DNA of 48,043 nt from an uncultured Caulobacterales bacterium (lineage in GTDB: Bacteria; Pseudomonadota; Alphaproteobacteria; Caulobacterales; Maricaulaceae). The position numbers were made by a program, and so were the translations under genes. The notes below the pieces were generated by a model, which did not search any database, was not told the origin of the DNA, and worked only from the letters and a program-made list of their open reading frames with translations. Shown piece after piece: positions 1 to 48,043 of the stretch. Position 1 is the stretch's first letter. Each line of letters starts with the position of its first letter. Where the stretch lies: positions 1 through 48,043 of the forward strand of contig CALDTL010000009.1 in the NCBI GenBank assembly GCA_937923965.1. The letters run 5' to 3'.

Positions 1-719
1 TTTCGGTAGAGATTCATCCCTGTCTCAAATCCCGTGCGCCGATAGGCGTCAACGAAATGCTTACGGTCTTCATCGGGCAACACCACGCCTTTCAGCTCTG
101 GAGACCCTGCGGCCAAGAACTTTGCGAATTTTGTTGGGATATAGGTGAAGGTTTCATCCGCTACCTTCCCGGGCGGCGTCGAGCGGAACATGAGGCGAAA
201 AAATCCGTCAGGGTCCTTGGCGAACATTGCCGCAACCTCTGGCCCACGATCCCTAAATTCGATAAAATAGTGCTTTGCCCCGTTCCGTTTTTCTATGATT
301 TTCAGCGGCGGGGCTGGCGCGCGGGCGGTATGCGGCACGCAAATCCCGATCACGGCTTTTACACGCTGTGGTATCATCCGCGCGGCATGCCAAACAATCG
401 ATCCGCCCCAATCATGTCCGCAGATAATCGCCGCCTCATATCCATACGCGTCCAAGACGGATTCCATATCGCCGACCAGTTGCGGCATGGCATAATGAGC
501 CGGATCAAGCGGCGCGGAGGAGCGTCCAAAACCCCGCAAATCATAGGTCAGGACCCGGTAGCCGGCCTTCACCAAGGCCGGCACGGTGTTCTTCCAACTA
601 TAGGCAATTTCCGGCCAGCCATGCACGAGCAAGATCGGCGGGCCGTCGACGGGACCATCACTATAGGTCGCGATTTGAAAAGAATCAGAGGCAACGAAAC
701 GGGGTGTGTCAAAATCCAT
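1..719 (-). CDS. Epoxide-hydrolase-like alpha/beta hydrolase (3' end outside window)
   Basis: Reading the minus strand from an ATG at 719 gives an open frame of 239 codons that runs off the window edge, so the C-terminus with the catalytic His is not seen. The protein has the alpha/beta-hydrolase signatures: an HGWPE oxyanion motif at residues 33-37, YDLRGFGRSS at 59-68, and a GHDWGG nucleophile elbow at 101-106 with Asp103 as the expected nucleophile. Asp in that position is typical of soluble epoxide hydrolases and haloalkane dehalogenases, which form an ester intermediate on Asp and release it with water. HGWPE and GHDWGG together favour epoxide hydrolase. No signal peptide is visible, so it should be cytoplasmic. 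It is divergent from rpsU. Substrate cannot be told from sequence. Confidence 0.85.
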   Translation of the reverse strand, partial: MDFDTPRFVASDSFQIATYSDGPVDGPPILLVHGWPEIAYSWKNTVPALVKAGYRVLTYDLRGFGRSSAPLDPAHYAMPQLVGDMESVLDAYGYEAAIICGHDWGGSIVWHAARMIPQRVKAVIGICVPHTARAPAPPLKIIEKRNGAKHYFIEFRDRGPEVAAMFAKDPDGFFRLMFRSTPPGKVADETFTYIPTKFAKFLAAGSPELKGVVLPDEDRKHFVDAYRRTGFETGMNLYR

Positions 720-890
720 AGCGTTATTATGGCGCGTTTTTACATCGATACCACCCGATTTCGCGGGTATCTATCTGCAAATCCGCCCTTTACGACTGGG
801 GATAAACCCTCTAAGCACCCTCCAACTTACGGGCCCTGCACCTGATGCGGGGCTTTTGGCTTTTGAACACTAGAAATGAGATAACCAAGC

Positions 891-1127
891 ATGGTTGAGA
901 TTTACGTCCGTCAGAATAATGTTGATCAAGCGCTCCGCGCTCTGAAGAAAAAGATGCAAAACGAAGGCATCCTACGCGAAATCAAAGCGCGTAAGCATTA
1001 CGAAAAGCCATCTGAAAAACGTGTTCGCGAGCAGCAAGAAGCCGTTCGCCGCGCGCGTAAATTGGCGCGCAAACGCGCTCAAATCGAAGGTCTCATTCCT
1101 TCGAAAAAGAAGCCTAATCGCCGCTAA
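891..1127 (+). CDS. rpsU: 30S ribosomal protein S21
   Basis: This 78-residue, very basic protein matches the S21 family in length and in its opening ([10 protein letters not shown]) followed by the LRALKKKMQ and [13 protein letters not shown] segments. S21 sits on the platform of the small subunit near the mRNA exit and helps base pairing between the Shine-Dalgarno sequence and 16S rRNA. The C-terminal Arg/Lys-rich tail (about residues 48-78) is longer than in enterics, as is common in alphaproteobacteria. The gene appears monocistronic: a divergent hydrolase lies upstream and a strong hairpin with a T run (1152-1189) follows directly. No convincing Shine-Dalgarno is seen before the ATG, only a GAG ten bases upstream. 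Confidence 0.97.
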
Positions 1128-1151
1128 GCGATAAGCTCGAAAGCCAAATTC

Positions 1152-1189
1152 AAAAGCCGTCTGGTGCAATTGCACAAGGCGGCTTTTTT
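1152..1189 (+). terminator. Rho-independent terminator after rpsU
   Basis: An AAAGCCG arm pairs with a GGCGGCTTT arm, and an inner GTGCAATTGCAC palindrome extends the hairpin; six T residues follow at once. It begins 24 bases after the rpsU stop codon, as expected for an intrinsic terminator of a short highly expressed gene. Confidence 0.85.
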
Positions 1190-1227
1190 AATGGCTGAAT
1201 TTGATTGCACTCAGGGCGCAGCTTGGC

Positions 1228-1707
1228 ATGTTTAGAGTCATGGCCACAGACACACGACAGCTCACCGGTAGAGAAATTGCTATCCTTCCAGACGCATTTG
1301 CAGCGGCCTTCGACGTGAAATCCGTGACCTTCATTGACCGAGCGCATAACCCTTTTGCAAAGAATAAAATCCTCTGCCGAGGCTTTCGCCTCTATTGGCC
1401 GAACCATCCCACAGATTTTACGCGCGAAACTCGCATCATCCAATCCCTGTTGGTGCATGAGCTCTGCCATGTTTGGCAATATGAAACGGGCCGCCTCACC
1501 GCATTTCGCTACCTCGTCGATCCGCGCAATTGGTCCTATAGCTATCGTGTCAGAACAGACGCCCGTTTCGACGATTACCCAACTGAAAAACAAGCGGACC
1601 TTCTGCAGGATTGGTTCCTCGTCAATCGCGGAGAGCCGGCGTTGAGATTCGACCCAAGAGGCCCGCGGCCCACGAAGGACTGGCTCAATACTATCGTCCC
1701 GTTTTGA
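1228..1707 (+). CDS. Small HELCH-motif protein (vgr-related / DUF4157-like)
   Basis: About 159 residues, with a zinc-metallopeptidase-like motif HELCHVWQ at residues 77-84 (His77, Glu78, His81). The opening (LTGREIAILPDAF) and the placement of HELCHVWQ resemble the short proteins annotated in alphaproteobacteria as vgr-related or DUF4157-like. No signal peptide or membrane segment is visible. No downstream Glu/His can be assigned as the third metal ligand with confidence, so protease activity is not shown. The frame is open from a TTG at 1201; ATG codons at 1228 and 1240 are better starts, and I chose 1228 for a weak AGGGCG upstream. It lies between rpsU and the convergent prfB and has no obvious functional partner. 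Confidence 0.7.
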   Translation: MFRVMATDTRQLTGREIAILPDAFAAAFDVKSVTFIDRAHNPFAKNKILCRGFRLYWPNHPTDFTRETRIIQSLLVHELCHVWQYETGRLTAFRYLVDPRNWSYSYRVRTDARFDDYPTEKQADLLQDWFLVNRGEPALRFDPRGPRPTKDWLNTIVPF

Positions 1708-1781
1708 CTGGCCCGCGCGTTAGCGGGATATTTAGGGGCGCAATTGCGAAACATCTGCGACCTTACATCAATGCCGCTTAA

Positions 1782-2895
1782 CTAGCTTTCAGCGTCAGCG
1801 CCCACGCGGGCGCTTAGGGCCGCTGCCATAAAGTCATCTAACTTTCCGTCCAGCACGCCCGAGGTGTCGGATGTCTCAAGCCCTGTGCGAAGGTCTTTGA
1901 CCATTTGGTAGGGCTGCAGAACATAGCTTCGGATTTGGTGTCCCCAGCCAATATCCGTCTTGCTATCAGCCAGCGATTGCGCCTCTTCTTCGCGTTTGCG
2001 AAGTTCTTCCTCATAGAGACGCGCGCGCAGCATATCCCAGGCCTGAGAGCGGTTCTTATGTTGGCTGCGGTCAGATTGACACTGCACCACGATACCTGAC
2101 GGCTCATGGGTAATCCGCACGGCTGAGTCGGTTTTATTGACATGCTGACCGCCTGCCCCCGACGCCCGATATGTATCGACGCGGCAATCGCTTTCGTCGA
2201 TGTCAATTTCAATGGTGTCGTCAATTTCAGGAAAGACCCAAACAGAGGCAAAGCTGGTGTGGCGGCGGGCGGAGCTGTCAAAGGGCGAAATACGCACCAA
2301 GCGATGCACGCCGGACTCGGTTTTCATCCAGCCGAAAGCATTCTCGCCTTTAATTCGCAAAGTAGCAGATTTAATCCCTGCCCCATCGCCGTCTTGGGCC
2401 TCCAAAAGTTCCGTCTTCATACCGCGCGCATTGGCCCAGCGCATATACATGCGTAGCACCATTTCGGCCCAATCCTGAGCTTCGGTTCCGCCCGCTCCGG
2501 GATGAATTTCGACGAAGCAATCATTGCCATCCGCCTCGCCGCTCATCAAAGCGATAAGCTCGGCAGCGTCTGCAGCTTTTTTCGTTTTCACCAAGGCGTC
2601 CGCAGCCGCATCCAAAAGCTCTGTGTCATCATCCATTTCAGCCAGCTCTGCGAGCTCCACGTTTTCAGATAACTCCGTTTGGATTTTTTTGATGGCCTCA
2701 AAACTGTTCTCCAGTTTCGACCGTTCTTGCATGAGCTTTTGAGCCTCTTGCGGATTGTCCCACAGGCTCGGGTCTTCGGCGAGGTTGTTTAGTTCCGCCA
2801 GTCGGCGTTCAGCAACATCCCAGTCAAAGACGCCTCCTCAGCAGCTCAATAGACTGCTGAATGTCAGTTTGCATTTGTAGGATATCGGCTCTCAT
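1782..2895 (-). CDS. prfB: Peptide chain release factor 2, with +1 programmed frameshift
   Basis: RF2 reads UGA and UAA stop codons and triggers hydrolysis of peptidyl-tRNA. The gene is in two frames. The ATG at 2895 opens a 23-codon zero frame that ends at an in-frame TGA (2826-2824); slipping +1 on CTT-TGA-C continues the long frame to 1782. The joined product is 370 residues, the usual RF2 length. In that numbering the anticodon-like SPF is at 203-205 and the catalytic GGQ at 248-250, almost exactly as in E. coli. An internal SD-like AGGAGG (2838-2833) lies one codon before CTT, the standard stimulator. A start at the downstream ATG (2730-2732) would lose the N-terminal domain. It is the last gene of the amiC-mrcA-prfB run, 18 bases after mrcA. 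Confidence 0.97.
2823..2838 (-). promoter_or_regulatory. prfB: prfB programmed +1 frameshift site
   Basis: Read on the minus strand: AGG AGG CGT CTT TGA C. The CTT-TGA-C slippery stop and the Shine-Dalgarno-like AGGAGG have the same spacing as the E. coli element. When RF2 is scarce, slow termination at UGA favours the shift, so RF2 controls its own synthesis. Confidence 0.96.
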
Positions 2896-2913
2896 GATGT
2901 CGCTGATATGGTC

Positions 2914-5895
2914 CTAGTAGATGCCGTCGTCCAGTGCTTTTTCAACGGGTTCCTCGGCGGTCTCTACAGGGTTCACTAGCTCGGGCAACGCCTCTGGAGT
3001 TTCCACTGGCATGTCTTCCGCCGCCGCGCCTTCTGGTGTCTCAACGAGACCGTCCGTCGCGGCATCTTCAGGGGCAACATCGACAGGCGCGTTTTCGGGC
3101 GCTCTGACATCCTCAATAGCGCCTTCTGCTCGCTCCAAAATATCGGTCAAATCGCCGTCTTCATCGGCAATGCCGCCTGCGGAAACCCCAGCCACATCAC
3201 CAGACACGTCTCCAGAATTGTCTTCAGGATTAATTTCGATTTGATCTGTCTCGGCAATCTCGTCTTGGATAGATCCTCCCAAGAACCCGCCCAGCGAGTC
3301 CGTGCCCGAGCCAAAGCGGGTTCTAGTCCCCAGCCCGCCAACTGTTGGCTCAGTGCCCGGCTTGAAAGCTTCCAAGATATAGTCCGGCGCGCCGATAAAG
3401 GACGGCTCCCCCGTGGTGCGATTAATCGGAGCCAATGTTACGCCATCCGGAATACGGAACGGAACTTTAGACTGATCTGCCAGAACTGTTTCCAAGAAAT
3501 CTTTGACAATTGGAACCGCCGAGCTCGACCCCGTTTCGCGCCCCATTTGCTCCGGCGTGTCCATGCCGACATATACGCCGACCACGAGGTCTGGCGAGAA
3601 GCCCATGAACCAATTATCGAAACTATCATTTGTTGTGCCCGTTTTCCCGCCCAGAGGTCGATTAAGGGCGCGCAGTTTTGCGCCTGTGCCGTTTTGTACC
3701 GCGCCCTGCATGATATATGTCACCTGATAGGCCGTAACAGGATCTATAACTTGCATGCGCGCATCCGGCAGTTCCGGCGGCGGGCCGCCCCGATATTCAT
3801 CTTGCTGACAGTCGGCGCAATCCACTTCAAACGCATTAAAGATCGTTTTACCGCTACCGTCTTGAACGCGGTCCAGAATGCGCGGCTCCACGGCCTTCCC
3901 GCCGTTAATCATAGCCGAATAAGCTGTTGCGAGGCGCAATAGAGTCGTTTCGCCCGCACCCAAAGCCCAAGCCAGTTCCGGCATCGGTTCGTCATAAATT
4001 CCAAAGCGTTTCGACAAGCTCATGACGGGCGCCATTCCCATTTCATTGGCCAGGCGAACCGTCATCGCATTTCGTGATTTTTCGATACCGAGCCGGAGAG
4101 TCGAGAGTCCGTAAAAATTACCGGCATTATAGTTTTCCGGCTTATAGAAGCGCTCACACTCATCTTCCTGGGCTTCATCATCGGCGCTGTCATCTTCGAT
4201 TCGGGCGTCTTGAACCCCCCGGAGCTCTAGCGTGCCTTGCTCATTTTCTTCGCATTCGACATCTTGTCTTTCGATGACGAAAGGTGCGTCCAAAACTTGG
4301 TCCGCCGGAGTAGACCCTAATTCCAACGCGGCGGCGTAGACGAAGGGCTTAAAGGCTGAACCCGGTTGGCGCTTGGCTTGCGTGGCGCGGTTAAACTGAG
4401 ATTGTTCGAAACTATAGCCGCCTATCATGGCCAAAACGCGGCCTGTATGCGGGTCCATCGCGAGCAATGCCCCATTGGCTTTCGGGACTTGGCGCAAGTT
4501 ATATTCCGTTGACGGATCTGCCCCTGCTTTAACGGGCTTGCGCTGAACCAAGATAACGTCGCCCGCTTTGAGAACCGATTTAACCGATTTCAACTCAGGT
4601 CCAACAGCGCCTTTCGGTAGGGCCTTCTTCGCCCAAACAATATCAGACAGCGCCATCGTGCCCTTGGCGTCCACCTCCGGGAAGGTCTCGCCCTCTTCCA
4701 GATCTGCCGGCGGCGCGAAGCCAAGCTTCGCTGATTTATCTGCGACCTCTAAAACGGCGGCGACACGCCAATCGCCTATGTCTGCGGGCGGTTTTACGGC
4801 GGCCAGTTGTTTTCTCCAATCCGACAAAGACTCAAATGACGTAAGCGGTCCGCGGTAGCCGTGGCGACGATCCATCATCTCAAGACCGCGCCTTAGCGCA
4901 CGGCGGCCCTCAAGCTGCATCGACGTATCCAGCGTTGTTCGAATGGACAGGCCACCCTCATAGAGCTCGTCCTCACCGTATAATTTATAGACCCTCTTTC
5001 GCGCCTCTTCGACAAAGTAATCTGCGGCAAGATACTCATCGCCCTCAAGGCGTTTCGTCCAATCAAGTTCAGCGGCTTTCGCAACATCCGCTTCATCTTG
5101 CGTGATGTAGCCATCTTCAACCATACGGCCCAAAATATAGGCTTGGCGGCCTTTCGCACGTTCAAAACCGCGCTCATCGTCAAGGCGATAATTCGCAGGT
5201 CCCTTTGGCACCGCGGCAAGGTAGGTTATCTCTTCAAGTGTCAAATCCTGCATCGGCTTACCAAAATGCTTCAAAGACGCAGCCGCAACGCCATAAGCGC
5301 CGCGGCCGAAGTAGATTTCATTCAAATAAAGCTCAATAATTTCATCTTTTGAAAGCGCTTTTTCCATCCGGCGGGCAATTGCGATTTCGCGAACTTTTCG
5401 CTTAATGCTGTAATCATCCCCAACAAGGAAGTTTTTCGCGACCTGCTGAGTCAGTGTTGAGGTTCCGCCAATCCGCTGCCCTCTGATTTTCTTCATGGGC
5501 GCAGAGAGCGCGGCCCGCGTGAGACCAATTGGGTCCCAGCCATTATGTTTGTAAAAGCGCTGATCTTCAGCGGAGACGAAGGCGAGCTGAAGCTCACGCG
5601 GGATGGTGTTGACTGGCACAAAAACGCGAGCCTGTTTAGAGAACTCATCAATTAGCTTGCCGTCCCCCGCATGGACCCGCGACATGACTGGCGGCTCATA
5701 TTCGGACAGACTTTCGACGCTTGGGAGGTCACGAGTCCATTTCACGAGCAAAATGAACAGGATAATCGCCGCGATTAACGTAAAAATCAGCCCCGCGCCG
5801 AATAGCCATTTTACGGCTTTCCAGAGCTTGGCCCGGCGCGATGTCGGCTGGGCGGTGTCAGAGTCTGTAAGTGTCTCGGTCATAGGTCGAATCAT
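2914..5895 (-). CDS. mrcA: Penicillin-binding protein 1A (bifunctional transglycosylase/transpeptidase)
   Basis: Class A PBP that polymerises lipid II into glycan and cross-links peptides in the periplasm. A cytoplasmic stub is followed by one membrane segment (about residues 31-52), then the GT51 domain with catalytic Glu110 in the SAEDQRFYKHNG motif. The transpeptidase domain has the acyl-serine motif SAFK (Ser513), SRN and KTGTT (Lys751). The last ~130 residues are acidic and rich in Pro, Glu, Ala and Asp with no fold I recognise, taking the length to 993, somewhat longer than typical PBP1A. A second ATG four codons in is an equally possible start. The gene lies between amiC (65 bases upstream) and prfB, a common alphaproteobacterial order, and is probably cotranscribed with both. 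Confidence 0.96.
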   Translation of the reverse strand: MIRPMTETLTDSDTAQPTSRRAKLWKAVKWLFGAGLIFTLIAAIILFILLVKWTRDLPSVESLSEYEPPVMSRVHAGDGKLIDEFSKQARVFVPVNTIPRELQLAFVSAEDQRFYKHNGWDPIGLTRAALSAPMKKIRGQRIGGTSTLTQQVAKNFLVGDDYSIKRKVREIAIARRMEKALSKDEIIELYLNEIYFGRGAYGVAAASLKHFGKPMQDLTLEEITYLAAVPKGPANYRLDDERGFERAKGRQAYILGRMVEDGYITQDEADVAKAAELDWTKRLEGDEYLAADYFVEEARKRVYKLYGEDELYEGGLSIRTTLDTSMQLEGRRALRRGLEMMDRRHGYRGPLTSFESLSDWRKQLAAVKPPADIGDWRVAAVLEVADKSAKLGFAPPADLEEGETFPEVDAKGTMALSDIVWAKKALPKGAVGPELKSVKSVLKAGDVILVQRKPVKAGADPSTEYNLRQVPKANGALLAMDPHTGRVLAMIGGYSFEQSQFNRATQAKRQPGSAFKPFVYAAALELGSTPADQVLDAPFVIERQDVECEENEQGTLELRGVQDARIEDDSADDEAQEDECERFYKPENYNAGNFYGLSTLRLGIEKSRNAMTVRLANEMGMAPVMSLSKRFGIYDEPMPELAWALGAGETTLLRLATAYSAMINGGKAVEPRILDRVQDGSGKTIFNAFEVDCADCQQDEYRGGPPPELPDARMQVIDPVTAYQVTYIMQGAVQNGTGAKLRALNRPLGGKTGTTNDSFDNWFMGFSPDLVVGVYVGMDTPEQMGRETGSSSAVPIVKDFLETVLADQSKVPFRIPDGVTLAPINRTTGEPSFIGAPDYILEAFKPGTEPTVGGLGTRTRFGSGTDSLGGFLGGSIQDEIAETDQIEINPEDNSGDVSGDVAGVSAGGIADEDGDLTDILERAEGAIEDVRAPENAPVDVAPEDAATDGLVETPEGAAAEDMPVETPEALPELVNPVETAEEPVEKALDDGIY

Positions 5896-5960
5896 TTGGC
5901 CGCGGAATGCGGCGATAATACGTTATTAGCTGGGCAATCCCAGATTATAAAGGCGCGTAT

Positions 5961-6821
5961 TCAGCGCTGATCCATATAGCGATCTATCGCGCGCTCAACG
6001 CTGCCAGTGATTTTATCGCGATAGGCTTTCGTCCTCAATCGTTTCTCATCCACGCCGTTCGACAAATAGCCGAGTTCCAAGAGGACTGCGGGAACATCAG
6101 GCGCCAAAAGGACATAATATCCCGCGCGGCGGTGAGAATTTCCGATCAGATCAACCTTTCCGCTCAATTCATTTAACAGAATTTCCGCAAATGCATCCGA
6201 CTGGCTTTTAGTCTTTCGCTGCGCAAGGTCGACCAAAATATCCCCGACGGGATCGGTTTGCTCTGATAGGTCCACGTCCAAAATCCAATTTTGATTATTG
6301 ACGATCCGCTTCTGGCGACCCTTCGCTCGATCAGCGAGCGTATAAACGGTCGCCCCTTTTGCGGACGAACCTGCCGAGTCAGCGTGAATAGAAATGAAGA
6401 GGTCGGCCTGACCTCTTCGGGCAATTCGCAATCGATCATCATGCTCGACGTAACTATCGCTCGTCCGCGTCAAAATAACGGTATAACGACCGGACCGGCG
6501 CAACCGATCCGCAAGCTCGTTAGCCGCTTTCGTTGTAATGACTTTCTCATGGGTCCCCTTCACGCCGATCGCGCCAGGATCGGTTCCGCCATGACCCGGG
6601 TCGATGACAATGACAGGTTTGCGCGCGATTTTAGCGGCGCTTTTGAGAGGTTTTAAAACGGGATAAGGTATCTGGCCCTTGAAATATCGCGCGCCGGGCG
6701 CGCGGGTCTTAGGAAGCACTATCTCTGTCCCAGGCTTTAAACTCGGAACGGGAACAGCCGCACTCGCGGGTATCGTCAGCAAGCTAAATAGAGACAACAG
6801 TATGAAAATGAAGCGAAACAC
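5961..6821 (-). CDS. amiC: N-acetylmuramoyl-L-alanine amidase (AmiA/B/C type)
   Basis: Zinc amidase that cuts the bond between muramic acid and the stem peptide, mainly during daughter-cell separation. A signal peptide (residues 1-22, ending ASA-A) exports it. The Amidase_3 domain starts near residue 69; its expected zinc ligands are His77 (DPGHGG), Glu92 (THEKVIT) and His146 (SIHADS), and Glu249 in LLELGYLSN is the catalytic acid. The N-terminal ~45 mature residues are Pro/Lys-rich and too short for an AMIN targeting domain, so septal localisation must come from elsewhere. It heads the amiC-mrcA-prfB run and is divergent from rne. The symbol amiC is used loosely for the single alphaproteobacterial amidase. 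Confidence 0.93.
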   Translation of the reverse strand: MFRFIFILLSLFSLLTIPASAAVPVPSLKPGTEIVLPKTRAPGARYFKGQIPYPVLKPLKSAAKIARKPVIVIDPGHGGTDPGAIGVKGTHEKVITTKAANELADRLRRSGRYTVILTRTSDSYVEHDDRLRIARRGQADLFISIHADSAGSSAKGATVYTLADRAKGRQKRIVNNQNWILDVDLSEQTDPVGDILVDLAQRKTKSQSDAFAEILLNELSGKVDLIGNSHRRAGYYVLLAPDVPAVLLELGYLSNGVDEKRLRTKAYRDKITGSVERAIDRYMDQR

Positions 6822-7230
6822 TATAATCTCCTATGCAGATATTAGGGTGAATAAAGTCTTATCGTGGGCCACAATGCGCCGCCGCGACGCGAATTTCTGG
6901 CCTTCGCCAAAACCGTTTACCGCTTAAACGCATTTCAGCTGACAAATGCTTTGCGCTCTTGTCAAAAATAAGGCAATCACCCCATCGGAACTCGAGCCTG
7001 GCTCGCTGATACGCAGCGCCCTCGAGCCGTCCAAGGTGACGACATAATCTGTCCTCATCTTTACTCGAAAGTTTTTATGTACGCCGCGCATTTAACAGCA
7101 CTGACAAAAAGGACCGCATTTACGGCCTATATGTCACTGCGCCCGGCAACCCTGAACCCTATTCACTCATTTTTTGCCTCGCAGCGACCGACCAGAGGTC
7201 GGGGCTCCGCGCGAGCGCCTGGAGAACACC
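6822..7230. promoter_or_regulatory. Divergent amiC/rne intergenic region and rne leader
   Basis: About 410 bases without a supported gene; the short frames here have no coding character that I can defend. It must hold the promoters of amiC (leftward) and rne (rightward), but I find no convincing -35/-10 pair with correct spacing. Visible structure: CGAGC-CTG-GCTCG near 6995, and a perfect 6-bp hairpin CCGACC-AGA-GGTCGG at 7188-7202, 19 bases before the rne Shine-Dalgarno (GGAG, 7221-7224). A long leader would fit the known feedback control of RNase E on its own mRNA, but that is inference. Confidence 0.5.
7188..7202 (+). other. Short perfect hairpin in the rne leader
   Basis: CCGACC-AGA-GGTCGG, a six-base-pair stem with a three-base loop, lies 28 bases before the rne start codon. 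No T run follows, so it is not a terminator. It could be part of a 5' untranslated structure involved in rne autoregulation; this is not proven. Confidence 0.45.
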
Positions 7231-10200
7231 ATGACAAAACGTATGCTCATCGATGCGGCCCACCCGGAAGAAACCCGAGTCGTTATCGTCGATTCGAATC
7301 GTGTTGAAGAACTAGATTTTGAAAGCCGCAATAAGCGGCAACTCCGCGGCAATGTCTATCTAGCCCGCGTCACACGCGTTGAACCCAGCCTGCAGGCTGC
7401 CTTTATCGAATATGGCGGCAATCGGCACGGCTTTCTCGCGTTTTCAGAGATCCATTCAGATTATTACAAGATCCCCGAGGCGGATAAAATTGCCCTAAAA
7501 GAGCAAGAGGAAGAAGATCAACGCCAAGCGGATGAGGAAGATGAAAAACGCAAAGCTGCAGCGGCGAAGCGTAAATCCCGCACGAAAAAAGACGAAGATG
7601 TCTCAGAGGATGACGATCTCGAAGACGAAGACAGCGGCGATGATGAAGATCACGACGAAGATGAAGATGAGCGCGACGAAAATCTCGACCCAGACGAAGA
7701 TGATGCAGCGGATGAGACCGACGCGGAAATTGCTGATGAGCAAGTTAAAGTCGCGTCTAAGCGCCGGAAGCGCATTTCTCGCCGCCGCTATAAAATCCAA
7801 GAGGTCATTAAGCGTGGCCAAATCCTGCTCGTACAGGCCGTAAAAGAAGAACGCGGCAATAAGGGCGCGGCCATGACAACCTATCTGTCATTGGCCGGTA
7901 GATATTGTGTCTTGATGCCAAACACGCCTCGGGGCGGCGGTATTTCGCGTAAAATCGCGAATGGGTCAGACCGTAAACGCCTAAAAACCATCATGAATAA
8001 ACTTGAGGTCCCTCAAGGCATGGGCGTCATTGTGCGCACGGCGGGCGCGAAACGCACAAAGACAGAAATTGAACGCGATTATGATTATCTCTCGCGCCTC
8101 TGGTCCGAAATCCGCGATACGACGATGGAGTCTTCTGCACCGTCCCTCATTCATGAGGAAGGAAATCTGGTAAAACGCTCGATTCGCGACTTATATAATA
8201 AGGACATTGAAGAAGTTCTGGTGCAAGGCGACGAGGCCTATAAAACCGCGCATGACTTTATTAGCATGCTCATGCCAAGCCACGCCAAATTCGTGAAACA
8301 ATATGATGAGGACATCCCCTTATACTTGCGCTACGGTGTTGAGAAGCAGATCGAAAACTCTCTGAACGCGACCGTTCAGCTGAAATCGGGCGGCTATTTG
8401 GTCATTCACCCGACTGAGGCCCTTGTCTCTGTCGACGTGAACTCGGGCCGTTCCACCAAAGAGCGGAATATTGAACGCACCGCGCTTCGGACGAATATGG
8501 AAGCCGCCGAAGAGCTGGCGCGTCAAATGCGATTGCGGGACCTTGCTGGGCTCATCGTCATCGACTTCATCGATATGGACGAACACAAGAATAACCGTGC
8601 CGTTGAGCGTAAAATGAAAGAAATGCTCGGCCAAGATCGTGCCCGCATCCAAGCCTCTCGTATCAGCCAGTTTGGCCTGATGGAAATTAGCCGCCAGCGT
8701 CGTCGTCGCTCCCTTTTGGAAGGCTCAACGACATCATGCCCCCATTGTTCAGGTGTGGGCCGCAAGCGCACAGTGGAAAGCTCCGCATTGGCCGCCATCC
8801 GCGCCGTTGAGGAATTTGCCGTTCGCGGGAAAGCGAAACGTATTCGCTTGAAAACCTCACCCGATGTTGCGCTATATCTATTGAACGAGAAGCGAGATCT
8901 CCTTCGCCAAGTCGACGAAGTGGCCGACGTCTTCACAGAAGTGGTTGGCGATGAAAGCTTCCTTCGCCCTCATTATGAGCTGGAAGTTGTCGAAAAACGC
9001 GAAGATAATCGTAAAGACCCCCTCATAAAAATCGAGAGTGACTTCAAAAAGGAACGTGAGGCTGAGAAGCGTAGGCCCAAAAAAGCCAAGACCGAGAAAG
9101 TCGAAGACGACTCTTCCGCAGACGAAAGCGCCAGCAAAAAAGACGACGACGAAGATGGCGAAAGCAGCAAATCCAGTCGTCGCCGATCTCGCCGCGGACG
9201 CCGGGGCGGACGCGGACGCGGTCGCCGAGATGAGGCGTCTAAGACTGAGGACTCTAAATCTGATCAAACATCAAGCTCAGAGTCTGCTGTTGAAGCCAAA
9301 GCCAAAGATGAGCCTTCAGAAAACAAGAAACCTCAAGAGAAAAAGTCGGAAGGTGAGGCCCCTGTTCGGGGGCGTCGGCGGCGCGCGCCCAGCAAGTCAA
9401 AAGGAAGCAGATCCAAAGCCAGACAAACTGAAGACAGCCCAACCGAAGACGTCCCGACTGAGGTCGTGGCTGAAGTCTCTGAAAAAGTAGCGCCTAAACG
9501 GGTCTCGACGACACGGCGAAAAGCTCCGTCTCGAAAACCATCAGCCGAAGATCAAAGTGAACCCAAATCAAAGGGAGCTAAGAAGACAGCGGTCAAGAAA
9601 GCCTCGGAAGATCCTGAAACAAAAGCAGAAAAGCCTAAAGCCAAGTCGACGCGGACTCGCAAAGCACCGACTAAATCTACGGCTAAAAAAGCTCAGGATA
9701 CAAAGAAGGCACCCGCGAAAAAGGCGGCTCCAAAGAAAACTTCTACCAAAACAGCAGCGGCCAAAAAAGCGCCTGCCAAAACAGCGGTGAGCAAGAAAGC
9801 ACCTGCCAAGAAAGCGCCGGCTAAGAAAGCACCTGCCAAGACCGCTGCGCCCAAAAAAGCGCCCGCAAAGTCTTCATCCAAAGCATCGACGACGAAAAAG
9901 GCCCCCGCTAAGAAGACCGCTTCAAAGGCAGTGAAAGCCGCTGAACCAAAGGCGAAAACAACACGAACTCGCAAAGCGCCAGCAAAAAAAACGCCCGCGA
10001 AGTCTAAGGAAGCAGACCCTAGCGCAGAATCCACTAAAGTCGCAGACGCGCCTAAACGAACCCGTCGGGCGCCGACAAAGAAGGCGCCTGCAAAAAAGAC
10101 CTCTGCGGCGGCCAAAACGGCTTCCGACGCAAAAACAGATGAGGCCAAAACCCAACCGTCCTCTCGAACGCGCAAGGCCCCCGCAAAAGCCGCGCCTAAA

Positions 10201-10326
10201 CCTGTCGCGGACACGCCAAAGCCAGCAAAACCTGCCGCAGTGAAAACTGCAGCGAAAGCAGAGCCGAAAACGCCCGCAGAGCCAGAGAGCAAACCAAAAC
10301 GCGGATGGTGGAGACGCCGAAAATAG
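7231..10326 (+). CDS. rne: Ribonuclease E with acidic S1 insert and Lys/Ala-rich tail
   Basis: Endoribonuclease that matures rRNA and tRNA and starts mRNA decay, and the scaffold of the degradosome. I chose ATG 7231 (GGAG seven bases upstream) because MTKRMLIDAAHPEETRV is the family N-terminus; an earlier in-frame start at 7174 is unlikely. The product has 1031 residues. The S1 part is interrupted by a very acidic insert (about 89-172). The catalytic Asp pair is Asp402 (DVNSG) and Asp445 (IDFIDM), and the Zn-link Cys pair is Cys503/Cys506 (CPHC). After residue ~600 the protein is disordered: Asp/Glu/Lys/Ser-rich, then Arg/Gly-rich (RRGRRGGRGRGRR), then roughly 170 residues of APAKK-type repeats. 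It ends in GWWRRRK; GWW (1025-1027) is the known PNPase-binding motif of Caulobacter RNase E. Confidence 0.97.
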   Translation: MTKRMLIDAAHPEETRVVIVDSNRVEELDFESRNKRQLRGNVYLARVTRVEPSLQAAFIEYGGNRHGFLAFSEIHSDYYKIPEADKIALKEQEEEDQRQADEEDEKRKAAAAKRKSRTKKDEDVSEDDDLEDEDSGDDEDHDEDEDERDENLDPDEDDAADETDAEIADEQVKVASKRRKRISRRRYKIQEVIKRGQILLVQAVKEERGNKGAAMTTYLSLAGRYCVLMPNTPRGGGISRKIANGSDRKRLKTIMNKLEVPQGMGVIVRTAGAKRTKTEIERDYDYLSRLWSEIRDTTMESSAPSLIHEEGNLVKRSIRDLYNKDIEEVLVQGDEAYKTAHDFISMLMPSHAKFVKQYDEDIPLYLRYGVEKQIENSLNATVQLKSGGYLVIHPTEALVSVDVNSGRSTKERNIERTALRTNMEAAEELARQMRLRDLAGLIVIDFIDMDEHKNNRAVERKMKEMLGQDRARIQASRISQFGLMEISRQRRRRSLLEGSTTSCPHCSGVGRKRTVESSALAAIRAVEEFAVRGKAKRIRLKTSPDVALYLLNEKRDLLRQVDEVADVFTEVVGDESFLRPHYELEVVEKREDNRKDPLIKIESDFKKEREAEKRRPKKAKTEKVEDDSSADESASKKDDDEDGESSKSSRRRSRRGRRGGRGRGRRDEASKTEDSKSDQTSSSESAVEAKAKDEPSENKKPQEKKSEGEAPVRGRRRRAPSKSKGSRSKARQTEDSPTEDVPTEVVAEVSEKVAPKRVSTTRRKAPSRKPSAEDQSEPKSKGAKKTAVKKASEDPETKAEKPKAKSTRTRKAPTKSTAKKAQDTKKAPAKKAAPKKTSTKTAAAKKAPAKTAVSKKAPAKKAPAKKAPAKTAAPKKAPAKSSSKASTTKKAPAKKTASKAVKAAEPKAKTTRTRKAPAKKTPAKSKEADPSAESTKVADAPKRTRRAPTKKAPAKKTSAAAKTASDAKTDEAKTQPSSRTRKAPAKAAPKPVADTPKPAKPAAVKTAAKAEPKTPAEPESKPKRGWWRRRK

Positions 10327-10348
10327 AAAAGGCAGTTAAACGGATCGC

Positions 10349-10461
10349 GTGAGACCGCTGCACTTGTGAATGATGGAGACAGACTAGGTTCAGTTTCCAT
10401 CACTTAAGTGTCATCTAGTCTAACAAGTGCGTAACTTGACCCATTTAGTGTAAGGTCTCAC
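10349..10461. repeat. Nested inverted repeats between rne and the M48 gene
   Basis: Several perfect arms nest in 113 bases: GTGAGACC (10349-10356) with GGTCTCAC (10454-10461); GCACTTGT (10360-10367) with ACAAGTGC (10423-10430); AGACTAG (10381-10387) with CTAGTCT (10415-10421). An alternative pair, TGATGGAGAC (10371-10380) with GTTTCCATCA (10393-10402), excludes or knots with the third, and CACTTAAGTG (10401-10410) is itself a palindrome. No T run follows. It could be an attenuator or rne 3' structure, or a decayed MITE. Confidence 0.7.
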
Positions 10462-10470
10462 ACCCAGCCT

Positions 10471-11877
10471 ATGAATCTGACTCTTAAATCCTTGCCAGCG
10501 GCTTTGAAATTCTTGGCAATCACTCTCTTATGTCTTGCCGTATCGGCGGCGCAAGCCAATGCCCAATCATTGCTACGCGATACTGAAATCGAAGAGACTC
10601 TCAGGGAGTTTACAAACCCCATCCTCAGAGCTGGCGGCCTTACACCGGCTTCCGTCGATATTTACCTCGTCAATGACCCCTCCCTCAATGCCTTTGTCAC
10701 GCGCGGTCAAAACATCTTTCTTCATTCTGGGCTCATCCTCGAAGCGGATACGCCAAACCAGTTAAAAGGCGTGATCGCGCATGAGACGGGCCATATTACA
10801 GGCGGTCATATCGTACGCTCTGATTACGGTAATCGCAGCGCTTACGGCTCCATGCTCATTGCCGCTGGTATCGGCCTTGCAGCAATTTTGGCCGGTGAAG
10901 GCGAAGCTGGGGCTCTTATTTTGGGCGGCTCACAACAATTCGGCGTTTTAGAAGCCCTCTCCTACTCCCGCGTCAATGAAGCGTCTGCCGATCAATATGC
11001 ATTTGAATATATGGACCGCACGGGTCAAAGCAGCGAGGGGCTGATCCAGTTTTTTGAAAAATTCAGAGCGCAAGAAGTCCTAAGCCAAGCCCGCCGGTAT
11101 CCTTACTTTCGCGGACATCCTTTGTCTTCCGATCGAATTGATGCCTTGCGCGAACGTGTCAGAGACTCCGAACATACGGGAACAACAGACACGCCCGAGG
11201 AACTGCATAAACACGCGATGATGCAAGCGAAGTTGAGAGGATTCCTCAATGGCCCGGCCGAGGTCTATTCCCGCTTCCCGCTGTCTGATCAGTCGCAGCC
11301 TGCAAGATATGCTCGGGCCGTTGCTAATTTCAAACAGGCTGACTTACGCAATGCGTTGAAAGAAATTGATAGTCTCATCGAAGAAGAACCGCAAAATCCC
11401 TACTTCCATGAGCTGAAGGCCCAAATTCTATATGAATCCGGGAAAGGTATCGACGCGATTGCGCCCGCAAAACGGGCCCTAGAATTGAAGCCTGATTCCC
11501 CGCTTCTGCAAATTGCGCTCGCTCAGGCAACTCTGGAAACCCGCGATACGGGAGATTACGCTAAAGTCGTAGATTTACTGAAATCTGCGCTGCAAAATGA
11601 GCCGAATAACTCTTACGCGTGGTATCTTCTGGCCGACGTCCATGAACGCCAAGGAAATCGACCTTTGGCACAATATGCCACCGCGGAACGCTTTTACGCC
11701 GTGGGGAATATTCAAAGCGCCAGAGATTTTGCCCAGCGCGCGCAAGAGGAATTACCGCGCTCCAGCCCGCAATGGCGTCGCGCATCTGACATCATTGTCG
11801 TGACCGAATCTCATAACGCCCGAAAGAAAAACCGTAATCGAGGCCCAAAACCTTTCGTAAGCTTCACTTCTCATTGA
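10471..11877 (+). CDS. Exported M48 metalloprotease with TPRs (BepA-like)
   Basis: A 468-residue periplasmic zinc protease. Signal peptide at residues 1-31 (AQANAQ-S). The M48 domain has HETGH (His104, Glu105, His108) and the downstream Glu in NEASADQYAFEYM as third zinc ligand. The C-terminal half carries TPR-like helical repeats (about 290-430), the layout of E. coli BepA (YfgC), which chaperones and degrades stalled LptD and other outer-membrane proteins at the BAM machine. The yfgM-bamB-der cluster elsewhere in this window fits an envelope-folding theme. A DsbA-type gene follows after 71 bases on the same strand, a pairing seen in other alphaproteobacteria. The start lies just beyond the nested inverted repeat, without a good Shine-Dalgarno. 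Confidence 0.9.
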   Translation: MNLTLKSLPAALKFLAITLLCLAVSAAQANAQSLLRDTEIEETLREFTNPILRAGGLTPASVDIYLVNDPSLNAFVTRGQNIFLHSGLILEADTPNQLKGVIAHETGHITGGHIVRSDYGNRSAYGSMLIAAGIGLAAILAGEGEAGALILGGSQQFGVLEALSYSRVNEASADQYAFEYMDRTGQSSEGLIQFFEKFRAQEVLSQARRYPYFRGHPLSSDRIDALRERVRDSEHTGTTDTPEELHKHAMMQAKLRGFLNGPAEVYSRFPLSDQSQPARYARAVANFKQADLRNALKEIDSLIEEEPQNPYFHELKAQILYESGKGIDAIAPAKRALELKPDSPLLQIALAQATLETRDTGDYAKVVDLLKSALQNEPNNSYAWYLLADVHERQGNRPLAQYATAERFYAVGNIQSARDFAQRAQEELPRSSPQWRRASDIIVVTESHNARKKNRNRGPKPFVSFTSH

Positions 11878-11948
11878 TTTTATACCAGTAGGGTCGCCCA
11901 ACGACTATATTTATAAAATCGATTTTAGTTAGAGAACAGAGATATACC

Positions 11949-12692
11949 ATGAGACCTTTTCTGATGACGTCCATCGCGGCGCTTGGCGTGTTAACAGCCT
12001 CCTGCGCGGAAGCGGGGCCCAGCACCACTATGGACAAGGCCGAGATTGAAACCCTGATCAAAGAGTATATTTTAGAAAATCCGGAGATCATTCGGGATGC
12101 CTTCATCAAGCTGCAAGAAAAAGAAGCGCTCAAGGAGCAAGAGATCTTCCGCGAGTCTATTGTTTCTGCAAAAGACTCCCTCGAAAACGACCCGCGCGAC
12201 CCTTCTATCGGTCCAAAAGATGCCAAAGTCACAATTGTTGAATTTTTTGACTATAATTGCGGGTTCTGTAAGCGCGCCACACCTTGGGTCGAGGAAGCAC
12301 TTGAAACCTATGGAGACGACCTCCGCGTTGTTTTTAAAGAGCTGCCTATTTTAGACGATAGAACCAAAACCTCCCGTCTCGCGTCGAGGGCGGCTTTGGC
12401 GGCGCATCGCCAAGACAAATATGCGGAAATGCACTTTGCACTCATGCAAGAACCTCGTTTGAGCGGTGAAATTATTCGTAAGACAGCCGAAAACGTAGGT
12501 CTGGACATGCGTAAATATGATGCGGACCTGGCCGACCCAACAATTGACCAGCATGTGAGCGATACAATACTTCTCGCCAATCGATTGCCGGCTCTGACGG
12601 GCACACCTTTCTTTATCATAGGAGAGGATTATATCTCCGGGGCGGATACGGCGCGGCTAGAAAAGCTCTTGAAAGAGAAATTGGCTCAATAG
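11949..12692 (+). CDS. DsbA/Com1-family thiol-disulfide oxidoreductase
   Basis: A 247-residue periplasmic thioredoxin-fold protein. The N-terminus is a signal peptide; LTASC at 15-19 looks like a poor lipobox, while AEA-G at 20-23 would suit signal peptidase I, so anchoring is undecided. Residues ~30-75 form the helical leader (ETLIKEYILENPEII) seen in BdbD/ScsC-like members, which drives oligomerisation in some. The redox motif is CGFC (Cys104-Cys107) and the cis-Pro loop is GTPFF. It likely oxidises or isomerises Cys pairs in exported proteins; the OmpA-family protein in this window (33-34.5 kb) has several. It follows the M48 protease and is probably cotranscribed. Confidence 0.9.
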   Translation: MRPFLMTSIAALGVLTASCAEAGPSTTMDKAEIETLIKEYILENPEIIRDAFIKLQEKEALKEQEIFRESIVSAKDSLENDPRDPSIGPKDAKVTIVEFFDYNCGFCKRATPWVEEALETYGDDLRVVFKELPILDDRTKTSRLASRAALAAHRQDKYAEMHFALMQEPRLSGEIIRKTAENVGLDMRKYDADLADPTIDQHVSDTILLANRLPALTGTPFFIIGEDYISGADTARLEKLLKEKLAQ

Positions 12693-12758
12693 AGAGAGTT
12701 TCAACCTCATGAAATGTAGATATGCCAAAGTCGCCTTTTTCTGGCGGCAATTCGACTA

Positions 12759-12773
12759 GAACAAAACATAAAC
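12759..12773 (+). promoter_or_regulatory. Weak SOS/LexA-box-like direct repeat upstream of radA
   Basis: GAAC-AAAACAT-AAAC lies 41 bases before the radA ATG. The alphaproteobacterial LexA box is the direct repeat GAAC-N7-GAAC (GTTC-N7-GTTC on the other strand); the second half-site here has one mismatch. A single near-match in AT-rich DNA can be chance. Confidence 0.25.
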
Positions 12774-12813
12774 AAATCTTTGACAAATCTCTTCCCTCAT
12801 GGGAGAGAGCCAT

Positions 12814-14229
12814 ATGCCAAAGCCATCTACAATATTCGTGTGTCAATCCTGCGGAAGCGTCCACGGAAAATGGTCAGGCCGCTGCGACTCCTGCGGTGAA
12901 TGGAATTCGCTCATCGAAGAAGCCAAGAGTCAGAACGCCAAGCCCGCTCATAAGCGCCGCAAAGGCCGGGGGTTAGAATTTGTCGATCTGGGCGCTGAAA
13001 CCGAAGATTTACCGCGGCTCAAGACAGGGATTCACGAATTAGACCGCGTCACGGGCGGCGGATTGGTCCCTGGCTCCGCCCTCCTCGTCGGAGGCGATCC
13101 CGGCATTGGGAAATCTACACTGCTTCTCCAAGCCACGGGCTCACTGGCCGCAAGCGGCTTAAAGACAGCTTATATTTCGGGAGAGGAGTCCACGGGACAA
13201 GTCCGAAGACGAGCCAAACGATTAGGCGTTTCCGACCAGCCTATCAGCCTCGCCTCTGAAACATCGCTGAGCATTATTCTCGACGGGCTCATGGAGGCCA
13301 AGCCTGACGTCATCATCATCGATTCTATCCAAACCCTTTGGTCAGATCAGCTTGGCGCAGCGCCCGGCACCGTGGCGCAAGTCCGTGCTTGCTCGCAAGA
13401 GCTGACGCGATTTGCGAAGAAACGCGGTGCCTGTGTCATCTTGGTCGGCCATGTTACGAAAGACGGTCAAATCGCAGGGCCGCGCGTGGTAGAGCATATG
13501 GTGGACGCGGTTCTATATTTTGAAGGTGATCGGGCGCATCAATTCCGTATTTTGCGCGCACATAAAAATAGGTTTGGCGCAACAGATGAGATCGGCGTAT
13601 TTGAAATGCGGGAAAGCGGCCTCGCCGAAGTGCCGAACCCCTCGGCCCTGTTTCTAGATGGACGCGGGGAAACATCTTCCGGGGCCGCTGTTTTTGCGGG
13701 ACTTGAGGGCACGCGGCCCGTGCTCACTGAAATTCAGGCTCTGGTCGCCCCAGCCGCTTTTGGCACTCCCAGGCGGTCGGTCGTGGGATGGGATAGCAGC
13801 CGCCTTGCCATGGTCCTTGCCGTATTAGAGACTCGTTGCGGCGTGAGTTTTGCGGGCAAAGATGTGTATCTCAATGTCGCCGGCGGATTACGGATCAATG
13901 AGCCCGCGGCCGACCTCGCCGTGGCCGCCGCGATCGCGTCCTCCGCTTTTGATGTTCCGCTGCCCTCTGATTCTGTTGTCTTTGGCGAGATTAGTCTCTC
14001 CGGAGACGTTCGCCCCGTTGGGCGGGCCGATGCGCGCCTCAAAGAAGCTGCAAAGCTGGGATTTCACCGCGCGATCACGGCAAAGCCTCAGAAACGCAAA
14101 GACGGGCGGGATCAGAATGACAATGCGGCCCTGCCAATCATTGCAATCAAAGCTTTGCCCGACCTCATTCGCCGTGTAGAAGCGAGCACGGAAAGCGGCC
14201 TGGATGATCCTACCAGTTGGGCCGCCTAA
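12814..14229 (+). CDS. radA: DNA repair/recombination protein RadA
   Basis: RadA (Sms) is a hexameric RecA-like ATPase that drives branch migration of recombination intermediates. I start at ATG 12814 because GGGAGAG (12801-12807) is well placed before it; an ATG at 12799 lies upstream of that site. With 471 residues it is of normal family length. Order: four-Cys zinc finger (Cys10, 13, 24, 27); RecA-like domain with Walker A GGDPGIGKST (93-102); the RadA signature KNRFG (251-255); and a C-terminal Lon-protease-like domain (about 290-440), which lacks protease activity in the family. It leads the tight radA-cvpA-purF-SDR run; cvpA begins 19 bases after its stop. Confidence 0.96.
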   Translation: MPKPSTIFVCQSCGSVHGKWSGRCDSCGEWNSLIEEAKSQNAKPAHKRRKGRGLEFVDLGAETEDLPRLKTGIHELDRVTGGGLVPGSALLVGGDPGIGKSTLLLQATGSLAASGLKTAYISGEESTGQVRRRAKRLGVSDQPISLASETSLSIILDGLMEAKPDVIIIDSIQTLWSDQLGAAPGTVAQVRACSQELTRFAKKRGACVILVGHVTKDGQIAGPRVVEHMVDAVLYFEGDRAHQFRILRAHKNRFGATDEIGVFEMRESGLAEVPNPSALFLDGRGETSSGAAVFAGLEGTRPVLTEIQALVAPAAFGTPRRSVVGWDSSRLAMVLAVLETRCGVSFAGKDVYLNVAGGLRINEPAADLAVAAAIASSAFDVPLPSDSVVFGEISLSGDVRPVGRADARLKEAAKLGFHRAITAKPQKRKDGRDQNDNAALPIIAIKALPDLIRRVEASTESGLDDPTSWAA

Positions 14230-14248
14230 CTGGAGAGTTACGCGCCCC

Positions 14249-14950
14249 ATGACTGCCCACCTACTACAACTTGTATCAATTGGGCCTTGGGAGCTGAACG
14301 GCTTTGATGTCGTTGTCCTGATTATCCTCCTTATTTCTATGCTCTATGCCGCCTCGCGCGGCCTATTGCGGGAAGTCATTTCCATCGGCGCATTACTTGT
14401 CGCCGCCATCGTCACCCTCTTCGTTTGGGGGCAATTTCGATTTGCGGCTCAAGATTTTATTTCTCCAGCGTGGCTTGCCGACGGAGCGCTTCTCGTTGGC
14501 GTCTTTTTCATCGTTTATTTGATCATGGTGCTTATCATGTCGAAGATAGGTAAAACGATTGCGGGAAAGGAAACGGGCTTTCTGGACCGCATACTGGGCG
14601 CCCTCTTTGGAATCGCGCGAGGGCTCATAATTGCGGCGCTAGGCGTTATGGTTCTGACAGCGGGCAACCGCGCCTCTGCCGAGGCCCAAGAGTATAAAAA
14701 AGGCCTGATTGAACAGGGAATTTACGATGAGGTCTTATCGAAAATGCCGAAAGCCATGCGAGAGCAAATGGAGAGCGACCCAAAGCCTATACCTGACATG
14801 CTGGCCAACTCGGCATTCTATCCCTTGCTTGACCGCATCGGCGCTGGCCTGAGAGCCCTTCCCTTTGCGAAGGTCAAAACCTATGCTGAGCGCATTAAAG
14901 ACGGCGATATTGATGGCCTGACGGAAGACCTAATGGAGCCTAAGCCATGA
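14249..14950 (+). CDS. cvpA: CvpA family inner-membrane protein
   Basis: A 233-residue membrane protein with four predicted hydrophobic segments in the first ~160 residues (starting near LNGFDVVVLIILLISML) and a charged C-terminal tail. CvpA is named for colicin V production and is often found just before purF, as here; its molecular role is not settled, and envelope or stress tolerance phenotypes are reported in the family. The start is ATG 14249, with GGAGAG at 14232-14237 and translation overlapping neither radA nor its own upstream frame (an in-frame start at 14204 would sit inside radA). Its TGA overlaps the purF ATG by four bases (ATGA), implying translational coupling. Confidence 0.92.
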   Translation: MTAHLLQLVSIGPWELNGFDVVVLIILLISMLYAASRGLLREVISIGALLVAAIVTLFVWGQFRFAAQDFISPAWLADGALLVGVFFIVYLIMVLIMSKIGKTIAGKETGFLDRILGALFGIARGLIIAALGVMVLTAGNRASAEAQEYKKGLIEQGIYDEVLSKMPKAMREQMESDPKPIPDMLANSAFYPLLDRIGAGLRALPFAKVKTYAERIKDGDIDGLTEDLMEPKP

Positions 14951-16413
14951 GCCATCTCAGCTGTGAGTTTGATCCGAGCGAGGACAAAATTCGCGAAGAA
15001 TGCGGCGTTTTCGGGATTTTCGGAATTGAAAACGCGGCGTCCCTGACCGCGCTGGGGTTACATGCTCTACAACATCGCGGGCAAGAAGCCTGCGGTATTG
15101 CGGCAACGGACGGGATACAATTCACGACTGAACGCCATCTCGGGTTGGTTGGCGATAATTTCACAGGGGATGACCCATCTCAACGGCTCGCCGGGCATAT
15201 TTCAATTGGCCATGTGAGATATTCGACAGCAGGACAAACGGTCCTTCGCAATGTGCAACCCCTCTTCTCGGAGCTTCATACAGGCGGATTTGCCCTCGCC
15301 CATAATGGCCACATTACCAATGCTTATACCTTGCGTGAGCGCCTCGTTAAAAAAGGCGCTATTTTTCAATCTACGTCAGACACCGAAGTCGTCATACATT
15401 TGATCGCGCGGGCAAAAAAAGGTGAATTTATCGACCGCCTCGTAAACGCCATCCGGCAGGTTGACGGAGGCTACGCTTTCGTTGGCATGACAGAAAATAT
15501 GTTGATCGGGGCGCGCGACCGTTTTGGTATTCGCCCGCTGTTAATTGGCCGGGTTGGCGATAGCTATGTTCTGGCGTCAGAGACCTGTGCGTTCGATATG
15601 ATCGACGCCGAGTTCATCCGCGAAGTCGAAGCGGGCGAAGTTGTAGTCATCAATGAAGACGGCATTCGCAGCTTCACAGCCTTCCCAAATACAGAGGCGC
15701 GTCCCTGTATTTTCGAATTTGTCTACTTCGCGCGCCCAGACAGCGTCGTCGGCGGAAAGTCAGTCTATGAGGTCCGCAAACGCATGGGCGAACGCCTGGC
15801 CGAGGAAACGCCCGCCGATGTCGATGTCATCATTCCCGTCCCAGATAGCGGCGTCCCCGCCGCACTCGGCTTTGCGCAGAAAACAGGCATTCCTTTCGAA
15901 CTTGGGATTATCCGGAACCATTATGTCGGGCGAACCTTCATTCAACCCACTCAGCAAATTCGAGATATGGGCGTGAAGCTCAAACATTCTGCCAATAGGT
16001 CCATGATCGAAGGCAAACGCGTCCTGCTTGTTGACGATTCTATTGTGCGCGGAACAACCTCCACAAAAATCATCCGAATGATTAAAGCGGCTGGGGCGAA
16101 AGAAGTGCATTTCCGCTCTGCCTCTCCGCCAATCAAATTCGCAGATCATTACGGCATCGATATGCCAACGAAAGACAAATTAATCGCGGCTAACTACTCG
16201 CTGGAAGAAATGACCTCTATGCTCGAAGTTGATAGCCTCGGATTTCTTTCGGTTGAGGGTTTATACTGGGCCATGGGCGAAGAGTATCGCAAAGATGAGG
16301 CCCCTCAATATGCAGACCACTGTTTCACTGGGAATTATCCAACCCCGTTAATAGACCGCGATCGTAAATTGCTCGGCAAGAAGCAGCTCTCGTTTCTCGT
16401 CGAGGTCGCTTAA
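14947..16413 (+). CDS. purF: Amidophosphoribosyltransferase
   Basis: First committed enzyme of de novo purine synthesis: PRPP plus glutamine gives 5-phosphoribosylamine. The 488-residue protein begins with an 18-residue leader before Cys19 of EECGVFGIFG. In family members with a leader, it is cleaved so that this Cys becomes the N-terminal nucleophile of the glutaminase domain. The C-terminal phosphoribosyltransferase domain has the PRPP loop VLLVDDSIVRGTT. The propeptide is like that of the B. subtilis iron-sulfur type, although I did not confirm all cluster cysteines. Overlap of four bases with cvpA and a five-base gap to the next gene indicate one operon. Confidence 0.97.
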   Translation: MSHLSCEFDPSEDKIREECGVFGIFGIENAASLTALGLHALQHRGQEACGIAATDGIQFTTERHLGLVGDNFTGDDPSQRLAGHISIGHVRYSTAGQTVLRNVQPLFSELHTGGFALAHNGHITNAYTLRERLVKKGAIFQSTSDTEVVIHLIARAKKGEFIDRLVNAIRQVDGGYAFVGMTENMLIGARDRFGIRPLLIGRVGDSYVLASETCAFDMIDAEFIREVEAGEVVVINEDGIRSFTAFPNTEARPCIFEFVYFARPDSVVGGKSVYEVRKRMGERLAEETPADVDVIIPVPDSGVPAALGFAQKTGIPFELGIIRNHYVGRTFIQPTQQIRDMGVKLKHSANRSMIEGKRVLLVDDSIVRGTTSTKIIRMIKAAGAKEVHFRSASPPIKFADHYGIDMPTKDKLIAANYSLEEMTSMLEVDSLGFLSVEGLYWAMGEEYRKDEAPQYADHCFTGNYPTPLIDRDRKLLGKKQLSFLVEVA

Positions 16414-16418
16414 AGCTC

Positions 16419-17126
16419 ATGACTGATCATTCAGGCCGCACCATCCTCGTAACCGGGGCCTCTCGAGGTATCGGATATGCAACAGCGAAACAACTCGCGG
16501 CGCACGGCGCACATGTTATCGCCATCGCCAGAACTCAAGGCGGATTGGAAGACCTTGATGATGATGTAAAATCCGCTGGGGGTCAGTGTACGCTCGTCCC
16601 TATGGATTTGAAAGACGGCGACGCCATTGACCGCCTCGGCAAAGCGCTACACGAGCGTTTTGGAAAATTGGATGGCCTGCTCCTAAACGCTGCACAGCTC
16701 GGCAGCATCACGCCCCTGCCCCATATAAAGCCGGCCGATTTTGACTCCATTTTATCTGTCAATCTGACAGCCAATTACCGCCTCATTCGCGCGCTCGACC
16801 CTTTGCTGAGGGCATCTGAGGCTGGGCGCGTCGTCGCCGTCACGAGCTCTGTTGCGCAAAGCCACAAAGCCTATTGGGGAACCTACGCCATTTCTAAAGC
16901 GGGTCTCGAAGCCTTGGCAAATATCTACGCCGAAGAAACGGAGATCACTAATGTCCGCGTCAATATTTACGATCCGGGCGGCACGCGCACCGCAATGCGG
17001 GCCAAAGCCGTCCCGGGCGAAGACGCCAGCGTCCTACCTAATCCGGTGGATCATTGGGAAAATCTGTCAAAACTATTGAGCGCCGAATTTGATCAAACAG
17101 GCACGCTGACGAAGTTCAAAGCCTAA
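16419..17126 (+). CDS. Short-chain dehydrogenase/reductase (SDR)
   Basis: A 235-residue classical SDR with a Rossmann nucleotide-binding motif TGASRGIG at 12-19 and the catalytic Ser(143/144)-Tyr156-Lys160 set (YAISK). LLLNAAQLG at 87-95 replaces the usual NNAG. The residue set suggests an NAD(P)-dependent oxidoreductase of unknown substrate; similar genes are sometimes annotated as YciK-like. It follows purF by five bases and so is probably cotranscribed with radA-cvpA-purF, but no metabolic link to purine synthesis is evident. The gene is convergent with der; the 142 bases between them contain only a weak GACGC/GCGTC hairpin without a T run. Confidence 0.92.
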   Translation: MTDHSGRTILVTGASRGIGYATAKQLAAHGAHVIAIARTQGGLEDLDDDVKSAGGQCTLVPMDLKDGDAIDRLGKALHERFGKLDGLLLNAAQLGSITPLPHIKPADFDSILSVNLTANYRLIRALDPLLRASEAGRVVAVTSSVAQSHKAYWGTYAISKAGLEALANIYAEETEITNVRVNIYDPGGTRTAMRAKAVPGEDASVLPNPVDHWENLSKLLSAEFDQTGTLTKFKA

Positions 17127-17268
17127 TCCCAATCCGGACGAAAGACGCATAGCGCGTCAACCGCCTCTTCCAATACGCGAGCTATCCGAAAACCGAGCTT
17201 TAAAGATGGCCTATGTCATCTCTACGATTGATACTTGTGGAGAAAATCACCATCGACGGATTGAGACT

Positions 17269-18762
17269 CTAATCCTTATCCTTGCGCGGGTGCTTCTTCA
17301 CGCGGCCAACATTCTCTCGGCCCTTTTTGACTTTACCGAGGCGCTCCTTGCCTTGGATCCGATCATCCGTGTCATAGGGGTTGCTATCCGCTTTGATGTT
17401 CATGCGGATTGGAATACCCCATAAATCAAAATCTTCGCGCAAGCCATTGATAAGATAACGTTTATAACTCACTGGCAGCTTAGTCGCGCGTGAACATTTA
17501 AGAACAAATGTTGGCGGGCGGGTCTTCGTTTGGCTGATGTATTTTGGCTTAATGCGGCGGCCGTTCACAGCCGGCGGCGGATGGCGCGTAATTTTTTCGG
17601 AGAGCCAATCATTAAGTTCCGAGGTTTTGATTTTGACCGACCAATCGATTTGGACACGTTCAATGGCAGGCAAAAGCCTGTCTACGGATTTACCCGTCAG
17701 GCCAGAGAACATGACCACTGGCACACCCTTGATTTGCGGCAATAGCCGCGCCGCCGCTTCGCGCAGGGCTTTTGATGTTTCAGATTTATTTATCGCGATA
17801 TCCCATTTGGTCACGCCAATGACCAAAGCTCGGCCTTCCCGTTCACAAAGGTCAGCGATTTGCAAATCCTGCTTATCAAAGGGCGAGGTCGCATCCATGA
17901 GTAACACGACGACCTGCGCAAATTTAATCGCGCGAAGTGTGTCCTGAACACTCATACGTTCGAGGGTTTCATTGACCTTGGCTTTCTTCCGCATGCCCGC
18001 CGTATCATGGAACTGCACTCGGCGTCCCTGCCAGACATAGTCAATCGTGATTGAGTCGCGCGTCACGCCGGCTTCCGGACCCGTCAAAAGACGATCCTGG
18101 CCAATGAGCGTATTAATCAGCGTCGATTTCCCAGCATTGGGCCGCCCAACAAACGCAATCCTCACCGGGGCCTCAGATGTATCCATCGGCTCAGGGTCAA
18201 CCTCGAGTTTGACCTGACGCAGCGCTAAATCCACAGCGTCATCCAAGTCGACCATGCCGATATTGTGCTCAGCCGCGACTTCTACGGGATCGCCCATCCC
18301 TAAAGAATAGCCTTCATTCACGCCTGCATCTGCGGCGATGCTTTCGCATTTATTGGCGACAAGAACTGTAGGCTTGCCTTGCTTCCGGACAAAATCGGCA
18401 AAAATACGATCTAACGGTGTGACCCCTTCGCGGGCGTCATAAACGAAAAGAAGCACATCTGCGCCCTTGACCGCATGTTCAGTCTGGCTGCGCATACGCG
18501 CCTCCAGCTTATCCCCTGTCGCGTTTTCAAACCCTGCCGTATCCATGAGGGTCATATCATGGCCGCGGATTTTTGATTTGGTCTCGCGCACATCGCGGGT
18601 GACGCCCGGCATATCATTGACGATAGCCAGCTTTTTTCCAGCCAAGCGATTAAAGAGCGTCGATTTACCTACATTAGGGCGCCCAATGACGGCAATCCGA
18701 GCCGGCCGCGTATTTGGCGCATCCAGCTCATCCTCGTCCTCAAAGCGCCGTTTCCGCGCCAT
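17269..18762 (-). CDS. der: Ribosome biogenesis GTPase Der (EngA)
   Basis: Essential tandem-GTPase that assists late 50S assembly. Two G domains are seen: P-loops GRPNVGKS at 27-34 and GRPNAGKS at 206-213, each with DTAG, and NKCE and TKWD as G4 motifs. A KH-like domain follows, then a basic tail ending in HPRKDKD. The 497-residue length exceeds many Der proteins because of a charged ~20-residue N-terminal extension before the first G domain and a longer C-terminal tail. It lies four bases after bamB, the third gene of the yfgM-bamB-der run that is conserved from gammaproteobacteria to here. Confidence 0.97.
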   Translation of the reverse strand: MARKRRFEDEDELDAPNTRPARIAVIGRPNVGKSTLFNRLAGKKLAIVNDMPGVTRDVRETKSKIRGHDMTLMDTAGFENATGDKLEARMRSQTEHAVKGADVLLFVYDAREGVTPLDRIFADFVRKQGKPTVLVANKCESIAADAGVNEGYSLGMGDPVEVAAEHNIGMVDLDDAVDLALRQVKLEVDPEPMDTSEAPVRIAFVGRPNAGKSTLINTLIGQDRLLTGPEAGVTRDSITIDYVWQGRRVQFHDTAGMRKKAKVNETLERMSVQDTLRAIKFAQVVVLLMDATSPFDKQDLQIADLCEREGRALVIGVTKWDIAINKSETSKALREAAARLLPQIKGVPVVMFSGLTGKSVDRLLPAIERVQIDWSVKIKTSELNDWLSEKITRHPPPAVNGRRIKPKYISQTKTRPPTFVLKCSRATKLPVSYKRYLINGLREDFDLWGIPIRMNIKADSNPYDTDDRIQGKERLGKVKKGRENVGRVKKHPRKDKD

Positions 18763-18766
18763 GAGG

Positions 18767-20203
18767 TTATTTTAATGCGACGAGTTTGGCCTCGTCGGTG
18801 AGAATATAGACAGTCTCATTCGCAATCACAGGCGGCACGAATACAGAGCCGCCAACGCTCATTTCTTTTAAAATGGTCCCAGCACGCGGGTCCAAAAGGG
18901 TCACATCACCTCGAGAACTCGCGACCAGTAAACGATTGCCCGCGAGGATAGGCCCTGCCCAGACCGTGCGTTCCTTACGTTTTTTTGCGTTCTTGAAATT
19001 TTCCAACTGTTGGATCCAATGAATCGTGCCGTCTAACTTAGACATGGCTGCGATCTGACCTGTTGTGGTGGCTGTGTAGACCACATCTCCCACGATAAGC
19101 GGAAGACTAAGCGATCCTGCCGGCTGCGACCAAACCCGCTGTCCGGTTCGCAAATCAAAAGCTGTCGTCACCCCACTTTGGGCGGAGGCGATGACATAAC
19201 CATCCGCAACCGCAGGGCCGCCGGAGATATCATTTAAAGACGCCAGCGGTGTAAGCCGCGCCGTAGATGACAAGGCGTCTTGCCAAAGCACAACGCCGTT
19301 TTGGACCCGCAAAGCAATCAATTCGCCTGACGTAAATGGCGCAATGACGACATCGTCAATCACGGCTGGCGCAGGCGCGGTGAGCATAGAGGCCGTTTCT
19401 GTAATCCCTTGATAGGACCACAAAACATCGCCCGTACTCTCGTTCAATGCGAACAGCTCATTATCATCGGAGATGACAAAAACTCGGCCATTATCAATCG
19501 TTGGCGCCGAGTTTAGCGGGACGCGCGTTTCGCGGGACCATATCAAGCCGCCCGTTTGGGCATCTATCGCAACCATCTTGCCAAGGCCTGACGCGACGAA
19601 AATCGTACCGTTAGAATAGGCAATGCCGCCGCCCACACCTTCTTTATCTGTCCCGTCACCATCGGCAAATGTTAGCGGATCGCGAATACGGTCGATAAAG
19701 CTCGTCTTGCCCTCACGGGTGGACTCGCGCTCAATCCCTTCGACTTTGAAATCCCAAACCTTATTCCCTGTCGCCTCTTGAATGGCCATGACATTGTAGC
19801 GCGCATCCATCGTAAAGATTGTGCCATTCGCGATAACAGGCTGCGCGATCACGCGGCCTTTGCGACCGGACCCATCACCAATGTCTTTTGACCAAGCTCT
19901 ATCGAGAGGCCCAGTTGCGCCTGTATGTTGGACGACGTGTTGAACGTTCCCGCCCGGCTGGGGCCAATCTGTATTCACATAGGGGTCTGGCAGAACAACT
20001 TGATCGGGCGGCGTTGGAGCCTCCACCGTCAATGTTTCAGACAGCTCAAGAATAGCGATTCTCTGGTCATCCCCTGCAACGCTGCCCTGCTCCTCGCGGA
20101 TTTGGGACTCCGTCTTGTCAAATGGATTAATCGCGTCGAGGGTTGAACAGGCCGAAAGCAGGCTCCCGCTGAGGACCGCCAGGAGTAGTAACTTAGTCTT
20201 CAT
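18767..20203 (-). CDS. bamB: Outer membrane assembly lipoprotein BamB
   Basis: BamB is a beta-propeller lipoprotein that works with BamA to fold outer-membrane proteins. A lipoprotein signal with lipobox LSAC places the lipidated Cys at residue 19. The rest is an eight-bladed propeller of PQQ-like repeats with recurring motifs of the type A-x-D-x-x-T-G-x-x-x-W, for example AIDAQTGGLIWS, ALNESTGDVLWS and AFDLRTGQRVWS. The 478 residues are more than the ~390 of E. coli, mostly from a longer N-terminal linker before the propeller. Its start overlaps the upstream yfgM-like gene by 11 bases and der follows, so the three are one operon. Confidence 0.95.
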   Translation of the reverse strand: MKTKLLLLAVLSGSLLSACSTLDAINPFDKTESQIREEQGSVAGDDQRIAILELSETLTVEAPTPPDQVVLPDPYVNTDWPQPGGNVQHVVQHTGATGPLDRAWSKDIGDGSGRKGRVIAQPVIANGTIFTMDARYNVMAIQEATGNKVWDFKVEGIERESTREGKTSFIDRIRDPLTFADGDGTDKEGVGGGIAYSNGTIFVASGLGKMVAIDAQTGGLIWSRETRVPLNSAPTIDNGRVFVISDDNELFALNESTGDVLWSYQGITETASMLTAPAPAVIDDVVIAPFTSGELIALRVQNGVVLWQDALSSTARLTPLASLNDISGGPAVADGYVIASAQSGVTTAFDLRTGQRVWSQPAGSLSLPLIVGDVVYTATTTGQIAAMSKLDGTIHWIQQLENFKNAKKRKERTVWAGPILAGNRLLVASSRGDVTLLDPRAGTILKEMSVGGSVFVPPVIANETVYILTDEAKLVALK

Positions 20204-20933
20204 TGGTCGTTTTACCCTGCTCTACAGTTTCATTCTCAGGTGAAGATTCCGGCGTGGACGCCTCCAAAGGCTCTGGCGCAACCAGTGAGGCCTTTGCGCT
20301 CATCAGCGCCATGGATTGTTCGGCCCGTTGCTTCACTGTGGGCGGCACGCCCGGCACAGATGTGAGATAAGCAAATTGTTCGCGAGCCGAAGCTTTATTT
20401 CCAGACTCTGAATGGGCAAAGCCGAGTAATTCTCGTGCTAAGAACTCATAGGGTTCACCCGTTTCAGCGAGGGGCGAAACGCGGTCAATAACATCGGAGT
20501 AAGCTCCTTGATCTGCCAGCAAATAGGCCGCCTTTATCTGCGCCAATTGCTTATGGCGCGGCGTTGAGAACGTCTCGGCGGCTTGATCAAAAAACCGCAC
20601 GGCACCGCCAATATCGCCTTTATCTTCGAGGATCGCCGCAGCCCGCATAAAGGACAACCCGGCATAGCCTTCCGGCCCAGTATTTCCCAAATCCGCAAAA
20701 GCGGCGACGGCATCATCGCTACGGCCATCGTCTAGTTTTGAATCGGCTGCCGTATAAATTGCGGAGACGGCTTGGGCTTTCTTATCATCGGAATATTTGC
20801 GATATTCAATGAATCCGGTTCCTGCAACGACAAGGAACAAAACCACCCCGATCGCAGGGCCATATTTCTTGAGCAGGCGGTTATAGTCGTCCTTGCGGAG
20901 TTCCTCTTCCACCTCATTGATAAAATCGACCAC
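20193..20933 (-). CDS. YfgM-like TPR membrane protein
   Basis: A 246-residue protein with a short cytoplasmic N-terminus (MVDFINEVEEELRKDD), one transmembrane segment at about 27-44, and a periplasmic region of TPR-like helices (about 50-215). This is the architecture of YfgM, an ancillary subunit of the SecYEG translocon that works with the chaperone PpiD. The tail (215-246) is Pro/Glu/Ser-rich and disordered. Placement directly before bamB and der, as in E. coli, supports the assignment more than sequence similarity, which is modest. The stop overlaps the bamB start by 11 bases. Confidence 0.88.
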   Translation of the reverse strand: MVDFINEVEEELRKDDYNRLLKKYGPAIGVVLFLVVAGTGFIEYRKYSDDKKAQAVSAIYTAADSKLDDGRSDDAVAAFADLGNTGPEGYAGLSFMRAAAILEDKGDIGGAVRFFDQAAETFSTPRHKQLAQIKAAYLLADQGAYSDVIDRVSPLAETGEPYEFLARELLGFAHSESGNKASAREQFAYLTSVPGVPPTVKQRAEQSMALMSAKASLVAPEPLEASTPESSPENETVEQGKTTNED

Positions 20934-21033
20934 GTTCAGGTCCTTGAGTCAGGCGATGCGAAGCATCAGAAAATTAGCGTAAGACTAACCGCGCGCTAGA
21001 GTCGATACAACAGCTAACGGCATTACGGATGGG

Positions 21034-21891
21034 TCAGGAAGAGGGTTTATTGAAGTGGTACAGATTGGCCTCGCCCGGGAAGCTGCGGTCCGTTACATCA
21101 GCCGCATAATTGGCAATTGCCTCGCGTGTCGCGCCGAGCTGATCGCAATACTTCTTCACGAATTTAGGGACTCTTTCAAACTGCCCCAGCATATCAGGCG
21201 TGACCAAAATCTGGCCGTCACATTGCGCAGACGCGCCAATCCCGATGGTGGGTATGGACACAGCTTTTGTCACGCGGTTAGCCAATTTCTCGGAAACGCC
21301 TTCAACAACGACGGCAAAACTTCCGGCATCTGAGGCGGCTTTCGCGTTTTCAAGGATTTCGTCAGCAATCTCCGCCGTTCTTCCGCGGGCCTTAAAGCCC
21401 CCCAGCACGTGCATGCTCTGCGGCCGCAGACCGACATGGCTCATCACTGGGATGCCGCGCGTTACGAGATATTCAATCGTTTCAGCCGCGTAAGTCCCGC
21501 TTTCAATCTTAACCGCTTGGCAGCCTGTTTCCATCATGACGCGCGACGCCGCGCCAAACGCCTGTTCTTTGCTCGCCTCGTAGGCCCCGAAGGGTAAGTC
21601 CACCACGACCATAGCCGTTTTAGATCCGCGCATCACGGCCTTGCCGTGTAAAATCATCATGTCCAATGTCACGCCAACGGTCGACGGCAATCCGTGAACA
21701 ACCATGCCCAATGAGTCCCCGACAAGGATTAAATCAACGTGTTCGTCCAGAATTTCGGCGGTCGGCGCGTCATAGGCTGTCAGGCAGACAATGGGGTCAC
21801 CCCCCTTGCGGGCCGTGATCTGCGGTGCCGTGATTCGGCGTGCCCGTTTGACAGGGCGTGAGTGGGGTTTGTTTTTAGGTTGAGCTGACAT
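21034..21891 (-). CDS. panB: 3-methyl-2-oxobutanoate hydroxymethyltransferase
   Basis: PanB transfers a hydroxymethyl group from 5,10-methylene-THF to 2-oxoisovalerate, giving ketopantoate for pantothenate and CoA. The 285-residue length and the motifs CLTAYDAPTA, VGDSLGMVVHG, MMETGCQAVKIE and VMSHVGLRPQS define the family; the Asp of VGDS is among the metal ligands. A basic ~25-residue N-terminal extension precedes the core. It lies 22 bases after the acyl-CoA dehydrogenase gene on the same strand and may share its mRNA; AAGGATG provides a close Shine-Dalgarno. coaD, the fourth enzyme of the CoA branch, is also in this window at 38.6 kb but is not linked. Confidence 0.97.
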   Translation of the reverse strand: MSAQPKNKPHSRPVKRARRITAPQITARKGGDPIVCLTAYDAPTAEILDEHVDLILVGDSLGMVVHGLPSTVGVTLDMMILHGKAVMRGSKTAMVVVDLPFGAYEASKEQAFGAASRVMMETGCQAVKIESGTYAAETIEYLVTRGIPVMSHVGLRPQSMHVLGGFKARGRTAEIADEILENAKAASDAGSFAVVVEGVSEKLANRVTKAVSIPTIGIGASAQCDGQILVTPDMLGQFERVPKFVKKYCDQLGATREAIANYAADVTDRSFPGEANLYHFNKPSS

Positions 21892-21913
21892 CCTTGCCCT
21901 TTAGAGCAAAGCG

Positions 21914-23650
21914 CTAGAGGTCCGCAAGCTGCGCGAGCGGGAAATCGAACACAGGGTCTGCGCCAGCCCGAATGAAATCAAGTTGTGAAGCCGCGCGCGG
22001 CATAACAGAAAGCGCGTGATACCGCGCCAAACTAACCATAGATGCGGCGTGTGCATCATTCGCCTTTATTCCGTTCGCAACGGCTTTGATCAGCAAAGCC
22101 CCAGACAGAACTTGCGCGCACAGGTTCAGATAAGGCGACGCGACAGACAGCGCGTCTTCATCTTTTGCGTTTAGCAGAATATCCGTCGCGGTCGTCAAGG
22201 TCTCAAGTCCCGTACCTAATGCTCGAATACAGACGGTCAGATCGGTTTCGCCCTGACCTGAAGTTTCCTCGGCTAAGCTCTTGATTTTTTTAAGATCAGA
22301 AATCAGGGCGCGCATTTCCTCTCCGCCGTCCCTGCGGAGTTTCCGCCCAACGAGATCCATAGCTTGAATGCCGTTCGTGCCCTCATAAATCGGCGCAATG
22401 CGGGAGTCTCGCAAATGCTGCGCCGCGCCCGTTTCTTCGACATACCCCATGCCGCCATGTATTTGGACACCGATAGAGGCCGCATCGACCCCCAAGTCTG
22501 AGCCATATGATTTAGTTATAGGCGTAAGCAGCCCTGCACGCGCATGGTTGCCGAGGTCATCTGCCGACGCCGTCGCCATGGCGATAGCCCGCGCCCCCAT
22601 CAAGCGTGCTTTCATGTCAATTAGCATGCGCCGAACATCAGGGTGATGCACAATCGCGGCCCCCTTCTCTTGACCCGGAGGTGTGCCTTGCACGCGGTCA
22701 TGCGAGTATTGCAGGGCCGCTTGATAGGCCCGTTCACCGATAGCCACGCCCTGCACACCCACGAAAAGGCGCGCTTCATTCATCATCGTGAACATACAGG
22801 CCAAGCCGCGATTGACCTCTCCGACCAGCCAGCCTTTCGCCCCATCAAACTCCATAACGCAGGTCGGGCTGCCGTGGATACCTAATTTATGCTCCAGACC
22901 GATGGGATAGAAATCATTTCGGGCCCCGAGGCTCCCATCTTCATTTACAAACACCTTGGGGCAAAGGAAGAGGCTGATCCCGCGTGACCCATCTGGGCTG
23001 TCTGGAAGACGGGCAAGCACGAGATGAATGATGTTTTCCGCGCAATCATGATCGCCCCATGTGATATAGATTTTTTGACCGGTAATCGAGTATGTTCCGT
23101 CGCCATTATCAACCGCTTTCGTGCGGACCGGGCCCAAGTCCGAGCCCGCCTGCGGCTCGGTGAGACACATCGCTCCGGTCCACTCCCCCGAAACCATCTT
23201 AGGAATGTAAGTCTCTTTTAAATTCTCTGACGCATGGGCCTCTATCGCCTTTGTCGCCGAACTCGTCAGCATCGGACACAATCCAAGCGCCATATTCGCG
23301 CTATAGATCATCTCATTTGTGGCAACAGACACGACCGTCGGCAATCCCATGCCGCCAATATCCGGACTCATAGCGAGGCTCTGCCAGCCTGACTCCACAA
23401 AGGCGGCGTAGGCTTCCTTAAAGCCTGGTGACGCCGTTACGTCCTTACCTGAAAGACTAGCAGGGGTTTGATCGCCGTCCCAATTGGTTGGCGCTACAAC
23501 GTCTCGGGCGAAGACAGCGGCCCCGTTCAGTACATCCCCAATCAACTCATCATTTGTATCTTCGAATTTTGGTTGAGCGAGGATTTGGTCCATATCCACT
23601 GCGTGACGGAGGAGGAATTGCATTGCGTTGACGGGAGCCTGGAAAGTCAT
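21914..23650 (-). CDS. Large acyl-CoA dehydrogenase (DmdC-like subfamily)
   Basis: A 578-residue FAD-dependent acyl-CoA dehydrogenase. The opening (residues 1-40) and the long C-terminal part beyond the usual ~380-residue core match the subfamily annotated as acyl-CoA dehydrogenase C-terminal-domain-containing, which includes 3-methylmercaptopropionyl-CoA dehydrogenase DmdC of the DMSP demethylation route. Core motifs: CLTEPQAGSDLG, ITGQKIYITWGDHD, and IQIHGGMGYVEETG with YEGTNGIQAMD near the expected catalytic Glu. DMSP use would fit a marine alphaproteobacterium, but many members of this subfamily act on ordinary fatty acyl-CoA and no other dmd gene is present. GAGAGATAG precedes the ATG. 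It may be cotranscribed with panB. Confidence 0.92.
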   Translation of the reverse strand: MTFQAPVNAMQFLLRHAVDMDQILAQPKFEDTNDELIGDVLNGAAVFARDVVAPTNWDGDQTPASLSGKDVTASPGFKEAYAAFVESGWQSLAMSPDIGGMGLPTVVSVATNEMIYSANMALGLCPMLTSSATKAIEAHASENLKETYIPKMVSGEWTGAMCLTEPQAGSDLGPVRTKAVDNGDGTYSITGQKIYITWGDHDCAENIIHLVLARLPDSPDGSRGISLFLCPKVFVNEDGSLGARNDFYPIGLEHKLGIHGSPTCVMEFDGAKGWLVGEVNRGLACMFTMMNEARLFVGVQGVAIGERAYQAALQYSHDRVQGTPPGQEKGAAIVHHPDVRRMLIDMKARLMGARAIAMATASADDLGNHARAGLLTPITKSYGSDLGVDAASIGVQIHGGMGYVEETGAAQHLRDSRIAPIYEGTNGIQAMDLVGRKLRRDGGEEMRALISDLKKIKSLAEETSGQGETDLTVCIRALGTGLETLTTATDILLNAKDEDALSVASPYLNLCAQVLSGALLIKAVANGIKANDAHAASMVSLARYHALSVMPRAASQLDFIRAGADPVFDFPLAQLADL

Positions 23651-23807
23651 ATCTATCTCTCAAATATCTTGAGGGTGATATGGCATGGGGGCTGTGTTTT
23701 TTTAAGAGCCAAATCGCCGCGCTGCACGAATATTCACAGTGTCTGATTTCCAAAATCATGGACGAACCCCCGCACATTGGGTTGAAGCTGATTTAGCTTT
23801 CAGGCAT

Positions 23808-24251
23808 ATGTTCCGCATGAAAAAACCTATTCTCTCACTCTTGGCCTGCACATTTTTCGCGGGGTGCGGCGGCGATGAAACAACGGCATCGACCGCTGAG
23901 CCCGCTCCTGCCTTGTCTAAGACGGCAGCTGTCGAAATGACGCCCGTGCAAAGGGGAGCAAAAATATATGCACGATGTCGCGCATGCCACACATTGGACG
24001 AAGGCGGACGCCACAAGGTCGGCCCAAACCTGTGGGATATCTACGGATCAAAATCTGGCTCTAAAGAGGGGTTCGCATATTCCAAAGCTATGAAGGCGGC
24101 TAATATTGTCTGGGACGACGAGACTATGGATGGATACCTCAAGCGTCCCTCAGCCTTTATGCCTGGAAATAAAATGACATTCATAGGCCTTAAAAAACAA
24201 GAAGATCGCGACGCCGTTCAAGCCTATATGAAATCAGAGACAACACCTTAA
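23808..24251 (+). CDS. Membrane-anchored class I cytochrome c
   Basis: About 147 residues. A short lipoprotein signal ends in FAGC (Cys20), so the protein is probably tethered to the inner membrane facing the periplasm. After a ~30-residue linker comes a class I cytochrome c fold: heme-binding CRACH at 57-61, the GPNLWDIYG motif, and Met123 (NKMTF) as sixth iron ligand. Such proteins pass electrons from the bc1 complex to the terminal oxidase. I take ATG 23808 (AGG five bases upstream); ATG 23817 is also possible, and a frame open from 23739 has no support. The stop codon overlaps that of the convergent barrel gene by two bases. Confidence 0.92.
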   Translation: MFRMKKPILSLLACTFFAGCGGDETTASTAEPAPALSKTAAVEMTPVQRGAKIYARCRACHTLDEGGRHKVGPNLWDIYGSKSGSKEGFAYSKAMKAANIVWDDETMDGYLKRPSAFMPGNKMTFIGLKKQEDRDAVQAYMKSETTP

Positions 24252-25054
24252 TATTCTGTCCATAAGCCTATGAAAACACTTCTTTCTTTGACGATATTTC
24301 GCCCAAGAAAAGTTTGCCCCGCGCCCAATTGAATATATCGTCCAGGACGATACTGACGCGCAATTGATAGATGGGAGCTTACATCCATCTGCTCCGGAAC
24401 TCTGAAGCCATCCACAAATTCTTCTGCCGAAACGATGGCGTATGATTGCCCCATAATCAGCCAGCGATGCGTTGGTTTATAGCCCACCGTAAGTGCCGCC
24501 TGGGTCTGGTCAACCTTATCAAAATCCTCGCTACGCACCGCAATTTGCGCATCGTAGAAAATGTCACCCAACAAAGTCTCGCGGCTCTGCCCTATTAGCG
24601 CCCTCGCCTCAAATTGATCGCCGCCCGGTAGAATATCAATCGCGCGATTATCAAGCTGGCTATCCACGATATAACTAAGCCGGATAGAGGTCGCCAAACC
24701 CTCTCGAGAATAAGTGCCGATTTGCGCGCCGATTTCGATATCGTCCAAGCCGTCGAAATCAAATCGCGAGTCGCCATCTCGAAAATTCAAGGTTTGAAAG
24801 CCTGTGTTCCCAACGAGCGTAAGCCAATCTGTCACGCCTTGTTCTATGTAAATCCGTGTTTCCGTTTTGGTAAATCCGCGCAAGGGGACGGCCTTGTAAT
24901 CATCATCGAAGATTTGACTCGCATGGGCCCAAGAGGAGGTGGAGATAACCTGCCCTTCGCCGGCACGTTGGTTCCAAGCCCCCGAAAACGCGAGCTCATG
25001 GGTCATCAATGCGCCCACAAAAAACCCTAAAAACTTTGCATTATCCCCCAACAC
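24248..25054 (-). CDS. Putative outer-membrane beta-barrel protein
   Basis: A 268-residue exported protein with no assigned function. The N-terminus (FLGFFVGALMTHELAFSG) looks like a signal peptide. The remainder shows alternating polar and aromatic residues in strands of 9-11, separated by short Asp/Gly/Ser turns, for example YIEQGVTDWLTLVGNTGF, SIRLSYIV, RWLIMGQSYAIVS and YIQLGAGQTFLG, and it ends in a Tyr, as in many outer-membrane barrels. It resembles proteins annotated as phenol-degradation MetA-like or transporter barrels, but that match is weak. The start is GTG at 25054; no Met-initiated start keeps the signal peptide. Its stop overlaps the convergent cytochrome gene. Confidence 0.6.
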   Translation of the reverse strand: MLGDNAKFLGFFVGALMTHELAFSGAWNQRAGEGQVISTSSWAHASQIFDDDYKAVPLRGFTKTETRIYIEQGVTDWLTLVGNTGFQTLNFRDGDSRFDFDGLDDIEIGAQIGTYSREGLATSIRLSYIVDSQLDNRAIDILPGGDQFEARALIGQSRETLLGDIFYDAQIAVRSEDFDKVDQTQAALTVGYKPTHRWLIMGQSYAIVSAEEFVDGFRVPEQMDVSSHLSIARQYRPGRYIQLGAGQTFLGRNIVKERSVFIGLWTEY

Positions 25055-25105
25055 AGAGCGAGATTAGGCTTTGCCCTCCCTGTCCGTCAAATATAAAGCT
25101 AGGAC

Positions 25106-25888
25106 ATGGGACATAGAAATTTTGAAAAATTAGCCTTCGTTGCCTCTTCGCGCTCAAATGCGCAAGAAGCTTTAAAGGAACTGGTTTCCCTTTACGGGAA
25201 TGTGGACCCTGCAGAGGCTGATGCCATTATTCCGCTCGGCGGGGATGGGTTCATGCTGGAAACCCTGCGCCGTAACCTGCCTTTCGTCACGCGAGGGCTT
25301 CCCGTTTACGGGATGAACAAAGGCACCGTGGGATTTTTAATGAATAAATATGACCCAGCCGACCTGAAATCACGATTAGAAAATGCCACGGTCACGCCCG
25401 TTCATCCGTTGAAAATGACCGCAGAAGCGGCCGGAGGGACCTTTACAGAGATTGCCTTCAATGAAGTCTCCGTCTTCCGTCAATCACAACAAGCCGCCCA
25501 CATACGGGTGAGCGTGGACGGCAAGGAACGCTTGGAGAGATTGATCGCCGATGGTGTCATGCTCTCGACACCCGTGGGATCTACGGCCTATAACCTCTCC
25601 GCACATGGCCCTGTGATACCTTTGGGCGCAGATATATTGGCCCTCACCCCGATCAGCGCTTTTCGCCCGCGCCGCTGGCGAGGCGCTTTGCTTTCGGGGC
25701 ACGCAAAAGTTCGATTTGACGTCTTAAACGGCGATAAACGCCCAGTCTCGGCCTCGGCTGATAATTCAGAAATACAAAACTTGGTTTCTATCGAGATCGA
25801 GCAAGATGAGGAGTCGACCCTCAGTTTATTATTTGATGAAGATCACGGATTGGCAGAGAAGATTTTGCAAGAGCAATTCGCGACCTAA
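25106..25888 (+). CDS. nadK: NAD kinase
   Basis: NadK phosphorylates NAD+ to NADP+. The 260-residue protein has the signature GGDG at 45-48 (with catalytic Asp47) after an IIPL strand, the NE motif in AFNEVSVFR, and the glycine-rich GVMLSTPVGSTAYNLS loop. The N-terminus is shorter than in some families because no N-terminal regulatory extension is present. It is divergent from the barrel gene, with 51 bases between start codons, and converges on the DUF2336 gene with only one base separating stop codons. Confidence 0.96.
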   Translation: MGHRNFEKLAFVASSRSNAQEALKELVSLYGNVDPAEADAIIPLGGDGFMLETLRRNLPFVTRGLPVYGMNKGTVGFLMNKYDPADLKSRLENATVTPVHPLKMTAEAAGGTFTEIAFNEVSVFRQSQQAAHIRVSVDGKERLERLIADGVMLSTPVGSTAYNLSAHGPVIPLGADILALTPISAFRPRRWRGALLSGHAKVRFDVLNGDKRPVSASADNSEIQNLVSIEIEQDEESTLSLLFDEDHGLAEKILQEQFAT

Positions 25889-25889
25889 T

Positions 25890-27026
25890 CTATGCGACTT
25901 GTCGCAAACCTGAGTGAACATCTAAGATATCAAGCAGATCCGCATTAATCTCGTCCGGCAAGTTCAATTCCATCGTCACCAAGCGCTCGGCCACATAAAG
26001 CTGAAACTTTGAGGATGACGCGGCACGGTTCTCTGCTTCCACCGAGAGGTAGGTTTGAATACAGGCTGTCAAAATCTCAACTTGAGACGCTGTGAAGCGC
26101 GCTTTTAAGGCCACAGCCTTTGCACCCAAACCCGTCGAAGAAAACACCATGAGACGGGTCTTCTCGACGGTTTGTCCGGCGAGAATTGAAAGCGCCATTG
26201 TCACGAAACGTAGATCACCCCGTCCCGCACATCTCAGTATAAACCGCGGCGTTAACTTCCCGGATTTGTCCAAGGACCGCGCGTAAGCCCGCAATCGATC
26301 CTCCGGCCAACCCTCACAGATGACAAAGCTTTGCGCACGCTCTCGTGTATTCCTTGCAATTAGACCAGCCTGCATTTCCGAAACGCCGGGATATGTTCTC
26401 AGATTCGCGTCAATCTTATCCGTGCTATGCTCAATCAGTTTCGCGATGACCGCTGGCGGCATATCGTGCCGCGAGAGGGCAGCCTCGCGAATGAGATCAT
26501 CATCTGCATGAAGCTCCGCAATCATTTCAGCCGTTTCCCGAGAAATCAAAGCGCCGTCATTAGCTGCGACACGCGCCGTGGCCACGCCATCACCAAAGCT
26601 AATAATGGCTTGCGAGATGTGCATACTTAAGGTCTTTCGCTGCGCGATCGCGCGGATTTTATCCGCCGCTTTGGACCTCAAAACATCCACGAGATCCTCA
26701 TCTGTCAAGACTGGCGAAGACGCCAAGATGGGAACGGCGATAGAATCGATGTCTTCGATTAGAGCTCTGGCAATATGCCGGGGTAAATTCTGTGAACTTT
26801 GGAGGGTGATGGACAAAGCGCGGCGAACCAGTGCCGAGACATCCACACAGATGCGATCCATGAGTTTTGTTGCGAAGGCCCGCTCCGCGTCCGACAATTG
26901 AACGGATCGAATATCTCGGCCAATTTTCTGGACAGCATTTGCACGCGCTTCTGCCGTCTCGCCTTTCAGCGCCTGACGAATTGTGGCTTTGCCAACGCGA
27001 TTTATAAATCCGGCTATAGACGTCAT
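25890..27026 (-). CDS. DUF2336 domain-containing protein
   Basis: A 378-residue protein of the DUF2336 family, common and often multi-copy in alphaproteobacteria, without known function. It is nearly all alpha-helical, with HEAT-like helical hairpins through residues ~30-330 (repeats of the type ALVRRALSITLQSS, DDLIREAALSRHDMP and VIAKLIEHSTDKI). No signal peptide, membrane segment or catalytic motif is seen, so a cytoplasmic protein-binding role is likely. A near-consensus CtrA box (27068-27083) lies 42 bases before its start, which would make it cell-cycle controlled. Confidence 0.85.
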   Translation of the reverse strand: MTSIAGFINRVGKATIRQALKGETAEARANAVQKIGRDIRSVQLSDAERAFATKLMDRICVDVSALVRRALSITLQSSQNLPRHIARALIEDIDSIAVPILASSPVLTDEDLVDVLRSKAADKIRAIAQRKTLSMHISQAIISFGDGVATARVAANDGALISRETAEMIAELHADDDLIREAALSRHDMPPAVIAKLIEHSTDKIDANLRTYPGVSEMQAGLIARNTRERAQSFVICEGWPEDRLRAYARSLDKSGKLTPRFILRCAGRGDLRFVTMALSILAGQTVEKTRLMVFSSTGLGAKAVALKARFTASQVEILTACIQTYLSVEAENRAASSSKFQLYVAERLVTMELNLPDEINADLLDILDVHSGLRQVA

Positions 27027-27067
27027 CGGTTCCCCATGTTCCCTTATAGGGTATAATCAGGGGAGCG

Positions 27068-27083
27068 TTAACCATGCGTTAGC
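27068..27083 (-). promoter_or_regulatory. Candidate CtrA box upstream of the DUF2336 gene
   Basis: TTAA-CCATGCG-TTAGC matches the CtrA consensus TTAA-N7-TTAAC with one mismatch and also contains the TTAACCAT half-site. The spacing of 42 bases to the start codon at 27026 suits a promoter element. Confidence 0.4.
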
Positions 27084-27115
27084 GATAAGGCGATTGATGT
27101 AGGGAATTTGGGAAA

Positions 27116-27192
27116 TGGTACCGCCTCTTGGTCTCGAACCAAGGACCTCTGGTTCCACAAACCAGCGCTCTAACCAACTGAGCTAAGGCGGC
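27116..27192 (-). tRNA. tRNA-His (GTG)
   Basis: A complete 77-base cloverleaf with encoded CCA. Anticodon stem-loop CTGGT-TTGTGGA-ACCAG gives anticodon GTG; D arm GCTC..GAGC and T arm CTTGG-TTCGAGA-CCAAG are perfect. The acceptor stem starts at G1 and pairs it with U72; the discriminator is A73 and there is no encoded G-1 opposite a C73. That is the divergent alphaproteobacterial form whose cognate HisRS recognises the anticodon with G1:U72 and A73. Confidence 0.96.
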
Positions 27193-27218
27193 ATCCGTCG
27201 GAAAGGGCCGATTAAGGC

Positions 27219-27251
27219 AGACGGGAAAAAGGTGCAACCCTTTTCCCGTCT
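27219..27251 (-). terminator. Hairpin, probable terminator of the M48 lipoprotein gene
   Basis: AGACGGGAAAA pairs perfectly with TTTTCCCGTCT around a short loop, 31 bases after the M48 stop codon and before the tRNA-His gene. On the minus strand the T tract lies inside the stem, so it is an imperfect intrinsic terminator or a processing hairpin. Confidence 0.5.
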
Positions 27252-27282
27252 TCAATATGTATTTTTGAGTCCGCCCGGAGCC

Positions 27283-28200
27283 CTAAGTCCGAATATTCTT
27301 AAATCCTTGCGACCCAAGTTTTTCCTGACGGCCGATGTAATCAAACAGGACTTGAGCCCGATCTGCCGGGTCCGGATGGGTAGATAGGAATGTTGGCTGA
27401 CGTGACCTTGAGTTCGCCGCCATTTTCTCCCAAAGTTTAACCGACTGGTATGGGTCATACCCGGCATGATGCATGTAGTTCGCGCCCAACAAATCCGACT
27501 CTGTCTCGTGACGACGGGAATATGGAAGCGTTACGCCTAGCAGAGCGCCTAAACCAAGAGCTTGCTGTAGCATAGCCGTTTGCTGGTTCGCTCTTTGTAA
27601 GCAAGAGCGCCGTTGTTCTACGGGCACTCTATCACATTTTTTCGCAAGCTGAGAGCCGCCGAGAATAGTGCCGCCAACAACGGCGACTTGTGTCGCCATC
27701 TGGGTGGACATCCGAGCCCGCGCATGAGCGCCTGCAACGTGGCCCACTTCGTGACCCATAATGCCCGCAATGGCGTCATCAGACTCTGCAAAATCCATCA
27801 TGCCTTTATAAAAACCAACGCGGTTTCCGGGCAAGACAAACGCGTTTTTCGTGTCCGTATCAAAAACCTGATAGTCCCATGACTCTTTCGCGAATGGCGA
27901 CACGCGGGAAATACGCCCGCCGATGTTTCTCAGGCGCGACGTGTAACGCGGGTCCCTCGATGTTGGAATTTTCTCTTTCATTTGCGACCAGCTTGATGCT
28001 GCCGCTGCCGAAAGGTCCTTCGGTGCAAAAGCGAGGAACTGCTTGCTGCCTGTATGTGGATTGGTCGTACAACCCGATACTGAGGCACCTGCTGCGACGG
28101 CGCCGCCAGCAATCAAGCCTTGCAAGAGTTTTCTTCGCGGCATGAAAGCCTCATGAGGGGCTGCCTCGGCACCATGATTATGGTCTGGATTGTTACACAT
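27283..28200 (-). CDS. M48 metalloprotease, Tat-type lipoprotein
   Basis: A 305-residue zinc protease with HEVGH (His150, Glu151, His154) and the downstream ligand in ETESDLLGANYM. The signal region is unusual: a 20-residue N-terminal segment (MCNNPDHNHG at 1-10), then a twin Arg (22-23) in PRRKLLQGL, a hydrophobic stretch and lipobox VSGC with Cys44. This looks like a Tat-exported lipoprotein. The GAAGGAG Shine-Dalgarno before 28200 supports the long start over the ATG at 28143. The fold is like LoiP/YcaL, M48 lipoproteins of the outer membrane involved in OMP quality control. It has no TPRs, unlike the M48 protein at 10.5 kb. Confidence 0.9.
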   Translation of the reverse strand: MCNNPDHNHGAEAAPHEAFMPRRKLLQGLIAGGAVAAGASVSGCTTNPHTGSKQFLAFAPKDLSAAAASSWSQMKEKIPTSRDPRYTSRLRNIGGRISRVSPFAKESWDYQVFDTDTKNAFVLPGNRVGFYKGMMDFAESDDAIAGIMGHEVGHVAGAHARARMSTQMATQVAVVGGTILGGSQLAKKCDRVPVEQRRSCLQRANQQTAMLQQALGLGALLGVTLPYSRRHETESDLLGANYMHHAGYDPYQSVKLWEKMAANSRSRQPTFLSTHPDPADRAQVLFDYIGRQEKLGSQGFKNIRT

Positions 28201-28354
28201 TTTACTACTCCTTCGTCATCTACGCCCAACGAATCTATCTTCGTCAGCCTCATTGACAGATGAGTGCGCAGCTCGTGATTCACATTAACACCGATTTTGG
28301 GACAATAATCAAATAAAATTGGAGTAAGTTACTTTACCCGTTTACTCTGGGTTC

Positions 28355-31300
28355 ATGATCAAACGTATTCTCATCGCCATTGTCTTAGTCGCTATTATCG
28401 TCTTGGGCGCCATTTTAATCCTACCCGGATTGATCCCGACAGATACCTATCGGAGTAAGCTGGAGAGCGAGCTCAGCCAAACTTTTGCACGCGATGTTAA
28501 AATTATCGGTGACATAAAACTCTCGACTTTTCCGCTGGTCATGGTCGAAACAGGTGCGGTAACCCTCTCTAATCCCACAGGTTTTAGCGAAAACAACTTT
28601 GTTGATGTCCAAGCCATGTCCGCCAAAGTTAAGCTGTGGCCGCTTTTACGTAAACAAGTCGAAATCTCAGGCGTGAGTCTCAATTCGCCGACGATAAGGC
28701 TGGAAAAGCAGGCGAATGGTCAGGTGAATTGGAGCTTGAGCGATACCTCCGAAACGCCGCCTGCACCGAAAGAATCGGGACCCTATAAGCGAGATGGAAG
28801 ATATACTGAGTATGATCCTTCCCTCGCACTTTTGCAGATTTCTAACGGGAAAGTAATCTACTCGGATGCCTCTGCCGGTCAAAACGTCGTGATTGAAAAC
28901 ATTAATCTGGACCTTCGCGCGCCGAGTCTTCGGTCCCCTTTGGAGCTTAATGGCGACCTCATTATCGATGGCTTGGCAACAAGATTAAATGCCGAGGTCA
29001 AATCTCCCCATGACTTTTTGTCAGGCGAGGCCACGGCGTTTCAAGCAAAAATTGAGACGGATGAAGGCCAGATAGACGCCGCGGGCCAATTCTTAAAAAG
29101 TGAAGATATTGCGTTTAACGCAGCCTATTCCAGCAGTAGTGATGCGCCCTTAGCGTTGGCCGAACGCCTCCCACTGCCGAATGATCTGAAGATCCCTGCC
29201 CTCACAAAACTCGCCGCAGAAGGTGATATCTCTTATGGGCCAAACTCAACGAAACTTCCGAAACTGGAGTTTACCGCAGAAGGACAAGATCTGGATATAA
29301 GCTACAGCGGCAATGTTGATATTGCGGACGCGGTGACAGCCAACGGAGCATTTACGGCGCGCCTCGACGATCTGTCACTGATAAATCCCTATCTGGAAGA
29401 CCCAATCGAAGCTTTGGATCTCCTTTCGAGCGTGAGCACAAAAGGCCAAATCTCTTACGGACCAGACTCAATTAAAATTCCGACCGTTGAATTTATTGCG
29501 CAAGGGTCTGGCATTGATGCCTCATTTGACGGCGATATTGATTTATCCGAGGGCGCAACGAGTGCCGGCGTATTTTCCGCTGACCTTGACGACGTGTCGG
29601 TCCTCCAGCCTTATTTGGAAAACCCCATAGAAGCTTTAGGCGTCCTCTCCTCCGTCGACACGAAAGGCAATGTCGAATGGACCGGACAGCAGTTTAGCTT
29701 CACAGATATCCAATCCGCGGTCAGCGGCCCTGATTTATCCGCGACCTTCAACGGCAATGCTGCCTTTGATGAGACCCTTTCGATCACCGGAACATTTGAC
29801 GGCCAAACGCCTGACTTAGCGACGCTTGTTGAAACCGCAGGGCTCTCTCAACCTGACGCAGCGGCTCTTAAACGATTGAGCGCACAAGGTCAGATCGCAT
29901 TTGTGGATGGCACAGCCAAAGTTTCAAATTTGACGGCCGAAGCGTCGGAAGGGCTATTGAACGGAAAATATAGCGGTGACTTTAGCTATGATGAAACCGA
30001 AGTCGGTTTAAATGGTCAATTCTCTGGCGAGATTAGCGATCTAAAAGCGCTGGACGACGCCCTACCCCGAGACATCCCATATTCTGATGTTGCAAAACGT
30101 ATCACTTTATCCAGCCAGATTGCCACAACAGAGGCCGGCTACGCGCTATCAAATCTAACCGCAGCATTAGAGGACGGTTTGCTAAATGGTGATTTCAAAG
30201 GCCGTCTGGCCATAGGTGACAATAGCGATATTTCCGGACGCCTAACACTGGCCGCAGAGTCTCTACGATCAATCGGCGTCACGCAAAATGTTGATGTGCC
30301 GCCCTCAACTCCCGTCGGCTCGATTTTCGAAGCCTTTCGACTTTCCGGTGAGGTCAGCGGAACAGCAGAGCGTATAAATTTTGACAATGGATCCCTCGGC
30401 CTGGACGATATCTCTACCTCCGGCGACTTTGTCTTGAATATGACAGGCGCCAAACCCCTGCTGACAGGCCGCTTGGAGATGAACGCTCTCGACCTTCGGC
30501 CTTATATGGCGGCGTGGTCCGAACAAAAGCCTGAGGGCGTTATACTGCCTTGGTCAACGAACCCTATAAATTTAGGCGGGCTAGAGGCCGTCAACGCCGA
30601 AATCGACTTCACCGCCCCTGAAATTGTGACGGACAGACTCAAGCTTGGCGCGACGGAGGGGCGGATTGATTTGAAAAATGCAATGCTTTCAACCAGCCTA
30701 AATAAGGCAGAGCTTTATGGCGGTCTCGTCAATGGCTCTCTTTCGATAAGCGGTGCCAGCGGCGTTCCGACGATCTCCATCAAAGCCGATATTGACTCTG
30801 TCACGGCGCAGAATTTTTTAAGCGCGGCCTCAGGATTCAATAAGGTCGCGGGCACGGCCAATCTCTCCCTGTCATTAGACGGTCAAGGCGTCAGCCAAGA
30901 GGCGATCATGAAAAGCCTGACCGGCACTGGAAGTTTCAAAGTATTAAAAGGGCAGCTCTTGGGCGTTGATGCCGGTGAGCTTATCTCAGGCCTTGATGCA
31001 GCCCTCGCAAATCGACAAATTCCGCAAGGCCTAGGCCTTGGAAAATCTACAAATTTCAATGACTTGATTGGCAGTTTCTCTATCACGAATGGACGTGTAA
31101 ATTTGGGGAGCTTCAAGCTTCAATCTGGCGATTTATTCATGGATGCGGCAGGATTGATCGATATTGGCGACCAACGGTTAGATTTTGGTCTTCGCCCAAA
31201 ACTGGCCGCAGGTAGCGGGATAGCAAAATTCGGCATACCTTTGAAGTTTAGCGGTAAGTTTGGTGAGGCAAAAGCCGGAATAGATACGGACGTGTTAGCA

Positions 31301-31732
31301 GAAATTGCGGCGGCCAAAGCACGGGCATCTGCAGGGGGGCTTATTAAAGACACCGTTGGCGGAACATTTGGGGATATATTGGGCGGCGTCATCGGCGGCG
31401 ATCAGGGTGCCGAAACCGACGTCGAAACCGAACCCGAAGGTTCGACAGAGATAGAAACCTCTGAACCAGAGGGTCAGGCAGAAACACCCCTCACACCCCC
31501 AAAGGTAACGGATATCGTTAAGCTTCCAGCTATCCTCGGGGGCGGCGGTGCCGGTGATCCCGATTTAGGACCGACAGAGGCGGAACCCGCCGCTCCCGAA
31601 ATCGACAAACCTAACGCTACGCCCCCCGAAGCCGAGCCTGCGGCTGAACCTGCGCCCAAAGCTGAGGAACAGATTGAAAATGCGCTAAAAGATTTATTTG
31701 GTCGGAAAAAGAAAACGGACACAAGCGAATAA
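28355..31732 (+). CDS. AsmA family protein, very long
   Basis: A 1125-residue member of the AsmA/YhdP/TamB-like superfamily, which bridges the two membranes and is linked to lipid transport and outer-membrane assembly. One N-terminal membrane anchor (about 4-28), then the AsmA start motif (ARDVKIIGDIKLSTFP) and a long periplasmic beta-rich body. The C-terminal AsmA_2-type segment (about 830-980) includes LTGTGSFKVLKGQLLGVD and FDLRPKL-like strands. An internal ~75-residue repeat occurs around residues 275-470 (ISYGP..., NPYLEDPIEAL..., LSSV-TKG). The last ~110 residues are Pro/Glu-rich and disordered. E. coli AsmA has 617 residues, so this is large. phhA follows after 40 bases; no functional link is evident. 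Confidence 0.9.
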   Translation: MIKRILIAIVLVAIIVLGAILILPGLIPTDTYRSKLESELSQTFARDVKIIGDIKLSTFPLVMVETGAVTLSNPTGFSENNFVDVQAMSAKVKLWPLLRKQVEISGVSLNSPTIRLEKQANGQVNWSLSDTSETPPAPKESGPYKRDGRYTEYDPSLALLQISNGKVIYSDASAGQNVVIENINLDLRAPSLRSPLELNGDLIIDGLATRLNAEVKSPHDFLSGEATAFQAKIETDEGQIDAAGQFLKSEDIAFNAAYSSSSDAPLALAERLPLPNDLKIPALTKLAAEGDISYGPNSTKLPKLEFTAEGQDLDISYSGNVDIADAVTANGAFTARLDDLSLINPYLEDPIEALDLLSSVSTKGQISYGPDSIKIPTVEFIAQGSGIDASFDGDIDLSEGATSAGVFSADLDDVSVLQPYLENPIEALGVLSSVDTKGNVEWTGQQFSFTDIQSAVSGPDLSATFNGNAAFDETLSITGTFDGQTPDLATLVETAGLSQPDAAALKRLSAQGQIAFVDGTAKVSNLTAEASEGLLNGKYSGDFSYDETEVGLNGQFSGEISDLKALDDALPRDIPYSDVAKRITLSSQIATTEAGYALSNLTAALEDGLLNGDFKGRLAIGDNSDISGRLTLAAESLRSIGVTQNVDVPPSTPVGSIFEAFRLSGEVSGTAERINFDNGSLGLDDISTSGDFVLNMTGAKPLLTGRLEMNALDLRPYMAAWSEQKPEGVILPWSTNPINLGGLEAVNAEIDFTAPEIVTDRLKLGATEGRIDLKNAMLSTSLNKAELYGGLVNGSLSISGASGVPTISIKADIDSVTAQNFLSAASGFNKVAGTANLSLSLDGQGVSQEAIMKSLTGTGSFKVLKGQLLGVDAGELISGLDAALANRQIPQGLGLGKSTNFNDLIGSFSITNGRVNLGSFKLQSGDLFMDAAGLIDIGDQRLDFGLRPKLAAGSGIAKFGIPLKFSGKFGEAKAGIDTDVLAEIAAAKARASAGGLIKDTVGGTFGDILGGVIGGDQGAETDVETEPEGSTEIETSEPEGQAETPLTPPKVTDIVKLPAILGGGGAGDPDLGPTEAEPAAPEIDKPNATPPEAEPAAEPAPKAEEQIENALKDLFGRKKKTDTSE

Positions 31733-31772
31733 CGAAAAGATTTTGCAGCGTTCTTCCGCTACAGGGTTGTTC

Positions 31773-32615
31773 ATGTCTAATCATAATATCCAAGATGCAG
31801 TCGTCGCCCGCCAAACACCGCGTGAGGATTTCTCGATAGATCAGTGTTGGGAGGAATATACGGCGGAAGAACATGCTATCTGGGATCTTTTATATGCCCG
31901 GCAGTTAGATGTTTTAGCCGAGCGCGCGGCACCAGAATTTCTCTCGGGCTTGAAACGCCTGGAACTTAGCCGCTCAGGTATTCCCGATCTATCGCGTTTA
32001 AACCCAGCCTTAAAAGCGCTCACGGGATGGGAGATTGTAATGGTCCCTCATCTTGTACCAGATGATGTGTTTTTCACCCATCTCGCGAATAGGCGTTTCC
32101 CCGCCGGGCGGTTCATCCGTCGCCGAGATCAGTTAGATTATCTGCAAGAGCCGGATGTTTTTCATGATATTTTCGGGCATGTGCCCATGTTGGCGCACCC
32201 CGTCTTTGCGGATTACATGCAGGCCTATGGCCAGGGCGGCTTGCGCGCCTTGAATTTGGGGACACTGAAAAATCTGGCTCGTCTCTATTGGTACACTGTA
32301 GAATTTGGCCTCATCAAAAATTCGGAAGGCGATGGCCTAAGGATTTATGGCGCTGGCATCGTGTCTTCCGCCGGTGAAAGTCGATATGCGCTTGAAGACA
32401 AGCACCCGAATCGTATCGCCTTCGATTTAGAGCGCGTGATGCGGACAGATTATGAAATTGATAAATTTCAAAAGTCGTATTTTGTCATTGAGAATTACGA
32501 CCAGCTATTTGAGGCCACGCAACAAGATTTTGCGCCTATCTACGCGCGATTGAAAGCCAAACAACACAGCTACGGCACGGATGAACTCATTTCGACGGAT
32601 GATGTGTTTCGTTGA
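31773..32615 (+). CDS. phhA: Phenylalanine 4-monooxygenase
   Basis: Non-heme iron, pterin-dependent enzyme converting phenylalanine to tyrosine. The 280-residue monomeric bacterial type has iron ligands His131 and His136 in the FHDIFGHVP motif and Glu177 (YWYTVEFGL). The start is ATG 31773 with AGGG nine bases before; an in-frame start at 31698 would overlap the AsmA gene. No pterin-recycling phhB (4a-carbinolamine dehydratase) is seen nearby. It follows AsmA closely on the same strand; the following ~430 bases are non-coding. Confidence 0.95.
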   Translation: MSNHNIQDAVVARQTPREDFSIDQCWEEYTAEEHAIWDLLYARQLDVLAERAAPEFLSGLKRLELSRSGIPDLSRLNPALKALTGWEIVMVPHLVPDDVFFTHLANRRFPAGRFIRRRDQLDYLQEPDVFHDIFGHVPMLAHPVFADYMQAYGQGGLRALNLGTLKNLARLYWYTVEFGLIKNSEGDGLRIYGAGIVSSAGESRYALEDKHPNRIAFDLERVMRTDYEIDKFQKSYFVIENYDQLFEATQQDFAPIYARLKAKQHSYGTDELISTDDVFR

Positions 32616-32868
32616 GATGATGCCGTGAAGCTTTGGGCGTTTCAGATCGTTCGCGTGAGGCTAGAATGTCCGCAATTTCCTGTTTATGAGGTCTTAGAGT
32701 TTTAGAAATCTAGGGATAAAAGTTTTTTTTAAAATCTACTGCAACAGGGCAAAGCAACGCACGCCGTAAGATCAACCAATCTACCGCCCTGTAAAAAGAT
32801 CAATGACGACTTAGGCGTCGATGTTATTTATGTCAGATCGTTGATCTCTTTTGCCTGAGGCTGTGTCG

Positions 32869-32959
32869 TTCACGCTTCACGCCTCACGCTTCACGACTCA
32901 CGCTTCATGCTTCATGCTTCATGCTTCATGCTGCACGCCTCATTCCTCACGTCTACTCC
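32869..32959. repeat. Heptanucleotide tandem array, 13 units
   Basis: Thirteen 7-base units in register: TTCACGC twice, CTCACGC, TTCACGA, CTCACGC, TTCATGC four times, TGCACGC, CTCATTC, CTCACGT, CTACTCC. The four identical units in the middle suggest recent expansion, with decay toward the right edge. It is not a CRISPR: there are no spacers. Confidence 0.92.
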
Positions 32960-33002
32960 TCGCCCTTCTAAGACGGTCACATCAGCAGCAGAAAATTTGG
33001 TC

Positions 33003-33033
33003 AAAAAAAAGCCCAGTCCGAAGACTGGGCTTT
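33003..33033 (-). terminator. Rho-independent terminator of the OmpA-family gene
   Basis: On the minus strand AAAGCCCAGTC, a UUCG loop and GACTGGGCTTT form a perfect 11-bp stem with a UUCG tetraloop, followed by eight T residues, 21 bases after the stop codon. Confidence 0.95.
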
Positions 33034-33053
33034 CTCTAATTTAGGGCTCAGGC

Positions 33054-34469
33054 CTAGTTGACCATTGCGCCGATAGAACCGAGCGTGATGAGAACCTCAG
33101 TACGACGGTTCAATTGCTCTTTCACGCCGTCACCAGTCTGAACGAATGGCTCTGTTTCGCCTTTGCCTTCAGATGTGATCTTGTTGCGATCAACACCTTG
33201 ACGGACAAGCTCGTTGAGCGCGTCAGCTGCACGGCGCTTAGAGAGCGCCAGATTGTATGAAGCCGCACCGGACGTATCCGTGTGACCTACAACACGAATG
33301 TTGTCGATGTCACAGAACTGACCTGCATCAAGAATGCGGTTGATCGTGTTGCGAGTTTCCGCTGACTGACCTTTGTCGAATTCATAATAGATGATTTCTT
33401 GGCGATATTGCTCACCGCAAAGCTCAGCAACAGATGTTCCTTCGTTTAGCGTTGGGCAGAAGTTGATGTCAGATGTACGTGATCCATCTGGACATGTAAC
33501 CATAACCGGCTCTGGTGAACATGACGCTTGGTCAAATACCATGGTTCCATCCCAGCAACGGATTGTTGGCTCTGGCGGTGGTGGTGGAGCTGAACATTCT
33601 GAGCTTGAGAACACCATCGTTCCATCCCAGCAGCGATAATCTGCAGTCGCGACAGGTGTCGGAGGAGGTGTGTAAACAGGCGCAGTTACTTTAGGGGCCG
33701 AGTCACCAAAACGATAACGGAAACCTGTCAAAAGCTGATGCGCGCCAATGCCATCAAAATCAACTTGACCGTCACGCGCTGCGCCGGTTGCCGAATTTGT
33801 GAATGTCGCGGCATATTCTTGGTCACCAGCTTGCATGTAACGATAATTCGTATCCCAAGTCAGCTTGTCTGTGATCGCATAGCCAAGACCAGCCAAGAGC
33901 TGATAACCAAGAGACGTATCTTTGTCGCTTGAGTCGCAAGAGAATGCATCAAATTGATTGCGTTCGCCAATACAAGTTGGATTAACGGTCCGTCCAAGCC
34001 CAGTAAACGTCCCCAGAGGATCGGCTTCGTTTGGAAAATCATGAGCCGAAACCGTTGAGTCGCCGCGAACGAGACCAATACCAGCACCAACGTAAGGCAC
34101 CCAGCGTCCAAAATCCGAGAAATCGTAAATTGCGTTTAGCATCAACGCATCAGTACGCAACTTGGCGAAGCTGGACGGCGCTTGAGCAACCGCACCGTAG
34201 TCATTCCACATTGTAGTCGCATCGACCTCGAAGCGCCAATTTTCGCCTAAATCATAACCGAAACCCAGGTTGCCAGCGGCATTGCCTTCAGCTTCGACGT
34301 CACCAACTACAGTACCCGTCAAATCAAGGTCGGTGCCAGATCCGTAACCGGCTGCACCTTTAATATACCAACCGGCATCATCAGACCCGTAAGAGTCCTG
34401 GGCCGACGCGAATGTCGGCGCAGCCATTAAAGCTGTGGCTGCTGCCGCTATAAGAAGCTGATGCTTCAT
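33054..34469 (-). CDS. OmpA-family outer-membrane protein with three Cys-pair modules
   Basis: A 471-residue protein: signal peptide (1-23, ASA-Q), an N-terminal eight-stranded barrel (about 25-260), a Pro-rich linker, then the peptidoglycan-binding OmpA domain (about 355-471) with GHTDTSGAASYNLALSKRRA and NRRTEVLI, which hold the residues that bind diaminopimelate. The start is ATG 34469 with GGAGG eight bases before; a frame open from 34493 is unlikely. The linker (about 278-338) contains three copies of a C-[WP]-D-G-[TS] ... C module, spaced by Pro-rich segments. Extra Cys occur in the barrel loop (CIGERNQFDAFSCDSS). The gene is probably highly expressed, given the strong terminator. Confidence 0.93.
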   Translation of the reverse strand: MKHQLLIAAAATALMAAPTFASAQDSYGSDDAGWYIKGAAGYGSGTDLDLTGTVVGDVEAEGNAAGNLGFGYDLGENWRFEVDATTMWNDYGAVAQAPSSFAKLRTDALMLNAIYDFSDFGRWVPYVGAGIGLVRGDSTVSAHDFPNEADPLGTFTGLGRTVNPTCIGERNQFDAFSCDSSDKDTSLGYQLLAGLGYAITDKLTWDTNYRYMQAGDQEYAATFTNSATGAARDGQVDFDGIGAHQLLTGFRYRFGDSAPKVTAPVYTPPPTPVATADYRCWDGTMVFSSSECSAPPPPPEPTIRCWDGTMVFDQASCSPEPVMVTCPDGSRTSDINFCPTLNEGTSVAELCGEQYRQEIIYYEFDKGQSAETRNTINRILDAGQFCDIDNIRVVGHTDTSGAASYNLALSKRRAADALNELVRQGVDRNKITSEGKGETEPFVQTGDGVKEQLNRRTEVLITLGSIGAMVN

Positions 34470-34520
34470 GAGATTTCCTCCAATAATGGCCATGCCATTT
34501 TTCTTTAGTTAACACAGGTA

Positions 34521-34534
34521 TCCCGTCGACGGGA
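34521..34534. other. Perfect 14-bp palindrome, possible operator
   Basis: TCCCGTCGACGGGA reads the same on both strands; with flanking bases (34518-34537) it becomes a 20-bp palindrome with one mismatched pair. It lies about 50 bases before the OmpA-family start codon and could bind a dimeric regulator or form an mRNA hairpin. Confidence 0.5.
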
Positions 34535-34591
34535 CACAATTGCTTACACCCGAGCTACATGGAATGCCTCCACGTTGCAAAGGCCCAATAG

Positions 34592-34621
34592 AACCTTCCA
34601 ACAAAAAAAGGAAGGTTTTTT
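34592..34621 (+). terminator. Orphan plus-strand terminator-like hairpin
   Basis: AACCTTCC, a 10-base loop, GGAAGGTT followed by TTTT reads as an intrinsic terminator on the plus strand, yet no plus-strand gene lies upstream. It may end a small RNA antisense to the OmpA-family leader. Confidence 0.5.
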
Positions 34622-34809
34622 ATCAAGAGTTGCCTTTTTGCACCACTTTATCCCTGATTCCGCCCAAAATACCCGTTATTGCAAAGACGCATCCGGGCCA
34701 AGAGAGATCAATTTTACAGTTAAGAAGCGGCATCGCACTTAAAAATTAAGCTGAGTCCCTATCTATTTGAATAGGCTAGGTTTCAGATAATATGTAAGGA
34801 TTCGGAAAA

Positions 34810-34886
34810 TGGTACGCCCTCGCGGATTCGAACCGCGGACATCCTCATTAAAAGTGAGGCGCTCTAACCAACTGAGCTAAGGGCGC
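34810..34886 (-). tRNA. tRNA-Lys (TTT)
   Basis: A complete 77-base cloverleaf with encoded CCA. Anticodon stem-loop CCTCA-CTTTTAA-TGAGG gives anticodon TTT. D arm GCTC..GAGC and T arm CGCGG-TTCGAAT-CCGCG are perfect. The acceptor stem ends in a G1:U72 pair with A73. It lies 65 bases after tgt on the same strand and may be part of its transcript. Confidence 0.96.
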
Positions 34887-34951
34887 TTACCAAAAGCCGC
34901 GCCTAACTAGGGTTGGGCCACAGAGCCGTCAAGCCGAAAAACAATCTAAAC

Positions 34952-36085
34952 TCATGTTATCTCCGGCGTCCAGTTTTTCCGGAAATTGGCGACAAATTGG
35001 TCATACTCGCCCGCTGCAATAGAAACTCGGATTCTGGCCATCAAGTCCTCGAAATAGGCGATATTATGCCAAGAGAGAAGCATTGCGCCCAAAAGTTCAT
35101 TCGAGCGGATCAAATGATGCACATAGGCCTTGGAATAATCTTGCGATGCCGGGCAGTTGATTCTGCTGTCCAAAGGGGATTCATCTTCCGCGAACTCGGC
35201 GCGCTTTATGTTGAAAGGCCCGGTATCGGTCCAAACCTGGCCATGTCGCCCGGAACGAGTCGGGATAACGCAATCGAACATATCCACCCCGCGATAAACG
35301 GCCTCCACAATATCTATCGGTTTCCCGACGCCCATTAGATATCGTGGCCGAGCTTTGGGAAGGTAAGGCGTTGTCACCTCTAAGGTTTCGCACATTGCGG
35401 TGTGCCCCTCTCCAACGGCGAGGCCCCCGATCGCGAATCCGCCATAACCGCCTGCCGTATCTTCTTTTATCGACGCCTCGGCGGACATCTTGCGCAATTC
35501 AGGATAATTCGACCCTTGAACAATCGCGAAAAGGGTTTGCGATTCTCTTTCGCCAAAGGCGGCCAGAGAGCGCTGTCCCCACCGCAAAGACAGCTCCATA
35601 GACTCCGCCGCTTTATCATAGCTTACCGGAAAATCCGTACATTCATCCAATTGCATCGAAATGTCAGCGCCAAGCAGATCCGCCTGAATTTCGATAGACC
35701 GCTCAGGGGAAAGCATATGTTTGGACCCGTCCAGGTGACTCTGGAAGGTCACGCCCTCCTCGGTCATTTTGCGGAGTTTGGACAAGGACCAGACCTGAAA
35801 GCCGCCCGAGTCGGTGAGGATTGGGCCATCCCAACCGCCAAATTTGTGTAAGCCTCCTAGCCGCGCCACACGTTCAGCCCCCGGCCGCAGCATCAAATGA
35901 TAGGTGTTCCCAAGGATAATATCCGCACCCGCTTGGCGGACCTGATCCATATAAACCCCCTTTACCGTGCCTGCGGTCCCCACAGGCATGAAGGCGGGCG
36001 TTCGGATGTCTCCGCGCGGCGTACGCAAAACGCCTGTGCGAGCAGCGCCATCGGAATGATGAATATCAAATGGAAATTTCGCCAT
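34952..36085 (-). CDS. tgt: Queuine/preQ1 tRNA-guanine transglycosylase, Zn site altered
   Basis: Tgt swaps guanine-34 for preQ1 in tRNA-Asp, -Asn, -His and -Tyr, a step toward queuosine. The 377-residue protein keeps the active-site motifs [24 protein letters not shown] and the nucleophile region [14 protein letters not shown]. In the zinc-binding CxCxxC...H site the aligned residues are Ile309, Cys311, Ser314 and His340, so two of the usual four ligands are missing; the DNA reads ATC and TCG at these codons with no frameshift. The start is ATG 36085, which shares one base with the queA TAA (TAATG); an earlier TTG is unlikely. queA-tgt-tRNA-Lys form one direction. Confidence 0.95.
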
Positions 36086-37143
36086 TATTCCGCTTTCCAA
36101 ATCAAGGAACTGTCACCGTAGGAATAAAAGCGATAGCCCTCATTTATGGCCGTCTCATACGCGGCTTGTATCCGATCAAGACCGGCCAAAGCACTCACCA
36201 GCATGAAAAGTGTTGATTTTGGAAGATGGAAATTGGTCATCAGACCATCAATAATCTGAAAACTCGATCCGGGCGTTATAAAAATATCCGTCTCGCGGGA
36301 TTGCGCGACCAGAACCCCGTCATCGGCCGCCGACTCTAAAGCGCGTAATGTCGTGGTTCCAACTGCGATGATGCGGCGGCCTTCTTCTTTGGCAGCATTT
36401 ATTCTCTGGGCGGCCTCAAGTGATAGTGTGAACCACTCGCTGTGCATGTCGTGATCCTCCGTATCGTCAGATTTGACCGGCAAGAAGGTGCCTGCGCCGA
36501 CATGAAGCGTGAGCGCCTCGCGCTGAACTCCCGCTAAATCTAAATTTTTCAGAAGCTTATCCGTGAAATGTAACCCAGCCGTAGGAGCAGCAACGGAGCC
36601 GCTGTCTTTCGCATATATGGTTTGATAATCCTCAATGTCTTGAGGGTCGGGCGTGCGTTTACTCGCGATATACGGCGGCAGCGGCGGCACGCCGCATCGT
36701 TCAAAGGCCCCCTGCAAGGCTGGGCCTGACGCATTGAAACGAAGGGTCAAATCCCCCCCATCACGCTTTTCGCTCACCTCGGCAGACAACGCGCTATCGA
36801 AGATCAATTTATCGCCTATCCGCAGGCGTTTCGCAGGTCGGCAAAACGCGTCCCATGCCGCCTCATCTCGGCGTTTGTGTAAATTCACCGTCACGGACAC
36901 ATCACCCCCGCCGCCATGCGCGCGGGCCGGTCGCCGCGCACGAAGCGCCGCAGGAAAAACCTTAGTTTCGTTAAACACCAAAACATCCCCTGCCCGCAAA
37001 AGCTTAGGCAGATCAAACACATGATGATGTTCAAACTCAGACTGTGCAGGAATATGCAAGAGCCGCGCACTATCACGCGGACTGGCTGGCCGAAGCGCAA
37101 TTGCGCGCTCCGGTAAGTTAAAATCAAAAAGTGAGACGTCCAT
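36085..37143 (-). CDS. queA: S-adenosylmethionine:tRNA ribosyltransferase-isomerase
   Basis: QueA moves the ribosyl part of SAM onto preQ1-tRNA to make epoxyqueuosine, the step after Tgt. The 352-residue length and motifs [50 protein letters not shown], and [15 protein letters not shown] define the family. Its stop and the tgt start share one base, so translation is coupled. It follows the cytoplasmic cyclophilin gene by 23 bases on the same strand. Confidence 0.97.
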
Positions 37144-37166
37144 ATTGGACTGCCTATTTTAGAGGA

Positions 37167-37625
37167 TTAAGCGACCGTCATCTTAACGATTTTGCCGGGC
37201 ATACGAGGCGGCTCGCCTTTAGGAAGCGCGTGAACGAGCTCCATCCCGGCCTCTACTTCGCCCCAGACTGTGTACTGATTATCAAGGAAACCTGCTTCAT
37301 CTAGGCAGATAAAAAACTGACTTGAGGCGGAATTTGGATTCTGAGAGCGCGCCATAGAGCAAACGCCTTCTACGTGAGGATGGCGATTGAACTCAGCTTT
37401 GATCTGCTTGTCAGCGCCGCCCATACCTGTGCCATTTGGACATCCGCCTTGGGCCATAAAGCCGTCAATCACGCGGTGGAATGTGAGGCCATCATAAAAG
37501 CCCTCTTTTGCCAATCGGGTGATCTGCTCAACGTGCAAAGGCGCGAGGTCGGGACGAAGTAAGATCGTGACATCGCCCGTTTCGCCTTTGTTATTGTCGA
37601 CAGTCATGATGAGTTTTTCGGCCAT
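37167..37625 (-). CDS. Cytoplasmic cyclophilin-type peptidyl-prolyl isomerase
   Basis: A 152-residue cyclophilin that catalyses cis-trans isomerisation of Xaa-Pro bonds. It has FHRVIDGFMAQGG (catalytic Arg and Phe), SASSQFFI and YTVWGEV motifs and no signal peptide, so it is a PpiB-like cytoplasmic form. GGAG seven bases before ATG 37625 supports that start over the in-frame ATG at 37637. Paired cyclophilins, one exported and one cytoplasmic, lie between coaD and queA in many alphaproteobacteria. Confidence 0.95.
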   Translation of the reverse strand: MAEKLIMTVDNNKGETGDVTILLRPDLAPLHVEQITRLAKEGFYDGLTFHRVIDGFMAQGGCPNGTGMGGADKQIKAEFNRHPHVEGVCSMARSQNPNSASSQFFICLDEAGFLDNQYTVWGEVEAGMELVHALPKGEPPRMPGKIVKMTVA

Positions 37626-37678
37626 GTTAGGCTCCATTATTTGTAGTTATGTTATTTGCTATGTTGAGAGAGCGCCGC

Positions 37679-38596
37679 CTAAAGCGTGCGGGTTGGAACC
37701 GATAGATCGCATACGTCCGGAAATGTTCCGTCCTCATTTTGCTGCGTTTTAACCCAATTGGCAAACGCCGGGCTATCCGTCCTTAAAACCTGAACCTTTG
37801 GGCGGTCCGCTTCTGGCATATCGATTGCCATATTTACATCCGTCATGCGGTCTGGGACCCACCCTGGGACCTCGCCGATTGTGCCCACCTTAGGCTTCTC
37901 GAGTAGCTCATGCCCCATGACCGTATTGCCCCAAATAGAATATTGCATATCCAAATGGCTAGCTTTGGCACGCATGAGGAAAAACTGGCTATTGGCGCTA
38001 TTTGGATCGCTTGTGCGCGCCATCGAGGTCACACCTTTACAATGCAGACCAAAGGCATTCACTTTACCGTCTTTCGTGAACATCGCTTGGCTCGTTGGTT
38101 GGCTCGCGATGGGGAGGCTCTTGTAAAATCCGACGCCGATCTCGCTATCTCCGGCTTTTTGCGCCGTGACCAACGTAAAGGGCAGATCAGCGCCTCGCCT
38201 AAAGGTAAATTCGGCTTCAATGTCCGGCAAATCTGAATCGCCTGTTCCGTCGCCGTTTGAGCCGTCACCAGTCTGGTTCATGAAACCCTCAATCACGCGG
38301 TGAAATACAACATTGTCGTAGAACCCCTGTTTCGCGAGAGTTTTAACTTGTGCCACATGTTTAGGTGCGATTTCCGGAAAGAGCTCAACGGCAATTTCGC
38401 CATATTTCGTATCAATGATCATGAGGTTTTCAGGATCAACCGTCCGCCACGCTTCATCCGGCGCAATGAAGCCTGTTGCTGTTGCGCTGGCAACGGCCGT
38501 GACTTCGGTGATTTTTGTTTCTGATTGTTCAGCAGCACACGCTGTTCCTACGAAAGCCGCAGAGACAGCAAGAGGCCAAAATATCCGGTGACTCAT
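37679..38596 (-). CDS. Periplasmic cyclophilin-type peptidyl-prolyl isomerase
   Basis: A 305-residue exported cyclophilin. The N-terminal signal (residues 1-~21, FVGTACAAEQ) is followed by a ~30-residue Thr/Ala linker; the Cys in GTAC is a possible but poor lipobox. The cyclophilin core begins near residue 57 and has FHRVIEGFMNQTGD, SANSQFFLMRA and YSIWGN. A C-terminal extension of ~60 residues after the core (from ~245) contains no domain I recognise. It likely assists folding of exported proteins. Its ATG overlaps the coaD stop by four bases (ATGA). Confidence 0.93.
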   Translation of the reverse strand: MSHRIFWPLAVSAAFVGTACAAEQSETKITEVTAVASATATGFIAPDEAWRTVDPENLMIIDTKYGEIAVELFPEIAPKHVAQVKTLAKQGFYDNVVFHRVIEGFMNQTGDGSNGDGTGDSDLPDIEAEFTFRRGADLPFTLVTAQKAGDSEIGVGFYKSLPIASQPTSQAMFTKDGKVNAFGLHCKGVTSMARTSDPNSANSQFFLMRAKASHLDMQYSIWGNTVMGHELLEKPKVGTIGEVPGWVPDRMTDVNMAIDMPEADRPKVQVLRTDSPAFANWVKTQQNEDGTFPDVCDLSVPTRTL

Positions 38597-39084
38597 GTGA
38601 ATTTATCCTTCAAACGCGCTTCGACTTCGGGGGTCACAAATTGCGACACATCTCCGCCAAGCCTAGCAATTTCCTTCACCAAACGACTCGCAATCGTCTG
38701 ATATTGCGGGTCCGCCATAAGGAACACAGTTTCAATATCTGGATTGAGACGATCATTCATCCCTGCCATCTGAAACTCATATTCAAAATCGCTTACCGCT
38801 CTTAGGCCGCGCACTATCATTGACGCACCGCATTGTTCAACAAAATGTATCAGTAATCCTTCAAACGGAAGCACATCCACTTCAATGTTCTCGCGAAGCG
38901 GCGCAACGACGTGCTCGACCATCTGCACACGATCATCGAGGCCAAATAAGGGCCCTTTAGACCGGTTGATTGCGACCCCGATAATCAGCTTGTCGCAAAG
39001 TTTAGAGGCCCGTTTCATAATATCCAAATGCCCGAGGGTCATCGGGTCAAATGTGCCGGGATAAAGTGCGGTGCGTTTTGTCAT
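38593..39084 (-). CDS. coaD: Phosphopantetheine adenylyltransferase
   Basis: CoaD joins 4'-phosphopantetheine and ATP to form dephospho-CoA. At 163 residues with the nucleotidyltransferase motif YPGTFDPMTLGHLDIM (TxGH type) and the second motif in RGLRAVSDFEYE, it is a normal member. It begins the coaD-ppi-ppi-queA-tgt run and overlaps the next gene by four bases. Upstream, where gyrA normally sits in this cluster, there are instead an unknown lipoprotein gene and an autotransporter gene. Confidence 0.97.
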   Translation of the reverse strand: MTKRTALYPGTFDPMTLGHLDIMKRASKLCDKLIIGVAINRSKGPLFGLDDRVQMVEHVVAPLRENIEVDVLPFEGLLIHFVEQCGASMIVRGLRAVSDFEYEFQMAGMNDRLNPDIETVFLMADPQYQTIASRLVKEIARLGGDVSQFVTPEVEARLKDKFT

Positions 39085-39146
39085 ACGGTAGACTATATGG
39101 GCTCGAGGCCTGGGTTGCCAGACGTTATTGGTCTTGAAGACTAAAA

Positions 39147-39878
39147 TCAGCTGGAATCACCAGCCCTGTTTATGAAATCCAAAAGCTTTTCAGAATCAGA
39201 CACTTCTAAGCCACGGTTCTTGCCGACTGACGACTTCATATTGAGGTAATTCCCCCCAATAGATTTGCAGATTTTTTCGACATCGCCAGACGATCTGTAA
39301 GGTCCAGTATATCGCGTTTTGAAGAAGTCTTTTTCAAACATTTCGTCGATCGTCACCAAACTCATTTTCCCCTCGCTAGCGTCTATGTAAACGGCACTCG
39401 GGGTTGGCGACAGCGTAATCTCATTTGATGTATTCGCACCTGAAAGCAGCCCTGAAAGTCCGGCTAGAAGGGAAGACTCATCAAGAGATTGCGCGCTACA
39501 GTCATCGGAGAGCTTCTGATCATAGGTGAACCCGCGGGGCGGCAAAAGAGAGTCTAAAGTTGATTGGGTGGTCTGAAAATTAGTCGCCAAACTATCGCCT
39601 GAAAACCGGCTCAGATAGACCGTAAAGATGCGTTCATCACCGGAGTAATTACAACTCACATCCGTTCCATTTTCTCTGAACACCTTCGTGCTGGTTCGAG
39701 GAATCCCGTCAATTTCGGGAGGACAACTCAATCCCATAACGGATTGATAGGCGGAGCCATCGGACTTTTGTGTAAACCCCGTATATTGAAGCTTACCCAA
39801 ATCCTCAGGAGCGTCGGTTGTGGCGCATCCGGTGAATAGAATCCCCGCGCCAAAAACAATTGCACCGAATTTCCGCAT
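39147..39878 (-). CDS. Unknown lipoprotein
   Basis: A 243-residue protein that I do not recognise. The N-terminus (residues 1-18) is a clean lipoprotein signal with lipobox FTGC, Cys18 lipidated, followed by ATTDAPED; Ala after Cys favours the outer membrane. The mature part has four to six Cys (for example SCPPEI, SCNYSG, DDCSAQ, EKICKS) and a Gly/Ser/Leu-rich stretch around 140-150. It lies 62 bases before coaD on the same strand, after the terminator of the autotransporter gene, so it probably has its own promoter. Context suggests an envelope role; nothing more can be said. Confidence 0.8.
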   Translation of the reverse strand: MRKFGAIVFGAGILFTGCATTDAPEDLGKLQYTGFTQKSDGSAYQSVMGLSCPPEIDGIPRTSTKVFRENGTDVSCNYSGDERIFTVYLSRFSGDSLATNFQTTQSTLDSLLPPRGFTYDQKLSDDCSAQSLDESSLLAGLSGLLSGANTSNEITLSPTPSAVYIDASEGKMSLVTIDEMFEKDFFKTRYTGPYRSSGDVEKICKSIGGNYLNMKSSVGKNRGLEVSDSEKLLDFINRAGDSS

Positions 39879-39995
39879 CTCATGTTCCCCTCTTACATAC
39901 AGAGGAAGTCTCTACTGCTCGCCCGCCCAGGTCAATAAGATCGTAGGACAACGCCATAACCAATTCAGACTCACATGATTCACCAGTTTAAAAGC

Positions 39996-40023
39996 AAAAA
40001 CCCCGACACAAGGCCGGGGTTTT
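39996..40023 (-). terminator. Rho-independent terminator of the autotransporter gene
   Basis: AAAACCCCG and CGGGGTTTT pair perfectly around a nine-base loop; on the minus strand the stem is followed by TTTTTGC. It is 24 bases after the autotransporter stop codon and separates this gene from the downstream lipoprotein. Confidence 0.9.
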
Positions 40024-40046
40024 CTCGTCTTATTTTTAGATGGGAA

Positions 40047-42005
40047 TTACCAGCTAGCCGCGAAACCTGCGCGTCCGCCAGTTTTCCCGCCGCTCAAGCC
40101 CGTCGCGATACCACCGTTGAACTGGAAGTTCTCGTTGTAACGATAAGCAATTGAACCAGCTAAGGCGCTTTCGCTGTCATAGACACCAACACCGCCGGAC
40201 ACGGCAAATGTCTGACCGATTGGCACATAAGCCGTATCCAGAGCGATTGCCGCCGCGATACCACCGCGGTTCTCATCAATTGCATCTCTATTGCCTTCAA
40301 TAGCGCTAGCATTAGCCAAAATTGCAGCAGAATTGAGCAATATGTCGCTTTGGTTTTGCGTGATGAGGCCCAGGTTAGCGGCTAGTCCGGCGGACAGAGA
40401 ATAATCCGTTGAAAGATTACCGAAACGGTCAGTCGTAACAACACCCACTTCACCCGTCTGCGCGGCAGCGGATTCTGCAGAGTTCACGCCGCTAAGCCGA
40501 TAAGTCGCGGTTTCTCCGCCGATAGAGATCTGACCAGCTTCCGTTGCCGTAGCACCGTCACCGATTGCAATAGATCCGTCGCCGCTGGCAACCGTTTGGT
40601 TACCCAAAGCAACGGCGCCTACGCCTGATGCATTGGCCGCTTCACCAATGGCTGTAGATCTGACGCCCGACGCATTGGCAAGGTGACCGAAAGCGTGTGC
40701 CCGCTCAGCGGTCGCTGATGACTGCCAACCATAGGCTGTAGCGGCCAGGCCGTCTGCTGTTGACTCCCCGCCGACTGCCGTCGTTGAGTTGCCATTTGCC
40801 GTGGCTTGCGTACCGAATGCGGTCGCATCGACACCTGTTGCGCTGGCTTCGTTACCGACTGAAGTGGCTTGCTCCCCGTTCGCGATTGCGGCTTCGCCGA
40901 CTGCGAGTGTCCGGTCGCCGGTGGCAGCCGCAAGATGACCAAGTGCATGCGCACGTTCACCTGTTGCGTTTGACCGCCAACCGAAAGCTGTTGCAGCTAA
41001 GCCGTCTGCAGTAGACTCGCCGCCGATTGCTGTCGTGGAGTTACCGTTGGCCGTTGATTGCGTGCCGAATGCGGTCGCATCGACACCCGTTGCGCTGGCT
41101 TCGTTACCGACTGAAGTGGCTTGCTCGCCCGTCGCGACGGCCGCTTCGCCCACTGCCAGAGTCCGCAGGCCGGTGGCCGTTGCAAGATGGCCGAGAGCAT
41201 GAGCACGTTCGCCAGTCGCATTGGACCTCCAACCAAAGGCCGTCGCAGCCAGACCATCTGCAGCCGCTTCGCCGCCGACAGCTGTGGTTGAATTACCAAT
41301 CGCAGAAGATTCCGTGCCGATCGCGACGGCGTCGACGCCGGACGCATCGGATGCGTTACCAACAGCGACACTTTCCAAGCCGCGCGCTAGGGAGTTGTTA
41401 CCGAAAGCGGATGAGAACGCGCCTGTCGCAGACGATTCATGTCCATAAGCTGTTGCGCGCTCCTCTGTCGCTTCTGACCGGAAACCACCCGCCGTTGACG
41501 CGAGGCCGCTTGCGACAGCCTCCCCGCCGACTGCCGTTGATAGCGCGCCGCTGGCTACAGCTTCTGAACCGATAGCAACGGCGTTGTTCGCGCTTGCCGC
41601 GGCAAGATTACCGACAGCGATTGCTTCGAGGCCTGAGGCTGCGGCTGCTTCGCCAACAGCAGTTGAGCGCACGCCTGTCGCTGATGCCAGATGACCAAAT
41701 GCTTGAGCGCGTTCTGCCGTCGCTGAAGCACGCCAACCAACCGCGGTCGTGCCAGCGCCTCTCGCTGTTGACTCTCCGCCAATCGCCGTTGTTGAAGGCC
41801 CGGTCGCAGTTGAATCTGTACCAACGGCCGTGGCATCTGCGCCATCTGCATCAGCGTTGACACCGCATTCTAAGGAGGTGGCGTCGACGTCGCCTGTATT
41901 ACAGTCTGCCGTTTGGTCAGCGAAGGCCATCTGTGGCAGCGCAGCCATAAAGGCTGTCGAAACGACTGATGTGAGAAAAAGTTTTTTGAATTGAGTGTTT
42001 GACAA
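40047..42005 (-). CDS. YadA-type trimeric autotransporter adhesin
   Basis: A 652-residue surface adhesin of the type V-c class. A signal peptide (1-29, AFA-D) is followed by a Cys-bearing segment (Cys35, Cys47), then 30 YadA-head repeats of 14 residues (AVG..A.A.G type) in five 84-residue supermodules (residues 56-475, DNA 40581-41840). A short neck and coiled-coil segment (about 490-570) leads to the C-terminal YadA anchor (AAIALDTAYVPIGQTFAVSGG ..., ending in W), which trimerises to form the outer-membrane pore. The stalk is very short. The likely start is a TTG at 42005 with GGGAGA seven bases upstream; a GTG at 42065 would add a non-signal-like leader. Confidence 0.92.
   Translation of the reverse strand: MSNTQFKKLFLTSVVSTAFMAALPQMAFADQTADCNTGDVDATSLECGVNADADGADATAVGTDSTATGPSTTAIGGESTARGAGTTAVGWRASATAERAQAFGHLASATGVRSTAVGEAAAASGLEAIAVGNLAAASANNAVAIGSEAVASGALSTAVGGEAVASGLASTAGGFRSEATEERATAYGHESSATGAFSSAFGNNSLARGLESVAVGNASDASGVDAVAIGTESSAIGNSTTAVGGEAAADGLAATAFGWRSNATGERAHALGHLATATGLRTLAVGEAAVATGEQATSVGNEASATGVDATAFGTQSTANGNSTTAIGGESTADGLAATAFGWRSNATGERAHALGHLAAATGDRTLAVGEAAIANGEQATSVGNEASATGVDATAFGTQATANGNSTTAVGGESTADGLAATAYGWQSSATAERAHAFGHLANASGVRSTAIGEAANASGVGAVALGNQTVASGDGSIAIGDGATATEAGQISIGGETATYRLSGVNSAESAAAQTGEVGVVTTDRFGNLSTDYSLSAGLAANLGLITQNQSDILLNSAAILANASAIEGNRDAIDENRGGIAAAIALDTAYVPIGQTFAVSGGVGVYDSESALAGSIAYRYNENFQFNGGIATGLSGGKTGGRAGFAASW
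40581..41840. repeat. Five tandem 252-bp supermodules in the autotransporter gene
   Basis: The coding DNA repeats with a period of 252 bases (84 residues = six 14-residue head repeats). A segment beginning CCGAATGCGGTCGCATCG recurs at 40813 and at 41065, exactly 252 apart, with long near-identity; the two outer units are more diverged. Unit order inside each module is constant. Confidence 0.9.
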
Positions 42006-42106
42006 TTTGGTCTCCCGTTGAGTTAAGCAGACGGGGACCGTAAAAGTTGTTTCTCCCCCACCCACACTCTAGATACGGATTTCGAGGGATTTGGTTGCAA
42101 TTAAAG

Positions 42107-42121
42107 TTAAAAAAAAATTAA
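42107..42121 (-). promoter_or_regulatory. Candidate CtrA box upstream of the autotransporter gene
   Basis: TTAA-AAAAAAA-TTAA fits the CtrA full-site consensus exactly, about 100 bases before the TTG start. The AT-rich setting makes a chance match possible. Confidence 0.35.
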
Positions 42122-42140
42122 ACCCAGTATTTTCAGATAG

Positions 42141-44927
42141 TTAGGCCTCTGCTGACGGCTCACTTCCCTCGAGATCATCACCATCTGCATCCTCTGTCTC
42201 TTCAATTCTGCCGACGCTCACGACGCGCTCGCTGTCTTTGACGCGGATGACTGTGACGCCGCGCGCGCTACGAGAGACGACAGAAATATTCCTGACAGGA
42301 CAGCGGATTAGCTGCCCGCCATCAGTCACGATCATGAGCTGATTATCCTCTTCAATGCTCATTGAGCGGACGAGCTTCGCTGGCACTGACTTTTTACCGC
42401 GATCCAGATTTTGAGCTGTTACGCCCTGCCCGCCGCGGTTCATACAGCGGTAGTCATAGGACGAGCTTCGCTTGCCCATACCATCATCTGCGAGTGTGAG
42501 CAGGAACTGCTCATTTGCCTGCAAGAAACCGAGCCGCGCTTCGTCAATAGAGGTTTCAACGGCGTCGTCGTCTACGTCGTCTTCGATGTCTTCACCGGCA
42601 TCCAAACCCGAAAGTGCGCGGCGCATCGCATTGGCATGTTTCATATAGGCGCGCGCCTCATCCGTCTCGATATCCACATGACGCAAGACGGCCATAGAAA
42701 TCACTTCATCGCCATCTGCCAGTTTTATGCCGCGAACGCCCGAGGAGGTGCGGCCCACAAACCGTCGAACATCAGTTGTCCGGAACCTAATCGACTTACC
42801 TTTGGCTGTCGTGAGCATTAAATCATCATCTTCGGTTACGACGCGGACATCGACAATGCCGTCGCCCTCATCGGGCTTCATGGCGATTTTTCCATTGCGG
42901 TTGACCCGCGTGAAGTCAGACAGACTATTGCGGCGAACCCCGCCAGAGCGAGAGGCAAACATGATATCCAATTCCGCCCAGCTCTCTTCGTCCTCGGGGA
43001 GTGCCATGATAGAATTAATTGTTTCTCCCTGTTCCAGCGGTAGAATATTCACCAGCGCTTTGCCGCGCGTATTCGGGCCGCCCGGCGGGAGTTTCCAGAC
43101 TTTGAGCTTATAGGCCATGCCGGTCGACGAGAAGAATAGAACCGGCGTATGGGTTGTCGCGACGAAGACAGTTGTGACGAAATCTTCGTCCTTCATCGAC
43201 ATTCCGGCGCGGCCCTTACCGCCTCTGCGCTGCGCGCGGTAAGTATCCAGCGGCGTGCGCTTCACATAGCCCGCAGCGGTCACAGTCACGACCATATCTT
43301 CGACCGCAATGAGGTCTTCGTCCTCGAAATCCAATCCACCCTCTGTGAAGACAGAGCGCCGCGGCGTCGAAAACTTTTCTTTTATTTCAGTGAGTTCTGC
43401 GGAGATGATAGACTGCACGCGCGCACGGCTCCGGAGGATATCCAGAAGGTCTGTGATGGTCGCCGCAAGCTTTTCCGCTTCCTCGGTAATTTCATCCATA
43501 CCTAATTGCGTCAGCTTCAAAAGCCGCAAGTCAAGAATAGCCCTCGCTTGTTCTTCTGTAAGTTGGATGCTGCCGTCGTCCATGAGTTTGGACCGCGGGT
43601 CGGCAATCAACTTTATCAGAGGGCCCATTTCTTGCGCGGGCCAAGTTCGTGACGTCAGTTTTTCGCGCGCCTCTTTCGGGTTCGCAGAGGACCGAATAAT
43701 TTTGATGATCTCATCAATATTTGCCACAGCCGTCGCGAGCCCGACGAGGATATGGGCGCGATCTCTAGCCTTGCTGAGATCGAATTTCGTCCGCCGTGCA
43801 ATGACTTCCTCGCGGAAGGCGAGGAAGGCTTCCAGCATATCACGGACGCTCATTTGCTGCGGCTTACCGCCGTTCAACGCCAGCATATTGGAGCTGAAAT
43901 TTTGCTGCATCGGCGTGTAACGGAAAAGTTGGTTTAATACGACTTCTGGGACGGCGTCGCGTTTCAGCTCGACGACAAGACGCATACCCACGCGGTCGGA
44001 TTCATCGCGAACCGCCGAAACGCCCTCAATCTTCTTATCATTGACCAGCGCCACAATTTTCTTCTGCAAATTCGCTTTATTGACCTGGAACGGTAGTTCC
44101 GTCGTGACAATCGCGAAACGGTCTTTGCGAATTTCTTCAACCTCCGTCTTCGCGCGCACGGTAACAGAGCCGCGCCCTGTCATCACGCCTTGGCGCGCCC
44201 CGGAGCGGCCCATGATGAAACCGCCCGTTGGGAAATCTGGGCCCGGAATGATCTCTAGGAGCTCTTCATCCGATAATTGACCGTTCTCCATCAATGCCAG
44301 CGTGGCATCAATAACCTCTCCAAGGTTATGCGGCGCGATATTCGTGGCCATACCCACCGCAATACCGCCGGCCCCATTGACGAGAAGGTTCGGATAGCGC
44401 GCGGGCAGAACCACAGGCTCGCTTTCGGACGCATCATAATTATCTTGGAAATTGACGGTGTTCTTTTCGATGTCGGCCAACAGACTCGCAGCGGGGCGGT
44501 CCATACGAACCTCTGTGTAACGCATCGCAGCCGGCGGATCGCCGTCTACTGAGCCAAAGTTTCCTTGTCCGTCTAGCAACGGCAGCCGCATAGAGAAATC
44601 CTGCGCCATACGCACGAGCGCGTCATACACCGCCGTGTCGCCATGCGGGTGATATTTACCGATGACATCGCCAACAACGCGGGCGGATTTCCTATAGGCT
44701 TTCTCGCGCGTGAACCCGTTTTCGTGCATGGCATAAAGAATGCGCCGATGGACGGGTTTCAAGCCGTCCCGCACGTCCGGAATCGCCCGAGAGACGATGA
44801 CCGACATCGCATAATCGAGATAGGAGCGTTTCATCTCCTCTTCGATGGTTACAGGGGAAACCCCATCCTCTTGGATCGGTTCCGGACGGTCATTTTCGTC
44901 TTCCGGGATGTCGGTCTCATCGGCCAT
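42141..44927 (-). CDS. gyrA: DNA gyrase subunit A
   Basis: Cuts and reseals DNA in the A2B2 gyrase that introduces negative supercoils. The 928-residue protein has the catalytic Tyr137 (RYTEVRM), the QRDR ([17 protein letters not shown]; Thr98 and Asp102 align with E. coli Ser83 and Asp87), and the GyrA box QRRGGKGR that wraps DNA on the C-terminal pinwheel. An acidic insert in the pinwheel ([14 protein letters not shown]) and an acidic tail add to the length, as in other alphaproteobacteria. It is divergent from sodC and is followed by the autotransporter, the unknown lipoprotein and the coaD cluster. Confidence 0.97.
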
Positions 44928-45035
44928 TCAGCACTCGATTCGGCAGGGTTGAATTATTTGTCGGAACCTAGCACTTTACCGCCACGTATTCAAATTAGTT
45001 GCCAAATATAAAATCGGCTTTGACGGAGAGAAAAA

Positions 45036-45569
45036 ATGAGAAAAACACTAGCGATTACAATAGTTACTGCCGCTTCTATAACGCTGGCGGCTTGCTCCGG
45101 CTCTAAAAATTCCACGGCGGTCACAAACTTCCCAATCATGAACGCGGCAGGGGCAGAAATTGGGTCGCTGGGCGTAACCCCCCTCAAGGGCGGCGGCGTC
45201 GAGTTAAACGTGTCCGTCAGTGGTCTGGAGCCCGGCACGCGGGCCATGCATTTGCATGAAAGAGGGAGTTGCGTTGCGCCAGATTTCAAGAGCGCTGGTG
45301 GACATTATAACCCGGCTGGGGTTGCACACGGCCAAGTCGCGGACGGCCCACATGCGGGCGATATGATGAATGTTCAGGTCGCAGCGGATGGCACAGGCAG
45401 TTTCACAGTCAAGAACACGAAAGTCAATTTAAGCGGCGGAGACCTTCCCGTCTTGATGGATAACGATGGCTCAGCGCTTGTGATCCACGGCGGGGCCGAT
45501 GATTACCAAAGCCAGCCCAGCGGGGCCGCGGGGCCGCGTGTGGCCTGCGCCGTTATACCAGCTGGGTAA
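45036..45569 (+). CDS. sodC: Cu,Zn superoxide dismutase, lipoprotein
   Basis: Periplasmic enzyme that dismutes superoxide. The signal ends in lipobox LAAC (Cys20), so this 177-residue SodC is probably membrane-tethered. All metal ligands seem present: HLH (Cu), the bridging His in GGHYNP, His in VAHG and GPHAGD with its Asp (Zn), and His in VIHGGADDY. The disulfide Cys are in ERGSC and RVACAVI. The usual GFHxH sequence is replaced by MHLH, a variant found in some SodC-like proteins. A GGAGAG Shine-Dalgarno lies seven bases before the ATG. It is divergent from gyrA. Confidence 0.93.
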   Translation: MRKTLAITIVTAASITLAACSGSKNSTAVTNFPIMNAAGAEIGSLGVTPLKGGGVELNVSVSGLEPGTRAMHLHERGSCVAPDFKSAGGHYNPAGVAHGQVADGPHAGDMMNVQVAADGTGSFTVKNTKVNLSGGDLPVLMDNDGSALVIHGGADDYQSQPSGAAGPRVACAVIPAG

Positions 45570-45670
45570 TGAATGCAGCGCCGGAGAGCTAAGCGACAGT
45601 CCTGCTAATGACGCAGCACCATCAGCGGGTAGATGCCCTAAATTGATTTAACGCCGCTAAGTCAGCGACT

Positions 45671-45723
45671 CCGAAACGGCCATACCGTTTCGGCTTCCCT
45701 GGCGAATGATTGACAATCATTCG
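45671..45723. terminator. Two hairpins between convergent sodC and DUF2330 genes
   Basis: CCGAAACGG-CCATA-CCGTTTCGG (45671-45693) and CGAATGATTG-A-CAATCATTCG (45703-45723) are perfect inverted repeats; the second overlaps the DUF2330 stop codon. Neither has a T run, so their role as bidirectional terminators is tentative. Confidence 0.45.
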
Positions 45724-47117
45724 GTATCGTCGCCCCAAAGGTCCTTCCACCAGGTTGGGCCATTGTCATCATCTTCGCCTTTAATCTCAAATTTGACGCC
45801 TTTACCGGCCGCTTCAATATCGTCCCAAATCTTTGAGCGGTCCCATCCTGTGAGGTTGGCTAAGGTTTTGACTTCCTTCTCTTTCCGCTCATTGACCATT
45901 TTCTTATAGTCTGCGGCGGCCTCGCATTTCATCTCGCCCTCAAAGGCATGGCGCAGCACATAACGACCTTGGAAGTTCTGTTTATTCCCTGTTGTCTTGA
46001 ATTTCAGGTCCTCTGGGAAGCTTTTCGCGTCATAACGCACATGCAGCCGCGTGACGAAGACGTCTTGCGCTTGCGGCATAACAGGGCGGCGGCGCGGCAT
46101 GGGCTTTTGACTGCCGTTATCCCGAAGCCAGAATACGCCCAATTCCTGTAACTGCTCACGGCTGAGCGGGTCCGCAGCACAAGGATCGCACCATCCCATA
46201 TCCCACGCATATTCCATAAAGACGCCGTGGCCGCCCTCGCCTTTAGCCGCCGTCTTATACATACTCTTATAAAACTCCGGAAATTCGTCTTTGATATAGA
46301 CGGGCAGCTCTTGCCCTGACGGGATTTTCTGCGTGCGGTAATTCGTGGTCTCCACCTGCCCCTCGCGAGTTAGCGCATAGACAAAGAGATCTTGATCGCC
46401 TCGCGCATTCAATGTGCCAAGGCGGATAGGGAGCATGAATTTCGGAGACTCAAAGGCGACGGCGATGGGGCGCAGAAATTCATTCCCGGTCTTGGATTGC
46501 TCTTCCAAATTCACCTTCGCGACGAAGAATTTCATATCTTGCTTGATATAGCTGCCCAGCGTTTTCTTGGCCTTTTTAGGAACGCGGTAGCCATTGGTCT
46601 CGAGCCAAGTTTGCAGGCCGTCGCTTTCTTTGGCAGAGAGGATGAGAATATCATACTCGCCAACCGAGAAACTTTCTTCGATTGTGACGCCTAGAGACTC
46701 AGCTTGCTTATTAGCTGTCACAATAATTTCGTCAGCAACTGCGCCACGTTGCATCATAGGAGCGTAAACTCTTTGCCGCATACAAGGGTTATCATCGAAA
46801 TATTCCACCAACCTTGGCGCGGTATAGGCATCCAGATGATCGAGCAATCCCGCGTCTGAAATATGCACTTGCGCTTTTGTAATCACTGTGGGCACGGGAA
46901 TGACCATGGCAAATTCTGTCGGATCGCCAATATAATCATTGGCCATTGTTATAACCGTGCGGTCGCCATCACGCACCAAAGCCACTTTAGAACTTTGATT
47001 GAATAAATCCGTATCGGCTTTGGCGACATAGAAACCGCAAAAGGCAGAGGCGGATGGCGCGGCCGTAAGCGCGGCTATAGCGGCGGCGCTACTCAGCAGG
47101 TATTTGAATGGTTTCAT
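45717..47117 (-). CDS. DUF2330 exported protein
   Basis: A 466-residue member of the DUF2330 family, function unknown. Signal peptide 1-~25 (SASA-F), then the family opening CGFYVAKADTDLFNQSS, immediately after the cleavage site, and the motifs VALVRDGDRTVITMANDY, EFAMVIPVPTVI and a Cys pair in GWCDPCAADPLS. ATG 47117 follows AAAGGAG at good spacing; an in-frame start at 47198 is inside the upstream gene and unlikely. The product should be periplasmic or outer-membrane associated. Its start overlaps the end of the RnfD-like gene by 29 bases, which implies translational coupling and a shared function. Confidence 0.93.
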   Translation of the reverse strand: MKPFKYLLSSAAAIAALTAAPSASAFCGFYVAKADTDLFNQSSKVALVRDGDRTVITMANDYIGDPTEFAMVIPVPTVITKAQVHISDAGLLDHLDAYTAPRLVEYFDDNPCMRQRVYAPMMQRGAVADEIIVTANKQAESLGVTIEESFSVGEYDILILSAKESDGLQTWLETNGYRVPKKAKKTLGSYIKQDMKFFVAKVNLEEQSKTGNEFLRPIAVAFESPKFMLPIRLGTLNARGDQDLFVYALTREGQVETTNYRTQKIPSGQELPVYIKDEFPEFYKSMYKTAAKGEGGHGVFMEYAWDMGWCDPCAADPLSREQLQELGVFWLRDNGSQKPMPRRRPVMPQAQDVFVTRLHVRYDAKSFPEDLKFKTTGNKQNFQGRYVLRHAFEGEMKCEAAADYKKMVNERKEKEVKTLANLTGWDRSKIWDDIEAAGKGVKFEIKGEDDDNGPTWWKDLWGDDTE

Positions 47118-47970
47118 GAGAAACTCCTTTGGGTGAAAGCGAGAATTTGGGCCAATGATAGCGGCCCGCGGGAATAAGTCTGTCGATGAGCGGTACAATG
47201 GGCGCGGTTAGGATAAGCGCGAGGATGATGCCGGCTGCGTTATAAAAGGCGAATTGAATGGTAAAACCAAGCGCAGCAACCATCATGGCGTAAAGCACAC
47301 GCCCTAGCCTCGCATCCGGCGTGGTTTTCGGATCAGAAATCATAAAGAACGCAAAGATAAGCAGGGCCCCGCTTTGCAATTGATGCACGGGTATTGTCAG
47401 GGGATCACCCAGCCAGAGAGCCCGCCCAAATATCAAAGCGGCATAGCTCGCGAGTAAGGTTAGGCTGACATCCCAGCGTTTGGCTTTGCCCGTCACAATG
47501 CCGCCCATACCGAGCAGGAAGACGGCAAATATCGGCGCTGTCCCCCACTGCCCCGGTGAGATCCACGCGCCCGTAAAGAGCAGCGATAAGATGACGAGGC
47601 CAAAATTGGCGGGATTAAAAATATGCTTCCCGCGCCAACGCAGAATATATTTGGAGCTAATGGCCAAGATTCCTGCGGCAATAGACAGCGTTACAGAGCC
47701 TGTCCGCAATAAAAGCGTGAGCGATAGCGCAGAAATCAACGGGCTACGCGCATCAAAGCTTCGGCCTATAATCTTATCCGCGATTGCTTGCGTGCCAACC
47801 GTTGAGCCCACACAGGCCACAACATGCCACCACGGCAGTTGAAAGGCGAAATGAAATGTCCCGAGCAGGATGAGCGAAGAGAGAACAATAATTTGATAGT
47901 GGCGCGGGTCAGCCAAGAGCGCACGCAAAAGAGCGCCTCTATGCTGCATATATTGGGAAACTCCCGCCAT
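47089..47970 (-). CDS. Stand-alone RnfD/NqrB-like membrane protein
   Basis: A 293-residue protein with about eight or nine transmembrane segments, similar to RnfD/NqrB, the flavin-carrying membrane subunits of the Rnf and Na+-NQR complexes. Recognisable parts include ARSPLISALSLTLLLRTG, KHIFNPANFGLVIL and FMISDPKTTPDARLGR, the last two typical of the family. I do not find the SGAT motif whose Thr carries covalent FMN in RnfD/NqrB, and no other rnf/nqr gene is near. It overlaps DUF2330 by 29 bases. The start at 47970 has AAGGTGAAGG in front; an ATG at 47949 is possible. Upstream, to the window end, I see nothing callable. Confidence 0.88.
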   Translation of the reverse strand: MAGVSQYMQHRGALLRALLADPRHYQIIVLSSLILLGTFHFAFQLPWWHVVACVGSTVGTQAIADKIIGRSFDARSPLISALSLTLLLRTGSVTLSIAAGILAISSKYILRWRGKHIFNPANFGLVILSLLFTGAWISPGQWGTAPIFAVFLLGMGGIVTGKAKRWDVSLTLLASYAALIFGRALWLGDPLTIPVHQLQSGALLIFAFFMISDPKTTPDARLGRVLYAMMVAALGFTIQFAFYNAAGIILALILTAPIVPLIDRLIPAGRYHWPKFSLSPKGVSHETIQIPAE

Positions 47971-48043
47971 GCCTTCACCTTTGTAACTACGTCACCATAA
48001 CACGAGAAGAATAAGGCGCAATCATGACGCACATATCGAACTC

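Follow-up and report, generated by a model that had tools for sequence, protein, structure and literature searches.

A conserved bacterial gene pair encoding an RnfD-like membrane protein and an exported DUF2330 protein

Genes encoding an RnfD/NqrB-family membrane protein and an exported protein of the DUF2330 family form a conserved two-gene module, a conclusion that is well supported by their adjacency across bacteria. The pair was found in the window, which is the whole 48,043-nucleotide contig (CALDTL010000009.1) of an uncultured Caulobacterales bacterium. As for the chemistry of the module, which we infer, our preferred but tentative reading (probability roughly 0.4) is that the two proteins make up a two-subunit inner-membrane complex in which electrons would move between riboflavin of the RnfD-like core and cysteines of the DUF2330 protein.

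All of the features described here are on the minus strand. The RnfD-like gene (47089-47970) starts with ATG and encodes 293 amino acids; the DUF2330 gene (45717-47117) encodes 466 amino acids. The coordinates given in the preliminary description span the RnfD-like gene alone. The family assignments of the preliminary description of this locus were upheld by Pfam scores of 63 bits for PF03116 (cut-off, 27.7) and 280.3 bits for PF10092 (cut-off, 24.7). The ORF list offers an earlier TTG at 47198 as an alternative start of the DUF2330 frame, but the ATG at 47117 is the likelier start because of a ribosome-binding-like site (AAGGAG, 47124-47129, within the RnfD-like gene) and a likely signal peptide (codons of residues 1-25, 47043-47117), for which sequence and alignment point to a cut after ASA. 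With this start, the two genes overlap by 29 bases (47089-47117), as described previously, and overlapping starts recur in relatives. Genes upstream of the RnfD-like gene, beyond 47970, would lie off the contig. Neighbours within the window are the DUF2330 gene, a Cu/Zn SOD gene and gyrA, the last recognised by eye.

We scanned 84,980 species genomes for relatives of the RnfD-like protein and kept the best 80. A DUF2330 gene adjoins the RnfD-like gene in 79 of these 80 (downstream in 78), and the 80th locus stops at a contig edge. The kept pairs are spread over about nine phylum-level groups. With start codons picked by script, the genes of the 79 pairs overlap by more than 4 bases in 24 cases, by exactly 4 in 23 and by 1 base in 8; a gap of 0 to 50 bases separates 11 pairs and a gap of more than 50 separates 4, DUF2330 lies upstream in 1, and in the other 8 the two are joined in one open frame. 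Within the family, 28 of the 32 genomes with DUF2330 have the two genes adjacent on the same contig; those left out of the 28 contain DUF2330 fragments (G048 and G041), a split pair (G111) or a partial RnfD-like gene (G054). Three family genomes (G070, G071 and G075) have weak PF03116 matches, below the cut-off, and lack DUF2330. Of 12 DUF2330 genomes in a sample of the class, 8 had no PF03116 match at all, so the partner is not always needed. DUF2330 was present only in the source genome in a phylum sample of 269 genomes, which therefore added nothing on pairing. The module proposed earlier thus stands as far as adjacency is concerned, which proved recurrent rather than rare among the kept relatives and in the family, but it does not cover the class-sample genomes in which DUF2330 occurs alone.

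All eight one-frame ORFs retain a ribosome-binding-like site, a Met (ATG) and a signal peptide ahead of the DUF2330 part. Since these signals mean that two proteins may still be made, the one-frame ORFs are suggestive of a complex only, and we dropped them as proof of one. The model of one such protein, from Nitrospira moscoviensis, has a pTM of 0.79 over 742 residues. ORF clustering and a Pfam scan around the 80 loci revealed no third gene that recurs across phyla. The three ORF clusters present in 68 to 80 loci correspond to the two genes of the pair and to antisense ORFs that fall almost entirely within them. Each remaining cluster is confined to at most 18 loci, which are gammaproteobacterial by record title (one is titled only 'Proteobacteria') and whose neighbourhood includes a likely sigma/anti-sigma pair, judged by eye from ORF starts. 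These 18-locus clusters look like lineage synteny, and neighbour genes were set aside as a clue to function. The Pfam scan covered 100 of the neighbour ORFs and found no family in more than three members; 28 more of the 128 on the list, mostly repeats of the gammaproteobacterial synteny, were omitted by hand. It is conceivable that the two genes are co-expressed yet act separately, one for a membrane flavoprotein and the other for an envelope protein unrelated to it, held together by translational coupling. The frequency of DUF2330 without PF03116 elsewhere in the class would fit this, as would the fact that no interface was observed. However, the persistence of the pairing, and of no other neighbour, over about nine phylum-level groups, the eight loci with one frame and the pTM of the joined chain all argue against separate action, which we regard as highly improbable.

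In a Pfam search, PF03116 was the sole match on the RnfD-like protein, with no C-terminal NAD-binding domain (PF00175), and the NCBIfam rnfD model scored 45.6 bits against a cut-off of 207.05. The SGAT flavinylation motif, whose Thr carries covalent FMN in RnfD and NqrB and which was earlier reported as missing, is indeed absent from both the sequence and the alignment; [ST]GA occurs only at residues 133 and 200 and is followed by T or S at neither. The motif SPGQWG (residues 138-143, 47542-47559), which joins the two halves of the protein, stands where RnfD and NqrB carry the FMN-bearing five-helix linker, as located in passages of the structural papers cited here. Riboflavin-site residues of NqrB and RnfD are named in sections of PMC10643135 and PMC9588780. 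By alignment, Asn119, within HIFNPAN (residues 116-122, 47605-47625), corresponds to Asn203 of NqrB and Asn124 of RnfD, and Asp213, within FFMISDPKTTP (residues 208-218, 47317-47349), corresponds to Asp346 and Asp248, respectively. The distance from the Asn to the Asp is 94 residues here, compared with 124 in RnfD and 143 in NqrB. Both residues are invariant in 81 of 81 aligned proteins, as is Ser/Thr80 (Ser80 in the source protein), and Phe209 is kept in 80 of 81. At the level of alignment, the RnfD-like protein has kept the riboflavin-site residues and lost the covalent-FMN linker. Another riboflavin contact of NqrB, Asn200, is replaced by His116 in 81 of 81, an observation that runs counter to electron transfer through riboflavin.

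Structural matches were obtained with the modelled one-frame relative from Nitrospira moscoviensis rather than with the source protein itself. The RnfD-homologous half of this model matched 8rbq_D with a Z score of 23.8 (259 aligned residues, 4.9 A) and 9eri_D with a Foldseek E value of 1.6e-7; Z scores against RnfD/NqrB structures were 20 to 24. The membrane half also matched urea transporters (Z 11.8) and an ammonia channel (Z 11.0), a likeness that a passage of PMC9588780 remarks upon for RnfD. This likeness, together with the loss of the covalent FMN site, could be taken to mean that the RnfD-like protein works as a channel or transporter and DUF2330 as its periplasmic gate or binding protein, with no electron movement. 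We consider this unlikely, as the match to RnfD/NqrB is far better and neither the Asn nor the Asp of the riboflavin site varies.

The source genome, an assembly that is 91% complete, contains a single PF03116 match. Searches of it for PF02508 (RnfA/RnfE/NqrD/NqrE), FMN_bind and ApbE returned no match. PF02508 is absent from all 137 family genomes, the source genome included, and FMN_bind was found in 1 of 40 relatives, a genome other than the source. Beyond the family, 48 genomes with the pair, taken from the 80 loci, were scored for PF02508 genes anywhere in the genome, and 23 of them carry such genes, so independence from Rnf/Nqr holds for the source family and not for all, and a strict 'orphan' status fails outside the family. 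The preliminary claim that no other rnf or nqr gene accompanies the pair is accordingly borne out in the source genome for the four families searched, and does not extend to all other lineages. ApbE occurs in 23 of the 137 genomes of the family and, outside it, in 35 of the 48 genomes that carry the pair; with its absence here there is no clear link either way, and dependence of the pair on ApbE was discarded as an idea.

Three cysteines of the DUF2330 protein, Cys27 (47037-47039), Cys310 and Cys313, are invariant in 74 of 74 DUF2330 proteins. The latter two form the conserved pair that had been noted in GWCDPC (residues 308-313; codons of WCDPC, residues 309-313, 46179-46193). Cys112 and Cys398 are both present in 72 of the 74 proteins and both missing from 2, and this joint presence and loss suggests a disulfide. 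If signal peptidase cuts after ASA, Cys27 becomes the second residue of the mature protein, where it may be free. A variable loop, delimited by the model and a loop alignment, starts at Cys112 (residues 112-142, 46692-46784). Its pLDDT is below 50 at residues 116-142, its length is 26 to 35 residues, and its commonest residue accounts on average for 0.32 of rows, compared with 0.76 to 0.78 in the flanking segments. No paper giving the name DUF2330 or its Pfam, IPR or COG identifiers was found among the PMC papers searched. No thioredoxin-fold match to DUF2330 was found in Pfam or among the structural matches listed, which we counted against the electron-transfer reading although such a fold around the CxxC may yet be present.

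The best match of two AlphaFold models of DUF2330 proteins was to the baculovirus P35/P49 caspase inhibitors, with P35 or P49 at the top of three structural comparisons. The first model (residues 28-378) matched P35 with a VIA Z score of 11.6 (224 aligned residues, 5.2 A), the next unrelated match having a Z score of 7.9. The second model matched P35 with a Z score of 10.4 and a Foldseek E value of 0.026. A BFVD search ranked P49 first and P35 third, and the Foldseek E value against P49 was 1.8e-4. TM-scores were 0.16 to 0.37. A plain Foldseek search of the PDB with the first model gave nothing with an E value of 0.001 or below, and the 50 matches listed did not include P35. A profile of 50 DUF2330 proteins had no match among PDB sequences at E 10, and a single-sequence search of the PDB gave one match at E 0.64. 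We put fold homology of DUF2330 to P35 at about even odds. DUF2330 resembles P35/P49 (SCOP b.28.1; MEROPS I50) in its predicted fold, the cysteine at its predicted mature N-terminus and a long exposed loop, but it is an exported bacterial protein with no detectable sequence similarity to them, and both the cysteine pair of WCDPC and a further C-terminal part set it apart.

The P35 fold is listed as virus specific in Table 2 of PMC5671483, and PMC4411684 counts p35/p49 among genes given a viral origin for want of cellular homologues. Nothing on a bacterial P35 fold was found among the PMC papers searched. Two further papers describe the involvement of Cys2 in the P35 mechanism (PMC7863939) and the inhibition by P35 of a bacterial protease, gingipain-K (PMC3375223). 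The invariant Cys27, placed like Cys2 of P35, and the long, unconserved loop would suit a P35-like periplasmic protease trap, in which loop 112-142 is the bait, Cys27 locks the cleaved protease, and the RnfD-like protein anchors DUF2330 or sets the redox state of its cysteines. This seems quite unlikely to us, because a shared fold is no proof of function, no conserved candidate cleavage residue was seen in ten loops, sequence-level matches to PDB chains and a P35 match in the plain Foldseek list were lacking, and this reading does not explain what the RnfD-like protein does. We judge it decidedly doubtful that DUF2330 is a cellular, exported P35-fold protein and so a candidate source of the baculovirus inhibitors, held and redox tuned in bacteria by a riboflavin-binding RnfD-like partner and trapping a periplasmic or extracellular protease through its N-terminal cysteine and bait loop.

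In the electron-transfer complex that we favour, the RnfD-like protein would be a membrane core that has the RnfD/NqrB fold and binds riboflavin, but works without covalent FMN or other Rnf/Nqr subunits. The exported DUF2330 protein, of predicted P35 fold, would dock on the outer face of this core, as RnfG does on RnfD in Rnf. Electrons would then pass, in one direction or the other, between riboflavin near the inner face and Cys27 and Cys310-x-x-Cys313 of DUF2330. By analogy with NqrB, the riboflavin may be linked to the quinone pool, and the DUF2330 cysteines might act on a substrate in the periplasm or sense one.

Several known systems bear comparison with this arrangement. RnfD/NqrB of Rnf/Nqr share with the RnfD-like protein PF03116, the fold, the NP and DP motifs and the riboflavin-site Asn and Asp, but have the FMN-bearing linker and SGAT that it lacks. 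Two-subunit Nqr/Rnf-like complexes, as described in parts of PMC8238504 (eLife 2021) and PMC11334425 (mSystems 2024), likewise combine an RnfD-like domain lacking its own flavinylation site with one extracytosolic partner; they differ in having a cytosolic NAD-binding PF00175 domain, ApbE and an FMN-bind protein as the partner, and our searches found none of the three here. In the UnbU-UnbV type pairs of enediyne clusters (Streptomyces plasmids; S. globisporus C-1027 included), an orphan RnfD-like gene also adjoins a second gene, but the partner is of the FG-GAP type (CRTAC1/VCBS repeat) and a polyketide synthase lies beside the pair. Neither UnbV nor an enediyne polyketide synthase is encoded beside the RnfD-like gene in the window, and no paper naming any two of UnbU, UnbV, enediyne and RnfD was found among the PMC papers searched. 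A distant RnfD-like gene in Metabacillus overlaps its partner gene by 4 bases, and the partner combines a CxxC motif with a hydrophobic stretch at its N-terminus, which we counted in favour of electron transfer; it differs in being an AhpC-TSA/redoxin protein, and the pair is a single instance.

With this module, the RnfD/NqrB family gains a two-gene form, widespread among bacteria, in which the covalent-flavin linker is gone and the outer partner is a different one. Standing beside the Nqr/Rnf-like and UnbU-UnbV type pairs, this form suggests that the family serves as a reusable transmembrane core. A bacterial family with a predicted P35 fold also makes the origin of P35 directly testable. 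The kept riboflavin site, the predicted P35 fold and the other partners of orphan RnfD-like proteins are points beyond the preliminary description. Those other partners are CRTAC1/VCBS or FG-GAP/UnbV_ASPIC proteins rather than known thiol proteins, which weighs against a thiol function.

The preliminary description had reported a 29-base overlap between genes for an RnfD-like membrane protein and an exported DUF2330 protein, and the coordinates of the two genes (47089-47970 and 45717-47117, both on the minus strand) agree with this. The former matched PF03116 with 63 bits (Pfam cut-off, 27.7) and the latter PF10092 with 280.3 bits (cut-off, 24.7). The further claim that no other rnf or nqr gene is present holds for the four families searched in the source genome, which is 91% complete: PF03116 has one match in it, and no match to PF02508, ApbE, or FMN_bind was found. 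FMN_bind was present in 1 of 40 relatives. The window is the complete contig of 48,043 bases, and gene content upstream of the pair ends with it. A Cu/Zn superoxide dismutase gene (PF00080; 45036-45569, plus strand) is convergent with the DUF2330 gene; in several relatives, ORF lists inspected by eye have lipoprotein-like genes at a comparable place.

The RnfD-like/DUF2330 module is real. In a species scan of 84,980 genomes with A2, a profile of 12 RnfD-like proteins, the best 80 of at least 550 confirmed relatives were analyzed, and DUF2330 was adjacent in 79 of these 80 (78 downstream and 1 upstream), a proportion that applies to the closest RnfD-like relatives. Eleven of the 12 members of A2 have a DUF2330 neighbor, and the query therefore leans toward paired forms. 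At the sole exception among the 80 (L132), the contig stops directly after the RnfD-like match. Judged by record titles, the 79 loci come from Alpha- and Gammaproteobacteria, 'Deltaproteobacteria', Nitrospira, Acidobacteria, Rokubacteria, Verrucomicrobia, Leptospirales, Hydrogenedentes, and Anaerolineae, among others. Metagenome bins account for many of them, but named strains also occur, including Nitrospira moscoviensis, Robiginitomaculum antarcticum, and Algimonas arctica. With start codons picked by script, the two genes overlap by more than 4 bases in 24 loci, by exactly 4 in 23, and by 1 in 8; they form a single open frame in 8, are separated by 0 to 50 bases in 11 and by more than 50 in 4, and are reversed in 1. 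In 71 of the 79 (raw count), the 22 bases preceding the picked DUF2330 start contain a ribosome-binding-like core. Three tandem DUF2330 copies follow one RnfD-like gene at L090:6576-10312, from a genome of the class to which the window belongs, and L175:4383-8346, from an Anaerolineae bin.

Within the family (137 genomes), DUF2330 and PF03116 (E of 0.001 or better) were each found in 32 genomes and together in 29, in 28 of which the pair is adjacent on a single contig. In the remaining one, G111, both genes lie at contig ends; in G054, DUF2330 stands beside a mere RnfD-like fragment at a contig start, G048 and G041 have DUF2330 only as fragments, and G070, G071, and G075 lack DUF2330, their weak PF03116 matches falling short of the cut-off. 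gyrA, recognized by eye, lies no more than 2.5 kb downstream of the pair in the five long family contigs listed. Among 385 genomes of the class, DUF2330 was present in 12 and PF03116 in 26. The genes were adjacent in all four genomes with both, but PF03116 had no match in the other 8 of the 12 DUF2330 genomes, and DUF2330 can thus occur without an RnfD-like partner. Of the four genomes with both, one (G284) has three tandem DUF2330 copies, and another (G322) has the reversed gene order. In the phylum sample (269 genomes), DUF2330 was found in the source genome alone and PF03116 in 169.

The single open frames (708 to 759 codons) occur in five Nitrospira, two 'Deltaproteobacteria', and one acidobacterium. 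All eight retain a ribosome-binding-like site ahead of DUF2330, together with an ATG and a signal peptide, so that their products may be one precursor, two proteins, or both. The one-frame protein of N. moscoviensis was modeled from 76 sequences, of which 8 were joined and the others covered a single half, their placement having been verified. The model has a pLDDT of 81.4 and a pTM of 0.79 across 742 residues; such a pTM would probably be hard to obtain with randomly placed halves. The membrane half resembled Azotobacter RnfD (Z, 23.8).

Riboflavin contacts of NqrB include Thr162, Gly198, Asn200, Asn203, Ala205, Phe342, and Asp346 (PMC10643135), and Asn124 and Asp248 are named for RnfD (PMC9588780). 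In alignments, with the N-terminal part of NqrB placed by motif matching by eye, NqrB Asn203/RnfD Asn124 corresponds to Asn119 of the 293-residue window protein, NqrB Asp346/RnfD Asp248 to Asp213, Phe342 to Phe209, and Thr162 to Ser80. Asn119, Asp213, and Ser or Thr at 80 occur in all 81 RnfD-like proteins and Phe209 in 80, whereas NqrB Asn200 is replaced by His116 in all 81. From Asn119 to Asp213 the spacing is 94 residues, shorter than the 124 of RnfD and the 143 of NqrB. The shortened part is the five-helix linker, which in RnfD bears FMN on Thr153 (PMC9588780); its place is occupied by SPGQWG, with Gly140, Gln141, Trp142, and Gly143 each present in 81 of 81. The flavinylation site is reported to be lost in Nqr/Rnf-like subunits as well (mSystems 2024, PMC11334425). 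Such two-subunit complexes are the nearest described kind, although they have an NAD-binding domain and an FMN-bind partner, unlike the present pair.

All 74 full-length DUF2330 proteins compared carry Cys27, Cys310, and Cys313. Cys112 and Cys398 occur together in 72 and are both missing in two, never singly; the latter two (L141 and L156) are both verrucomicrobial by record title, so the loss is possibly one event. This pattern fits a Cys112-Cys398 disulfide with a separate thiol trio. The likeliest function of the module is electron transfer, in which riboflavin in the membrane protein and the DUF2330 thiols would exchange electrons, because the riboflavin-site residues and the three thiols are invariant and because a redoxin is the partner of one RnfD-like relative. 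On a Metabacillus plasmid (L108:4396-5783), the gene for that redoxin shares 4 bases with the gene for the orphan RnfD-like protein, and the redoxin carries a CQAC motif and matches AhpC-TSA. Alternatively, the RnfD-like protein may be a channel.

DUF2330 may also be a protease trap like P35 of baculoviruses, which traps caspases by means of a cleaved loop and an N-terminal Cys2 (PMC7863939, PMC3375223). If cleavage follows ASA, the second residue of mature DUF2330 (466 residues before cleavage in the window) would be a cysteine; the family has a variable loop of 26 to 35 residues, but inhibitory activity is putative. The DUF2330 model (50 sequences) had a mean pLDDT of 83.4, below 50 at residues 116 to 142, and a pTM of 0.80. 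Foldseek against the PDB gave nothing at E of 0.001 or better; M1 aminopeptidases led, and P35 was absent among the 50 matches listed. Realignment of Foldseek candidates with VIA-align placed four P35 entries on top (Z, 10.9 to 11.6; next, 7.9), and the DUF2330 half of the joined model also matched P35 (Z, 10.4; Foldseek E, 0.026; probability, 0.97). Among viral predicted structures searched with Foldseek, baculovirus P49 ranked first (E, 1.8e-4) and P35 third (E, 6.6e-3). TM-scores for P35/P49 were low (0.16 to 0.37), and a search of PDB sequences gave no match. The second viral match was an uncharacterized Tupanvirus soda lake protein (BFVD A0A6N1NI77; E, 2.0e-4), whose predicted structure is about as close to DUF2330 as P49 is. 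P35 has been listed as a virus-specific fold (PMC5671483), and a viral origin has been assigned to p35/p49 among genes without cellular homologues (PMC4411684). No paper on DUF2330 or its database identifiers was found in the literature searched.

Orphan RnfD-like proteins also have other partners. They lie next to CRTAC1/VCBS-repeat proteins in Streptomyces enediyne-type clusters and on one Serratia plasmid, and UnbV_ASPIC/FG-GAP proteins are adjacent or fused to them in two genomes of the window's own class. On a Mesorhizobium plasmid, the RnfD-like gene occurs with ApbE and an FMN-binding protein, which is the known Nqr/Rnf-like type. From these few examples we infer a single membrane core with exchangeable partners. 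At L103:5509-6351, the RnfD-like protein lacks an SGAT string, and no nearby partner was recognized by eye. Outside Streptomyces, the RnfD-like and VCBS-repeat genes of the Serratia proteamaculans plasmid (L192) adjoin a histidine N-alpha-methyltransferase gene, with a DUF1702 gene near. An RnfD-like domain, FG-GAP repeats, and a UnbV_ASPIC domain are fused in a 900-residue protein at L104:5687-8389, whereas at L106 the RnfD-like and FG-GAP/UnbV_ASPIC parts are neighboring genes.
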